47,344 bases of DNA from Gammaproteobacteria bacterium (GTDB lineage Bacteria > Pseudomonadota > Gammaproteobacteria > Immundisolibacterales > JAKLLR01), in contig JAKLLR010000005.1 of assembly GCA_022014175.1 (NCBI GenBank), forward strand, positions 1 to 47,344, read 5' to 3'. Positions 1 to 47,344 of this stretch are shown here, piece by piece. A program made the translations under genes and the position numbers. Below the pieces are notes generated by a model, which did no database searches, was not told where the DNA came from, and was given only the letters and a program-made list of their open reading frames with translations. Positions within the stretch are counted from its first letter, which is position 1. The number at the start of each line of letters is the position of its first letter.

Positions 1-548
1 CTAATGCCAACTATGAGGTCAAGCGGCTCGGTAATGCCATTGAGAGCGGTGCCCCCTTCAATACCTATCTCTGCAAGGATGGCAAGTACATCTACATTCA
101 CGGCGTGCTGGATGCCCACTGGCAGGTGATCTGCCGGATCATGGGGCGGGAGGAGCTGATTGATGATCCCCGTACCGCGACCATGCACGCCCGCCCGGAA
201 AACATCGATTTTGTGGATGAGGTAGTGGGCGCCTGGACCGCGACCCTGAATGTGGAGGAGGCCTGGAAGCTGCTAGAAACGGGTGGTGTTGCGGCGGGTC
301 CGGTGATGGATTTTCCGGAGATCATCGACTTTCCCCACTATCGGGAGCGGGATTCGGTGGTGGAGATCGAACACCCTAATCACGGCCGCCTCACGACCTA
401 TGGCGTTGGTACCAAGTACTCCCGTACACCGGCCTCGATCAAAGGCCCCGCCCCGGGTCTGGGTGAGCACAACCGGGCGGTTTACTGCGAAGAGTTGGGT
501 CTGAGTGAGGAGCGTCTGGCTGAGCTGAAGGAAGCGGGGGTCGTTTGA
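1..548 (+). CDS. CaiB/BaiF (class III) CoA-transferase, C-terminal part, cut by window edge
   Basis: The open frame runs from base 3 without a start, so the N-terminal part lies outside the window; about 181 residues are visible. The visible part carries the DGKYIYI-type segment followed by a helical region (RIMGREELIDDPR, GPVMDFPEI) and the late GLGEHN segment, which are characteristic of the C-terminal half of family III CoA-transferases such as CaiB, formyl-CoA transferase and alpha-methylacyl-CoA racemase. The catalytic aspartate of the family lies in the missing part. These enzymes move CoA between carboxylic acids or epimerise 2-methylacyl-CoA; the substrate cannot be told. The ORF track begins at an internal ATG (105), which is not the true start. 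Confidence 0.85.
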   Translation, partial: NANYEVKRLGNAIESGAPFNTYLCKDGKYIYIHGVLDAHWQVICRIMGREELIDDPRTATMHARPENIDFVDEVVGAWTATLNVEEAWKLLETGGVAAGPVMDFPEIIDFPHYRERDSVVEIEHPNHGRLTTYGVGTKYSRTPASIKGPAPGLGEHNRAVYCEELGLSEERLAELKEAGVV

Positions 549-564
549 CTCTGGTAGGGGAGGG

Positions 565-1014
565 TCAGGCAAAACGGGTTAGTAATCTGTCCAGCTCATT
601 GGCAAAAGTCTGCCGGTCGGTCTGGTTCAGCCGCGGCGGGCCGCCACGTATATCCACCCCGCTGGAGCGCATGCTCTCCATAAAATCCCGCATGTTGAGT
701 CGTTCGCCGATGCTGTCCACTGAATAGCGCTCGCCGCGAGGAGTGAGGGCGTGCCCCCCCTTTTCGAGGATCTCCGCTGCCAGCGGGATGTCGGCGGTGA
801 TAATCAGGTGTCCGGCTTCACACCGTCTGACGATCTCGTTATCAGCGGCGTCAAAACCCGATGCCACTTTGATTGATTTGATGAACGGCGACGGCTTAAC
901 CCGCATCAGCTGATTGGCGACAAAAGTGGTCTCCACCCGGGTTCTGTCCGCAGCCCTGAATAAAATCTCCCTGATTACAACCGGGCAAGCGTCTGCATCG
1001 ACCCAGATTTTCAT
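565..1014 (-). CDS. YaiI/YqxD family protein (UPF0178, DUF188)
   Basis: The 149-residue protein begins [12 protein letters not shown], the hallmark of the DUF188/YaiI family, and continues with the conserved VANQ and ADIPLA segments and the LTPRGERYS stretch. The length equals the usual family size (about 150). It is a small cytosolic protein with a PIN/NYN-like fold proposed in the literature; the biochemical role is not established. It converges on the CoA-transferase with 16 bases between the stop codons and is not obviously in an operon with its left neighbour. Confidence 0.9.
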
Positions 1015-1360
1015 GAAACTGTCCGTGGGGAGGGATTTTCCCGGATCCCAGTGGTGCTCTGCTGTTGTGCGGTGGTGTAAACGGTTTTGTTCGCGGGTTA
1101 TGGCTGTTAAACGGTGGCTTTGTATACTGTCTATTTCGAATTAATTTTATATTATAAAATAAATAGTTATGTTGTTTTGGTAATGTATTACATGAGTTTT
1201 TTAGTCGGACTGAAAGAGCACGGCTGTGGCGCCCCCCGGCGGTTGCTCAGGATGCCGGGGTGGATTGTGGCCGCCTCGAAGGTTGTCGTAATAGCGTTGC
1301 TCCGTATCCCACCGGAGCTAACCTGTGGTCAGGCGGTAAAATGGTACACCTCGGCCACGG
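1015..1360. other. Intergenic region with an AT-rich patch
   Basis: About 346 bases between the start of the YaiI gene and the end of the methyltransferase gene. Positions about 1130-1200 are strikingly AT-rich (runs such as ttaattttatattataaaataaat) compared with the GC-rich surroundings and would suit promoter elements for the leftward YaiI gene, although I cannot assign a -35/-10 pair. The ORF 1114-1431 in the track has no family resemblance and runs into the methyltransferase gene antisense, so I do not call it a gene. Confidence 0.5.
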
Positions 1361-2038
1361 TCAGTTCGCCCGGTTGGCCAGAAAGATTATGGAGGCGGGC
1401 TGCTCACTCTCCGGGTCCAGCGGTTCGATGACCTCCTTGAGCTGAAAATCGTGCGCCCCGAATAGCTGAACCCAGCTCCCGAGGGTACGAAAGTACCAAG
1501 GTGGCGGGTCCTTAAAGCCCTCTCCACAGCCGCTCCAGGAACCGGGTCGCCAGCCATCCCGGTAGGGTAGATCGCCACACGCCATCAGCGGGTGGAGGGT
1601 CTGCACCAGGAACACGCCCCCTGGATTCAATAACCTGTGCATCGCGTTAAACACGTTTGTCACCGAGTCTTCACCGATCAGGGAAAAATTGCACACGGCC
1701 AGATCTAGGTGGGTGGTTTCCAGACCTTCCGCCAGACTCTCATAGGTGAGCTGCTGAAATCTGCCAGGTCCGCTGGACCGGGCCGTTTCAACCAGCTCAG
1801 CAATAGCGTCAATGCCGGTTACCGCTACTCCGGTAGCGGCAAGACGATGGGCCAACCAGCCCTCGCCACAGCCGATATCCAGTACAGTTGTCGGGTGCTG
1901 GTTGAGGACCGCATCCACAATCGCCTGGTTGGTCACCCGAAGGCGACTACCGATCCGCCCCTGGCGTATCGCGGTCGTCCAGCTTCGAGCGTTGGAGGTC
2001 CAGGATTCGATGATCTGACTGTCGTTATCCGTGTTCAA
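1361..2038 (-). CDS. Class I SAM-dependent methyltransferase
   Basis: The 225-residue protein contains motif I VLDIGCGEGWLAHRLA (about residues 54-69) followed by the acidic end of beta-2 (TGIDA) and a motif II/III area (LAVCNFSLIG, LLNPGGVFLVQT), the classical Rossmann methyltransferase pattern. The N-terminal ESWxxNAxxWTxAIRQGRIxSR stretch occurs in a set of uncharacterised proteobacterial methyltransferases. The start appears to be TTG at 2038, because no upstream ATG is in frame and the N-terminal motif begins immediately; no clear Shine-Dalgarno is visible. The target of methylation is unknown. It stands alone with large gaps on both sides. Confidence 0.82.
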   Translation of the reverse strand: MNTDNDSQIIESWTSNARSWTTAIRQGRIGSRLRVTNQAIVDAVLNQHPTTVLDIGCGEGWLAHRLAATGVAVTGIDAIAELVETARSSGPGRFQQLTYESLAEGLETTHLDLAVCNFSLIGEDSVTNVFNAMHRLLNPGGVFLVQTLHPLMACGDLPYRDGWRPGSWSGCGEGFKDPPPWYFRTLGSWVQLFGAHDFQLKEVIEPLDPESEQPASIIFLANRAN

Positions 2039-2556
2039 GCGACCAAGTAGCCTCGACTTGATTGGTACGGGTCCTGTTGATTATGGCCCAGATTGAAGTT
2101 GAATTTCTCTGGTGTCACAACTGCAAAATAGTGATGCGGCGTAACCCATCGTCCGGAAACACGGGGCCGGGTTGTCTGCGGCTGCCCGATCAAAAGTAGA
2201 GGTAGTCCTTGGGGCGACCCCAGAGATTATTGATGGTGTCAGATATCGCCACGGTCGATGGACTGGGGATTGATGGGTGAGGAGGTCCATCTTCTCCGAA
2301 CTGCTGCGGCCGAGCCGTTTTGAGGCGATTTTGTTTCTCAGATTAGTGGTCTTGCCTGGCCCGCAGGGCCATGTCGTCCGAGACATGGTTGACTACCCCG
2401 GTGCGGGAGGGGTGGCAGATCAGCTCGTCCCGTTCTCCGGCTGGGGCTTACCCATTGTTTAGCTTGATCTGTGTATCTGCAATGGTTGGCGGATGGCGGC
2501 CGGGTCCCCACCGCAGGTGTCAGAGTGTATCCGGGTAACCATACACGACCTGCTCC
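2039..2556. other. Long apparently non-coding stretch
   Basis: 518 bases without a convincing gene. The two short ORFs in the track (2081-2386 minus, 2277-2462 plus) have proline/serine/arginine-rich, low-quality translations with no recognisable motif. A 6 bp hairpin (TGGCCC-GCA-GGGCCA, 2357-2371) is present but has no U-tract. The stretch contains the upstream region of the methyltransferase gene and the downstream region of the DUF1329 gene. It could be remnant sequence of a lost gene, but I cannot align it to anything. Confidence 0.4.
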
Positions 2557-3903
2557 TCATGGTCGCATGTCGGGGATGACCACCGCCCGCTCCTTTTGGC
2601 CGAGGTTGGAAGGGTCCACCATACCCTCAATTTCCGGGCCATTGAAATAGGTGCTGTGGCCACCGAAAATGGATGCATGGTCGCGTTTGAAATTGACCCC
2701 GGTCGCCCAGTCTCCCCAGATGGCGAAGCCCCCGGGGTAGTCGAGGGGGTGAAGGCGGTAGGCGTGGGAAAACCATTTATAGAGATCGCCCTCTCTGTCG
2801 TAGGCATCGGCCATGTAGCCCATCCAGAATTCGGTATCCAGATATAGCACCTTGCGGGAGTAGGGGTGCTCCTCCGGTGGCGTGATCTCTACCACGTAGA
2901 CCTCGCGTGGCTCCCAGTCGTCCACCGGGTTCCAGTGGGGTGGATTGGCCAGGTCAAGCCTGGGGTAGCGATCCGTAAGTTCCCTGGCCTCTGGAACCCA
3001 GATCGGCTCTTTGCTCCTGCCCACAGCGAGGATGGTTTTTTTGCCCAGAAGCTTGATCTGGGGATACCACGTGGGGTCGGCACGGAAAATATTGCCGTCA
3101 TCGGTCAGGTAGTCCAGGCTGCCAATCGGAGCAAACCAGGAGGCTCCGGAGACCCGGCGGGTGCGGCGAACCTTGGCGGCATATGCCCAGGTGTCGTTAA
3201 AGGCACCGGTGTCGTAGTGGATTGCGTAGGCACCGTCACCCTGTTTATCTTTGGGGCCAAGCCAACGGGTAATATTGCGCTCTGCAATGGTACCGTCACC
3301 GATGATTGGCGCCACCCCGGGGCCGTATCGCCCCTTGGCGTAAACCACCTGGTAGGTGTAGGTTTCGGTGCGATGGAGACCCGCCTTGCGATCCACCATC
3401 ATAAAGGCGTACTCCAGCCAGTTCTGGCTGTTGCCTTTGTGCAGCGCGTACTGGAAATTCCACATGATTTTGAGTCCCGCATCCGGGTCCTGCTCATCAA
3501 TGTTGGGGAAGGGCTCTCCGACCTCCCAGCCGACGACTCGTCTGGTGGCTGGGTCCAGGGTGACTTTGCCGATGTTAGCTTCGCTGGCGGCGTCCAGATA
3601 GGGGTTCCGGGGCCAGGGCTCGGCGTGGGCCAGTTCGATTTTGAGGTTGTAGTCCCGCACTTGCATCACTACAGAGTCGAGCAACAGGTCGCTGATTTGG
3701 TGACCGTCAAAAGTGGCGTCGAGTAGCTGGTCGATGTTCGAGGTGTCGATGACCGTGCCGGCACAGAGGATTTGTCCTCCACACTCTGGCTCTTCAGCCA
3801 GCAGCCTCAGCGGGCTCGACAACAGAAGCGTTGCCAGAATCGTGATGCCCATGGAGTGCCCCGCGATCTGATAGTGCCTCCGGGGCGGATCGAGCTGTTT
3901 CAT
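2557..3903 (-). CDS. Exported DUF1329 family protein
   Basis: The 448-residue protein has an N-terminal signal sequence (hydrophobic GITILATLLLSSPLRLLAEE, about residues 19-38), then the DUF1329 pattern: an outer-membrane-lipoprotein-sorting-like fold with phrases such as YLDTEFWMGY, MVDRKAGLH and the late WGDWATG segment. Length agrees with the family (about 400-460). The start ATG at 3903 has a good Shine-Dalgarno (GGGGAG, 7 bases upstream). Family members are envelope proteins often coded near DUF1302 proteins, RND efflux or hydrophobic-compound catabolism genes; the role is not proven. No DUF1302 partner lies in this window, so the context here gives only a loose link to the degradative genes around it. 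Confidence 0.85.
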   Translation of the reverse strand: MKQLDPPRRHYQIAGHSMGITILATLLLSSPLRLLAEEPECGGQILCAGTVIDTSNIDQLLDATFDGHQISDLLLDSVVMQVRDYNLKIELAHAEPWPRNPYLDAASEANIGKVTLDPATRRVVGWEVGEPFPNIDEQDPDAGLKIMWNFQYALHKGNSQNWLEYAFMMVDRKAGLHRTETYTYQVVYAKGRYGPGVAPIIGDGTIAERNITRWLGPKDKQGDGAYAIHYDTGAFNDTWAYAAKVRRTRRVSGASWFAPIGSLDYLTDDGNIFRADPTWYPQIKLLGKKTILAVGRSKEPIWVPEARELTDRYPRLDLANPPHWNPVDDWEPREVYVVEITPPEEHPYSRKVLYLDTEFWMGYMADAYDREGDLYKWFSHAYRLHPLDYPGGFAIWGDWATGVNFKRDHASIFGGHSTYFNGPEIEGMVDPSNLGQKERAVVIPDMRP

Positions 3904-4122
3904 TTTTTTCTCCCCTGTATTGGGGCCGGTGCGAGATGGTGGCCTGACCCCTGATTATTATGCGGGGATACCCTAGCAGGCTTTGACTCGTCCCACCACT
4001 GTTGAAGCATGGTCCCGCCTTTGGCCCCAAGCCATCAGTGGATGGTGTGTCATCCTACAGGCAGACCCTACTACCGTAGCGCCGCTACAATGGCGAGAAG
4101 ATCACTACAGAGGAGCAGCATA

Positions 4123-4926
4123 ATGGGGATGAAACTCTGGTGCCAGTTGCCGGCAGCCATTGATATTTCGGAGGGGCCTGCAGAAGAGGGCTATGGCGGT
4201 ACCCTCTCTCGACTATTCCAGCGGGTCGCCCGTGCCGATACACAAATTGATGTCAAACCTGCGGTGGGCGCGATTACGCCCGATCTGCTTGAGTATCCGG
4301 GATTGCGACACCTGAACGATGGCCAGATTATCCGCAGTGGCCTGGGCGCCGGGCAAGGCGGTTACGACGCGTTAGTAGTGACCTGTTTCTTTGACCCCGG
4401 ACTGGAGGCATCAAAACAGTTGCTGGCCATTCCGGTGGTGGGTATCTGCCAGTCGACTCTACTGCTGGCCAGCACCATGGGGCGGCGTTTCGCGATTATT
4501 ACCTCGGACCCCACCTACATTGGTGAGGTTGATGACAATATCGACCGCTACCACCTGCGTGATCAGGTAATCTCTCAACATCCCGTACGCACCATTACCC
4601 TGAGCTCCGAGCGGTTTTTCGGCTGCCTTGGCGGTGACTATGATGCGGCAGTGGAGAGCTTTACGGCGGTCGCAAAGGGGGCGATTGCGGATGGTGCGGA
4701 GGTGCTGATCGCGGGCTGTGGTCTGCTCTCACCGATGCTGACCGACCGGGGGGTGACCGAGATCGACGGCATACCGCTGATTGATCCCCTGGTGGCCGGG
4801 GTAAAGATGGCGGAATCTCTGGTCGATATGCAGCGCGCTGGCTTGCCTGTCATTAGCCGGGCCGGGCGGTTTCAGGGCACGCCTGCCGAGGCGGTCGAAC
4901 GGGCGCTGGCCCAGATGGATGGCTGA
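4123..4926 (+). CDS. Aspartate/glutamate/hydantoin racemase family protein
   Basis: I place the start at ATG 4123 rather than the ORF start 4009, because AGAGGAG lies seven bases upstream and the family begins just after (MGMKLWCQLP); this gives 267 residues. Two cysteines sit where the Asp/Glu racemase superfamily keeps its acid/base pair: one in TCFFDPGL and one in AGCGLLSP. The first motif is most like hydantoin racemase (CFxDPGL). SQHPVRTI and the repeated pseudo-symmetric halves fit the fold. Substrate cannot be told; hydantoin racemase, maleate isomerase-like and arylmalonate decarboxylase-like enzymes share the fold. It stands alone between two minus-strand genes, suggesting its own promoter in 3904-4122. 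Confidence 0.83.
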   Translation: MGMKLWCQLPAAIDISEGPAEEGYGGTLSRLFQRVARADTQIDVKPAVGAITPDLLEYPGLRHLNDGQIIRSGLGAGQGGYDALVVTCFFDPGLEASKQLLAIPVVGICQSTLLLASTMGRRFAIITSDPTYIGEVDDNIDRYHLRDQVISQHPVRTITLSSERFFGCLGGDYDAAVESFTAVAKGAIADGAEVLIAGCGLLSPMLTDRGVTEIDGIPLIDPLVAGVKMAESLVDMQRAGLPVISRAGRFQGTPAEAVERALAQMDG

Positions 4927-4970
4927 GCTGGTCATGTTCCCGGGGCTGGCTGATCGAGTGTTGCTAAAGG

Positions 4971-5816
4971 TCAGGTGAGGAACTCATCCAGGTGCTGTAA
5001 CAGCGCTTTGGGCTGCTCTTCCGCAATCCAGTGACCGCATTCAGGGATTACCGCACCCTTCACATGATCTGCCAGCTGCTCCATACAACTCTGGACGTAG
5101 GGTCCGAGGCTGCTATCGCCGCCCAGGGCGAGCACCGGCATCTGTAGTCTGGTACGGGCGAAATTGCGGTTATCCTCCGCATCCTGAAACAGGGCGCGGT
5201 AGTACTCCAGCCCGGCCCGCAGCGCGCCGGGGGCGGCATAACAGCGGACATATTCGTCAATGTCAGCCTCGGTGATTGCGGCGGGGTTGTATGCCACATT
5301 TTTGAAAAACCAGCTGATGTAAGCTCGCTCCCGACCGCCGATCAGGAACTCCGGAACATCCCGGGCCAGATGGAATGTGAGATGCCATAGAGTCCGTTCA
5401 GCGGTAGGCGCCATCGCCTGTTCAAGGCCGAATCCCGGTAGCACGATATCCAGCACCGCCAGCCGTTCGACCCACTCAGGCCGTTGGGCTGCCAGGGCAT
5501 AGGCCACTGCCCCGCCCCAGTCGTGGCCGACGAGTTGAATCCGTTTGCAATCCAGCTGCTCCAGTAGCTGGATCACGTCCAGAGCCACGGTTTTCTTGTC
5601 ATATCCACCGGTCGGGCGGGATGAGTCTCCCAGGCCCCTTAGATCCGGCGCAATCACTCGAAAATTTCTGGCCAGTTCGGGGATTAGCCGGTGCCACTCG
5701 TGCCAGGTCTGGGGCCAGCCATGCAGAAGCACCAGGGTTTTGTCGCTCTCGCCGGCAACGACGTAGTGGAGCCGGACCTCACCAAGGTTGGCCGTATGGT
5801 GCTGTAATTTAGTCAC
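4971..5816 (-). CDS. Alpha/beta hydrolase, epoxide hydrolase / dehalogenase type
   Basis: The nucleophile elbow reads GHDWGG, so the nucleophile is Asp rather than Ser, as in epoxide hydrolases and haloalkane/haloacid dehalogenases. The oxyanion motif HGWPQTW and the late catalytic histidine segment (GHWIAEEQP) agree with soluble epoxide hydrolases and fluoroacetate-dehalogenase relatives. The track ORF begins far upstream inside the neighbouring gene; the likely start is GTG at 5816 (VTKLQHHT), giving 281 residues, the normal family length. This start lies eight bases inside the end of the upstream propeller gene, so the two are probably translationally coupled. It is cytosolic, as no signal peptide is seen. 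Epoxide hydrolase is the more general guess; a dehalogenase is possible. Confidence 0.8.
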   Translation of the reverse strand: MTKLQHHTANLGEVRLHYVVAGESDKTLVLLHGWPQTWHEWHRLIPELARNFRVIAPDLRGLGDSSRPTGGYDKKTVALDVIQLLEQLDCKRIQLVGHDWGGAVAYALAAQRPEWVERLAVLDIVLPGFGLEQAMAPTAERTLWHLTFHLARDVPEFLIGGRERAYISWFFKNVAYNPAAITEADIDEYVRCYAAPGALRAGLEYYRALFQDAEDNRNFARTRLQMPVLALGGDSSLGPYVQSCMEQLADHVKGAVIPECGHWIAEEQPKALLQHLDEFLT

Positions 5817-7587
5817 TGGGCAAGCTGCTCCGGGTTTGCAGATTGATTGGGGCCGACGGCGTACTCCCGGGCACCAGACGGAAGATGCGGCTGGCCCCTT
5901 CGACATTCTCCTGGGTGGCGTAAGAGCTCCAGACCTCTCCGGTGTCCGGATCCACCGGTAGTGCCCGCATGACAGTTTCAGAGCCGGGTAGCGGATAGAC
6001 GGTGAACTGCTTCTGCGGCACGTCAAAACGGTAGACCGAATCGCTGTTGCCGCCTGAGACCCAGATCCGGTTGCGGCGATGATCCCAGCTCAGGGTGTAG
6101 GGCGCCGCGGCTCGGTCCGGCAGGTCATAGCGAGCCAGTTCGCGGCCGGCCACCGCATCGAACTCCAGCAATGGACCGCTGCCGTAGAGGGGGGTCCAGA
6201 TTACATCCCGGTTGTCGATGGCAACCCGCCGGGGGCCGCTACCCCGCTCCAGTTGGACTACGCGGGTGAGTTTGCCGGCTTCGGTATCGAACTCCACCAG
6301 TCGATTGGTACCGAGCTGGGTGATCCAGAGGTGTCTGCGGTCCGAGCGCAGGGCGAGGCCGTAGGACTGGGTGTAAAAGGCGGAATCTCCTTCGTTCTGG
6401 GGCAGGGGAAACTCTTCGATTTTGCCAGTCACAGGATCGAGGCTGGCGATTCGATTCAGGCCAATCAGATTGGTCCAGAGTCGGCCCTGGTTGTCGAAGC
6501 CGATCTCCCCCCGGGCGTTCAGACTCAGGGAGTGGATCGCGGAGAAGTCGCTGAACCCCTCGAACAGGGTCCATGCCTCTGTGGTCGGATTAAAGCGGGC
6601 AATGGCGTTGACAAATTGCAGGGTCACCCAGATGTTGCCCGCGCTATCCGGCACCAGGGTGTGGATGCCCGAGTGGGGCAGCGGTGGCTCAATGGCTCTC
6701 TGTTCGCCGGAGCGGGGGTCGATTCGTACCAGTTTGTTGTGGTGGGCTTCTGCGCCCCAGCCGTAGGTGAGCCCCCCGGGGCCTTTTGCCACAGCGACAT
6801 CATGAATCAGCCCCTTGGGTTGCCAGGGCATATCATATTCATAAACAGCGGCGCCGCTGGTGGCTAGCGGGGCCCCGTAGTCGTAGTTATCCAGATGGGT
6901 GAAGTCTGTGGGCAGGTTCTGGGCCACAAAGGGCGCGATGATCGCTTCATCATCTGCTGCAAACATGCTGGCAGCGGGGTACTCCGGCATCATCCGGTCG
7001 AGCTGGTCCGTGGGGGTGAAATAGCTGGCGAAGATATAGGCCATGTAGCGCATGGTGCCGCCCCAGAAGGCCTGGCGGTGCTCCACGGGAGTCTGCGCCA
7101 TGGTGCTGCTGATACCCCGAATTTTAGGGGAGGGAAACTGGTGGCAGGCCACACAGAGTTTCACCGTGACCCGCTTGCCGGTGCTGTCGGGGATGGCCGC
7201 CAGCCAGGCTGACGGCGGTGCGCCCTCAGCGTGATTGCCTGTGCCCCGGGCCGTGATTTCGAGGGTGGGGCCGGCCTCTGGCGACAGAATCAGATCGGTG
7301 CTCATCAGCTCGTAACCGGGCTTCCTGATCCGGGTATCTACAGCGGTCAGATCGAACTGGCCCAGGTCGACGCTGCTGAATTGGCCAGTCTCGTCGCTGT
7401 AGAGGGTAACGCTGCTGGCGGGCAGCCCCGGGCCACTCAAGATCACCAGAGCGCCAGCGACCGGGCGATCCTGAAGGTCGACAATTTGACCCGATAGACT
7501 CAATGCCTGGGTCTGGGCGGAAAACGCCAGCAAACAGGCGAGTGACAGGAGCCGTGAACGGGGCTGTTTTGTGCCTTTTCGATTCAT
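5809..7587 (-). CDS. Exported carboxypeptidase-regulatory-like / CxxCH / beta-propeller protein
   Basis: The real start is ATG 7587 (signal peptide RLLSLACLLAFSAQTQALS) with AAAGGAGAG upstream; the 34-residue track extension is not coding. The 592-residue protein has three parts. Residues about 30-112 resemble a CarboxypepD_reg/Ig-like domain (GQIVDLQDRPVAGALV). Residues about 135-230 contain a single covalent-haem motif CVACH (Cys145, Cys148, His149) with methionines downstream that could be the distal ligand. Residues about 250-590 are repeated blades typical of SMP-30/Vgb (streptogramin-lyase-like) propellers (GNIWVTLQF, NRIWVSGGN, GEVWSSY). It is presumably periplasmic or secreted. The combination suggests a redox enzyme or sensor of unknown substrate. 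It is coupled to the hydrolase gene downstream. Confidence 0.75.
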   Translation of the reverse strand: MNRKGTKQPRSRLLSLACLLAFSAQTQALSLSGQIVDLQDRPVAGALVILSGPGLPASSVTLYSDETGQFSSVDLGQFDLTAVDTRIRKPGYELMSTDLILSPEAGPTLEITARGTGNHAEGAPPSAWLAAIPDSTGKRVTVKLCVACHQFPSPKIRGISSTMAQTPVEHRQAFWGGTMRYMAYIFASYFTPTDQLDRMMPEYPAASMFAADDEAIIAPFVAQNLPTDFTHLDNYDYGAPLATSGAAVYEYDMPWQPKGLIHDVAVAKGPGGLTYGWGAEAHHNKLVRIDPRSGEQRAIEPPLPHSGIHTLVPDSAGNIWVTLQFVNAIARFNPTTEAWTLFEGFSDFSAIHSLSLNARGEIGFDNQGRLWTNLIGLNRIASLDPVTGKIEEFPLPQNEGDSAFYTQSYGLALRSDRRHLWITQLGTNRLVEFDTEAGKLTRVVQLERGSGPRRVAIDNRDVIWTPLYGSGPLLEFDAVAGRELARYDLPDRAAAPYTLSWDHRRNRIWVSGGNSDSVYRFDVPQKQFTVYPLPGSETVMRALPVDPDTGEVWSSYATQENVEGASRIFRLVPGSTPSAPINLQTRSSLPSD

Positions 7588-7627
7588 TTTTAGCTCTCCT
7601 TTTCGGTCCCGGGTCGGTTGATCGGGT

Positions 7628-8470
7628 TCAGTGAAGCTGGGCCGCCTTTTTCTGCAGTTCGATGATTTTCTGTTGCATGGCAGGGGCATCTTCCGCAGCG
7701 GGTGCGGTCTGCAGGTAGGCTGTCAGGTCATTAAGTGCGCTGTTGAAGCACTCCAGTTTCTCGAAAATCAGCCCTCGGTTGCGGATCTCAAGGGGTTGCC
7801 CCGGGTCGATGGCCAGTGAGGCTTCGGTGTGAGTCAGGGCCTTTTCCAGCGCCCCGGCCTGTAACAGGATAGCCCCCAGGTTGCGGAGCATGCGGGTCAA
7901 AATCTCTTCGATACTTGCCGGTGCCAGCAGCCTTGCCAGACCGGGGGCGTTGAGACCCCGCAGGGCTGGATTATGCTTCAGTTCAGCAGCCAGGGTGGCG
8001 TCATCCAGTTGGCTGCCATGGGCGAAGGCGTCGATGATGGCGGTTTGCCCATCCAGATTAGCGCGTACCAGAAAATGGCCGGGGAAGGAGACCCCTTCCA
8101 GATCGAGTCCCGCCAGACGCCCTGTTTCGATATAGATCACCGAGAGGCTGATGGGGATGCCGGTACGTTCATCCAGCACCCGATTGAGATAGCTGTTGTC
8201 GGTGTCGTAGTAGTTGTCTGAGTTCGGCGCCAGGCCGAATTCGTGAAACAGCACATGGTTCAGCTGCTGCAGCCGCGCCCTGGCGCCACTGGTTTTGGCG
8301 CAGCGGCGGTTAACGGTTTCAGCCAGAATCTGAAGTTGATCCAGATAGGCCTCCACCGGCAGATCCGGGTACTCCAGTCGGGCAATCTGTAGCGCACCCC
8401 GGGCGAGGCTCAGGGGCGCCTCTGGTTGACCGACGATCTTGCGGAGCTGATCGCAGGGGTTGTTCGACAT
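7628..8470 (-). CDS. SirB1-family (transglutaminase-like plus TPR) protein
   Basis: I choose ATG 8470 (MSNNPCDQ), seven bases after GGGAG, over the ATG two codons upstream that would have almost no spacing; 280 residues. The N-terminal two thirds carry the SirB1 pattern: a central NSYLNRVLDERTGIPISLSVIYIE stretch followed by GVSFPGHFLVR, the Cys/His-protease-like fold in which the usual cysteine is not obvious. The C-terminal part has tetratricopeptide-type repeats (ILLQAGALEKALTHTEASLAI). In Enterobacteria SirB1 lies near prmC/hemA; no such context is seen here. Molecular function is undetermined. It is cytosolic. Confidence 0.85.
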   Translation of the reverse strand: MSNNPCDQLRKIVGQPEAPLSLARGALQIARLEYPDLPVEAYLDQLQILAETVNRRCAKTSGARARLQQLNHVLFHEFGLAPNSDNYYDTDNSYLNRVLDERTGIPISLSVIYIETGRLAGLDLEGVSFPGHFLVRANLDGQTAIIDAFAHGSQLDDATLAAELKHNPALRGLNAPGLARLLAPASIEEILTRMLRNLGAILLQAGALEKALTHTEASLAIDPGQPLEIRNRGLIFEKLECFNSALNDLTAYLQTAPAAEDAPAMQQKIIELQKKAAQLH

Positions 8471-8522
8471 AATCATTCTCCCTCAACTGCTTATGATCGG
8501 TCTCCTACGGGGTGGTGGCAAG

Positions 8523-9281
8523 TCAGTTCTGGTCGCTGCCCCTGTGGTCGGGTTGCAGGCGCTCTACCCAGAGCAGAGTGGCGCCCGCCACCGCGGTCGG
8601 CATGGCGAGCAGGTTGATCACCGGGACCAGACTCAGCAGCAGCGTGGCGGCACCAAAGCCAAACAGACTCAGGGGCGTCTGCCGATGCCGTCTGCGCTGC
8701 TGACGGAAATCAAGGCGGTGATTGGCCATGGGGTAGTCGAGATACTCCAGCCCCATCATCCAGGCGTTAAACCCCAGCCAGAGCGGTGCCGCGAAGAGAT
8801 TGACCAGGGGAATGAGAGTAAGCAACAGCAGTAACAGAGCCCTGCTGGCAAAGTAGAGTAGCTTGCGCAGCTCATTAAGGATATCGGGGCCGAAATTGCG
8901 TAGCAGAGTGCGCCAGTCACTGTTATCCGGCGGCTTTTGCCCGGTCAGCTCCAGTTCGACCCGCTCTGCCAGCAGGCCGTTGAAGGGGGCTCCGATCAGA
9001 TTGGCCAGGAGAGTAAACGTGTAGGTGGTGATGAGCAGCGCCACCAGCCCGAACAGAATCCAGATCACCAGATCAAACCACTGTAGCCACTCGGGCAAAT
9101 AGTCGAGCATGCCACTGGTCAGCGTCAGGGCTTTGCGGCCAATGAACCAGCCGACGCCAAGGTAGATCACCAGATTTATGGTTACAGGCAGAATCACATA
9201 AAGGCGGATGCCGGGGCGCATCAGCAGGCCCATACCCCGGAAGAGGCAGGTCGCTGCGGCCAGGGGTCTGTCCCTCTTCAA
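8523..9281 (-). CDS. cysZ: CysZ-like sulfate transporter (EI24 domain)
   Basis: The 252-residue polytopic membrane protein has the CysZ/EI24 order: an N-terminal amphipathic segment (FRGMGLLMRPGIRLYVILPV), two long hydrophobic helices (INLVIYLGVGWFIG; WILFGLVALLITTYTFTLLANLIGAPFNGLLAE) and a late pair (LLLLLLTLIPLVNLFAAPLWLGFNAW; FGFGAATLLLSLVPVINLLAMP). The NLIGAPFN segment is a family signature. CysZ moves sulfate across the inner membrane, which fits the sulfate/sulfite reduction genes some 20 kb away. Its start overlaps the end of the SDR gene upstream by four bases (ATGA-type coupling). EI24-domain proteins of unknown function are the alternative. Confidence 0.8.
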   Translation of the reverse strand: MKRDRPLAAATCLFRGMGLLMRPGIRLYVILPVTINLVIYLGVGWFIGRKALTLTSGMLDYLPEWLQWFDLVIWILFGLVALLITTYTFTLLANLIGAPFNGLLAERVELELTGQKPPDNSDWRTLLRNFGPDILNELRKLLYFASRALLLLLLTLIPLVNLFAAPLWLGFNAWMMGLEYLDYPMANHRLDFRQQRRRHRQTPLSLFGFGAATLLLSLVPVINLLAMPTAVAGATLLWVERLQPDHRGSDQN

Positions 9282-10057
9282 AGAGGCGACTGCAGGTGCC
9301 CGCCGTCAACCGGAATTACGCTGCCAGTCATATGGCGGGAGGCATCAGAGGCCAGCAGCAGCAGAGGGCCGTCCAGATCCTCGAGTTCGCCAAAGCGCTG
9401 ACTCGGAATGCGTTTGCGGCAGGCCTCCCCGGCCCGGCTGGCAATGAAATCGTGGGTCATTTCGCTCTCGACGTAACCCGGGGCCAGGGCATTGACCCGG
9501 ATGTTGTGCTCCGCAAGCTCGACCGCGAGTGATCGGGTGAGGTGAATCAGTCCCGCTTTTGAGGTGTTGTAGGGGCTGATCTGCCCGCCGACGCGGAGGC
9601 CCAGAATAGAGGCGATGTTGATAATGCTGCCGCCGTTGCCTAGCCTGACCATCGCCCGGGCTGCGGCGGTACTGGTGAGCCAGGGGCCTTTCAGGTTGGT
9701 GTCCAGCACCTGGTCCCACTGCTCTTCTGTGACGTCCAGGGCGTGAGCCTGCACCGTCGTGCCCGCACTGTTGATCAAAATATCGATCCGGCCCCAGTGA
9801 GCGACAAGATCGGCGATGGCCTGTTCCGTTGCGGTCTGGTCCCGTACATCGAACGGCAGGCAGAGTACTGAGTCATCGTTCGCATCTATCCGGGCGGCGG
9901 AGTGTTGCAGCTTTTCCGGATCGCGAGCTGCGATGGCAACTCTGGCACCGGCCCGGTGAAGGGTCTGGACGAAATGTCGTCCCAATCCGCTGGAGCCGCC
10001 AGTGACTAAGGCAACCCGGCCGTCGAGTCGCCATGGGTGTCCAAAAGATTGGGGCAT
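9278..10057 (-). CDS. SDR-family oxidoreductase
   Basis: The 259-residue protein is a classical short-chain dehydrogenase: TGGSSGLG cofactor loop at about residues 19-26, NSAG at the end of beta-4, the catalytic Ser in NIASILG, and YNTSK for the Tyr-Lys pair. The late PVDGGHLQS tail is normal for the group. Substrate is not predictable; the sequence pattern resembles gluconate/3-oxoacyl reductases. The start has no visible Shine-Dalgarno and the upstream DNA is AT-rich (see 10058-10152). It is the first gene of a two-gene unit with cysZ, overlapping it by four bases. Confidence 0.88.
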   Translation of the reverse strand: MPQSFGHPWRLDGRVALVTGGSSGLGRHFVQTLHRAGARVAIAARDPEKLQHSAARIDANDDSVLCLPFDVRDQTATEQAIADLVAHWGRIDILINSAGTTVQAHALDVTEEQWDQVLDTNLKGPWLTSTAAARAMVRLGNGGSIINIASILGLRVGGQISPYNTSKAGLIHLTRSLAVELAEHNIRVNALAPGYVESEMTHDFIASRAGEACRKRIPSQRFGELEDLDGPLLLLASDASRHMTGSVIPVDGGHLQSPL

Positions 10058-10084
10058 AAAATTAAACCGTATAATCCATATAAA

Positions 10085-10108
10085 TCAATAGTTTATGTTT
10101 TCTATTGA
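10085..10108. repeat. 7 bp inverted repeat upstream of the SDR-cysZ unit
   Basis: TCAATAG (10085-10091) and CTATTGA (10102-10108) form a perfect inverted repeat with a 10-base spacer in an AT-rich intergenic region. It lies upstream of the SDR-cysZ pair and downstream of the small exported protein, both on the minus strand. It could be an operator for the SDR gene or a weak 3' hairpin of the upstream gene; no U-run follows the stem on the minus strand. Confidence 0.35.
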
Positions 10109-10152
10109 AAGTATTTTCTCGGCTTGAATTCGTCCCGTTTTCGCTAGAGGCT

Positions 10153-10593
10153 CTATTCGCCGCTGCCGCCGAACGGCCACATCCGACGGAAGAAGCCCTC
10201 CTGCTCCTCCTGCCGTTCTCGAACGCTCTCGCGGCGCTGTTTTTCAGCTTTCTGCTGCTTCTTGTCTCTCTGTTTGTCGCTATGGATTTCGTCCTCATCA
10301 AGGCCGATGTTGCCTTTGGCTCTGTCGACCTGTTGGTCAATCAGCTCAGACAGGCTGGCCGGATCCTCGGAGTCATAGTCGTTTCCATGGTCACCGCCGC
10401 GCTCTGAATTGGCAGCGCCCTGTTCGGAGCGTCGTTCGGCGGCCCGTTCCTGGCCCAGGGTTGATCCCTCCACTGACTGCTTGTTGCTCTGTGCGGGCAT
10501 GCCGTCCGGCTTTGCGGCCAGCAACGGGGTGCCCAGAAACAGGCCAAGGGTGAGGCCAGTGATCAGGGCAATATTGTGTGTGCGTGGGGCCAT
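10153..10593 (-). CDS. Small exported highly charged protein, unknown function
   Basis: The likely start is ATG 10593 (MAPRTHNIALITG), ten codons inside the track ORF, giving 146 residues. A signal peptide is clear: basic start, hydrophobic core ALITGLTLGLFLGTPLLA and an AA/K cleavage context. The mature part is dominated by Arg, Glu, Lys, Asp and Gln, with a helical, probably coiled-coil stretch (DEIHSDKQRDKKQQKAEKQRRESVRERQEEQ) and a C-terminal aromatic/glycine tail (FFRRMWPFGGSGE). I do not recognise a family. Presumably periplasmic. It reads away from the fadN-like gene; the two share the upstream region 10594-10742. Confidence 0.6.
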   Translation of the reverse strand: MAPRTHNIALITGLTLGLFLGTPLLAAKPDGMPAQSNKQSVEGSTLGQERAAERRSEQGAANSERGGDHGNDYDSEDPASLSELIDQQVDRAKGNIGLDEDEIHSDKQRDKKQQKAEKQRRESVRERQEEQEGFFRRMWPFGGSGE

Positions 10594-10656
10594 GGGCAGA
10601 GTCTCCGCAGTCAATGAGTGCAATTCTTTAGGATGTTAACACGCAGCGAAACCGCC

Positions 10657-10683
10657 TTGAGAAGCCCCTGGCTTTGCTAGAAT
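10657..10683 (+). promoter_or_regulatory. Candidate sigma70 promoter of the fadN-like gene
   Basis: TTGAGA (10657-10662) and TAGAAT (10678-10683) are 15 bases apart, and the -10 is preceded by TGC, an extended -10 arrangement. It would start a leader of roughly 50 bases before ATG 10743. Spacing is one to two bases short of ideal. Confidence 0.45.
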
Positions 10684-10742
10684 CGCTTTCCTTACACAAA
10701 GGGGCAGTTCGACTGGCTGCCAAAACAACAGGGAGATTCAGC

Positions 10743-13046
10743 ATGGTGGAGATTCGCAGAGTAGCGGTGCTTGGAGCAGGCACCATGGGCAGCGGTATTG
10801 CGGCGCAGCTGGCCAATGCGGGTTATCCGGTTCTGTTGCTGGATATGACCCGGGAGATCGCGGAGTCTGCCCGGCAGGCCCTGCTGAGCCGTCGGCCCGC
10901 GCCACTGATGAGCCCGGAGGCTGTGGATCTGATTGAGATTGGCGATTTTGAGGCCGACCTGAGACGACTCTCGGAGTGCGACTGGATCATTGAGGTGGTG
11001 GTGGAGCGGCTTGATATCAAGCACGCCCTGTTCCGTAAGATCGAGGCGGTTCGTCGTCCCGATACGCTGATCAGCTCCAATACCTCCGGGATTCCTCTGG
11101 CGGAGATGGTGGCCGGGATGCCCGAAAGCTTTGCCAGCCATTTTTTGATCACCCATTTTTTCAATCCGCCTCGTTATATGGGGCTGCTGGAGCTGGTCGC
11201 TGGGCCAGAGACACTGCCTGAGGCGACGGCGGTCCTGGCCAGATTCTGTGAGGTGGCGCTGGGCAAGGAGGTGGTGCGGGCAAAGGATACCCCCGGATTT
11301 ATCGGCAACCGTATCGGCGTCGCTATGCTTATGGTGGGGCTGCACAAGGCGCTGGAGCTTGGCCTCACCCCGGAGGAGGCGGATGCGGTCGCTGGTCGGC
11401 CCATGGGCTTTCCGGGAACCGGCATCTTTGGTCTGTTCGATCTGATCGGCATTGATGTGATCGACCTGATCTGCAGTAACCTCAAGCAGCAGCTGGCCGG
11501 AGATGATCCGATTCGGCCCTATCTGGAGATGCCGGTGGCGCTGCAGCAGATGCTGGAGCAGGGGCTCACCGGTCGCAAGGGGCCAGGGGGGTTCTACCGG
11601 CAGCGGAAGGTGGATGGCAAGAAGGTCCGCGAGACCTATGACCTCGCAACTGGAGAGTACCGGCCATTTACCCCCGCCGAACTGGCGTCGGCCAGCAGTC
11701 ATCGGCTGGATGAGCTACTCGCCCAGAATGATCGGGGAGGCCGTTATGCCGCTGCGGTGTTGTCTGCAACCCTGGGCTACAGTGCCTGGCTGCTGCCAGA
11801 AATTGCGGATGATATTCGGGCCATCGACACGGCCATGCGTGAGGGCTACTCCTGGAGATGGGGGCCGTTCGAATTGATCGACCGGATCGGTGCGGGGAGC
11901 CTGGTCGAGCGCCTGGGTCGGGATGGGCAGCCGGTGCCGGAGCTGCTGGCTCGGGTTGCTTCAGTCGGCGGCTCTTTCTACCGTGGCGGTCAACTGAGTG
12001 AGCCGGAGTTCTTTCAGCTCGACGGACGTTACCAGCCCGTGCCGCTTTCAGCGGAGGCGTGGAGTCTGGCCGAGGTCAAGCGGACTGCCCCCAGGCTGTT
12101 TGGTAACGAATCCGCCACCCTGTGGGACATTGGGGACGGGGTCGCCTGTCTGGAGTTCCACTCGAAGATGAATGCCCTGGACGACAAGATCGCGGAGATG
12201 TTCGTTCGCACCCGGGGTGCGGTTGAACGCGGATTTCAGGCTCTGGTGATCGGCAATGACGGCCCCAACTTTTCGGTTGGTGCCAACATCAAATTCATCG
12301 TCGATCACGCGCTTGCCGAGGATTACGACAGCATCAGGAGCTTTATCGGCAGCCTGCAGTCGGGCCTGATGGGGCTGAAGTACGCCCCTTTCCCAGTGGT
12401 GGGCGCACCTCTGGGCATGGCCCTGGGTGGCGGTTGCGAAGTGGTGTTGCACTGTAACGAGGTGCAGGCCCATGCGGAGTTCAGGGGGGGGCTGGTGGAG
12501 CTGCGGGTCGGCCTGATCCCGGGCGGCGGCGGGTGCAAGGAGATGCTGCTGCGTCGTTACCGGGAGCTGGGCCCGGAGCGGGCTGAAGAGGCCATAGCCG
12601 GTGCCTTCGATGTGATAGCCACCGGGGCGACCTCCAGCTCTGCTGCCGGGGCGCGGGGGTTGAAAATTCTGGGCGAGGGTGATGGTATCAGCATGAATCG
12701 CCGACGGGTTCTGGCTGATGCCAAAGCGCGGGCGCTGGCGATGGTCGACGGCTATCAGCCTGGCGACGAGGCGGTACTGCAGCTGCCGGGGCGAAACGGT
12801 ATGCCGGCGATTGAAGCCCGTATTCAGGAAGCTATCGAACAGGGGCGGATGAGCGACTACGATGGCCGGGTTGCCTGCGGTCTTGGACGCATTCTGACCG
12901 GGGGCGACCGGAAAAGCCCGGGCCCGGTGACCGAGCGGCAGTTACTGGCTCTGGAGTTGGAGGTTATTATCGACCTGTTGCACAATAAAGAGACCAAGGC
13001 CCGCATCGAACACATGCTTAAAACCGGCAAGCCGTTGCGCAACTAG
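10743..13046 (+). CDS. fadN: FadN-type 3-hydroxyacyl-CoA dehydrogenase / enoyl-CoA hydratase
   Basis: The start is ATG 10743, seven bases after GGGAGA; the track extension upstream is leader. The 767-residue protein has the dehydrogenase at the N-terminus (VLGAGTMGSGIAAQLA NAD-binding loop, residues 9-24; catalytic-His region FLITHFFNPPRYMGLLELV) followed by its C-terminal dimerisation domains (DTPGFIGNRIG), and an enoyl-CoA hydratase domain at the C-terminus (oxyanion FSVGANIKF and GMALGGGCE, then GLIPGGGG). This order is the reverse of E. coli FadB/FadJ and matches Bacillus FadN/YusL. It catalyses hydration and NAD-dependent oxidation in fatty-acid beta-oxidation. No thiolase gene adjoins it; the ETF genes follow, which take electrons from acyl-CoA dehydrogenases of the same pathway. 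Confidence 0.9.
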   Translation: MVEIRRVAVLGAGTMGSGIAAQLANAGYPVLLLDMTREIAESARQALLSRRPAPLMSPEAVDLIEIGDFEADLRRLSECDWIIEVVVERLDIKHALFRKIEAVRRPDTLISSNTSGIPLAEMVAGMPESFASHFLITHFFNPPRYMGLLELVAGPETLPEATAVLARFCEVALGKEVVRAKDTPGFIGNRIGVAMLMVGLHKALELGLTPEEADAVAGRPMGFPGTGIFGLFDLIGIDVIDLICSNLKQQLAGDDPIRPYLEMPVALQQMLEQGLTGRKGPGGFYRQRKVDGKKVRETYDLATGEYRPFTPAELASASSHRLDELLAQNDRGGRYAAAVLSATLGYSAWLLPEIADDIRAIDTAMREGYSWRWGPFELIDRIGAGSLVERLGRDGQPVPELLARVASVGGSFYRGGQLSEPEFFQLDGRYQPVPLSAEAWSLAEVKRTAPRLFGNESATLWDIGDGVACLEFHSKMNALDDKIAEMFVRTRGAVERGFQALVIGNDGPNFSVGANIKFIVDHALAEDYDSIRSFIGSLQSGLMGLKYAPFPVVGAPLGMALGGGCEVVLHCNEVQAHAEFRGGLVELRVGLIPGGGGCKEMLLRRYRELGPERAEEAIAGAFDVIATGATSSSAAGARGLKILGEGDGISMNRRRVLADAKARALAMVDGYQPGDEAVLQLPGRNGMPAIEARIQEAIEQGRMSDYDGRVACGLGRILTGGDRKSPGPVTERQLLALELEVIIDLLHNKETKARIEHMLKTGKPLRN

Positions 13047-13172
13047 ACTGGTTCGGTGGGCATCTGTGGGCAGTTTAATGATTACCCGGAGCCCTGTTAA
13101 ACCGTCGGCGAGTTCGTTGGTCAGGTTGGCCGCGAGCCGGGGCTTTTGTGGCGTAGAAGATAGAGAGCGGTA

Positions 13173-14777
13173 ATGACTGAAGCCATCGAACGGGATGTGA
13201 TGGAATTTGATGTGGTGATCGTCGGGGCCGGCCCTGCCGGGCTCGCTTGTGCGATCCGCTGCAAACAGCAGAATCCTGAGTTGATGGTCTGCGTGCTGGA
13301 GAAGGGCTCCGAAGTGGGCGCCCAGGTGTTGTCAGGGGCGGTCATTGAGCCCAGTGGCCTGGATCTGCTGTTCCCGGACTGGCGGGATGATCCCCCCGCG
13401 ATCTGTGTGCCCGCGGTTAAGGACGAATTCTCCCTGCTGACCGCTAAGTGGAAGCTACGGCTCTTCACGCCGCCGCAGATGAATAACCATGGCAATTACA
13501 TCGTCTCTCTTGGTGGTTTGTGTGCCTGGCTGGCATCCAGGGCCGAAGACCTGGGAGTCGAGATCTACCCCGGTTTTGCGGCTGCTGAAGTCTTGTTGGA
13601 CGAGTCCGGCGAGCGGGTCATCGGTATTCGCACCGGCGATATGGGTGTGGATGCCGCCGGTCTGCCTAAGGATGGGTACACTCCGGGCATCGACATTCAC
13701 GCCAGGGTCACGGTGCTGGCGGAGGGGTGTCGGGGTAGCTTGAGCAAGCAGCTGATCAGCCGCTTCAAGCTGGATGAGGGTTGCGAGCCCCAGACCTACG
13801 GTATTGGTATCAAGGAGCTCTGGCAGTTGCCAGAGGGGCGGGTCACCCCGGGTTTGATCCAGCACTCGGTGGGCTGGCCCCTCGACAGTCGAACCTACGG
13901 CGGTAGCTTCCTCTACCATCTGGATCAGGATCGTGTGGCGGTTGGTTTTGTCACCGGGCTGGATTACAGCAACCCCTATCTTGAGCCCTATGAGGTGTTT
14001 CAGCAGTTCAAGAACCACCCTAAAATCAAGCCCCTGTTTGAGGGGGGTGAAATTATATCCAGTGGTGCCCGGGCGATTGTGGAGGGCGGGTTACAGTCCC
14101 TGCCGAAGCTTGAGCTGCCGGGGGCTCTGTTAATTGGCGACTCCGCGGGCATGGTCAACGTGCCTAAAATCAAAGGCACCCATATGGCTATGCACGCCGG
14201 GATCATGGCGGCGGATCGGTTGGCGACCAGCCAGGAGTCAACCGGCTGGGATGCGGCCTGGCGGAGTTCGCCCTGGGCCGATGAGTTGAAACAGGTCCGC
14301 AATATCCGGCCCGGATTTCGTCGCGGGCTCTGGTTGGGGCTGGTCAACGCAGGGATTGAGACCATCACCTTCGGTCGTCTGCCCTGGACCCTGGGCCATC
14401 ACGCCGATCACTCATCCCTGAAACTTGCTGCCGAATCGGATAGACCCGAGTGGCCGAAACGGGATCTGCCGCCCCGGGATCGACTGGCAGGGGTCTATTT
14501 CGCGGCGACGGAGCACGACGAGAATCAGCCTGTCCATCTGCAGGTCTCGGACACCGATATCTGTATCACCCGCTGCCGCGAGGAGTACGGCAACCCCTGT
14601 ACCCGGTTCTGCCCTGCCAATGTCTATGAAATGGTGGAGGAGCAGGGTGCCCATCGCCTGCAGATCAACTCTGGCAACTGTGTGCACTGCAAAACCTGTG
14701 ATATCAAGGATCCCTATCAAATTATCAACTGGGTCACACCTGAAGGGGGTTCAGGCCCCAACTATCAGGGTTTGTGA
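13173..14777 (+). CDS. Electron transfer flavoprotein-ubiquinone oxidoreductase
   Basis: The 534-residue protein begins with a FAD-binding loop VIVGAGPAGLACA and matches ETF-QO throughout (VLEKGSEVGAQVLSGAV, GIGIKELWQLPEG, GDSAGMVNVPKIKGTHMAM). The C-terminus holds the [4Fe-4S] cysteines in PCTRFCPANVYE and NCVHCKTCDIKDP. It passes electrons from reduced ETF to ubiquinone at the inner membrane. The start ATG 13173 follows GAGAGCGG at suitable spacing. The etfB and etfA genes follow directly (41-base gap), so the complete acyl-CoA to quinone relay is encoded together. Confidence 0.95.
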   Translation: MTEAIERDVMEFDVVIVGAGPAGLACAIRCKQQNPELMVCVLEKGSEVGAQVLSGAVIEPSGLDLLFPDWRDDPPAICVPAVKDEFSLLTAKWKLRLFTPPQMNNHGNYIVSLGGLCAWLASRAEDLGVEIYPGFAAAEVLLDESGERVIGIRTGDMGVDAAGLPKDGYTPGIDIHARVTVLAEGCRGSLSKQLISRFKLDEGCEPQTYGIGIKELWQLPEGRVTPGLIQHSVGWPLDSRTYGGSFLYHLDQDRVAVGFVTGLDYSNPYLEPYEVFQQFKNHPKIKPLFEGGEIISSGARAIVEGGLQSLPKLELPGALLIGDSAGMVNVPKIKGTHMAMHAGIMAADRLATSQESTGWDAAWRSSPWADELKQVRNIRPGFRRGLWLGLVNAGIETITFGRLPWTLGHHADHSSLKLAAESDRPEWPKRDLPPRDRLAGVYFAATEHDENQPVHLQVSDTDICITRCREEYGNPCTRFCPANVYEMVEEQGAHRLQINSGNCVHCKTCDIKDPYQIINWVTPEGGSGPNYQGL

Positions 14778-14818
14778 TCCGCTTTAGTGCCCGAATTTAA
14801 CAAAAGAAGAGTTCGATT

Positions 14819-15565
14819 ATGAAAGTACTGGTCTGTGTAAAACGGGTGGTGGACTACAACGTCCGCATACGAGTGAAGCCGGATGGCGGCGGCGTGGTGA
14901 CGGACGGGGTCAAAATGGCCATGAATCCGTTTGATGAGATCGCGGTGGAAGAGGCTTTGCGGATGCGCGAAGCGGGCCATGTCAGCGAAGTGGTTGCAGT
15001 GACCATTGGCGATAAAAAGAGCCAGGAGCAGCTGCGCACCGCTCTAGCCATGGGGGCTGACAGGGCGATCTGGGTAGAGCATGAGGAGGCGATTCAGCCT
15101 CTTGGTGTGGCTCGAGTGCTGAAGGCATTGGCGGAGAGGGAGCAGCCGGGTCTGGTGCTGCTGGGCAAGCAGGCGATCGACGATGATTGTGGTCAGACCG
15201 CGCAGATGTTGGCGGCCCTGTGGCAGCGGCCTCAGGCGACCTACGCTTCTGAGGTGGTTATCAGCGGCGAAACAGTGCGGGTCACCCGGGAGGTGGATGC
15301 GGGACTGGAGGTGATTGATGTTGATCTGCCCGCAGTGATCAGCACTGATCTGCGTCTGAACGAGCCCCGCTACGTGAAGCTGCCGGACATTATGAAAGCG
15401 AAGCGCAAACCGATGGACAGTTACACCCTTCCGGACCTGGGGGTTGAATTACCGCCACTGGTGGAACGGCTCGAAACGACGCCGCCACCGGCTCGTACCG
15501 GGGGATTCAAAGTGGAGTCTGTGGAAGAGCTGGTTGCCACACTTAAAGAGAAGGGGTTGGTCTGA
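14819..15565 (+). CDS. etfB: Electron transfer flavoprotein beta subunit
   Basis: The 248-residue protein begins MKVLVCVKRVVDYNVRIRV and contains the AMNPFDEIAVEEALR and LLGKQAIDDDCGQTAQMLA segments of EtfB, with the late DLRLNEPRYVKLPDIMKAK stretch that includes the recognition-loop region for acyl-CoA dehydrogenases. Length is typical (about 250). It binds AMP and forms the soluble heterodimer with EtfA. RBS AAAGAAGAG precedes the ATG. Its stop overlaps the start of etfA by one base (TGATG), indicating coupled translation. Confidence 0.97.
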   Translation: MKVLVCVKRVVDYNVRIRVKPDGGGVVTDGVKMAMNPFDEIAVEEALRMREAGHVSEVVAVTIGDKKSQEQLRTALAMGADRAIWVEHEEAIQPLGVARVLKALAEREQPGLVLLGKQAIDDDCGQTAQMLAALWQRPQATYASEVVISGETVRVTREVDAGLEVIDVDLPAVISTDLRLNEPRYVKLPDIMKAKRKPMDSYTLPDLGVELPPLVERLETTPPPARTGGFKVESVEELVATLKEKGLV

Positions 15566-16503
15566 TGAGTCGCCTACTGATTGTTGCTGAACATGGGGCA
15601 GGGAACCTCAACGCCAGTGTTGCCAAGACCCTCGCCTGTGCCCTGGAGCTGAAACCGGCCGAGCTTGATGTGGTGCTGTTTTCCGCCGATGGCGCCGAAG
15701 CCGCCTGCCAGCAGGCCGCGGCGCTAACCGGCGTGAGCCGGGTTCTGAGTGTGGCCCGACCGGAAAACGGCGCCCCCATGGGTGCGGTGCTGGCACCCCA
15801 GGTGGCGGCGATGGCGGCGGATTATGATTACGTGTTCGGGCCTTCAACCACCTTTGGCAAGGATCTGATGCCCAGCGTAGCGGCCCTGGCCGGGGTGCCG
15901 ATGGTGACGGACATCATGGGGGTTGAGGATGGTCGTACCTTTGTGCGCCCGACCTATGCCGGCAACGCGGTTGACAAAGTCCGGGTGCCGGACGGCCTGG
16001 TCGTTGCCACGGTTCGGGCCGCCTCCTATAAAGCTGTGGGAGGAGGTGGTAGCGCACCGGTGGAGGCGTTGGAGCTCGACATTGAACTGCCGACCCACAG
16101 CCGTTTTGTGGAGATCCGCGCAGGTAGCTCAGATCGACCTGACCTGCAGAGCGCGACCAAGGTGGTTTCAGGCGGTCGTGGACTGGGCAGTGCCGAGAAC
16201 TTTCAGGTGATCTACAGTCTGGCGGACAAGCTCGGTGCCGGGGTTGGCGCATCCCGTGCGGCGGTGGATTCGGGTTTTGTGCCGAACGAGATGCAGGTGG
16301 GCCAGACCGGTAAGATCATCGCGCCGGATCTCTACATTGCGGTTGGTATCTCTGGAGCGATCCAGCATCTGGCGGGTATCAAGGATGCGGGCACCATCGT
16401 TGCCATCAACAAAGATCCGGAAGCGCCCATTTTCGAGGTGGCTGACATCGGCCTGGTGGGTGATCTGTTCAAACTGCTGCCGGAGATTGAGGCGGCTCTG
16501 TAG
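15565..16503 (+). CDS. etfA: Electron transfer flavoprotein alpha subunit
   Basis: The 312-residue protein has the N-terminal EtfA domain ([17 protein letters not shown]) and the FAD-binding C-terminal domain with [47 protein letters not shown] and [20 protein letters not shown], all diagnostic of EtfA. With EtfB it collects electrons from acyl-CoA dehydrogenases (one candidate is encoded at 42.6 kb) and passes them to the ETF-QO upstream. It is the third gene of the ETF cluster. Confidence 0.97.
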
Positions 16504-16525
16504 CGCGCTGCCCCGGGTACTGAGA

Positions 16526-17476
16526 GTGACTGAACAGACGATCTGCCAGGATGTAGGGGATGGTGTCACCGTTATCGACCTGCAGCATCTGCGGTCGGGG
16601 ATGGTCTCAAGTCATCTGCTGCAACAGGGGGATGCCCTGGCGCTGGTGGACGTTGGCACCCATTACTCGGTGCCACGCATTCTCGCTGCCCTTGCCCAGC
16701 GGGGACTCTCTCCCAGGCAGGTCAAATATGTCTGCGTAACTCATGTACATCTGGACCACGCTGGCGGTGCCGGTGAGCTGTTGCAGCACCTGCCTGAGGC
16801 ACAGTTGGTGGTGCACCCGCGGGGTGCCCGCCATATGCTGGATCCAGCCAAACTCGTCGCCGGGGCGACTGCGGTATATGGTGAGGCAGAGATGGACCGG
16901 ATCAATGGCGCTGTATTGCCGGTAGATGCTGCTCGGATTATCGAAGCTGTGGATGGGCTGGAACTGGATCTCGGCGGACGCCACCTGCGATTTTTCGATA
17001 CCCCGGGTCACGCCCGCCACCACTATTCAATCTATGATGAAGGCAGCCGCGGCGTCTTTTCCGGAGACATTTTTGGCCTCTCCTATCGGGCGCTGGATGT
17101 CGATGGTCGGGCCTTCATCTTCCCCACCACCACTCCGGTTCAGTTCGATCCGGTTGCAGCCCATCGGTCGATTGATGAGATTGTTGCGCTTGCCCCCAAA
17201 CGGGTGTTTCTGACCCATTTTGGGCCGGTCTCCGAAGTGCCGGGGCTCGCCGCCCAATTGCACAGGATGCTGGATGACTATGTCGTCCTGGCCCGGCAGT
17301 GCGTGGGTGGAGAGGGCGGGTCGGCGGAGTTGCCGGGGTTGCTCGCAACATATTTATTTGATGCGGCGCGGGGTCATGGCTGCGATCTGCCCGCTGATAT
17401 ATTGAAGGCGTTGCTGCAGCTCGACGTTGAGCTCAATGCTCAGGGTCTTGATTACTGGGCCAGCAGCAGTTCCTGA
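16526..17476 (+). CDS. MBL-fold metallo-hydrolase
   Basis: The track ORF begins inside etfA; the likely start is GTG 16526 ([11 protein letters not shown]), 22 bases after the etfA stop, giving 316 residues. The metal-binding signature is THVHLDHAG, followed by [20 protein letters not shown] and a late FLTHFGPV, the classical order of histidine and aspartate ligands for a dinuclear zinc or iron site. The family covers glyoxalase II, thioesterase-like and quorum-quenching enzymes; this subgroup is uncharacterised. Position directly behind etfA suggests a role connected with acyl-CoA or acyl-thioester metabolism, which is an inference. It converges on phaR with five bases between. Confidence 0.82.
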
Positions 17477-17481
17477 TTTTT

Positions 17482-18003
17482 TCAGGTCTCGATGGCCTGG
17501 GTAAGAGCGTCGAGTTTCTCCTGCAAGGATCTGATTTCACTCCTCAGTTCGTCCAGTGGCGTTGAGTCTGACTGTAGTGGGGCCGCCATCTGACCGCCGG
17601 CTCCGACCAGACGAGCGACCAGTTCATCGTTCAGGGGTTGCTTCATTGTGGCCAGCAGGGCGGCATCGATTAGATCATGCTGATCCAGCTGCTTCATGAA
17701 CTCGATGAGGTTCTCTTCCACGAACGCGACAAACTGCTGGGCAAATTTGCTACCGTAGAGTTGCACCACCTGTCTCAGCATGCTGATAGGCATGATGGAG
17801 TCGGCGGAAAAAGCCTCGTAATCGTTAATCACCTGCATCAACACGGTGCGGGTCAGGTCTTCACCGGTCTTGGCATCGACCACCGTAAAGTGCTGTTTTT
17901 TCTCAACCATTCGGCGGATATCCGCCACTGTGATGTAGCGACTCTCGCGGGTGTCGTAGAGTCGCCGGTTGGCGTACTTTTTGATGAGGCTTGATTCAGG
18001 CAT
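17482..18003 (-). CDS. phaR: Polyhydroxyalkanoate synthesis regulator PhaR-like
   Basis: The N-terminus carries the PHA/PHB-accumulation regulator DNA-binding domain (LIKKYANRRLYDTRESRYIT, VADIRRMVEKK, FTVVDAKTGEDLTRTVLMQVI), followed by the PHB_acc repeat (MLRQVVQLYG) and a C-terminal coiled coil (ELRSEIRSLQEKLDAL). Family members bind DNA and PHA granules and repress phasin/PHA genes. I prefer ATG 18003 (MPESSLIKKY) because family proteins begin directly before this motif; the track ATG 18036 adds 11 residues and cannot be excluded. No PHA synthase or phasin gene is in the window. Confidence 0.88.
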   Translation of the reverse strand: MPESSLIKKYANRRLYDTRESRYITVADIRRMVEKKQHFTVVDAKTGEDLTRTVLMQVINDYEAFSADSIMPISMLRQVVQLYGSKFAQQFVAFVEENLIEFMKQLDQHDLIDAALLATMKQPLNDELVARLVGAGGQMAAPLQSDSTPLDELRSEIRSLQEKLDALTQAIET

Positions 18004-18131
18004 GGCTGTTGTCTCTGTGGGGACTCCTGATGGCATCCTGCCAGCACCGCTCAGCTCGGATCAACCACTGTTTATTATGCCGGAATTTCTCGGCGTATCC
18101 CCCCGGATGATGGGGTTTTTTGAGCGGTCGG

Positions 18132-18160
18132 TATGCTATGATCCCGCCCCCTCCGGGGGG
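18132..18160 (+). promoter_or_regulatory. Candidate tkt promoter with GC hairpin in the leader
   Basis: TGCTATGAT (18134-18142) is an extended -10 element upstream of tkt; no good -35 accompanies it. Immediately downstream lies CCCCC-TCC-GGGGG (18147-18159), a GC-rich hairpin near the expected transcript start. Function of the hairpin is unknown; no riboswitch motif that I recognise is present. Confidence 0.35.
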
Positions 18161-18220
18161 CTGATTTAGGAATCCCCGCGGTGACAGAACCGCCCTCGCT
18201 AGTCATGGAGCATACTGATA

Positions 18221-20221
18221 ATGGCCAGTCATTCTGAACTCGCCAACGCCCTGCGTGTTTTGAGCATGGATGCCGTGCAGAGAGCCAACTCGGGGCACCC
18301 CGGTGCGCCAATGGGCATGGCAGACATTGCCGAAGTGCTCTGGAACGGTTTTCTCAAACACAACCCCGCTAATCCCCAGTGGCCGGACCGGGATCGGTTT
18401 GTCCTGTCCAACGGCCACGGTTCGATGCTGCTCTACAGCCTGCTGCATCTCACCGGTTATGACCTCTCCCTGGATGATCTAAAGGCTTTTCGTCAGCTAC
18501 ATTCGAAAACCCCGGGGCATCCGGAGTACGGTTGTGCAGCGGGCATTGAGACCACTACCGGCCCCCTGGGTCAGGGGCTGGCTAACGGGGTGGGGATGGC
18601 CATCGCCGAAAAATCCATGGCGGCCCGGTTTAACCAGCCAGGGCACGAGATTGTGGACCATCAGACCTGGGTTTTTGTGGGCGACGGTTGCCTGATGGAG
18701 GGTATCTCCCACGAGGCCTGCTCACTGGCCGGGACCCTGGGGCTGGGTAAGCTCAATGTGATTTATGACGACAATGGCATCTCTATCGATGGTGCTGTGG
18801 GGGGCTGGTTTACCGACGATACCCCGGCCCGTTTCCGGGCCTATGGCTGGCAGGTGATTGAGGCGGTGGACGGCCACGATGCGGATGCCATCGCTGCCGC
18901 GTTAGCCACCGCGAAAGCACAGACCGACCGACCGACTCTGATCTGTTGCCGCACCATCATCGGTAAGGGTTCACCCAACAAGGCGGGTAGCTCTGCGGTC
19001 CATGGTGCTGCTCTGGGTGATGATGAAGTGGCGGCTGTTCGCAGGCAGCTGGATTGGCACGCGCCACCGTTTGAGATTCCGCCGGCGATATCAGAGGGCT
19101 GGAGTGCGCGAGGCAACGGCGAGGCTGTTGAAGCCGACTGGCAGCAGAGGTTCGAGGCGTATCGCTCTTCCCATCCGAAGCAGGCGGCGGAATTCGAGCG
19201 TCTTGCCACTGGCGCGCTGCCAGCCGACTGGTCCAGCCGGGTTTCGGAGATTCTTGAGCAGGCTGCGGCGACTGATAAAGCGGTGGCCACCCGCCAGGCT
19301 TCCGGGGGTGCTATCGCCGCCTTCGCAGCGGTTTTGCCGGAGCTGTTTGGAGGCTCCGCCGACCTGGGTGAATCCAATAAAACGGAGTGGCCGGGGTTCC
19401 GCGCCCTGAGCGCCACCCAGCCCGATGGCAACTACCTGCATTACGGCGTCAGAGAATTTGGTATGTCAGCCATCATGAATGGCCTGGCACTGCATGGCGG
19501 GTTCATCCCCTTTGGCGGCACCTTCCTGGTCTTTTCCGATTACTCCCGCAATGCGATTCGTCTGGCTGCCCTGATGCGGCAGCGGGTGGTGCATGTACTG
19601 ACCCATGACTCCATTGGTCTGGGTGAGGATGGTCCGACCCATCAGCCGGTGGAGCATGTCAGCAGTCTGCGGCTGATCCCTAATCTGTCGGTCTGGCGGC
19701 CCTGTGATCAGTTTGAAACCACGGTGGCCTGGCTCGATGCGCTTGAGCGGCAGGATGGTCCCACGGCGTTGATTCTCTCTCGTCAGAAGACTATTTCGCC
19801 ACCCCGTCAGGCCTCGGATGTGGAGCGGATTCGCCGTGGCGGTTACATCTTTAGCGACTGTGTCGGTGAACCTCAGCTGCTGTTGCTGGCCACCGGCAGT
19901 GAAGTTGGCCCGACCCTTGAAGCTCAGCAGCAACTTACAGAAAAAAACGTTAGAGCGCGGGTGGTTTCGATGCCAAACCCCGGCCATTTCGAGATCCAGG
20001 ATGAGAGTTATCGAGAGTCTGTATTACCGAGTGACGTGACAGCCCGGATCGCTATAGAGGCGGGCAGCAGGGCGTGCTGGTACCGCTATGTGGGGTTGAA
20101 TGGTAAGGTTATCGGTATCGACACATTTGGTGAATCGGCGCCTGCTGAAGAGCTCTACGAACTGTTCGGAATTACCGCCGATCAGATTGTGAAAACAGCA
20201 GACAAACTGTTGGCATCTTGA
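18221..20221 (+). CDS. tkt: Transketolase
   Basis: The 666-residue protein matches transketolase from end to end: [21 protein letters not shown] at the N-terminus, the thiamine-diphosphate motif [25 protein letters not shown] with the following NDNG-like [16 protein letters not shown], and the pyrimidine-domain segments [20 protein letters not shown] and [16 protein letters not shown]. Length is normal (E. coli TktA 663). It exchanges two-carbon units between pentose and hexose/triose phosphates. It heads a tkt-gap-pgk gene order that occurs in many proteobacteria and links pentose phosphate and lower glycolytic reactions. Confidence 0.98.
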
Positions 20222-20251
20222 GCCGCCAATCACTGCGACGGGGATAGAATT

Positions 20252-21268
20252 TTGCCGTATAAAATCGCTGTTACAGGGTTCGGGCGGATCGGGCGGGCCG
20301 TCGTGCGAGCGCTCTATGAGCTGGACCGGAGCGATGAATTCCAGGTGGTTGGAATCAATGATCTGGCCCCGGCGGAGACTCTGGCTCATCTGTTGAAATA
20401 TGACTCCACCCACGGGATTTTCAGCCAGGATGTATCGCTCTCCGGAGAGAATCTACTCAAAATCGGGGGTGATGAGATCAGGCTTTTTGCGGAGAAGGAT
20501 CCGGCGCAAATTCCCTGGGGTGAGTTAGGGGTCGATCTGCTGCTGGACTGCTCTGGCGCATTCCGTACCCGGGAGAAAGCATCCCGGCATCTTCAGAGCG
20601 GCGTGCCCCGGGTGCTGCTCTCAGCCCCGGCGGGTGACGAAGTGGATGCCACTGTGGTGTTCGGGGTCAACCAGCAAGTCCTGCGGCGGACGCATCAGAT
20701 TGTCTCCAACGCCTCCTGCACCACCAACTGTCTGGCGGTGCTGCTGAAACCACTGGTGGCCACTATCGGCATCGAAAGTGGCTTGCTGCATACGGTACAC
20801 GCTTACACCGGCGACCAGAATCTGGTGGATACAGCCCATAAGGACCTGCATCGAGCCCGGGCAGCCGGGGTCTCCATGATCCCGACCAAAACCGGCGCTA
20901 CCGATGCCGTGGGCCTGGTGATTCCGGAGCTGGCGGGGCGGTTGCAGGGGTTCGCCATGCGGGTGCCGACCCTTAACGTTTCGGTCTGTGACATGACTTT
21001 TGTGCCCTCCCGGGCGACCAGCGTGGAGGAGATCAACGAACTGCTGCAAGTCGCCGCGGATGGCGAAATGAAGGGGTTGCTGGAGATCAATCAGGCGCCT
21101 CTGGTCTCCATCGATTTCAACCATAACAGTGCCTCCGCGGTCTACGACCAGGCCCTGACCAAGGTCTCCGCGGATGGTCGGTTGGTCAAGCTGATGGCCT
21201 GGTATGACAACGAGTGGGGTTACAGCTGCCGGATGCTGGATATGGCCAGGGCCTGGCTGGAGAGCTGA
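20252..21268 (+). CDS. gap: Glyceraldehyde-3-phosphate dehydrogenase, TTG start
   Basis: The 338-residue protein begins PYKIAVTGFGRIGRAVVRA after a TTG codon at 20252, preceded by GGGGATAG; there is no in-frame ATG upstream that fits. The catalytic cysteine (about Cys156) lies in SNASCTTNC, the catalytic His in HAYTGDQ, and the C-terminal WYDNEWGYSCRMLD is canonical. GIND with Asp at about residue 36 suggests NAD as cofactor. It interconverts glyceraldehyde-3-phosphate and 1,3-bisphosphoglycerate. Erythrose-4-phosphate dehydrogenase is a related alternative given the tkt neighbour, but the motifs and pgk partner favour Gap. Gap to tkt is 30 bases. Confidence 0.93.
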   Translation: MPYKIAVTGFGRIGRAVVRALYELDRSDEFQVVGINDLAPAETLAHLLKYDSTHGIFSQDVSLSGENLLKIGGDEIRLFAEKDPAQIPWGELGVDLLLDCSGAFRTREKASRHLQSGVPRVLLSAPAGDEVDATVVFGVNQQVLRRTHQIVSNASCTTNCLAVLLKPLVATIGIESGLLHTVHAYTGDQNLVDTAHKDLHRARAAGVSMIPTKTGATDAVGLVIPELAGRLQGFAMRVPTLNVSVCDMTFVPSRATSVEEINELLQVAADGEMKGLLEINQAPLVSIDFNHNSASAVYDQALTKVSADGRLVKLMAWYDNEWGYSCRMLDMARAWLES

Positions 21269-21291
21269 CATTGGAGTTGAAGGTGCTGGCC

Positions 21292-22458
21292 ATGGATGAC
21301 GTGGCTCTCGACAGCCGGCGAGTGCTGTTGCGCACCGACCTCAACGTACCTTTTGCTGGTGACGCGATCAGTGACGACAGCCGGATTCAGGCGGCGCTGC
21401 CGACGGTTCGGCAGCTGATCGCGGCCAATGCCGCAGTGCTGCTATTGAGTCATCGGGGCCGACCGACGGAAGGGGAGATCGATCCGACCCTGTCGCTGCG
21501 ACCGGTGGCGGAGTATCTCTCAACCCATCTGGACTGCCCGGTGCGTTTTGCGCAGGAGTGGATTGACGGCGTCGGGGTCGCGCCGGGGGAGGTGGTGGTA
21601 CTGGAGAATGTCCGTTTCCTCACAGGTGAAAAGGCGGATGATGACGCCCTGGGGCGGCGACTGGCGGCGTTATGCGACGTCTATGTGATGGACGCATTTG
21701 GCACCGCACATCGGGCTCAGGCCTCAACCCATTCGGTGATTCGCCACGCGCCGGTGGCCTGCGCCGGGCCTCTGCTGCTGTCCGAACTGGAGGCGATCGA
21801 ATCCGCTCTGTCACAACCCGCGCGACCGTTGATGGCGATTGTCGGCGGCTCCAAGGTCTCCACCAAACTGAGACTGCTCAATCGGCTGCTTGGGGTGGTC
21901 GATCAGCTGATAGTGGGGGGCGGCATCGCCAACAATTTTCTTGCTGCTGCCGGTTACCCGGTGGGGCGCTCCCTGCTGGAACCGGATCTGATTGAAACCG
22001 CTCGGGCTCTGCTGGAGCGGGCCGGGCGCGAGGGCCGGACGATTCCACTGCCCACCGATGTGGTCTGTGCCAGCTCGATTGAAGATGCCGCCGGAGCGGT
22101 CACCAAGCCGGTTGATGAGGTGACGGACTCGGAGATGATTCTGGATATCGGCCCGGAAACGGCTGAGTGCTACGCGAGGTTGATAGAACAGGCGGGCACT
22201 GTGGTCTGGAATGGCCCGGTGGGGGTGTTCGAGGTGGAGGCCTTTGCCGGAGGCACGCAGCGGCTGGCCCAGGCAATAGCCTCAGCCCCGGGTTACTCTT
22301 TGGCCGGTGGTGGCGATACCCTGGCCGCTGTCTCTAAATACGGTGTGGCGGAGCAGATTTCCTACGTCTCAACCGGTGGTGGAGCTTTTCTTGAGCTACT
22401 GCAGGGGGAGACGCTGCCGGCAGTCTCCGCGTTGGCATCCCGTGCGGCCATGCCTTAG
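21292..22458 (+). CDS. pgk: Phosphoglycerate kinase
   Basis: The probable start is ATG 21292 (MDDVALDSRRVLLRTDLNVP) with GAAGG nine bases upstream, giving 388 residues, the same size as E. coli Pgk; the track ORF starts inside gap. Signatures seen are RTDLNVPF, LLSHRGRPT, ENVRFLTGEK, AIVGGSKVSTK, VVWNGPVGVFE and GGGDTLAAV. It produces ATP and 3-phosphoglycerate from 1,3-bisphosphoglycerate, or the reverse in gluconeogenesis. The short 23-base gap to gap and same strand indicate co-transcription. The next gene downstream is an AlkB-type monooxygenase, not the pyk or fba genes common after pgk. Confidence 0.97.
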   Translation: MDDVALDSRRVLLRTDLNVPFAGDAISDDSRIQAALPTVRQLIAANAAVLLLSHRGRPTEGEIDPTLSLRPVAEYLSTHLDCPVRFAQEWIDGVGVAPGEVVVLENVRFLTGEKADDDALGRRLAALCDVYVMDAFGTAHRAQASTHSVIRHAPVACAGPLLLSELEAIESALSQPARPLMAIVGGSKVSTKLRLLNRLLGVVDQLIVGGGIANNFLAAAGYPVGRSLLEPDLIETARALLERAGREGRTIPLPTDVVCASSIEDAAGAVTKPVDEVTDSEMILDIGPETAECYARLIEQAGTVVWNGPVGVFEVEAFAGGTQRLAQAIASAPGYSLAGGGDTLAAVSKYGVAEQISYVSTGGGAFLELLQGETLPAVSALASRAAMP

Positions 22459-22530
22459 TATTAGGGCGTATAACGACAGATAAGAGCCCCGCGGGACAGG
22501 GCCGTAACAAATAAAAAGAGGGAGAGAAGT

Positions 22531-23649
22531 ATGTGGGACTACCTCCGGTATTTCCTGAATAACCTGCTGTTGTTGGTTGCGATCAGCGGTTTTGTCCTAG
22601 GTGGTCAATGGGTCTGGCTGGGGGCGGCAAGTTTCCCTGTTCTGCTGCTGCTCGATTGCGTTACCGGAGATGATCTGGCCACGCGTCGTCCTGGGCCTGG
22701 TTGGTTGTATGACCTGCCGGTCTATCTGCACCTACCCCTGATTTTTGCGCTTTGGATCGGTTTTGGCTGGCGTATGGCTGTGGGTCTCGGGACCGAACCC
22801 GGCCTGCCAACCGGTTTAGCGATGCTGGGCTGTTTTGCGACCCTCGTCTGGATCAGCATCGTGCCGAATGTGTCACTTGCCCACGAGTTTTGGCATCGAC
22901 GGGACCCGGTTAAACAGTGGATCGGCAAAATCATGTTTCTCTTCTGTGGTGATATGAACCGGGACATCGCCCATCGAGTTACCCATCACGCTCACTTCGA
23001 TACTGTCATAGATACTGACACCCCGCGCCGCGGAGAGGGCGTTTACAGTTTTGCCTTGCGGGGCACCTGGTGTGTCGCGCGGGATTCCTGGATGATCGAG
23101 AAGGCCAAATTAGCGCAGCAGGGGCGCTCGGTGCTTGGACCTCACAGCGCGATTCTCTGGGGTTATCTGCTGCAGCTGGCGATCCCGCTGTTGCTCTGGT
23201 GGTTTGGGGGTGTGAGTGCTGCTTTAATCGGTACGGCGGCCTTTCTGGTGAACCGCTTGGCGGTGGAAGCATTCAATTACATTCAGCATTACGGGTTGCT
23301 GCGGGAGGAGCAGGGCAAACCCGGTAATCGACACACCTGGAATCACCTCTCTCCGGTGGCGCGGGTCATCGCCTTTGAAATTACCAATCACATGGATCAC
23401 CACAAAAACCCGACCCTGCCGTTCTACCAACTAGAGCCCCATGCCGATGGCCCACGGGACCGTCTGTTTTTGAATATGTTCCAGGTCCTGATTCCGCCGC
23501 TCTGGCATGCCCGCATGAAGCCACGTTTGAAACAGTGGGATCTGGAGCAGGCCACGCCCGGTGAGCGGAAGCTGGCGGCAGCGGAGAACCGGCGCGCCGG
23601 CTGGCCCGACTGGCTAGCTGACGGTGCTGGGGCGAGCGAGCCTGCTTAA
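22531..23649 (+). CDS. AlkB/CymA/XylM-type membrane di-iron monooxygenase (copy 1)
   Basis: The 372-residue protein has an N-terminal set of membrane helices ([20 protein letters not shown]) and the eight-plus histidine pattern of integral-membrane fatty-acid-desaturase-like hydroxylases: HEFWHR (118-123), HRVTHH (148-153), NYIQHYG (249-255) and NHMDHH (286-291). All histidines of AlkB are kept, but flanking residues differ: Ala replaces Glu before box 2, Gln replaces Glu in NYxEHYG, and box 4 is ITNHMDHH instead of LQRHSDHH. These variations fit CymA/XylM-like enzymes for methyl groups on aromatics or terpenes more than alkane hydroxylases. RBS GGGAGAGAAG precedes ATG. It follows pgk by 72 bases and is 60 percent-like by eye to the second copy at 24797-25924. 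Confidence 0.85.
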
Positions 23650-24749
23650 GCTGGCATCCGCAGGACCGGTTTGATGGTCTTGCCACTCTCCGAATCGGCG
23701 ACGGCCTGGTTAATTTGATCCAGCTCGTAGAAGGTGATCAGCCTATCGAAGGGGAAGCGCCCCTGCTGATAAAACTCCACCATCTGGGGGATGAACAGGT
23801 CGAAATTGGCCTCGCCTTCGCAGATGCCCCGCAGGGTGCGGTTGAAGATCATGTGATTGACGTCCAGTCCCACCTCCGTGCCCAGCGCCGTGGCCGCGAT
23901 GATACCGGCGGTGCCGCCGGTGCGAAGCAGTGAAATCGCCTCTTTCAGCGCGCCGGTATTACCGCTGGTATCCAGCGCATACTGGATACCCTGTTGCCCA
24001 ACGATTGCGCGAATCGCCTCGGCGGTATCACTTTCCGTCGGATTCAGGGTGTGGGTTGCCCCCAGCTCTTTCGCCAATGCCAGACGGTTGGCTTTGAGAT
24101 CCACCGCAATGATAGTGCTGCAGGCTGCGATTTTCGCGGCCATGACCGCGCTCAGCCCCACCGCGCCGGCACCGTAGATGACAATCTCGGAGCCCGCTTT
24201 CGGATCCAGCGCATTCAGAACCGCACCCGCACCGGTCTGTACACCACAACCCAGGGGGCCGAGCAGTTCCAGGGGTACCTCCTTGGTAACCGGTATGCAG
24301 TTGCGCTCGGAGACCAGGGCGTACTGGGCAAAAGAGGACTGGCCGAAAAAAGAGGCGTGGACCGACTCATCCCCCTTCGCGATCGTACAACTGCCGTCCG
24401 GTGCCACACCGCCGAAGTTGAGGGGGAAGACCTGTTCACAGGAGCTGGGCTGGCTGATCAGGCAGGGGGGACAATGGCCGCAGGTCATCAGCGTCAGCAC
24501 CACATGATCACCGGGTTGCACCTTGGTGACGCCGGCGCCCACTGCGTCCACCACCCCGGCCCCTTCGTGGCCGAGCACTATAGGCAGTGGCACCGGGTAG
24601 TCCTGGTCCCGGGAGACCAGGTCGGTATGGCAGATGCCTGTGGCGACGATGCGCACGCGGATCTCTCCGGGTTGGGGTTCCCGTAGAGTGACCGATTCGA
24701 TTGCAAAGGCCCCTTTTGGCTCCCGCAGAACGGCGGCTTTCATATCCAT
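23646..24749 (-). CDS. Zinc-dependent alcohol dehydrogenase, aryl/benzyl-alcohol type
   Basis: The 367-residue medium-chain dehydrogenase has the catalytic zinc cysteine in [16 protein letters not shown] for the zinc His/Glu, a structural zinc loop [15 protein letters not shown], and the nucleotide-binding [14 protein letters not shown]. It groups by eye with XylB/AreB-like benzyl-alcohol and geraniol dehydrogenases ([13 protein letters not shown] start). The start ATG 24749 has a strong GAGGAGGAG. It oxidises a primary alcohol to the aldehyde with NAD. It lies 47 bases behind the second AlkB-type gene on the same strand, so it is the likely next step after hydroxylation. Its 3' end overlaps the first AlkB-type gene convergently by four bases. 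Confidence 0.9.
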
Positions 24750-24796
24750 CTTGGTCGACTCCTCCTCGTCTTAATAATTGCGTTCAAGTGTACCGT

Positions 24797-25924
24797 TCAG
24801 GCGGCTTTTTTGGCTGTCTCCCGAGCTTCTTTCGACCAGTCAGGCCAGCCTGCGCGGCGGTTTTCTGCCGCGGCGAGTTCACGCTCCTGAGGGGTAGCGA
24901 TTTCCAGATCCCAGTGTTTCAGCCGCTTTTTCATATAAGCATTCCACCAGGGTGGAATAAAAGCGCGAAGAGCATCGAGAAAGAAGTTGTCGAGTTGTGG
25001 ACCCTCTGGATGGGTTGTTAGCTCGTAGTAGGGGGTCCGTGGGTTGCGATGATGATCAACGTGATTGGTGATCTCCAGACCTATGACTCGGGCAATTGGC
25101 GAGAGATGAGACCAGGTGTGGTGCGTGGCCGCGGGAGCCGGGCCGGGCCGGACGAGCCCAAAGTGTTGAATAAAGTTAAAGGTCTCCAGCAGTATCTTGG
25201 CTGAAATCAGCGCGACCAGGCTCCATGCTGCGACCTGGGGGCCGGCAAAAATGTACATGGCCAGGGGAATCGAGAGATTCATGGCCCAGCCCCACATGAA
25301 ATGGCTGTGCCAGCCAAAGACCGAATAACCTTCAGGCTCTAGTCGGGCCTTCTCCATTTTGTAGGTGTGGTAGTAAGCGTCCCAGGTGCAACGGGGTAGA
25401 AATCCGTAGACGGTATCGCCCCGTCGTCCAGTATCGCTATCTTTTGGAGTGTCGTAGAAAGCGTGGTGAACGGCGTTGTGGCAGAAGTTGCGGCTGGCGT
25501 CAAAAAAGAAGGCGCACATAATTCTGCCGATGAGTAGCTGGTGACGGCTATTACGGTGTAGAAACTCGTGGGCCACTGGCAGGTTGGGTACGATTGAGAG
25601 CCAGATTACCGAGGCCAGTGAGCCGGCAATCGCCAGCCAGGTGAGGCCAGTGGTTTCGGTTTCATTCCAGAATCCGATATTCAGGCGCCAACCGAAAGCG
25701 ACCCAAAGGCCAATGATCATGGGCAGATGCAAGTAGATGGGTAGATCTGCAATCCGTGGATGGTTTATGTGCCGGTTGGCGGTATCCATTCCGGTGAAAA
25801 ATTCGGCTATTGCAAGCGCAACAAAGGTGCTGAAACCCAACCATACCCATTGACCACCGAGTACGAAACCGAGGATACCCACAGCCATAATCAGGATGTT
25901 CAAATAGTATCTCAGATAGTCCAT
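24797..25924 (-). CDS. AlkB/CymA/XylM-type membrane di-iron monooxygenase (copy 2)
   Basis: The 375-residue protein is a clear paralogue of the product at 22531-23649: same MxDYLRYxLN start, [11 protein letters not shown] helix and RRAGWPDW ending. Histidine boxes are HEFLHR (119-124), HNAVHH (149-154), NFIQHFG (250-256) and NHVDHH (287-292). As in copy 1 the AlkB glutamates before box 2 and in box 3 are replaced (Cys, Gln). It should hydroxylate a hydrophobic substrate at the inner membrane, using electrons from a rubredoxin or ferredoxin-type reductase not encoded in the window. It lies between the Rieske oxygenase genes and the alcohol dehydrogenase gene on the minus strand, consistent with one catabolic transcript. 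Confidence 0.86.
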   Translation of the reverse strand: MDYLRYYLNILIMAVGILGFVLGGQWVWLGFSTFVALAIAEFFTGMDTANRHINHPRIADLPIYLHLPMIIGLWVAFGWRLNIGFWNETETTGLTWLAIAGSLASVIWLSIVPNLPVAHEFLHRNSRHQLLIGRIMCAFFFDASRNFCHNAVHHAFYDTPKDSDTGRRGDTVYGFLPRCTWDAYYHTYKMEKARLEPEGYSVFGWHSHFMWGWAMNLSIPLAMYIFAGPQVAAWSLVALISAKILLETFNFIQHFGLVRPGPAPAATHHTWSHLSPIARVIGLEITNHVDHHRNPRTPYYELTTHPEGPQLDNFFLDALRAFIPPWWNAYMKKRLKHWDLEIATPQERELAAAENRRAGWPDWSKEARETAKKAA

Positions 25925-25961
25925 CTTTCATCGCCTCATTGTCATGATGTGAGGGGGTGGA

Positions 25962-25994
25962 AGCCGGTTCCTTCCGGGGAGGAACGAACCGGCT
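25962..25994 (-). repeat. 9 bp stem-loop between the Rieske beta subunit and alkB-like copy 2
   Basis: AGCCGGTTC (25962-25970) and GAACCGGCT (25986-25994) are perfect reverse complements separated by 15 bases that can themselves pair in part (TTCC with GGAA). The element lies in the 94-base gap between two same-strand genes. No U-run follows on the minus strand, so it may be an mRNA-processing or stability hairpin, or a leaky terminator, setting different levels of the oxygenase and the downstream genes. Confidence 0.5.
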
Positions 25995-26018
25995 CCGTTG
26001 TTGCTCCTGGTACAGCGG

Positions 26019-26501
26019 TTAGATCGGATAGATGATGTAGCGGGGTGATACTGCGGTATCCGTAACAGCTAGCTTGGCCCGGAATCGGGCCTCTTCCCCA
26101 CAGAGCACGATTTGATCTTCATACTGACCGGTCACCAGCAGCCCGGTGTGGCCTTCGTGGTTGGTGTAGAAGACCGTAAAATTGGTGCGTGCGAGCAGGT
26201 CGCCGTTGTCCGTCCGGATGGCAGAGACGGGCTGTAGCATGTGGCGAGACTGATACCCCTCCACGGTCTCTCCCCAGACTTCATCTACAAATTTGACCCG
26301 ATCGACCAACCGTTCATGGCAGTCATCGAGCATCAGGCTCAGGGGCAAGCCCTGTTTAATGTTCTCCTGGCTGGTGAGTCGATACTGACCGTCATCGTTG
26401 AACAGCGCCAGCCAGGCTTGCATATTTCGTTGGTCGAGGGCGTCAATATATTGCTGTTGCAGGGTGTTGATGGCGCTGATTTGTTCGGCTGTCACTGTCA
26501 T
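26019..26501 (-). CDS. Aromatic-ring-hydroxylating dioxygenase beta subunit
   Basis: The 160-residue protein has the SnoaL/NTF2-like beta-subunit fold: N-terminal helices (INTLQQQYIDALDQRNMQAWLALFNDDGQYRL), then HMLQPVSAIRTDNGDLLARTNFTVFYT and the strand-rich tail ending AVSPRYIIYPI, as in RHO small subunits (usual length 160-190). It has no redox centre and stabilises the alpha subunit hexamer. The gene starts four bases after the alpha-subunit stop codon, so the pair is translated together. Confidence 0.85.
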   Translation of the reverse strand: MTVTAEQISAINTLQQQYIDALDQRNMQAWLALFNDDGQYRLTSQENIKQGLPLSLMLDDCHERLVDRVKFVDEVWGETVEGYQSRHMLQPVSAIRTDNGDLLARTNFTVFYTNHEGHTGLLVTGQYEDQIVLCGEEARFRAKLAVTDTAVSPRYIIYPI

Positions 26502-26505
26502 GAGC

Positions 26506-27681
26506 TCAATAACCCATCAGCTGTTTATATTCAGACCACCAGACAGTGGAGACGGTCTCGTCGTTCTGAGCGCTGGTTTTACGATCCGGCACCGCTGTGC
26601 CGATGCCTTTGACGAAGTTCATGGTGCCCACGCCACCAGTCACCCCTTTCTGGCAACGATCAAATACGGAGCCATCCTCAATGCTGACAAAGCCGCTTGG
26701 GCCAAGCAAATTAGAGCTCTGGCGGACCCGATGTTTCAGCATCTCCGGGGAGTCATCTTCGTAACCGTAATAGCCGTAGTGAACTTCGGTTTTATCCACC
26801 CCAAGCGGTCGACCGAAGCGGAAATTGATACTGTTGAAATGGCGCACCACCTGGGTGACCGGCCTGATTAGCGCGCCGGCTGCGGTGGTTTCATCCCCCT
26901 TGACTTCAACCAGCTCCGGGTCGGACAGGAAGCCGTTGTCCTTGTACCGTTCGACGGCATAGGCCATGCCCCAGTTGCCGGCGGGGCCATCGGCGAAGAG
27001 CTCGCCCTTGCCGCCCTGAAAATTCAGTAGACGAAAGGCGGTGTGGAGTAGACCGGCGTGGTAGCCATCGTTATCCATGTAGACCTTCCAGTTGCAGTTG
27101 AATACGACCTTCTGGTAGCCGAGTAATTTAAGTGGCCGGGTGCCATCTCCGACGCAGGATTTGAGGGCATCGCCAACCCGTCCGAAATAGACTTCAATGG
27201 GTGGAGTATTGTCGGGGTCAAAGGTGGCGAAGATAACCCCGTAAAAATTCACGGTTTTCAGCTCTTTCAGTCCGGACTCGGACTTGCAGAAGGCTGCGGG
27301 AAAGGTTTCATCCCCGGGCGCACCCAACAGGCTGCCATCGGTGGCAAAAACCCAGCGGTGATAGGGGCAGGTGAAGCGTTTGGCGGAGCCCCGGGGGGCA
27401 ACGGTGAGTTGTACCCCGCGGTGGGCGCAGGCGTTGATAAATGCCCGGCATTGACCGTCTTCGCTGTGGGTGACCAGTACCGGTGTTTCACCTACCGTGA
27501 GGGTTTTGAAGTCGTTAGGTGTCGGGATTTCGGCGACCAGAGCCACGGGGTGCCAGAACGGACCGCGGAATATCCGCTCCATCTCCAGCTGATAAATCTC
27601 GGGATCGGTGTAGAACTCGTAGGGGATTTTGGTCGAGTCTGACCAGGCGGCCAGGCTCGACACTTCTGTCGGTTGGTTCAT
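26506..27681 (-). CDS. Rieske non-haem iron oxygenase alpha subunit
   Basis: The 391-residue protein has the Rieske [2Fe-2S] motif CAH (Cys85, His87) and CPYH (Cys105, His108), and the mononuclear iron motif in DNDGYHAGLLH (Asp205 bridge, His208, His213) after the conserved NWKVYMDN. A further iron-ligand Asp is expected near the C-terminus. It catalyses dioxygenation or monooxygenation of aromatic compounds at a cytosolic site. At 391 residues it is shorter than typical benzoate/toluate or naphthalene dioxygenases (about 430-460), so substrate class cannot be read from length. No ferredoxin or reductase gene is nearby. It is the first gene of the minus-strand unit alpha-beta-alkB-adh and is divergent to an SDR gene. 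Confidence 0.92.
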   Translation of the reverse strand: MNQPTEVSSLAAWSDSTKIPYEFYTDPEIYQLEMERIFRGPFWHPVALVAEIPTPNDFKTLTVGETPVLVTHSEDGQCRAFINACAHRGVQLTVAPRGSAKRFTCPYHRWVFATDGSLLGAPGDETFPAAFCKSESGLKELKTVNFYGVIFATFDPDNTPPIEVYFGRVGDALKSCVGDGTRPLKLLGYQKVVFNCNWKVYMDNDGYHAGLLHTAFRLLNFQGGKGELFADGPAGNWGMAYAVERYKDNGFLSDPELVEVKGDETTAAGALIRPVTQVVRHFNSINFRFGRPLGVDKTEVHYGYYGYEDDSPEMLKHRVRQSSNLLGPSGFVSIEDGSVFDRCQKGVTGGVGTMNFVKGIGTAVPDRKTSAQNDETVSTVWWSEYKQLMGY

Positions 27682-27765
27682 CGGGACTCTCCTTTCCTCA
27701 TCGATGCTTTAATGATTGTGTATGCGGTAGCACCTCGCGGGAGCCTACAATATTAATTTTCGTGG

Positions 27766-27793
27766 TGCAACGCACAATTTTAGTTGCGTTGCA
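27766..27793. promoter_or_regulatory. Candidate operator: 9+9 bp inverted repeat in the Rieske/SDR divergent region
   Basis: TGCAACGCA (27766-27774) and TGCGTTGCA (27785-27793) are perfect reverse complements separated by ten bases, with arm centres 19 bases apart, about two helical turns, which suits a dimeric regulator. It lies in the 223-base gap between divergent start codons. On the minus strand a TTGTGC/TAATAT pair with a 16-base spacer overlaps the left arm, so a bound protein would sit on that promoter. The regulator is not identifiable; no obvious catabolic regulator gene adjoins. Confidence 0.55.
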
Positions 27794-27904
27794 ATACCTT
27801 TCGCCATCGGCGGATATTAAATATGAAATAGTGGACTGAAGCGGTGTTCGGAGATAAGTTTTAGAAAACAGGGTGCGGGACTCGAAAAAGGGAGAGGAGT
27901 CGTG

Positions 27905-28690
27905 ATGACTGACGGAGATCTGGCCGGGCAGATTGGCCTCATAACGGGTGGCGGTGCAGGTATCGGCCGGGCAATCGCCCTGGAGTGGGCCGCCCGTGGC
28001 GGAAAAGCCGTGGTGGCGGATCTCTCTGTCGAGGCCGCCACGGCTGTGGTTTCAGAGATTGAATCGGCTGGGGGTGAGGCGCTGTCGGTGGTGGTTGATG
28101 TGACTGATCCGGCGGCGATTAAAGCGATGCTCCACACCACTCTGGAGCGGTTCCGCAGAGTCGATGCGCTGTTCAATGTCGCCGGGAACAACAGCTTTAA
28201 AAACGTCGAAGAGGCAGAGGACGAGGAGTGGCAGTTCATCTTCGACACCAATCTGCGTTCGATCTATCGCATCTGCAAGCTGGTCATTCCAGAGATGCGC
28301 CGCCAGGGTGGCGGGGCGATTGTTAACGTCGCCTCTACGGCCGGTATTCTGGCGGAGAACCGTTGCGCGGCTTACACCGCCAGCAAAGCTGGAGTGATCG
28401 GCCTGGGCAAGAATATGGCGATGGATTTTGCCCGGGACGGCATCCGGGTTAATACCCTCTGTCCCGGCGGCACCATGACCCCTCGGGCGGAACGCTATCT
28501 GGGTCAGAATCCGGAGGCGCTGGCACAACTGGAGGGGCAGACCGCGATGAAACGGCTGGCACAACCCGAAGAGATCGCCCGGCCCGCTGTATTTCTGGCC
28601 TCGCCGGCAGCCTCGTACATTACCGGCGCAGCCATTGTGGTTGATGGCGGTATGACCGCTGGCAAGCATATCGATCTGTTTGACCAGTAG
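27905..28690 (+). CDS. SDR-family oxidoreductase
   Basis: I take ATG 27905 as start, five bases after AGGAG, although GTG 27902 just before is used by the track; 261 residues. It has the classical SDR pattern: TGGGAGIG cofactor loop, NVAGNN, catalytic Ser in NVASTAGIL, and YTASK. The ADLS end of beta-2 (Asp) suggests NAD preference. It is divergent to the Rieske oxygenase operon and shares its control region, so cis-dihydrodiol dehydrogenase is a reasonable but unproved role; ordinary 3-oxoacyl/cyclohexanol-type reductases look similar. It ends 83 bases before the convergent LysR gene. Confidence 0.88.
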   Translation: MTDGDLAGQIGLITGGGAGIGRAIALEWAARGGKAVVADLSVEAATAVVSEIESAGGEALSVVVDVTDPAAIKAMLHTTLERFRRVDALFNVAGNNSFKNVEEAEDEEWQFIFDTNLRSIYRICKLVIPEMRRQGGGAIVNVASTAGILAENRCAAYTASKAGVIGLGKNMAMDFARDGIRVNTLCPGGTMTPRAERYLGQNPEALAQLEGQTAMKRLAQPEEIARPAVFLASPAASYITGAAIVVDGGMTAGKHIDLFDQ

Positions 28691-28773
28691 GGTAAGGGTT
28701 CAGGAAGGCGCCCAAGGGTGGCGGGTCGCATCGTAAACATTGCCTATCGGGTTGCGCCAAACCTCTCCGGGAG

Positions 28774-29697
28774 CTAAATGTGCATCGCCGCATCGATATA
28801 TTGCCGTTTCAGATAGGGCGCATAGAGCTGCAGGAAGGTGTAGATAAACCCCCGGAGATAAGCGCTTCGGCGCAGCACCAGCCGGGTAGTGCTGCGATCA
28901 AACAGGTGGCTGGCATCAATCTGGACCAGATCTCCATCCGCGGAGGCATCGTAGGCTTGATTGGCGATGACGCCGACGCCCAGCCCCTGGCGAACATAGG
29001 TTTTGATTACGTCTGAATCGGTGGCGGCGAAGCTGATATTCGGAGTCAGGTTGTGTTCCGCAAAGGCCCGTTCCAGCGGTGAATGGCTGGCATCAAGTGC
29101 AAAGGCGTAGGTGGCGATGGGGTGCCGCGCCAGCTGTTTCATGGTCACTTCGCCGCTGCGGCTCAGGGGGTGGTCCAGCGGCACAACGAGGCAACGATCC
29201 CAGGGTTCGCAGGGCAGGGCCACGAGGTCATCATTCAGCTCGGTCTCTTCGGTCAATATGGCCAGATCGGTGCGGCCCTCCAGCAACCATTGAGTCGACT
29301 CGGTGGGTCCACCGATATGCAGGTCGACCCGAATCAGGGGGTACTGTTGGTGGAACTGTCGGAGCAGATCCGGCAGCACATAACGGGCCTGGGTGTGGGT
29401 GGTGGCGATGCTCAGGGTGCCGGTGGTTTCATTGGCGAACTCTTCGGCGACCCGTTGGATGTTGATCGTGTCTCGCAGAATTCGCTCGGCAATCTGTAAA
29501 ATCTGCTGGCCCGGCGGGGTGATTTCTGTTAGCCGCTTGCCGTTGCGTGCGAAAATCTGTACCCCCAGCTCCTCCTCAAGCTGCTGAATCTGCTTGCTGA
29601 CTGCGGGCTGGGAGGTATGCAGGGTGGTCGCCGCTGTGGAGATGTTCAGGGCGCTGCGCGCGACCTCCAGAATATAACGAAGCTGTTGCAGTTTCAT
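28774..29697 (-). CDS. cysB: CysB-type LysR transcriptional regulator
   Basis: The 307-residue protein starts MKLQQLRYILEVARSALNIS and has the winged-helix motif TLHTSQPAVSKQIQQLEEELG, then the effector domain with IATTHTQARYVLP, very close to the CysB sulfate/acetylserine site, and ATDSDVIKTYVRQGLGVGVIA. Against E. coli CysB, the segment TFGFTGR reads AFALDAS here, removing the TGR part of that loop (from memory of CysB). CysB activates sulfur-assimilation genes in response to acetylserine. It is divergent to the tauE-sulfite reductase-cysH genes, which fits this role. Length is slightly less than the usual 324. Confidence 0.9.
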   Translation of the reverse strand: MKLQQLRYILEVARSALNISTAATTLHTSQPAVSKQIQQLEEELGVQIFARNGKRLTEITPPGQQILQIAERILRDTINIQRVAEEFANETTGTLSIATTHTQARYVLPDLLRQFHQQYPLIRVDLHIGGPTESTQWLLEGRTDLAILTEETELNDDLVALPCEPWDRCLVVPLDHPLSRSGEVTMKQLARHPIATYAFALDASHSPLERAFAEHNLTPNISFAATDSDVIKTYVRQGLGVGVIANQAYDASADGDLVQIDASHLFDRSTTRLVLRRSAYLRGFIYTFLQLYAPYLKRQYIDAAMHI

Positions 29698-29712
29698 TGT
29701 GTGCCTATCTTC

Positions 29713-29743
29713 GAATAAGTTATATAAATATAAGGTATTATTC
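29713..29743. promoter_or_regulatory. AT-rich divergent control region with GAATAA/TTATTC inverted repeat
   Basis: In the 109-base gap between the LysR gene and tauE, GAATAA (29713-29718) and TTATTC (29738-29743) form a 6 bp inverted repeat within a very AT-rich stretch (AGTTATATAAATATAAGGTATTA). TATATA (29752-29757) could serve as a -10 for tauE. The arrangement is what one expects for a CysB-type autoregulated divergent promoter, but CysB sites are degenerate and I cannot confirm one. Confidence 0.4.
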
Positions 29744-29806
29744 TTTCTGAATATATAGAGCTGGCGTAAAATGCGCCGTCTCAGTACCCAGGATCACTTG
29801 TAATTC

Positions 29807-30583
29807 ATGGATTTTCTCTTCTCCATATCGGGATTCCTGGTCGGTCTTTTGATCGGCCTGACCGGGGTTGGCGGTGGTGCGCTGATGACGCCGATTCTGA
29901 TTTTCGGCTTCGCAGTGCCCCCGGTGACTGCGGTGGGTACAGATCTGCTGTTTGCCTCCATTACCAAAAGCGCCGGGGTGCTGGGACATCGAAAAACGAA
30001 CAGTGTCGACTGGCGCGTGGTGCGTCTGCTGGCGTTCGGCAGCCTGCCGTCGGCGCTGGTGGCCGTCTGGTTGTTACAGGGCTTCAGTCACGATCCCCAA
30101 ATGGTTGAACAGCTAGTTACACGGGCGCTGGGTGTGGCACTGGTGCTCACTTCCATCATGATTTTCGCCCGGGGCTGGTTACGCAGGCTGGGTGATCAAG
30201 TGGCCCCCGGCAGTCGGCTGTCTGATCTGCAGCTCACCTGCTTGACCCTGCTATTTGGCGTAGTGGTTGGCGCGCTTGTGGCGCTGACATCCGTCGGCGC
30301 GGGGGCAGTCGGTGTGGCGGTGCTGTTTTTTCTCTATCCAGCGTTCTCTTCTCTTAAAATCGTAGGCACGGATCTGGCTCATGCGGTGCTGCTGACCGGT
30401 GTCGCGGGTCTGGGGCATCTCAAAATGGGCAGCGTCGATTTCGGCCTGCTTGGATATCTGTTGCTCGGCTCGCTGCCCGGCATCTGGCTCGGGGTGAAGC
30501 TGAGCACCCGGGTGCCTGATGATCTTTTGCGTTATCTGTTGGCCTGTCTGCTGATGTTGACCGGGTTGAGATTTGCATTGTGA
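29807..30583 (+). CDS. TauE/SafE family anion (sulfite) exporter
   Basis: The 258-residue polytopic protein has the two TauE/SafE repeats: FLVGLLIGLTGVGGGALMTPIL near the N-terminus and LFGVVVGALVALTSVGAGAVGVAVLFFLYP in the middle, each followed by a G-T-D-L segment (AVGTDLLFASITK, IVGTDLAHAVLLTG). Members export sulfite, sulfoacetate or related anions from the cytosol. Here it directly precedes sulfite reductase under the apparent control of a CysB-type regulator, which suggests relief of sulfite overflow or movement of a sulfur anion. The downstream reading frame begins close to or overlapping its stop. Confidence 0.85.
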   Translation: MDFLFSISGFLVGLLIGLTGVGGGALMTPILIFGFAVPPVTAVGTDLLFASITKSAGVLGHRKTNSVDWRVVRLLAFGSLPSALVAVWLLQGFSHDPQMVEQLVTRALGVALVLTSIMIFARGWLRRLGDQVAPGSRLSDLQLTCLTLLFGVVVGALVALTSVGAGAVGVAVLFFLYPAFSSLKIVGTDLAHAVLLTGVAGLGHLKMGSVDFGLLGYLLLGSLPGIWLGVKLSTRVPDDLLRYLLACLLMLTGLRFAL

Positions 30584-30605
30584 CTATCACCACAGCATTG
30601 ACATC

Positions 30606-32900
30606 ATGAGTGGAATAAGCGCTCTGGCGAGACCCGACGAGGTGGTCCGGTATGGCGGCCTGGTGGAGCGATTCCTGGCTGGTGGCATGGACCCGGATCA
30701 GTTCATGTCTGCGCGGTTGCAGTTCGGGGTCTACGGCCAGCGCCAGGAGGGTGTGCAGATGATGCGCATCAAGATTCCAGGCGGCTGTCTGAGCCGTGAG
30801 CAGCTGGAGGCCGTGGCAGAGGTGGTGGCAAGCTGTTCCGACCATGATGGCGCCCATATCACCACCCGCCAGGATCTGCAGGTTCACTACATTCCACTGG
30901 CAAAAACTCCGGATGCCATGGGCATTCTGGCCGACGCCGGTCTGACCACCCGGGAAGCCTGCGGTAACACCGTGCGTAATATCACGGCGGACTCTCTTGC
31001 CGGTATAAACCCGGGTGAGCTGGTGGATGTGCGGCCCTTTGTGGATGCTGCGGCCCGATATTTTCTGCGCCATCCCCTGACCCAGCATCTGCCGCGAAAA
31101 TTCAAGATCAGTTTCTCCGGTAGCGAAGCCGATGGCGCTCAGGCCCTGATGCACGATCTGGGTCTCGTCGCCTGTTTCCAGGATGGGCAGTTCGGTTTCC
31201 GTCTCCTCGCCGGTGGCGGCCTGGGCCATAAACCCCGGCAAGCCGTGGTGCTCGAAGAGTTGCTTCCGGAGGCAGATCTGCTGCCCGCGATGGAAGCGGT
31301 GATTACCGTGCACCACACCTACTCCGACCGCAGTAAACGGGCCAGGTCCCGGATCAAGTTTTTAGTCGATCGGTTCGGTGCCGAGGGCTTCCGGGAAAAA
31401 TACCAGGCGGCCTTTGAGCGAACTCGAGCCGCGTTTGCGGGACGGGACTACCCCCAGGGTGACTGGGCAGTGCCTGCTCAGGCTGACCCCGGTCTGGTCG
31501 GTGCGCCGCGAGGGCCGTTTCAACAGAAACAGCCGGGTTACTGGATTGTGCCGCTGGCCGTGCCGCTAGGCACTTTAAAGCTGATGCAGATCAACGCATT
31601 GACCGCCATCATGACCCGATTCGAACTGACCGCCCTGCGCACAACCCAGGACCAGAACCTCTGTCTGGTTGATGTGCCAGAGGCCGCACTGGCCGATCTC
31701 ACCTCAGCTCTGGAGTCAGGCGGTTTTCAATGGCCCGCTGAGGGGAATGATGTGGTGGCCTGCCCCGGCACGTCCACCTGTCGGCTCGGCATTACCTCCT
31801 CCATGAAGGTGGCGGAGATGCTGGATGGTGGTAGCGGTGATCTGCGTATTCGGGTCAGTGGTTGCCACAACGGCTGCGCCCAGCCCGAGACCGGTGACAT
31901 CGGTATTTTCGGTGAGGGTAAACGCTGCTTTGGCCGTTTGATTCCCCACTATCGGTTGTATCTCGGGGGTGATGGCCGCTTTGGTGGGACACTGGCGGTT
32001 CGTGGCCCGTCAATACCAAGCGCCCGGGTGATCGAGGCAATCGAACGAATCAAGAGAGATTGGGCAGAATCCGGCGTGCCGCTCTTTTTCGACTGGGCCC
32101 AGACCCAGGGTGGCGACTGGTTCAGCAGCCGTTTGGAGGATCTCAGCCGGATAGACGAAGCCGATCTTGACGATTTGAGTTCGGATCATGGTGAAGAGAA
32201 TCACTTCAAAGTGCTGCAACTCGGTGGCGGGGAGTGCGCCGGTGCGGCTCAGGAGTATCTGGCCTCCAATTTTGCCGAAGTGGCTCACGAACTGGGTTAT
32301 GCCCGGATTTTTGCCCAGCAGCGCAAACCCCGGGACTCCAGTGATTGCGCCGTGAAGGTGCTGGAGCTGCTGGCGGATGCGGTGCTGTTCGTCAACGGCG
32401 AACAGTCCCTGAGTTCACTGCCCGAGCGGATTCAGCAGGTTGTAACCGGGTTGGCTGATGACCTCGCCCTTGCTGATGCGCTGGTGAGCCTCTCCGATCG
32501 GGCCGTGCAACTGCAAGCCGAAGGTGGGTCGGTTACGCCGGAGAAGGGACTGGCGTTTGTGGATGAGCTTGAGGGGGTGTCTCAGAGCGCACTGGCCTAC
32601 TGCAAGGCCCGTGACGCACAGCTGGTGCTCTCCAGCAGTTTGCTGGCCGACGGAGGTCAGCCGGTAGCAGAGGCCATGCCGGTCTCCGACATCACCGCCT
32701 ACGCCTGCCCGTTGCACTACGTAAAGGCCAGGCAGGCGTTGGCTCAGGTTGAGCCTGGCCGCCAGCTGGAGTTCATGATCAAGACCGGGGAGCCGACGGA
32801 GCAGATTCACGAGAGCCTGCTGCATGACGGCCATCAGGTTCGTTCAGTTGAGGAGCGGGATGGGGTGACCCATCTGATTGTAGCGCGCAAATCCGCATGA
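30606..32900 (+). CDS. Nitrite/sulfite reductase fused to a C-terminal TusA-like domain
   Basis: From ATG 30606 the protein has 764 residues; a TTG at 30573 is an alternative start and neither has a clear Shine-Dalgarno. Residues 1-about 530 are a sirohaem nitrite/sulfite reductase (DGAHITTRQDLQVHYIP; the [4Fe-4S]-sirohaem cysteines are Cys386 and Cys392 in CPGTSTC and Cys420 and Cys424 in CHNGC). CysI is about 570 residues, so roughly 200 residues are extra: a helical linker domain (about 535-680) and a TusA-like end with Cys701 in ACPLHYVKARQAL and EFMIKTGEP. The TusA motif CPxP reads CPLH here. It should reduce sulfite to sulfide; the sulfurtransferase-like end could accept sulfur. Neighbours are tauE and cysH. 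Confidence 0.85.
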   Translation: MSGISALARPDEVVRYGGLVERFLAGGMDPDQFMSARLQFGVYGQRQEGVQMMRIKIPGGCLSREQLEAVAEVVASCSDHDGAHITTRQDLQVHYIPLAKTPDAMGILADAGLTTREACGNTVRNITADSLAGINPGELVDVRPFVDAAARYFLRHPLTQHLPRKFKISFSGSEADGAQALMHDLGLVACFQDGQFGFRLLAGGGLGHKPRQAVVLEELLPEADLLPAMEAVITVHHTYSDRSKRARSRIKFLVDRFGAEGFREKYQAAFERTRAAFAGRDYPQGDWAVPAQADPGLVGAPRGPFQQKQPGYWIVPLAVPLGTLKLMQINALTAIMTRFELTALRTTQDQNLCLVDVPEAALADLTSALESGGFQWPAEGNDVVACPGTSTCRLGITSSMKVAEMLDGGSGDLRIRVSGCHNGCAQPETGDIGIFGEGKRCFGRLIPHYRLYLGGDGRFGGTLAVRGPSIPSARVIEAIERIKRDWAESGVPLFFDWAQTQGGDWFSSRLEDLSRIDEADLDDLSSDHGEENHFKVLQLGGGECAGAAQEYLASNFAEVAHELGYARIFAQQRKPRDSSDCAVKVLELLADAVLFVNGEQSLSSLPERIQQVVTGLADDLALADALVSLSDRAVQLQAEGGSVTPEKGLAFVDELEGVSQSALAYCKARDAQLVLSSSLLADGGQPVAEAMPVSDITAYACPLHYVKARQALAQVEPGRQLEFMIKTGEPTEQIHESLLHDGHQVRSVEERDGVTHLIVARKSA

Positions 32901-32949
32901 GCCGGTGAGCGTATTGGGTTTAATTGTCTAATTTTAAGCGAAGGAAAAA

Positions 32950-33636
32950 ATGGCACTTCAAGAGAAAATCAGTCAGTCAGTGGCTCTACTGGAAAAGATC
33001 GCCGCGGAGTTTAGCCCCGCCGTGCTGGCAAACAGCTTCGGTGCGGAAGATATGGTGCTTACGGACTTGATCGGCCGTAACAAGATCGGCGTCGGCATTA
33101 TCACCCTCGATACGGGACGTCTGCACGACGAAACCTACGCCTTGATGGATGAGGTTCGGGAGAAGTACGGCAATATCGTAGTGCCCTTTTTTCCCCGCTT
33201 TGAGGCGGTTGAGGAGTATGTGCGGAGTGAAGGGGCCAACGGCTTTTATCGCTCCGTTGAGTCCCGCAAACGTTGCTGCGCCATCCGCAAGATTGAGCCT
33301 CTTAAAAGGGCCCTGGCCGGCAACAAAGCCTGGATCACCGGGTTGCGTCGAGCGCAGGCGCCGACCCGCACCGATCTGACTGATCGCGAGTGGGACGAAG
33401 GCAACAATATGGAGAAGTTCAATCCGCTGATTGAATGGACCGAAGAGGATGTCTGGGCGTATCTGCGGGCCAATGACGTGCCCTATAACAAACTGCACGA
33501 TCAGAATTTCCCCAGCATCGGTTGCTCCCCCTGCACCCGGGCGATTGCCAAGGGTGAGGATGTCCGCGCCGGCCGTTGGTGGTGGGAAGACCCGACCCTG
33601 AAAGAGTGTGGCCTGCATGTGAAACAGGCCAGTTAG
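32950..33636 (+). CDS. cysH: Assimilatory adenylyl-/phosphoadenylyl-sulfate reductase
   Basis: The 228-residue protein contains ANSFGAEDMVLTDL (PAPS-reductase/ATP-pyrophosphatase-type loop), RKRCCAIRKIEPLKRAL, GCSPCTRAI and the C-terminal ECGLH catalytic cysteine. The CC plus CxxC pairs are the [4Fe-4S] ligands that distinguish APS reductases (as in Pseudomonas and plants) from the cluster-free PAPS reductase of E. coli, so APS is the probable substrate. It gives sulfite for the reductase encoded just upstream (49 bases). RBS AAGGAAAAA precedes the ATG. Genes for ATP sulfurylase are not in the window. Confidence 0.93.
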   Translation: MALQEKISQSVALLEKIAAEFSPAVLANSFGAEDMVLTDLIGRNKIGVGIITLDTGRLHDETYALMDEVREKYGNIVVPFFPRFEAVEEYVRSEGANGFYRSVESRKRCCAIRKIEPLKRALAGNKAWITGLRRAQAPTRTDLTDREWDEGNNMEKFNPLIEWTEEDVWAYLRANDVPYNKLHDQNFPSIGCSPCTRAIAKGEDVRAGRWWWEDPTLKECGLHVKQAS

Positions 33637-33677
33637 CCCCCCTGTATCACCGTCGGCCCTCAGAGGAGACGATAAAG

Positions 33678-33699
33678 AACCGGCTTCGGCCGGTTTTTT
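33678..33699 (+). terminator. Intrinsic terminator after cysH
   Basis: A perfect 7 bp stem AACCGGC/GCCGGTT with the stable TTCG tetraloop is followed by TTTT on the plus strand. It lies 41 bases after the cysH stop, closing the sulfur-assimilation unit before the Old Yellow Enzyme gene. Confidence 0.9.
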
Positions 33700-33751
33700 G
33701 TTGGCCTATAATCGAGAAAACTGTCAGACCAGAATCACCAAGGATCAAATC

Positions 33752-34912
33752 ATGTCGAACGCCTATAGCCCTCTTTTCACACCCATTCAGTTGAATGGAA
33801 CCTGTTTGCGAAACCGCATTGTGATGGCCCCGATGACCCGCTCATTCTGCGGCCAGGAGGGGGTGCCGGGCGCGGATGTGGCGGCCTACTACGCCGCCCG
33901 TGCGGAGGGTGGCGTGGGTTTGATCGTGACCGAAGGTGTGGTCGTCAATATGGCGGATGCCCGGGGGTACGGCGGCGTCCCCGGCCTGGCCAATGCCGCC
34001 CAGGTTGAGGGCTGGAAAGAGGTTGTGACGGGGGTCCACCAGCACGACGGTGCCATCGCACCCCAGCTCTGGCATGCGGGACGACTGGCCCACTCCCGGG
34101 CAACCGGTGGCCTACAGCCCGTGGCGCCAAGCGCAATTCGGGCCTCCGGCGCTTATATGGATGTGGCCGATCCCAGCACATTGACGGGTGAGATTCCCTA
34201 CGAAGTCCCAAAGGCGCTGACTGAAGCCGAAATTGAAGCGATTATTCAGCAGTTTGGCGAGGCGGCAGTTCGCAGCAAAGAGGCGGGGTTTGACGCCATC
34301 GAACTGCATGGTGCCAGCGGCTATCTGATACACCAGTTCATGAATCCGGAGAGCAATCGGCGGAGCGACGACTATGGCGGTGACGTCGAGCGGCGGGCTG
34401 AGTTTGCAGCGCGGATCGTGCAGGCAATCAGAGCCGCAGTTGGCCCGGATCTACCGGTCATCATGCGGCTGGCGCAGTTCGCCATCAATGACTTTGAGTG
34501 GCAGACCTGGGCAAACCCTGACGAGCTTGAGTGCACCGTGAAGCGGCTGGTGGCTGCAGGCGTGAGTCTCTTTCATGCCTCATCCCACCGTTTGAATACT
34601 CCGGCATTTCCATGGCTGCATGGTGCAAACGGGCGCAGCCTTTCGTCTTATATCAAGGAGTTTTCCGGTTGCCCAACCATCGCTGTGGGTGGTGTCTCCT
34701 ACAGTGCCACGGTATTTGAGTCCCTCGGCGGCGGGACGTGCGCGGTCACTGATCCAATCGACGCCGCAGCCATGATTGAAGCGGGAGATGCAGACCTGAT
34801 CGCCATCGGTCGGGCGCTGATCAGCAACCCCGACTGGTGTCGCAAAGTCGAAGCGGGGGAGTGGCGGAGCCTGCTGCCATTTGGTCGTGAGGCGCTGATG
34901 TCCCTGGATTAA
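33752..34912 (+). CDS. NADH:flavin oxidoreductase, Old Yellow Enzyme family
   Basis: The start is ATG 33752 (MSNAYSPLFTPI) with AAGGA seven bases upstream; the track start lies in the terminator region. The 386-residue TIM barrel has the OYE pattern: RIVMAPMTRS, QLWHAGR, the catalytic-site ELHGASGYLIHQFMNPESN (family: H-G-A-x-G-Y-L), RRSDDYGG and the late GRALISNPDW for FMN phosphate. It reduces activated C=C bonds or nitro compounds with NAD(P)H; the substrate is unknown. It is a single gene between the cysH terminator and the host-attachment gene. Confidence 0.92.
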   Translation: MSNAYSPLFTPIQLNGTCLRNRIVMAPMTRSFCGQEGVPGADVAAYYAARAEGGVGLIVTEGVVVNMADARGYGGVPGLANAAQVEGWKEVVTGVHQHDGAIAPQLWHAGRLAHSRATGGLQPVAPSAIRASGAYMDVADPSTLTGEIPYEVPKALTEAEIEAIIQQFGEAAVRSKEAGFDAIELHGASGYLIHQFMNPESNRRSDDYGGDVERRAEFAARIVQAIRAAVGPDLPVIMRLAQFAINDFEWQTWANPDELECTVKRLVAAGVSLFHASSHRLNTPAFPWLHGANGRSLSSYIKEFSGCPTIAVGGVSYSATVFESLGGGTCAVTDPIDAAAMIEAGDADLIAIGRALISNPDWCRKVEAGEWRSLLPFGREALMSLD

Positions 34913-34937
34913 CCGCAGTCGGTGGGCCGGGGCGGTT
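34911..34937 (+). terminator. Possible weak terminator after the OYE gene
   Basis: AACCGC (34911-34916, overlapping the stop codon) pairs with GCGGTT (34932-34937), followed by TTG, with a long 15-base loop. The stem is short and the U-run is only about four bases, so it is a weak candidate. Confidence 0.3.
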
Positions 34938-34971
34938 TTGGCTCCGCAGACCGATAATTGAGTTGAATCAA

Positions 34972-34984
34972 GGCGGTAACCGCC
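34972..34984. repeat. 13 bp palindrome upstream of the host-attachment gene
   Basis: GGCGGT-A-ACCGCC is a perfect 6+6 bp palindrome about 50 bases before the next start codon. It could be an operator or a short hairpin in the leader; no other copy was noticed nearby. Confidence 0.35.
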
Positions 34985-35032
34985 CAGTCGGCTAGACTTG
35001 CGGACCGGGTTGTTCAATCAGGACGTGGTGGG

Positions 35033-35470
35033 ATGTCGGAGCGATGGATTGTGGTGGCGGATTCCGCTATCGCCTATATCTACAGGCAGGTGGATGGCCC
35101 GGAGAGGTTACAGCTACTGGAGACCCTGGTGCACCCCGAAAGCCGGGAGAAGGGTTCCGAACTGAGTTCGGATCGCCCGGGCCACCAGCCTGGCAAGGGC
35201 AGTGGTCATGGCGCACTGGTGCAGAAACAGTCACCGAAGGCCTACGAGTCCGCCCGCTTCGCGGCGGAAGTCGCAGACTATCTGGATGCGGCCCGTCGGC
35301 GTAATCAGCTGGGGGCGTTGTCCCTGGTTGCCTCGCCAGGGTTTCTGGGCGAACTGTCCGGCAAACTCGATTCGGGTCTTGAGCCCCTGATAGAAAACAG
35401 GCTAGACAGGGATCTGACCCACCTCTCTCTCCCGGAGCTGATAGAGCGAGTTAAGACGTTTCCCCGTTAG
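35033..35470 (+). CDS. Host-attachment (AtsE-like) family protein
   Basis: The 145-residue protein begins WIVVADSAIAYIYRQ and contains ETLVHPESREKGSELSSDRPGH, FAAEVADYLDAARRRNQ and LVASPGFLGELSGKL, then LSLPELIERV at the end; this is the pattern of the proteobacterial host-attachment family, named after a plant-attachment phenotype. The fold is related to release-factor/archaeal eRF1-like nucleotide domains. It is cytosolic by sequence, and its real function is unknown; the name should not be read as a phage function. It is a single gene between OYE and the Mla-type operon. Confidence 0.87.
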   Translation: MSERWIVVADSAIAYIYRQVDGPERLQLLETLVHPESREKGSELSSDRPGHQPGKGSGHGALVQKQSPKAYESARFAAEVADYLDAARRRNQLGALSLVASPGFLGELSGKLDSGLEPLIENRLDRDLTHLSLPELIERVKTFPR

Positions 35471-35740
35471 CAACGTCGTCTGCCCGTTCGGGCTCAGGTA
35501 CACACCGAAGATTTAATGCGGTCCGTTTGGCGGGAGTTGCACCGGAGGGCAGGTTTTAGTGATCTCTTTAATCTTGCGGTTGATTATCAACCCTAAGCGG
35601 CTCTCGTCGGCGTTGCTATTGTCGGATTGCCGCAGTAGCATCGCAATGGCGGTGGTGTACCGACCATTACCGAGCCAGCAGCGGATACCAACGATCGCCA
35701 TCGCAGACGAAAACCAGCTCACCATGAATTAAAGGGATGG

Positions 35741-36886
35741 GTGACTGCCAACCTGTCGCCGTCGATGCGCAACGATAAACAACAGCGGGCGACATTGCAG
35801 ATCAAGGATTCGTCACTCATCTGTGGCGGGGACTGGACGGTTCAACAGCTGGCGGCGTTTGAGCGGTCTCTTGATCAACTGCGCCTGCCTACAGGGCCGG
35901 TGCAGATTGATCTAAGGGCAGTGCGGCGCTTCGACACCGGTGGTGCCTGGGTATTACAGCGGCTGCTACTGAAACTGGCGCAGGGGCAGCAGGCGGTTGA
36001 CATCAGCGGGTTGTCGGCCGAGGCCAGCGGATTATTGAAGCTGGTGAGTGAGACCGGGATAACCCCGGAAAAAGTGCCCGGTTCCGCTCGTTCCGGCGTG
36101 CTTGAGGCGTTGGGCCGCAGCAGTCTCGAAAGAGCGCTCTATGGTATTGGTTTGCTGGCATTTGTCGGGGAGATGGCAAGCGTCTGGCTGGGCCAGCTGA
36201 TCCGGCCAGGCCGTATACGCTGGCGCGAGATCGCCCATGAGTTGGGGGAGGCGGGCTACAAGGCACTCGGCATCGTTGGTCTACTATCGTTTCTACTCGG
36301 GGTGGTGATTGCTTATCAGGGTGGCGGACAGCTGCGGCAGTATGCCGCCAGCCTGTTTGTTGCCGACCTGGTTGGCCTGTCGATGGTGCGAGAACTGGCG
36401 CCGTTGATAACCGCCATCATTATTGCCGGGCGCAGCGGTTCAGCCTATACCGCGCAGATTGGTACCATGCAGGTCACCGAAGAGGTGGATGCTCTGCGCA
36501 GCATGGGTATCGCGCCCATGGAACTGCTGGTGTTGCCGAAGGTGCTGGCACTGATGATCGCGCTGCCGCTGCTTACGGTGTATGCCGATATTATGGGGGT
36601 GCTCGGCGGTATGGTAATGGCCAGTATGCAGCTGGATGTGGGGTTTGCCAGCTATATCGACCGGATTAGTATTGCGGTGAGCGTTGAGTCCTATCTGGTG
36701 GGAATCGGTAAGGCTCCGGTGTTTGCCGCCATTATTGCTACGGTGGGCTGCTATCAGGGGTTTCAGGTGGTGGGTAGCGCGGAGAGCGTCGGACGGCATA
36801 CCACCCTGAGTGTGGTGCAATCGATCATGGCGGTTATCGTGGTCGACGCGGCCTTTTCCGTTGCCCTTAATTATTTCGGGATATGA
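35741..36886 (+). CDS. MlaE-family ABC permease with N-terminal STAS domain
   Basis: The start is GTG 35741 after AAAGGGAT. Residues about 15-110 are a STAS-like domain (IDLRAVRRFDTGGAWVLQRL), and residues about 130-381 are the MlaE permease with GEAGYKALGIVGLLSFLLGVVIAYQGGGQLRQ, VRELAPLITAIIIAGRSGSAYTAQIGTMQVTEEVDALRSMGI and the LGIVxSxMAVIVVDAAFS end. In canonical Mla systems the STAS protein MlaB is separate; fused forms are known. Together with the next three genes (4-base overlaps with the second) it forms an MCE-type lipid transporter across the inner membrane and periplasm. The direction of transport cannot be read. Confidence 0.93.
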   Translation: MTANLSPSMRNDKQQRATLQIKDSSLICGGDWTVQQLAAFERSLDQLRLPTGPVQIDLRAVRRFDTGGAWVLQRLLLKLAQGQQAVDISGLSAEASGLLKLVSETGITPEKVPGSARSGVLEALGRSSLERALYGIGLLAFVGEMASVWLGQLIRPGRIRWREIAHELGEAGYKALGIVGLLSFLLGVVIAYQGGGQLRQYAASLFVADLVGLSMVRELAPLITAIIIAGRSGSAYTAQIGTMQVTEEVDALRSMGIAPMELLVLPKVLALMIALPLLTVYADIMGVLGGMVMASMQLDVGFASYIDRISIAVSVESYLVGIGKAPVFAAIIATVGCYQGFQVVGSAESVGRHTTLSVVQSIMAVIVVDAAFSVALNYFGI

Positions 36887-37698
36887 GTATGCACACGGGT
36901 GAGCCAGGGAGAACCATGCTCTCCCCGGATCCGGTCATAGAGGTGCGTGACCTGACCCTGCGTTTTGGCAGAAAGGTGGTTCATGACAGGCTCAATCTGA
37001 CGGTGCGGCGTGGTGAAATTCTGGCGATTGTCGGCGGCAGCGGCAGTGGCAAATCGACCTTGCTTCGGATGATGGCCATGCTGCAGCCGCCGTCCGCCGG
37101 GACGGTTCTGCTGCTGGGCGATGAGGTCACCAGCAGGGGTCTGGTGCAAAACCTGGAACTGCGCCGCCGCCTGGGTGTGCTGTTTCAGCAGGGCGCACTG
37201 TTCGGCGGCATGAGTGTGTTGGAGAATATCGGTGTCCCCCTGCATGAACACTCGGGGTTAAGCGCCAGACTCATTGACGAAATCGGTTGCGTAAAGCTGG
37301 AGCTGGTCGGACTCGAGGCTAATGACGGGTTGCTCTATCCCAATCAGCTGAGTGGCGGTATGCGAAAACGGGCGGCCCTGGCCCGCGCCATCGCCCTTGA
37401 TCCTGAACTGCTGTTTCTCGATGAGCCGACATCTGGCCTGGATCCATTGAGCGCAGCGGCCTTCGATGAGCTGATACTGGAGCTGAAGTCCGCGCTGGAT
37501 CCTACGATTGTCATGGTGACCCACGATATGGACTCCCTCTGGCAGCTTGCTGATCGGGTGATACTGCTGGGTGAGACAAGAGTGCTGGCGGAGGGCACCA
37601 TGGAAGAAATGGCCGATTCCAGGGATCCCGCGGTCATGCCGTTTTTTCAGAATCCACGGGCACGCGCGGCCCGGGCAGCGGTAGAGAGATCGGCATGA
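36883..37698 (+). CDS. MlaF-type ABC transporter ATP-binding protein
   Basis: The 271-residue protein has Walker A GGSGSGKST, the signature LSGGMRKRAALARA (the LSGGM variant typical of MlaF/Mkl) and Walker B LLFLDEPTSGLDP, with switch His in VTHDMDS. It overlaps the permease gene by four bases (ATGA) and ends overlapping the MCE gene in the same manner. It supplies ATP hydrolysis for the lipid transporter. Confidence 0.95.
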   Translation: MSMHTGEPGRTMLSPDPVIEVRDLTLRFGRKVVHDRLNLTVRRGEILAIVGGSGSGKSTLLRMMAMLQPPSAGTVLLLGDEVTSRGLVQNLELRRRLGVLFQQGALFGGMSVLENIGVPLHEHSGLSARLIDEIGCVKLELVGLEANDGLLYPNQLSGGMRKRAALARAIALDPELLFLDEPTSGLDPLSAAAFDELILELKSALDPTIVMVTHDMDSLWQLADRVILLGETRVLAEGTMEEMADSRDPAVMPFFQNPRARAARAAVERSA

Positions 37699-38597
37699 AT
37701 TCCAGAACCCGCTACATCTTCGTTGGTCTCTTTGTGTCGCTGTTCTGCCTGGCCTTTGTCGGCGGTATTTTGTGGTTGGGATCCGGCGGATCGGCCCGAG
37801 CCTACGACAACTATGTGGTGCGTATGCAGGAGTCAGTCGCAGGCCTGAGCCGGGATAGCGCGGTCAAATATTACGGTGTGGCCGTGGGGCGGGTGGCAGA
37901 GATCGACCTGGACCCCAACGGCAGCGGGCGTGTGCGCCTGCTGCTGCAGATTGATAAAGAGACCCCGGTCTATGCCGACACCGTGGCTACCCTGGAGATT
38001 CAGGGCCTGACCGGTCTGGCCTATATCAACCTTTCCGGCGGCAGTCAGGACTCGCCGCCGCTCAAGGCCGGCCCCGGTCAAGCCTACCCGGAAATTACTA
38101 GCCACGTCTCCGGCTGGGGCCAGCTGAATCACAGGCTGGGGGATCTGTTGGATGGTCTGGCCGACATCTCCAGGGGGCTGCAACTACTGCTGAGTGAGGA
38201 CAATCAGCGACATCTCGCCGGGACCTTGGCCAACCTGGATAGCCTGAGCGCTGCCTTGGCCAGCCGCTCGACTGGTCTCGTGAGATCCCTCGATAATCTG
38301 GCCGACATGAGCCATAACGCCCGGGAAGCGAGCGCACAGCTGCCGGAACTGGTGCGGCGCCTGCAACAGATGGCAGACGAAATTGCAGCGGTTGGGGTCA
38401 CCGTGGGTGAAACGGTAGCCGCCCGTGATCGGGATCTTCAACGTTTTAGTGACGCCACCCTGCCCGGAGCGACCGCAATGATCAATCAACTGAATCAGGC
38501 CGCAAGGAGCTTGCGACGCTTCAGTGAAGCCCTGGAACGCAACCCGGGTATGCTGTTGAAAACGGAATCGTCGCCAGCCCCCGGGCCTGGAGAATAG
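37695..38597 (+). CDS. MlaD/MCE-domain periplasmic protein
   Basis: The 300-residue protein has an N-terminal transmembrane anchor (YIFVGLFVSLFCLAFVGGILWLG), one MCE domain (AGLSRDSAVKYYGVAVGRVAEIDL, TVATLEIQGLTGLAYINLSGG) and a long helical C-terminal part (residues about 150-280, LADMSHNAREASAQLPELVRRLQQMADEI). It is anchored in the inner membrane with the MCE ring in the periplasm and carries lipid. Longer helical tails than MlaD (E. coli 183 residues) are seen in PqiB/LetB-like and other MCE proteins. Confidence 0.93.
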   Translation: MNSRTRYIFVGLFVSLFCLAFVGGILWLGSGGSARAYDNYVVRMQESVAGLSRDSAVKYYGVAVGRVAEIDLDPNGSGRVRLLLQIDKETPVYADTVATLEIQGLTGLAYINLSGGSQDSPPLKAGPGQAYPEITSHVSGWGQLNHRLGDLLDGLADISRGLQLLLSEDNQRHLAGTLANLDSLSAALASRSTGLVRSLDNLADMSHNAREASAQLPELVRRLQQMADEIAAVGVTVGETVAARDRDLQRFSDATLPGATAMINQLNQAARSLRRFSEALERNPGMLLKTESSPAPGPGE

Positions 38598-38598
38598 G

Positions 38599-39300
38599 GT
38601 GTCAGCTATGTTGCGTGGGAGCCTGGATCATGCCTTGAATCGCCGCGTCCGGTGTGGAGTCGTGCTGCTTCTCCTGCTGCTGCTGCTGAGCGCTTGCAGC
38701 CCCTCGCTGTTGATGCAGAAGACACCGCCAGTCAGCCGATATCTACTTGAATGGACGGATACCCAGGCCGTGCCGGCCAAGGCTGGGGGGTTGAGCCTTC
38801 GGCTCAGTTCCATAACCTCAGCGCCAGGGTTTGACGAACCCCGGATCGTCTACGTCAGAACACCCTCTCAGCTTGAATATTACCTCTATCATCGCTGGGT
38901 GGACGCCCCGGCCCGTATGCTCGAACCGCTACTGATGCGGATGCTGGAGCAGAGCGGTCTGTTCAGGGCCGTGGTGGGTGCGGACACTCCGGTACGGGCT
39001 GATCTGGAACTCAGGGTTGAACTCTTGCAGTTGCAGCAGCTGTTTACCCCTGAGGGCAGCGAAGTGCAGCTGTCGGTAAATATCAATCTGCTGAACCCGG
39101 CCGAGGCGCGGCTGATCGCCAGCCGGCTGTTCTCGATGGTCGAACCGGTCGCCGAGCCCACCCCCTACGGTAGTGTGCAGGCGGCGAACCGCGCGACAGC
39201 ACGCCTGCTGGTGGCTATTCGGAGCTTTCTTGGTGATCACCAGTCAGGGTTCATTGTTCCGCCCGGATCCGCTTTCGATTTTGGCATGGCCAGACCATGA
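38599..39300 (+). CDS. ABC-type transport auxiliary lipoprotein (PqiC/DUF330-like)
   Basis: The start GTG 38599 follows the MCE stop by one base. Residues 1-33 form a lipoprotein signal: charged start, eight leucines and the lipobox LLSAC (Cys33). The mature part has the aux-lipoprotein pattern: RYLLEWTD, RIVYVRTPSQLEYYLYHRWVDAPARMLEPLLMRMLEQSGLF and a duplicated beta-strand arrangement. PqiC-type proteins link MCE tunnels to the outer membrane. It completes the permease-ATPase-MCE-lipoprotein set, so this operon is not the classical mlaFEDCB (no MlaC, separate MlaB). Confidence 0.88.
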   Translation: MSAMLRGSLDHALNRRVRCGVVLLLLLLLLSACSPSLLMQKTPPVSRYLLEWTDTQAVPAKAGGLSLRLSSITSAPGFDEPRIVYVRTPSQLEYYLYHRWVDAPARMLEPLLMRMLEQSGLFRAVVGADTPVRADLELRVELLQLQQLFTPEGSEVQLSVNINLLNPAEARLIASRLFSMVEPVAEPTPYGSVQAANRATARLLVAIRSFLGDHQSGFIVPPGSAFDFGMARP

Positions 39301-39378
39301 ACAGGGTTGTGCGCCCCTGGGCGGATCGATATTGAGTGAGGATTTTGAACCAGCGGAACCTCAGCTAGGGGCGAACCC

Positions 39379-40545
39379 GTGAACTACGCCTTACCGCGTA
39401 CGGTGGTGATTTTCGGGTTGGTGTCGCTGCTTAACGACACCGCCAGCGAGATGATCACCCCGCTGTTGCCACTGTTCCTGACCGCGACGCTGGGTGCTGG
39501 CCCCGCCATTGTGGGGCTGGTTGAAGGTCTGGCCGAGGCCACCGCGAGCATTCTCAAACTGGTCTCCGGCTGGCTGGCGGATCGGGGCTGGAGTGCCAAA
39601 AAGCTGGTGGTGGGCGGCTATGGGGTCTCCAACACCTCCCGACCGTTAATTGGCTTTGCCCTGGGGTGGGGCTGGGTGCTGCTGCTGCGGTTTCTCGACC
39701 GGGTCGGCAAAGGGTTGCGCACCGCCCCGCGAGATGCGTTGATCGCTGCCAGTACCGACAGAGAGAGCCGGGGCCGCGCCTTCGGCTTCCATCGTGCCAT
39801 GGATAACGGCGGTGCCATGCTCGGGCCGCTGCTGGCCTTTGGTCTTCTGCAGTGGGGCATGACCATGGCGCATGTCTTCATGGCATCGGTGGTTCCGGGA
39901 GCTCTGCTGATTCTGCTGCTGCTGTTTGGCCTCAAAATGCCCGCCCGGGTCAAACCGGAGCATCCCCCGGCCCGGCTGAATTGGCGGGGTCTGGATACCC
40001 GAGTAAAAGCACTGGTGCTGGCTTCAGGCGGCCTGGCGCTGGCCACAACCCCGGAGGCTTTTCTGGTGCTCTGGGCCTACCAGGGCGGTATCACCATCGC
40101 CTGGGTGCCCCTGTTGTGGGCCGCCGCCAGCGGAGTGAAGGCCCTGATCTCGGCACCGGCCGGTGCCCTGTCAGACCGGTTTGGGCGCCTGCCAATTGTC
40201 TCCATCGGCTGGAGCGCCCGGGTGCTGCTGCTGATCGCCTTCGCCTGGTTGCCGGATGGCGGCCCGGTGGTCTGGATACTCTTTCTGGGTTATGCCGCAG
40301 CCCTCGCCTTCACCGAAGGGGCGGAGCGGGCACTACTGGGGGACTTCGCCCCGGCGAATCAGCAGGCCACGGTTTTCGGTCTTTACCATCTGCTCAGCGG
40401 CATCATGATCCTGCCCGGGGCGGTGCTCTTCGGCACTGTCTGGCAGTGGCTGGGCATGCGCAGTGCTTTTATGATGGCGGCGGCGCTGACCGCCTGCTCA
40501 GCCACTGTGCTACGGCGGATGGCGACAGGCAGGCCCGTTGAATGA
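39379..40545 (+). CDS. MFS transporter
   Basis: The start is GTG 39379 (VNYALPRTVVIF) after GGGGCGA. The 388-residue protein has about twelve hydrophobic segments and the MFS loop motif between helices 2 and 3 (GWLADRGWSAKK), then FLDRVGKGLRTAPRDALIA, and FGFHRAMDNGGAMLGPLLAF in helix 5, seen in a small subfamily often annotated as putative drug/other transporter. The substrate is unknown. It sits between the Mla-type operon (78-base gap) and glnK, with no obvious operon link. Confidence 0.9.
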   Translation: MNYALPRTVVIFGLVSLLNDTASEMITPLLPLFLTATLGAGPAIVGLVEGLAEATASILKLVSGWLADRGWSAKKLVVGGYGVSNTSRPLIGFALGWGWVLLLRFLDRVGKGLRTAPRDALIAASTDRESRGRAFGFHRAMDNGGAMLGPLLAFGLLQWGMTMAHVFMASVVPGALLILLLLFGLKMPARVKPEHPPARLNWRGLDTRVKALVLASGGLALATTPEAFLVLWAYQGGITIAWVPLLWAAASGVKALISAPAGALSDRFGRLPIVSIGWSARVLLLIAFAWLPDGGPVVWILFLGYAAALAFTEGAERALLGDFAPANQQATVFGLYHLLSGIMILPGAVLFGTVWQWLGMRSAFMMAAALTACSATVLRRMATGRPVE

Positions 40546-40638
40546 CCTTCATCAAACAAAACGCATCGATTGAGATTTCGGGCACAATACCGGCGGTCGC
40601 TGGGTTGCTAGAGGTCAAACCAAGAATTGGAGAAGAGG

Positions 40639-40977
40639 GTGAAGTTAATAACCGCGATTATCAAACCATTCAAGCTGGATGATGTCCGGGCTGCGCTCGC
40701 GGATGCGGGGGTGGTCGGCATGACCGTGACGGAGGTCAGTGGGTTCGGCCGCCAGCGGGGCCATACCGAGATTTATCGGGGTGCCGAGTATCAGGTTGAT
40801 CTGGTGCGCAAGGTGCAGATCGAAGTGGCGCTGCCGGAGGCGCAGTGCGAATCTGTGATTGAGCTGATCTGTGAGGCGGCTCGCACGGGTGATATCGGTG
40901 ATGGCAAGATTCTGGTCCGGAATATGGAGCAGACTCTGCGTATTCGTACCGGCGAGAGTGGGGCGGAGGCGCTGTAA
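40639..40977 (+). CDS. glnK: P-II family nitrogen regulatory protein
   Basis: I place the start at GTG 40639 (VKLITAIIKPFKLDDVR), with GGAGAAGAGG directly before it; this gives exactly 112 residues, the standard P-II length, while the track's TTG start adds four. The T-loop contains RGAEYQVD with Tyr51 at the usual uridylylation position, and the C-terminal loop is present (KILVRNMEQTLRIRTGE). P-II proteins sense 2-oxoglutarate and ATP/ADP and control glutamine synthetase, AmtB and NtrB. No amtB follows, so GlnB and GlnK cannot be told apart; the symbol is tentative. Confidence 0.9.
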   Translation: MKLITAIIKPFKLDDVRAALADAGVVGMTVTEVSGFGRQRGHTEIYRGAEYQVDLVRKVQIEVALPEAQCESVIELICEAARTGDIGDGKILVRNMEQTLRIRTGESGAEAL

Positions 40978-41026
40978 TTCACCGGATGATCGCCCGGGCC
41001 GGTTCAGTAGCCCGCCGGTTTGGGGG

Positions 41027-41794
41027 TCAGCTGGTCAGTTGGTAGGAGACTGGCAGAGTGATCTCCAGCGGTTGTAATACCAGATTAGGATTGACTCCAC
41101 CCCTGGCGGCGATTTTTGCAACGGTATTGATGGCGCTGCGATCCAGCAGGCCGAACCCTGAGCTGCGGAGTAACTGAATATTCCGGACGCCGCCGTCCGG
41201 CTGAATCACCAGCCCGATCAGTACTTCGCCCTGCCAGCCTTTTTTCCGTGCCAGCATCGGGTAACGGAAGTGTTTCGCCAGCGCCAGTTCAACGGCTCGG
41301 GTTGCCCGGTTTGCGCGATCTGAATCGAACGTGGCGTGAGTCGCCCCGGGGGTTTCCCCGATTTCGCCGGTCGCGACTGCGGGCGTTTTTGTCGGCGGGG
41401 CTGGGCGGATCTTGCCATCGACTGCGGCGGTCACGGACGATATCGATTCAGGTGAGTTGTCAACGACGCTGGCTGGTTGGGTCGCTGCCGTTTCCGTGGT
41501 GGGCTGCGTGGGTCTGGTGGCCAGCTGTGGCGCGGGTGGTGGAGGCCCGGTTTCCGGGGAGACCGGACGGGTTGCGGGTCCGGGATCGGGGGGTGTCGGT
41601 TGCGCTGGTCTGGCTCCAGCGAGCGCTACAGCTTCGACCTCTGACGCCGGGGCTCCTGCGGGGGCTAACGCAAACCTGATCTGATGGAAGCGGCCATTGG
41701 AATCAACAGATTGCGGCAGCTGAATCAACAGTAGTGCCAGGTGGACCGCCAGGGCCAGGGTTCCGCCGATCAAGAGTCGATAGCGGGGCTTCAT
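41027..41794 (-). CDS. tonB: TonB family energy transducer
   Basis: The track ORF extends into the upstream gene; I prefer ATG 41794 (MKPRYRLLIGG), giving 255 residues, with GTG 41830 (VDSPRPGQ) as an alternative. It has one N-terminal transmembrane helix (LLIGGTLALAVHLALLLIQL), a long proline/threonine-rich periplasm-spanning part and a TonB C-terminal domain (FRYPMLARKKGWQGEVLIGLVIQPDGGVRNIQ). It would pass proton-motive energy to outer-membrane receptors. No exbB/exbD or receptor gene is nearby. The upstream gene, possibly a cobalamin carrier, suggests a function in B12 uptake, which is an inference. Confidence 0.85.
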   Translation of the reverse strand: MKPRYRLLIGGTLALAVHLALLLIQLPQSVDSNGRFHQIRFALAPAGAPASEVEAVALAGARPAQPTPPDPGPATRPVSPETGPPPPAPQLATRPTQPTTETAATQPASVVDNSPESISSVTAAVDGKIRPAPPTKTPAVATGEIGETPGATHATFDSDRANRATRAVELALAKHFRYPMLARKKGWQGEVLIGLVIQPDGGVRNIQLLRSSGFGLLDRSAINTVAKIAARGGVNPNLVLQPLEITLPVSYQLTS

Positions 41795-41834
41795 CCGGCG
41801 ACTCAGCTGGCCCGGGCGAGGGCTGTCCACCAAA

Positions 41835-42410
41835 TTAATTCTGGGCAGAGGCGTTGGGCCTGCTCTCCGCGCCACTCTGGAGGAGGGCGCCCAGCCCAAG
41901 ACCGACGGTGCTGTAGAGCAGGGTGTAGGCCAGATACCCTGGCAGATAACGGCTGACCCGGCTGGCGTATTCGATCAGACTCATGTCATTGAAATAGTTG
42001 GAAAAGAGGTAGAAGCCGGCGTTAGAGACGGCAAATGCGGTGACTGTGGCCCCGGTGATGAGCAGGCCAGCCTGGAGTGCGCCTCGGCCCGACCAGCTGA
42101 AATGGCGGGCCAGCAGCCCCGCGCCCCAGAGCGTCGCGTAGGTCGGGATCAGCATCAGATAGCCGGGGGTGACACACCAGTCACTGACGCCTCCGAAGTG
42201 GATTGCGGAATAGTCGACCACGCCCGCCGCGACGATAAGCAGTGGAAAGACAACCCAGCCACCGAACAGCAGCGCGGTCAGAAAAAACACCGCCAGGGTG
42301 GCGTCCCCCAGGTTGACCGGGCTGTTGAAGTGATGGCCTCGGGTCGCGATCAGTAACAGCAGCAGTCCGCCGCCGATCCAGAATTTAGAACTGCCCGTTA
42401 ACTTGACCAT
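41835..42410 (-). CDS. Polytopic membrane protein, possibly BtuM-like cobalamin transporter
   Basis: The 191-residue protein has about six hydrophobic segments and the sequence GVSDWCVTPGYLML with Cys79. From memory, the solitary ECF-type cobalamin carrier BtuM of Thiobacillus denitrificans is about 200 residues and has a cobalt-coordinating, decyanating cysteine at position 80 in a similar context; size and cysteine position agree. The N-terminal RGHHFNSPVNLGDATLA and the TonB gene behind it are consistent with vitamin B12 uptake, but no cobalamin riboswitch motif is seen upstream. Otherwise it is a conserved membrane protein of unknown function. Confidence 0.5.
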   Translation of the reverse strand: MVKLTGSSKFWIGGGLLLLLIATRGHHFNSPVNLGDATLAVFFLTALLFGGWVVFPLLIVAAGVVDYSAIHFGGVSDWCVTPGYLMLIPTYATLWGAGLLARHFSWSGRGALQAGLLITGATVTAFAVSNAGFYLFSNYFNDMSLIEYASRVSRYLPGYLAYTLLYSTVGLGLGALLQSGAESRPNASAQN

Positions 42411-42471
42411 TGAAATCCCCTGCTAGAACCTTGTTGATTGGTGCCGGGGATGCCCCGGTCTACAGCCGCGA

Positions 42472-42477
42472 ATTATA
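42472..42477 (-). promoter_or_regulatory. Candidate -10 element of the BtuM-like/tonB unit
   Basis: On the minus strand TATAAT (complement of ATTATA at 42472-42477) lies about 62 bases upstream of the membrane-protein start. The -35 region is poor (CCTCTG-like). A hairpin CCGGGG-ATG-CCCCGG follows in the leader (about 42444-42458). Confidence 0.45.
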
Positions 42478-42590
42478 CGGGGTTTCTGGCTCAGAGGTTG
42501 AGGTCGGACGGTATGAACGAATGACTCAGGTTACTATGCGGCCCGGTGGCCATGCGGGTGCGGGGCCGATGCTGGTTTGAGGAGAAGACG

Positions 42591-43736
42591 ATGATTCCAA
42601 GAACGCTGTTCGCCGAGGAGCATGCGCTGTATCGGGCGACGGTTCGGCGATTTGTGGAGCAGGCGGTAGTTCCAGCCCACGCGGAGTGGGAGAAGACGGG
42701 ACAGCTGACCCGGGAGGTCTGGCTGGCGGCGGGGGAGGCGGGTCTGCTCTGCTGCAATATCCCGGAGATCTACGGCGGCATGGGCGGGGATTTCCTCTTC
42801 AGCGCCATCGTTGCGGAGGAGCTCGCCAGTGTCGGTGCGACCGGCCCTGGTTTTACCCTGCACTCCGACATCGTCGCCCCCTACCTGCTGCATTATGGTA
42901 CCGAGGCTCAGAAGCGCCACTGGCTGCCGCGGATGGCCACGGGTGCTGTGATCGGGGCGGTGGCGATGACCGAACCAGGCGCTGGCAGTGATCTGCAGAA
43001 CATCAAGACCACGGCGCTGAGGGACGGTGATGATTATGTGATCAATGGTCAGAAGGTCTTTATCACCAATGGTCAGCTGGCGGATCTGGTGGTGCTGGCG
43101 GTGAAGACGGATCCCGAGGCCCGGGCCGCCGGGGTGAGTCTGATTCTGGTAGAGGGTGATCGCCCCGGATTCGAGCGGGGGCGTAATCTGGAGAAGATTG
43201 GCTGGAAAGCCCAGGACACCTCAGAGCTCTTTTTCAACGACGTGCGGGTACCGGTGAGTAATCTGCTGGGGCAGGAGGGGCGGGGGTTTGCCCAGTTGAT
43301 GACAGAGCTGGCTCAGGAGCGGCTGATTCAGGCGATCCGGGGCGCCAGCGCCACCGAAGCGGCGCTGGAGTGGACCCTTGATTATGTGCGACAGCGCAAG
43401 GCGTTTGGCCGCACCATTGCGGAGTTCCAGAACACCCGCTTCAAGCTGGCAGAGATGAAAGCTGCGCTGGTGACCTTGCGGGTCTTCGTTGATCGCTGCC
43501 TGGAGTTGCACCTCAAGGGTGAATTGGATGCGGTAGATGCGGCGATGGCGAAACTGCAGGCGACAGACCTGCAGTGTCAGGTGATGGACGACTGCCTGCA
43601 GCTGCATGGGGGTTACGGTTATATGTGGGAGTACCCCATCGCCCGGGCCTGGGCCGACGCGCGGATGACCCGAATTGCTGGCGGCACCACCGAAATCATG
43701 AAGGAGATCATCGGGCGCGAACTGCTGAAGGATTAA
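42591..43736 (+). CDS. Acyl-CoA dehydrogenase
   Basis: The start is ATG 42591 (MIPRTLFAEEHALYRATVRRF), after GAGGAGAAGACG; the track begins 15 codons early. The 381-residue protein has the ACAD pattern: AMTEPGAGSDLQNIKTTA (FAD/substrate loop), GQKVFITNGQLADLVVLAVKT, RQKAFGRTIAEFQNTRFKLAEMK, QLHGGYGYMWEYPIARAWADARMTRIAGGTTEIMKEIIGREL with the conserved GYGY and IAGGTTEI motifs. The active-site base cannot be fixed, but the position of Glu in TTEIMK matches the short-chain/isovaleryl groups. It passes electrons to the ETF encoded at 14.8-16.5 kb. The HMG-CoA-lyase-like gene converges with it. Confidence 0.93.
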   Translation: MIPRTLFAEEHALYRATVRRFVEQAVVPAHAEWEKTGQLTREVWLAAGEAGLLCCNIPEIYGGMGGDFLFSAIVAEELASVGATGPGFTLHSDIVAPYLLHYGTEAQKRHWLPRMATGAVIGAVAMTEPGAGSDLQNIKTTALRDGDDYVINGQKVFITNGQLADLVVLAVKTDPEARAAGVSLILVEGDRPGFERGRNLEKIGWKAQDTSELFFNDVRVPVSNLLGQEGRGFAQLMTELAQERLIQAIRGASATEAALEWTLDYVRQRKAFGRTIAEFQNTRFKLAEMKAALVTLRVFVDRCLELHLKGELDAVDAAMAKLQATDLQCQVMDDCLQLHGGYGYMWEYPIARAWADARMTRIAGGTTEIMKEIIGRELLKD

Positions 43737-43793
43737 CGCGGCAGGCCGGTTGAGTCGGGCTGGGTTAGAGTGGACCCGGTCCGGGCCCGCTGG

Positions 43794-44741
43794 TTAGCTG
43801 CGGTACTTACTCAGCGAGCCGCTGTGCATGATGTGCCCGGCCAGGGGGTGTCCGATCACGGACTCCGCCAGTTGGGCGGCGTCGATCAGGCGATCCAGGT
43901 CAATTCCGGTTTCGATGCCCATTTCGTGGCACATGAAGACCATGTCTTCGGTACAGATGTTGCCTGCTGCACCACCGTGTCCGGCAAAGGGGCAGCCGCC
44001 GAGGCCGGCCACTGAGCTATCGAACAGATCCACGCCCATTTGCAGGGCGGAGTAGAAGTTGGCCGCTCCCAGGCCGCGGGTGTCGTGCAGATGCAGCGCG
44101 ATGCGAGCATCCGGAACCAGCTCCCGGACCGCACCGATGCGTTGTTTGATCGCTTCGGGATGAGCCCAGCCGACGGTATCGGCCAGGCAGATATTGGGTA
44201 GCGGCAGGCCTCTGGAGTCACACTGGGCCTGAATGAAGCGGACCAGATCCGTGATCTTTTTGACCGGGATGTCGCCCTCGAAGTTACAGCCAAATGCGCA
44301 CATGATGTAGGCGGAGTGAAGCGGCACACCCTGTTCCACGTACTGGTCAATCCAGTCGGACTGTTTGTCCCGCATCTCATCGGCACCGCAGTTGTTGTTT
44401 TTGCGGCTGAAGGTGTCGCTTGAATAGAACATCAGATCGCCCTTGAGGGTGATACCGGGGACGGTCCGGGCCTGTTCAAAGCCTCTGCGGTTGAGCCAGA
44501 GGGCGACGTAATCCACCCCCGGCTTCTTCTTGATGCCAGCAAAAAACTGGGGCGTATCCGCCATGCTGGGGACGAGTTTCGGGTTCACGAATGAGGCGAC
44601 CTGAATATGTTTCAGTCCGGTTTCAGAGAGGGCATCCACCACCCGCACCCGCTCGGCCAGGGGGTAGAGCTGCTTTTCGTACTGAAAACCCTCGCGGGGA
44701 CCCTCTTCGTGAAATTCAACAAATTCAGGTAGGTCGCTCAT
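43794..44741 (-). CDS. HMG-CoA lyase-like protein (DRE-TIM family)
   Basis: The 315-residue TIM-barrel protein has the family segments VEFHEEGPREGFQYE, VASFVNPKLVPSMAD, the metal-binding HLHDTRGLGAAN, and GLGGCPFAGHGGAAGNICTEDMVFM. In canonical HMG-CoA lyase the first segment is GPRDGLQNE with Asp as metal ligand, and here it reads GPREGFQYE. The catalytic Cys in GLGGCPxA is kept, while the following loop is longer (FAGHGGAAGN instead of YAPGASGN). It may cleave HMG-CoA to acetoacetate and acetyl-CoA (leucine or isoprenoid breakdown), or a related 3-hydroxy-3-methyl acyl-CoA. It lies next to the acyl-CoA dehydrogenase gene. Confidence 0.85.
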   Translation of the reverse strand: MSDLPEFVEFHEEGPREGFQYEKQLYPLAERVRVVDALSETGLKHIQVASFVNPKLVPSMADTPQFFAGIKKKPGVDYVALWLNRRGFEQARTVPGITLKGDLMFYSSDTFSRKNNNCGADEMRDKQSDWIDQYVEQGVPLHSAYIMCAFGCNFEGDIPVKKITDLVRFIQAQCDSRGLPLPNICLADTVGWAHPEAIKQRIGAVRELVPDARIALHLHDTRGLGAANFYSALQMGVDLFDSSVAGLGGCPFAGHGGAAGNICTEDMVFMCHEMGIETGIDLDRLIDAAQLAESVIGHPLAGHIMHSGSLSKYRS

Positions 44742-44762
44742 CGTTTTTGGGGTCCATCTGTT

Positions 44763-45731
44763 TTAGTCTGTGCTTAAGGATTGCAGGTAGTGCAGGCTGA
44801 AAAGACTGTTGTCGTCCTGCCAGCTGCGAATCGTCTCGAAACCGCCGTAGGCTGCCAGTTCCGAGAACTCCTCAATGCTGTACTTGTAGGAGTTTTCGGT
44901 GTGGATGGTCTCACCGGCGGCGAACGGGATCTGTTCGTCCGCGAGTTCCACCACCTGGTCCGCCTCGCTCCGCAGATGCATCTCGATTCGCCCCGCTGCG
45001 GTATTGTAAAACGCCTGGTGGCTGAATTGTTCACTGTCGAAAGTGCCATCAAGATCGGTATTCAGGCGAGTCAGCAGGTTCTTATTGAAAGCGGCAGTGA
45101 CGCCAGCGCTATCGTTGTAGGCGCGCTCCAGCCATGCTCTCGGTTTTTTCAGGTCGACCCCGATCAGCAGCCCGCCCCCGGGACTGACCATCTCCGCGAC
45201 CTGGCGGAGCAGCCGCTCCGCCGCCCGGGGTTCGAAGTTGCCGATGCTGGAGCCGGGAAAGAAGGCGACACGCCGGTGACCTGACTCCGGTATCGGCAGA
45301 TCAAATGGCCGGGTATAGTCGACGCAGATGGCGTTCACCTGGAGCCAGGGGTGATCCGCAGCGATCGCCTCTGCGGATTTCATCAGGTGGTCCCGGGAGA
45401 TATCCAGGGGCATATAGACCCGTGGCCGGATGGCATCAATCAGCACCCTGATCTTGGTGCTGCTGCCGGAGCCCAGTTCGATCAGGTCGGTGTCGGTGCC
45501 GATCAGGCTGGCGATCTCCTCCCGGTACTGCTCAAGCAGGCCGATCTCGGTACGGGTCGGGTAGTACTCCGGCAGCTCGCAGATCTGATCGAACAGCTGT
45601 GAGCCCTCGGCATCGTAGAAAAACTTTGGCGAGATGGTTTTGGGGTTTGCGCGTAGGCCCCGCAGCACCTCTGTGGCCATATCCTCGATGCTGGGATGAA
45701 GATCGATGAATCGGGTATCTGGGGAGTTCAT
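44763..45731 (-). CDS. egtD: L-histidine N-alpha-methyltransferase
   Basis: The 322-residue protein matches EgtD: GLRANPKTISPKFFYDAEGSQLFDQICELPEYYPTRTEIGLLE at the N-terminus, the SAM-binding LIELGSGSSTKIRVLIDA, and FFPGSSIGNFEP. It trimethylates histidine to hercynine in ergothioneine synthesis. Its start overlaps the egtB stop region by four bases, so the two are translated together. The gene pair lacks egtA and egtC. Confidence 0.93.
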   Translation of the reverse strand: MNSPDTRFIDLHPSIEDMATEVLRGLRANPKTISPKFFYDAEGSQLFDQICELPEYYPTRTEIGLLEQYREEIASLIGTDTDLIELGSGSSTKIRVLIDAIRPRVYMPLDISRDHLMKSAEAIAADHPWLQVNAICVDYTRPFDLPIPESGHRRVAFFPGSSIGNFEPRAAERLLRQVAEMVSPGGGLLIGVDLKKPRAWLERAYNDSAGVTAAFNKNLLTRLNTDLDGTFDSEQFSHQAFYNTAAGRIEMHLRSEADQVVELADEQIPFAAGETIHTENSYKYSIEEFSELAAYGGFETIRSWQDDNSLFSLHYLQSLSTD

Positions 45732-46984
45732 AGATTACCTGCCAGTCGCATGCCGGAGAACTGCCAGCGGCTCTCCGGGTAGAAGAAGTTTCGGTAGCTG
45801 GGGCGGATGTGACCCTCAGCAGTGGCACAGGAGCCGCCCCGCAGAATCAGCTGATTACACATGAATTTGCCGTTGTATTCGCCCACCGCCCCCTCGGCGG
45901 GATGGTACCCGGGGTAAGGCTGGTAGGGGCTTGCGGTCCACTCCCAGACATCGCCGTAGAGCTGGCTGTAGGGTGTGGCCGGTGCCTCGGGTGCGGTGCT
46001 GTGCGGCTGATAGATGCCCCGGTCGGCGAAATGTCCTGAGGCAGGGCTGACCTCGCGGGCTACCGCCTCCCACTCAAACTCTGTCGGCAGCCGTTGGCCG
46101 GCCCAGCGGGCGAAGGCATCCGCTTCGTAGTAGCTGATGTGGCAGACCGGCGCGTCCAGCGCGACGGGCAACAGGCCGCCGAGGGTGAACTGCTGCCAGC
46201 CAGCCTCCCGCTGGAGCCAGTAGAGAGGTGCTTGCCACTGCTGCTGCTGGGCGGCCTGCCAGCCGTCGGAGAGCCAGAGCAGGGGGTTGCTGTAACCGCC
46301 GTCCTGCATGAATTCAAGATACTGCCGGTTACTCACCGGGTGGCTGGCCAGAGCGAAGGGTGGCAAACGGTGCCGGTGTGCGGGTGCCTCGTTATCGAAA
46401 TGAAAGCCGCTACCCGAATATCCGATGGCTGTTTCGCCGCCCTCGCAGGTGATCATCTGCGATTGGCCTGGGGTGGACAGGGAGGCGTCCGCCACTGCTT
46501 GATAGGCGGGGTAGAGGGGGTTCTGCCAGAGCAGATGCTTCAGGTCGGTGAGGAGCAGCTCCTGGTGCTGCTGTTCGTGGTGCAGCCCGAGCTCAATCAG
46601 GGGGGTGACTGCTGCGGGGTTGGCATCAATCAGACGGGCCATGGCCTCATCCACTGCCTGGCGGTAGTCAAACACCTGCCGTACGGTCGGTCGGCTAATC
46701 AGGCCCCGTTGTGGCCGGGGGTATTGCGGTCCCACGGCGTTGTAGTAGGAGTTGAACAGGTGGTCGAAGCCCGGGGAAAACAGCTGATAGTCCGGCAGGT
46801 TGGGTTGCAGCAGAAATGTTTCAAAAAACCAGGTGGTGTGGGCCAGATGCCATTTTACGGGGCTCGCATCGGCCATGCTCTGGGCCACGTAGTCCTCAAT
46901 CTCAAGAGGCGCGCAAAGGGACTCTGTACGTTGCCGCACATCGCGATAGCGCTGGCGTAACGGAGTTTTCGGACGGGCGTCCAA
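45728..46984 (-). CDS. egtB: Ergothioneine biosynthesis sulfoxide synthase
   Basis: The 418-residue protein has the DinB-like iron domain with probable ligands His49 (KWHLAHTTWFFE), His136 and His140 (HHEQQHQELLL), followed by the formylglycine-generating-enzyme-like domain (PVSNRQYLEFMQDGGY, YEADAFARWAGQRLPTEFEWE, LRGGSCATAEGHIRPSYRNFF). EgtB joins hercynine and a thiol to a sulfoxide; with EgtD it gives the ergothioneine precursor. No EgtC amidohydrolase or EgtA gamma-glutamylcysteine ligase is seen, so the enzyme may use cysteine directly. The partner hydrolase/lyase is elsewhere. Confidence 0.93.
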   Translation of the reverse strand: MDARPKTPLRQRYRDVRQRTESLCAPLEIEDYVAQSMADASPVKWHLAHTTWFFETFLLQPNLPDYQLFSPGFDHLFNSYYNAVGPQYPRPQRGLISRPTVRQVFDYRQAVDEAMARLIDANPAAVTPLIELGLHHEQQHQELLLTDLKHLLWQNPLYPAYQAVADASLSTPGQSQMITCEGGETAIGYSGSGFHFDNEAPAHRHRLPPFALASHPVSNRQYLEFMQDGGYSNPLLWLSDGWQAAQQQQWQAPLYWLQREAGWQQFTLGGLLPVALDAPVCHISYYEADAFARWAGQRLPTEFEWEAVAREVSPASGHFADRGIYQPHSTAPEAPATPYSQLYGDVWEWTASPYQPYPGYHPAEGAVGEYNGKFMCNQLILRGGSCATAEGHIRPSYRNFFYPESRWQFSGMRLAGNL

Positions 46985-47070
46985 CCATGCTCCCCTGATT
47001 TTTTGTTATGGACGGGTCGTGAGGGTCGTCACCATAGCAGCGGAAGCATCCGCTTGGCAAAAACCCCCTT

Positions 47071-47083
47071 CTCAATTTTTGAG
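47071..47083. repeat. Short palindrome upstream of egtB
   Basis: CTCAA-TTT-TTGAG is a perfect 5+5 bp inverted repeat in the 198-base gap between divergent genes egtB and the MBL-fold gene; TTATATAT follows. It could be an operator or part of a promoter for either gene; the arms are short. Confidence 0.25.
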
Positions 47084-47182
47084 TCTGTTATATATCGCCG
47101 GATTGATCCGGCGCGGGTGTCCTCTGGCTGTCAGAAGTCGGATAGTATGGTCGAATCAAATCAAATCAAGGCGAATCGGCAG

Positions 47183-47344
47183 ATGCAATATCTGAAGCAA
47201 ATGACAGCGCTGACACTGCTCCTACTGGCCGGGCTCTGCCAGGCCGAGGAGCATGACACGGAGAGCAGGAAGTTTGAGGTCACTGAACTGGTGGCGGGCA
47301 TTCATCTGCTGCAGGGGCAGGGGGGCAACATTGTGGTCTCCGTC
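47183..47344 (+). CDS. Exported MBL-fold metallo-hydrolase, N-terminal part, cut by window end
   Basis: Fifty-four codons are visible. The start ATG 47183 opens a signal peptide (MTALTLLLLAGLCQA), and the mature sequence FEVTELVAGIHLLQGQGGNIVVSV matches the first strands of metallo-beta-lactamase-fold proteins of the exported, PQQ/quinoprotein-associated type. An ATG 12 codons upstream (47147) is an alternative start. The metal-binding motif lies outside the window. Confidence 0.7.
   Translation, partial: MQYLKQMTALTLLLLAGLCQAEEHDTESRKFEVTELVAGIHLLQGQGGNIVVSV

Follow-up and report, generated by a model that had tools for sequence, protein, structure and literature searches.

A XylM/XylB-type methyl-oxidation module adjoining an AhdA1e-type Rieske oxygenase in an uncultured relative of Immundisolibacter

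Immundisolibacter is a tar-degrading bacterium, and the locus described here comes from an uncultured relative. The closest described counterparts of this locus include the upper pathway of the TOL plasmid pWW0 (XylM, XylA, XylB, and XylC), the TOL/benzoate lower pathway (XylXYZL, BenABCD), and the AhdA1e/BphA1e Rieske oxygenases (RHOs) of PAH-degrading sphingomonads. BphA1e/AhdA1e proteins are described as a distinctive, separate cluster lacking a complete standard RHO system, one of them active with type-IV electron-transfer partners (PMC2358900). The same paper, on salicylate 1-hydroxylases, reports an AhdA1e-type oxygenase active in strain P2 (PMC2358900). Among sphingomonad RHOs, the motif D-x-D-x2-H-x4-H is reported as unique to AhdA1e (PMC4048848). 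Across aryl-carboxylate RHOs, a conserved arginine (R309 of TphA2) binds the substrate carboxylate (PMC9060491). Within the order considered here, Immundisolibacter cernigliae carries six alkB/M copies and 21 xylX-type variants (PMC9535955).

The window, meaning the whole 47,344-nucleotide stretch analyzed, is an entire contig (C51) of a 2.2-Mb MAG (173 contigs, 92.6% complete). This MAG is the sole genome of its family in our collection, and the family sits within Immundisolibacterales; the order was represented by eight genomes, the window MAG and seven others. All seven reading frames proposed by a first-pass annotation of the region were found in place, and the cluster proteins exceed the curated Pfam cut-offs for their families. 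The features are as follows.

18221-22458 and 27905-28690: tkt-gap-pgk and the SDR gene, a gene order conserved across the order
22531..23649, plus strand: AlkB1, XylM-family membrane di-iron hydroxylase copy 1, 372 aa (PF00487, E=2.3e-20; sister to AlkB2 in the XylM family, support 100/99)
23646..24749, minus strand: XylB-like zinc alcohol dehydrogenase (ADH), 367 aa (60% identical to pWW0 XylB and 59-63% to the order's ADHs adjoining XylM-like genes)
24797..25924, minus strand: AlkB2, XylM-family membrane di-iron hydroxylase copy 2, 375 aa (PF00487, E=4.8e-17)
26019..26501, minus strand: RHO beta subunit, 160 aa (PF00866, E=2e-13; 46-56% identical to betas adjoining RHO alpha orthologues)
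26506..27681, minus strand: RHO alpha subunit of the AhdA1e-type aryl-carboxylate clade, 391 aa (Rieske and iron ligands, tree, orthologues at 56-59% in six relatives)
27766..27793: inverted repeat between RHO alpha and the SDR gene, perfect 9-bp arms with a 10-bp spacer, a possible shared operator
27905..28690, plus strand: SDR with a GTG start, a probable diol dehydrogenase partner of the RHO (ortholog of the gene after pgk in the order)

On the minus strand, the genes are separated by 4 nt (alpha to beta), 94 nt (beta to AlkB2), and 47 nt (AlkB2 to ADH). AlkB1 follows pgk on the same strand after 72 nt and converges on the ADH gene, which it overlaps by 4 nt, while RHO alpha and the SDR gene diverge across 223 nt. 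The next gene after the SDR encodes a CysB-family LysR protein and lies beside sulfur-assimilation genes, on which grounds it was not taken for the regulator of the cluster. Within the cluster, we found no gene for an aldehyde dehydrogenase (ALDH), ferredoxin, reductase, rubredoxin, or ring-cleavage enzyme; the first-pass annotation had reported partner and ring-cleavage genes as missing, which is borne out for the cluster itself.

The two hydroxylases are 49% identical and are each other's closest relatives in our tree (100/99). Both fall within a 36-row XylM-family clade (100/99) that leaves two alkane-type AlkB rows outside, and the two alkane-type reference proteins share just 26-27% identity with the pair. 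AlkB2 is 38.7% identical to pWW0 XylM, matches solved AlkB structures (E=7e-18), and retains nine invariant di-iron histidines (H119, H123, H149, H153, H154, H254, H288, H291, and H292, in HExxH, HxxxHH, QH, and HxDHH sets); its AlphaFold model is of low confidence (pLDDT 63). The initial label "AlkB-type" therefore holds in that these are PF00487-family di-iron hydroxylases, but an identity as alkane AlkB was discarded because the pair fails to group with alkane AlkB in the tree. Judged from their sequences, AlkB1 and AlkB2 are XylM-family hydroxylases with predicted aryl-methyl oxidation activity. The genome's third PF00487 protein has the sequence of an ordinary acyl desaturase and was not counted with the pair.

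XylM-type enzymes are rare elsewhere in the class (3 of 365 sampled genomes outside the order, E<=1e-50), yet all eight genomes of the order encode XylM-like proteins (E<=1e-30), so several copies per genome are normal for this lineage; one relative (G001) has six such genes. What distinguishes the present locus is the inverted XylM-type pair flanking a XylB-type gene, and the substrates of the two copies may differ. Elsewhere, a solitary XylM-like gene adjoins flagellar genes in two relatives (G001 and G002, loci L045 and L052) and is nearer to AlkB1 and AlkB2 than to the XylM of pWW0.

The ADH, whose gene adjoins AlkB2, matches pWW0 XylB at 60% over 365 aa and the XylB of an Alteromonas xyl cluster at 59%, as against 32% for an NDMA-type ADH. 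In the sister family, XylB-type ADHs 59-63% identical to it are encoded beside or near XylM-like genes. With both hydroxylases in the XylM family, the nine histidines kept, and this close match to XylB, the methyl-oxidation half of the locus is TOL-like, as first proposed.

Candidates for the enzymes missing from the cluster were sought by targeted searches and in selected stretches of the genome. A BenC/XylZ-like reductase on contig C111 (38% to XylZ, 30-33% to XylA) is the sole genome hit for a XylA-type reductase and is unlinked to the XylM-type genes. Also unlinked are two Rieske ferredoxins (C66 and C15) and a protein resembling RHO ferredoxin reductases at about 34% (C126), candidates for the Rieske ferredoxin and GR-type reductase that an AhdA1e-type RHO would use. 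The genome encodes five full-length ALDHs; one of them (C96) is 61% identical to the G001 ALDH encoded close to a XylM-like gene, and another (C45) is 46% identical to KK22 XylC. Contig C85 carries a catechol 2,3-dioxygenase above the NCBIfam cut-off together with genes for hydroxymuconic semialdehyde dehydrogenase, hydratase, and acetaldehyde dehydrogenase, and further extradiol-type proteins lie on C66, C70, and C173. The suggested search for unlinked genes returned candidate reductases, both ferredoxins, ALDHs, and a catechol meta-cleavage set. With candidates for the other steps present outside the cluster, the genome could plausibly support a complete route even though the cluster is incomplete. 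An ALDH gene adjoining a UbiD-like gene (labeled by eye) was also seen, near a XylM-like gene in G001 (L047) and apart from one in the window MAG (C96, L111).

The ring-attacking enzyme is of a different kind from that of TOL. RHO alpha has all of its Rieske ligands (C85, H87, C105, and H108), D205, and the iron ligands H208, H213, and D336. Its iron-site motif, D203-N-D205-G-Y-H208-x4-H213, corresponds to D-x-D-x2-H-x4-H, the same in every clade member examined. In the tree, a 16-row clade (99/99) unites it with proteins of KK22, Rugosibacter, Paraburkholderia BN5, and Rhodococcus/Prescottella, the KK22 protein being called AhdA1e on its motif; the window protein lies in a sister subclade (96/90). 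The clade as a whole is sister to AndAc-type enzymes and apart from XylX and from the cumate-like RHO of Rhodococcus pseudokoreensis R79. On this evidence, RHO alpha belongs in the AhdA1e-type aryl-carboxylate clade. A XylXY/BenA-type identity (28% to XylX, separate clade) and a cumate dioxygenase identity (28% to the R79 protein, itself named from its context, separate clade) were both rejected, and with them the XylXY- or cumate-type oxygenase of the first-pass annotation, RHO alpha being AhdA1e-type by tree and motif and 28% identical to XylX/CmtAb. R288 aligns with TphA2 R309, which is consistent with a carboxylate substrate but falls short of proof, as other RHOs also have Arg at that column. 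The AlphaFold model of RHO alpha (pLDDT 49) is too poor for reading the substrate pocket.

Of the seven other genomes in the order, six carry an orthologue of RHO alpha (56-59%), and the best match in the remaining one, a 60%-complete MAG, is 46%. At the relative loci read, none of the orthologues had a XylM-like gene beside it. The first-pass annotation had staked its pathway on the hydroxylases and RHO alpha sharing pathway clades or co-occurring in relatives. The outcome is mixed: most genomes of the order encode both XylM-like proteins and the RHO, yet the two fall in different pathway clades and their genes lie unlinked in the relatives examined.

Rieske oxygenases are abundant in these genomes, with ~28 alpha-type frames in the 2.2 Mb of the window MAG, while each genome of the sister family holds 17-60 matches to the window RHO alpha. 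The window MAG also encodes ~17 copies of an uncharacterized ~110-aa protein, which in the loci read lie mostly beside alpha-only Rieske oxygenase genes (L085, L086, L091, L094-L097, L099, L101-L103). The one copy tested had no Pfam or NCBIfam match, and distant plasmid homologues are annotated as hypothetical. This protein is a possible unrecognized companion subunit of Rieske oxygenases.

Gene order across the order bears on how the locus arose. In six relatives (G001-G006), the gene directly after pgk encodes an SDR 54-63% identical to that of the window, following tkt-gap-pgk where assembled; in the seventh (G007), the contig ends. In the window, a 5.2-kb AlkB1-ADH-AlkB2-RHO block separates pgk from the SDR gene, interrupting an otherwise conserved order of sugar-metabolism genes. 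Because the two genes adjoin in six relatives, the simplest reading of the synteny is insertion or relocation of the block into tkt-gap-pgk-SDR in the window lineage. Alternatively, the block may have been lost in the sister family, the comparison covering genomes within the order. A search for mobile-element traces found the repeats of the region weak and chance-like, save for the expected inverted homology between AlkB1 and AlkB2, and GC drops mildly to 0.55-0.56 over 25-28 kb versus about 0.60.

The SDR is 34% identical to XylL and 32% to CmtB, falls outside both clades, and groups with actinobacterial RHO-linked SDRs, so that neither identity was retained and the XylL-like assignment first given to it was dropped. 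Its close relatives (E<=1e-50) appear in 2 of 72,556 plasmid records, those of Rhodococcus qingshengii TG-1 and Prescottella equi WH99 (56%), two near relatives that count as one independent case. Both plasmid SDRs are encoded divergently from, and adjoining, the two best plasmid matches of RHO alpha. Given that the sole close plasmid relatives of the SDR lie divergent beside close relatives of the RHO, the two enzymes probably work together. The inclusion of the SDR in the cluster must be qualified: in the relatives, it is an old neighbor of pgk, with the other five genes wedged between in the window, although the adjacency of SDR and RHO genes on the plasmids speaks for a partnership. The inverted repeat at 27766-27793, the only perfect copy in the genome and one of two perfect repeats with 9-bp arms in the window, is a possible operator shared by RHO alpha and the SDR gene. 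A promoter scan returned fewer sites than in shuffles.

We lean toward reading the locus as a composite catabolic block for methyl-substituted aromatics, in which XylM/XylB, the RHO, and the SDR act in one pathway with unlinked steps. AlkB1 and AlkB2 would turn an aryl methyl group into aryl-CH2OH, the XylB-type ADH would yield the aldehyde, and an unlinked ALDH the aryl carboxylate. The AhdA1e-type RHO alpha-beta would oxygenate the ring at the carboxylate position or beside it, and, if this attack is a dioxygenation, the SDR would re-aromatize the diol to a catechol. The unlinked catechol 2,3-dioxygenase and meta pathway would complete breakdown, with electrons drawn from the unlinked reductases and Rieske ferredoxins. 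The minus-strand genes may be co-transcribed, and methylated aromatics are probably a fuel for this cell, with other loci of the genome supplying the remaining steps. This reading is supported by the short same-strand spacing, the XylM clade with its nine histidines, the XylB-like ADH, the aryl-carboxylate RHO group with R288 and the AhdA1e motif, the RHO-SDR pairing on plasmids, and the unlinked candidate partner genes. Of the TOL-like pathway first envisaged, methyl oxidation and unlinked completion stand, while the kinds of ring oxygenase and of dehydrogenase were wrong.

Several observations weigh against a single pathway. XylM and RHO genes are unlinked in every other genome examined, the family has a single genome, and a block could be assembled without a shared pathway. 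For the XylA-type reductase that normally serves XylM, the match is only 30-33%, to a protein that looks more like XylZ/BenC, and AhdA1e is tied to salicylate 1-hydroxylation, a reaction with no need for an SDR. A more specific version of the pathway can be offered only tentatively: a TOL-analogous route with non-orthologous ring attack, in which the paired XylM-type enzymes and XylB supply an aryl acid for the AhdA1e-type RHO, itself served by a dedicated SDR from beside pgk and shared with the actinobacterial RHO-SDR pair. If true, the AhdA1e clade would gain a dioxygenase-plus-diol-dehydrogenase function and a methylarene-derived substrate.

The most durable rival, which we nonetheless regard as rather unlikely, is that two independent functions lie side by side: XylM/XylB methyl oxidation of one substrate class and, separately, a RHO akin to salicylate 1-hydroxylases that supplies catechol from the degradation of PAHs. 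It draws on the unlinked RHO orthologues of all relatives examined, the activity of the strain P2 oxygenase, and the PAH-associated, RHO-rich character of the order; against it stand the tight same-strand gaps, the adjacency of XylM-like and RHO genes in other lineages too, and the actinobacterial SDR-RHO pairing, which suggests dioxygenation. Oxidation of p-cymene or another terpenoid is improbable as a route in which the XylM-type enzymes take the role of CymAa, the ADH that of CymB, and the RHO that of cumate dioxygenase; on a terpenoid substrate as such, the evidence is neutral. The same functional set does occur on a plasmid of Rhodococcus R79, in a cluster read from context as p-cymene/p-cumate, and its AlkB-type protein is in the same family as XylM; AlkB1 and AlkB2 nevertheless group apart from that protein, RHO alpha (28%) is in a different clade from the R79 RHO, the SDR reaches 32%, and the ADH is 32% identical to the NDMA-type ADH of R79 versus 60% to XylB. 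Alkane hydroxylation with an unrelated RHO is very improbable, for although relatives are annotated "alkane 1-monooxygenase" and the family is PF00487, the alkane-type references lie outside the XylM-family clade and the partner ADH is XylB-like.

The locus brings ordinary families together in an unusual combination. The composite block shares with the TOL pWW0 upper pathway a XylM-family hydroxylase (38.7%) and a XylB-type ADH (60%), but differs in its two opposed XylM-type copies, in the ring-attacking RHO within the gene run, and in lacking linked XylA or XylC. It resembles the TOL/benzoate lower pathway in having RHO alpha-beta and an SDR, with meta cleavage elsewhere in the genome; its RHO alpha, however, is of another clade than XylX, its SDR is distant from XylL, and no reductase is linked. 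A complete TOL-type cluster was not found, as linked XylA, XylC, XylZ, and ring-cleavage genes are absent from the cluster and their candidates are unlinked. The R79 plasmid cluster likewise joins AlkB/XylM-type, ADH, RHO, SDR, and ring-cleavage genes, but the RHO, SDR, and ADH of the window belong to different clades. The TG-1 and WH99 plasmids share the divergent SDR (56%) and RHO alpha-beta (45-46%); on them, the linked genes encode a further RHO, a ferredoxin, a reductase, and VOC-family proteins, and XylM/XylB are absent. With the AhdA1e/BphA1e RHOs of sphingomonads (KK22, pNL1), the window RHO shares clade and motif; it differs in its 40.6% identity, its separate Immundisolibacterales subclade, and its tight linkage to XylM/XylB genes. 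The locus ties an AhdA1e-type oxygenase to genes for methyl oxidation, and a probable SDR partner emerges from the comparison with actinobacteria, making the chemistry testable and offering practical use in annotating hydrocarbon degraders.

Follow-up and report, generated by a model that had tools for sequence, protein, structure and literature searches.

What would a sulfite reductase do with a sulfur carrier of its own? The question is raised by a gene on contig JAKLLR010000005.1 of a gammaproteobacterial assembly (GCA_022014175.1, order Immundisolibacterales), of which a stretch of 47,344 nucleotides, here called the window, was analyzed. A sequence-only reading had described this gene as a sulfite reductase (SiR) fused to a TusA-like domain, and the open reading frame was found where that reading had placed it, with an end that lies above the Pfam gathering score for TusA. 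Positions of all features are collected in Table 1.

By Pfam, the window protein comprises two ferredoxin-like half domains, two NIR_SIR 4Fe-4S domains and TusA. An AlphaFold2 model based on a 61-sequence alignment (mean pLDDT 88.3, pTM 0.72) ends the SiR core at about residue 490, followed by a disordered loop at 534–545, a helical domain at about 541–669 and, between SiR and TusA, a linker of low model confidence at residues 682–692, predicted to be disordered or flexible at 682–689.

Table 1. Features of the window and poly-A tracts in the linker of related genes (window coordinates unless a locus is named).
Feature	Position	Strand	Remarks
CysB-family LysR regulator, divergent from operon	28774..29697	-	NCBIfam CysB family 400–403 bits, just below cut-offs
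TauE/SafE sulfite exporter-like membrane protein	29807..30583	+	PF01925 158 bits; syntenic
SiR–HEPN-like–TusA fusion	30606..32900	+	764 aa; ATG at 30606, stop ending at 32900
First SiR half, residues 43–271	30732..31418	+	PF03460 + PF01077; keeps R88, R124, K165, K167
First-half cluster motif, lost in window protein	30990..31136	+	D129, N135, S173, G177
Second SiR half, residues 305–485	31518..32060	+	Ligands C386, C392, C420, C424
GGGECAG loop, Cys544	32223..32243	+	Invariant; predicted flexible/disordered
HEPN-like four-helix domain, residues 541–669	32226..32612	+	Foldseek
Low-confidence linker, residues 682–692	32649..32681	+	AF2 model; poly-A site in some relatives
TusA domain	32688..32882	+	PF01206; Cys701 codon 32706–32708
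Thioredoxin-dependent APS reductase CysH	32950..33636	+	TIGR02055 260.6 bits, cut-off 235.3
Poly-A tracts in relatives	L057:6502, L060:2183, L075:6483, L082:6482, L045:6517, L046:3764, L050:6483, L051:6483, G358 (L146)		

The second-half motif C-x5-C...C-x3-C is intact, and the four sirohaem/iron-sulfur cysteines reported earlier are indeed present, as C386, C392, C420 and C424. Together with R88, R124, K165 and K167, which we take to correspond to active-site residues of the E. coli enzyme, they are invariant in 61/61 aligned proteins. With the cluster ligands, the active-site Arg/Lys set and an adjacent cysH all found, the core is predicted to be an assimilatory-type sirohaem sulfite reductase. 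Its scores lie far below all NCBIfam equivalog cut-offs (92.7 bits against 756.6 for the CysI equivalog TIGR02041, 196.8 against 523 for the NirA family). Note that C-x5-C and C-x3-C also occur in the first half of 60/60 aligned relatives, TusA-bearing or not; the window protein is the sole aligned member lacking all four first-half cysteines (positions 129, 135, 173 and 177), which align onto C386, C392, C420 and C424 when the halves are compared (hhalign, E 5.8e-12, prob 97.5). Assimilatory sulfite reductases have been described as retaining only a single sirohaem-cluster site out of an ancestral two (PMC10229431). PF00667, the flavoprotein module as in CysJ, was not found in the window genome (92.6% complete), so ferredoxin-type electrons are likely.

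Located after the SiR core, GGGECAG with Cys544 is present in 61/61 aligned proteins, and its GECAG core was also found in three distant proteins (L005, L006 and L160), all without TusA; the Cys544 loop is a possible mobile, sulfur-accepting element. For residues 541–669 of the window protein no Pfam match above noise was found, and a PDB profile search with the helical domain returned coiled-coil noise only, while Pfam HEPN was matched in 2 of 45 relatives' tail sequences. A separate model of the domain (pLDDT 85.0) gave 2hsb as its best Foldseek match (TMt 0.73, E 0.03), and several HEPN domains were among the top matches, none at E 0.001 or better. We describe the modeled fold as HEPN-like. 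The sequence-only reading had the tail ending in a TusA-like fold, which stands, but had missed both this domain and the GECAG loop.

The TusA similarity proposed for the tail was borne out by PF01206, which matches residues 695–759 (E 3e-9) with 36.9 bits, the gathering score being 28.6. Separately from Pfam, the TusA-fold protein TM0983 (1jdq) was matched by the tail alone using phmmer. The AlphaFold2 model has the TusA order beta-alpha-beta-alpha-beta-beta (strands 693–695, 720–726, 744–751 and 754–760; helices 703–713 and 729–740), with Cys701 directly ahead of the first helix. DUF934 was ruled out as the identity of the tail, since Pfam gave no DUF934 match there. Cys701 lies within CPLHYVKA as claimed, and the Cys701-Pro702 pair is kept in all 41 TusA-bearing loci examined. 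Position 704 is His in 40/41 of these loci and Asn in the other (CPVNF; L052, a Hydrogenophilales MAG). Because the second Pro of CPxP is replaced by His704 in the window protein, the tail is assigned by sequence to the TusA superfamily rather than to TusA proper. His704 is a subfamily hallmark, not a lesion. The Pro-to-His change that had been pointed out is thus present, but the suggestion that it alters activity locally is unsupported because His is the family state. A locally mutated TusA was ruled out, Cys-Pro being invariant and His family-wide. Both conditions that the sequence-only reading had named as refuting it (no TusA similarity in the tail, or Cys701 not conserved in orthologues) were checked, and the idea withstood them; the attached cysteine may channel or sense sulfur, as that reading proposed.

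To survey the fusion, genome contigs of 84,980 species were scanned with the tail, which gave 145 relatives; analysis was performed on the best 80 of these 145. The fusion is not confined to this genome: 41 of the best 80 bear TusA (37 in frame and 4 frame-shifted) and 39 do not. TusA bearers, some 40 species, are almost all uncultured gammaproteobacterial MAGs, and the TusA-bearing form, frame-shifted cases included, occurs in roughly 6% of 369 evenly sampled genomes of the class. Relatives without TusA are mostly betaproteobacteria (among them Nitrosomonas, Nitrosospira and Gallionella), whose orthologues end before TusA; no TusA was found in the fetched flanks of these loci. These orthologues indicate that TusA is not needed for sulfite reduction. 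Within the window's order (8 genomes), the fusion was found in the window's own genome only, and three other genomes have, next to an SDR gene, a 96-aa open frame for a standalone protein with CPLHYVKAR. The standalone copies (L014:1468-1731, L143:8674-8949 and L018) lie directly 3' of that SDR gene, whose product is 60–63% identical to that of window 27902–28690, and the SiR fusion is absent there. In a tree, the window protein occupies a long branch (1.26) with no firm kin. A scan of viral contigs gave no match, and no plasmid record covered 80% of the window protein.

The usual gene order in relatives is cysB (opposite strand), tauE, SiR and cysH, with a CysB-type regulator in the same position in most related loci. 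In 12 loci cysH was not found beside SiR, and TusA is present in 12/12 of them, which indicates that TusA stays with SiR. In one genome (G166, L145:6829-7062), a standalone CPMHY TusA is flanked by tauE and cysH in an operon tauE-tusA-cysH-cysD-cysN and is translationally coupled through overlapping start and stop codons, and CysI is some 6 kb away; from this setting, the TusA subtype belongs with sulfate assimilation also where it is not fused. The sulfur operon of the window is adjoined by genes for a Rieske ring-hydroxylating dioxygenase (alpha and beta) and an SDR at 26019–28690, and an OYE-type flavoprotein is found at 33698–34912. These neighbors possibly form a sulfite-releasing pathway for aromatic compounds or sulfonates.

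The reading that we tentatively favor is an assimilatory SiR to which a sulfur-carrier domain is tethered by a flexible linker, serving the sulfite-reduction step within a sulfate-assimilation operon. The single remaining sirohaem-[4Fe-4S] site would reduce sulfite with ferredoxin-type electrons, and a sulfur species would pass to Cys701 as a persulfide, perhaps via the mobile Cys544 loop, a relay step that is a guess. The persulfide would then go to sulfur-using partners, rather than all sulfur being released as free sulfide, an arrangement that would resemble DsrAB-DsrC within a single chain. Product loading on Cys701 is preferred because TusA remains with SiR where cysH is absent. Several considerations count against it: betaproteobacterial orthologues do without TusA, a persulfide requires sulfur at the S0 level, assimilatory sulfite reductases normally proceed to sulfide, their sirohaem is buried, and the TusA domain has no DsrC-like arm. 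Also against a carrier role, the window genome encodes a second, canonical CysI-type enzyme (L104:1105-3223; G000 contig C131). The ORF downstream of that gene is DUF934-like in appearance, and other NIR_SIR matches in the genome fall in a 576-aa and a 921-aa frame.

The main rival places TusA on the substrate side, where its Cys would accept the sulfo group of the S-sulfocysteine intermediate of CysH and bring it, as Cys-S-SO3, to the SiR core; toxic sulfite would then not be set free. In the usual gene order TusA does come after SiR and before cysH, the standalone TusA of G166 is coupled to cysH at a distance of some 6 kb from CysI, and the Cys of YeeD, a TusA-family protein, has been found with persulfide, perthiosulfonic acid and thiosulfonate (PMC11073785). 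We nevertheless consider this channel unlikely, given the 12 TusA-bearing loci without cysH alongside and the betaproteobacteria that have an adjacent cysH but lack TusA. Delivery in reverse seems very unlikely; here IscS or rhodaneses would supply sulfane sulfur, which TusA would bring to the SiR core to be reduced to sulfide. Canonical TusA is loaded with persulfide by IscS (PMC11073785), and the two further TusA homologues in the window genome would allow the fusion copy to be specialized, but the conserved cluster holds no gene for sulfane-sulfur supply.

The linker of the window gene is free of homopolymers, no slippery tract was found in it, and the gene is a plain fusion. In nine related genomes, the SiR-TusA linker contains a tract of A9 to A11 (L075, L082 and L051 are the same as G374, G151 and G263). 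TusA is out of frame in five of them (L057, L060, L075, L082 and G358), directly 3' of A9 or A10; the zero frame stops 0–6 codons past the tract, and one extra A, which amounts to a −1 ribosomal shift, would bring translation into TusA, whose relative frame is identical in all five. The C-terminus of L060 looks degenerate. In these five genomes no ATG, GTG or TTG was found ahead of the Cys in the TusA frame, and TusA as a separate gene in the shifted loci was thereby ruled out. In the other four, TusA is in frame across the tract (A9 in L045 and L046, A11 in L050 and L051), and one A added or removed leads to a stop within a few codons after it; with few exceptions, alternative frames run into a stop no more than a few codons on. 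The tract is probably a site of programmed slippage that would yield both SiR and SiR-TusA in some relatives, all of them MAGs.

All tract-bearing genomes being MAGs and homopolymers being error-prone, the shifts could instead reflect assembly or sequencing errors, with TusA always simply fused. We regard this as improbable. The 80 loci (881,811 nt) contain only 11 A or T homopolymers of nine or more nucleotides, and 8 of these fall in this ~75-nt linker, including in genomes of 66% GC; the out-of-frame cases share one relative frame; alternative frames end early; and pure errors do not explain the existence of the tract. In family f146, moreover, the tract is present in 5/5 genomes (A9, A10, A10, A11 and A11). 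Pairwise changes in the f146 TusA domains sum to 57, 44 and 144 at codon positions 1, 2 and 3 (in-frame L050 included), and this concentration at position 3 indicates selection on the TusA protein. A vestigial, functionless TusA domain might be suspected from its absence in sister betaproteobacteria and from the long window branch, but is scarcely credible given the third-position bias in the relatives' shifted frame and a Cys-Pro invariant over some 40 species. In L082 and G358 a stop comes after A-AAA-AAG. Hairpins lie downstream in f146 members (z −4.8, −3.2 and −2.1); no unusual hairpin was seen in the other tract-bearing lineages. The mechanism may be ribosomal frameshifting in f146 and, in the other lineages, transcriptional slippage.

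In some relatives, then, slippage on the poly-A linker would tune the share of enzyme bearing TusA. Such an isoform switch would also suit control of a non-catalytic module. Next in rank after the sulfo-group channel is a docking or regulatory TusA, one that would serve as binding site for a partner (cysteine synthase, cysteine desulfurase or CysB) or respond to persulfide by tuning SiR, while no sulfur is carried through it. The flexible tether and the dispensability of TusA in betaproteobacteria agree with this, but strict Cys-Pro conservation is unneeded in a mere docking module, and we judge it, too, unlikely. For the carrier speak the TusA match above the gathering score, Cys-Pro in 41/41 loci, invariant SiR residues, the conserved neighborhood and the flexible linker, and further the standalone TusA of G166, poly-A tracts in nine genomes together with purifying selection, and the lack of PF00667.

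The fusion shares pseudo-symmetric halves, the second-half C-x5-C...C-x3-C and the active-site Arg/Lys set with ferredoxin-type nitrite/sulfite reductases and CysI, to which it adds the GECAG loop, the HEPN-like domain and TusA. Like the carriers TusA, YeeD (TsuB) and YedF, it has the PF01206 fold with Cys-Pro where helix 1 begins; unlike them, it reads CPLHYxKAR in place of CPxP, scores below the NCBIfam YeeD and YedF cut-offs and is covalently fused to SiR. In Corynebacterium YeeE-YeeD fusions a TusA-family carrier is likewise joined to its partner by a linker (PMC11073785), but the partner there is a thiosulfate transporter rather than a reductase. DsrAB-DsrC, in which a sulfite reductase is served by a cysteine carrier protein of its own, is a likeness of working only: DsrAB has two sites and the relatives keep two cluster motifs, whereas here there is a single chain, an assimilatory operon, TusA instead of DsrC and, in the window protein, no second site. 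A fuller proposal, which we consider fairly unlikely as a whole, is an assimilatory lineage acting like a one-polypeptide DsrAB-DsrC, in which sulfur would move from sirohaem to the internal Cys loop and on to tethered TusA, most members would have both cluster sites, and poly-A recoding would set the relative amounts of enzyme without and with the carrier in several lineages. The relatives' A-AAA-AAG or A9 and longer tracts, predicted short and long products and, in one family, downstream stem-loop resemble dnaX-type frameshifting and poly-A transcriptional slippage; the domain gained or lost here is a sulfur carrier, and the tract is absent from the window gene. Recoding that adds or drops a sulfur carrier was not found in one survey and part of one review used for comparison. 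Each part is known, but no description of the SiR-TusA fusion, the CPLHY subtype, the relatives' recoding switch or the duplicated cluster motif was found in the open-access full texts searched, nor was the combination.

Assimilatory sulfite reductases have been described as releasing sulfide (PMC10229431); a clade with a covalent sulfur carrier makes it testable whether assimilatory sulfide is always free. The two intact motifs in the aligned relatives make it testable how a one-site enzyme arose. In some relatives, the poly-A linker would be a recoding switch that includes or omits the sulfur carrier.
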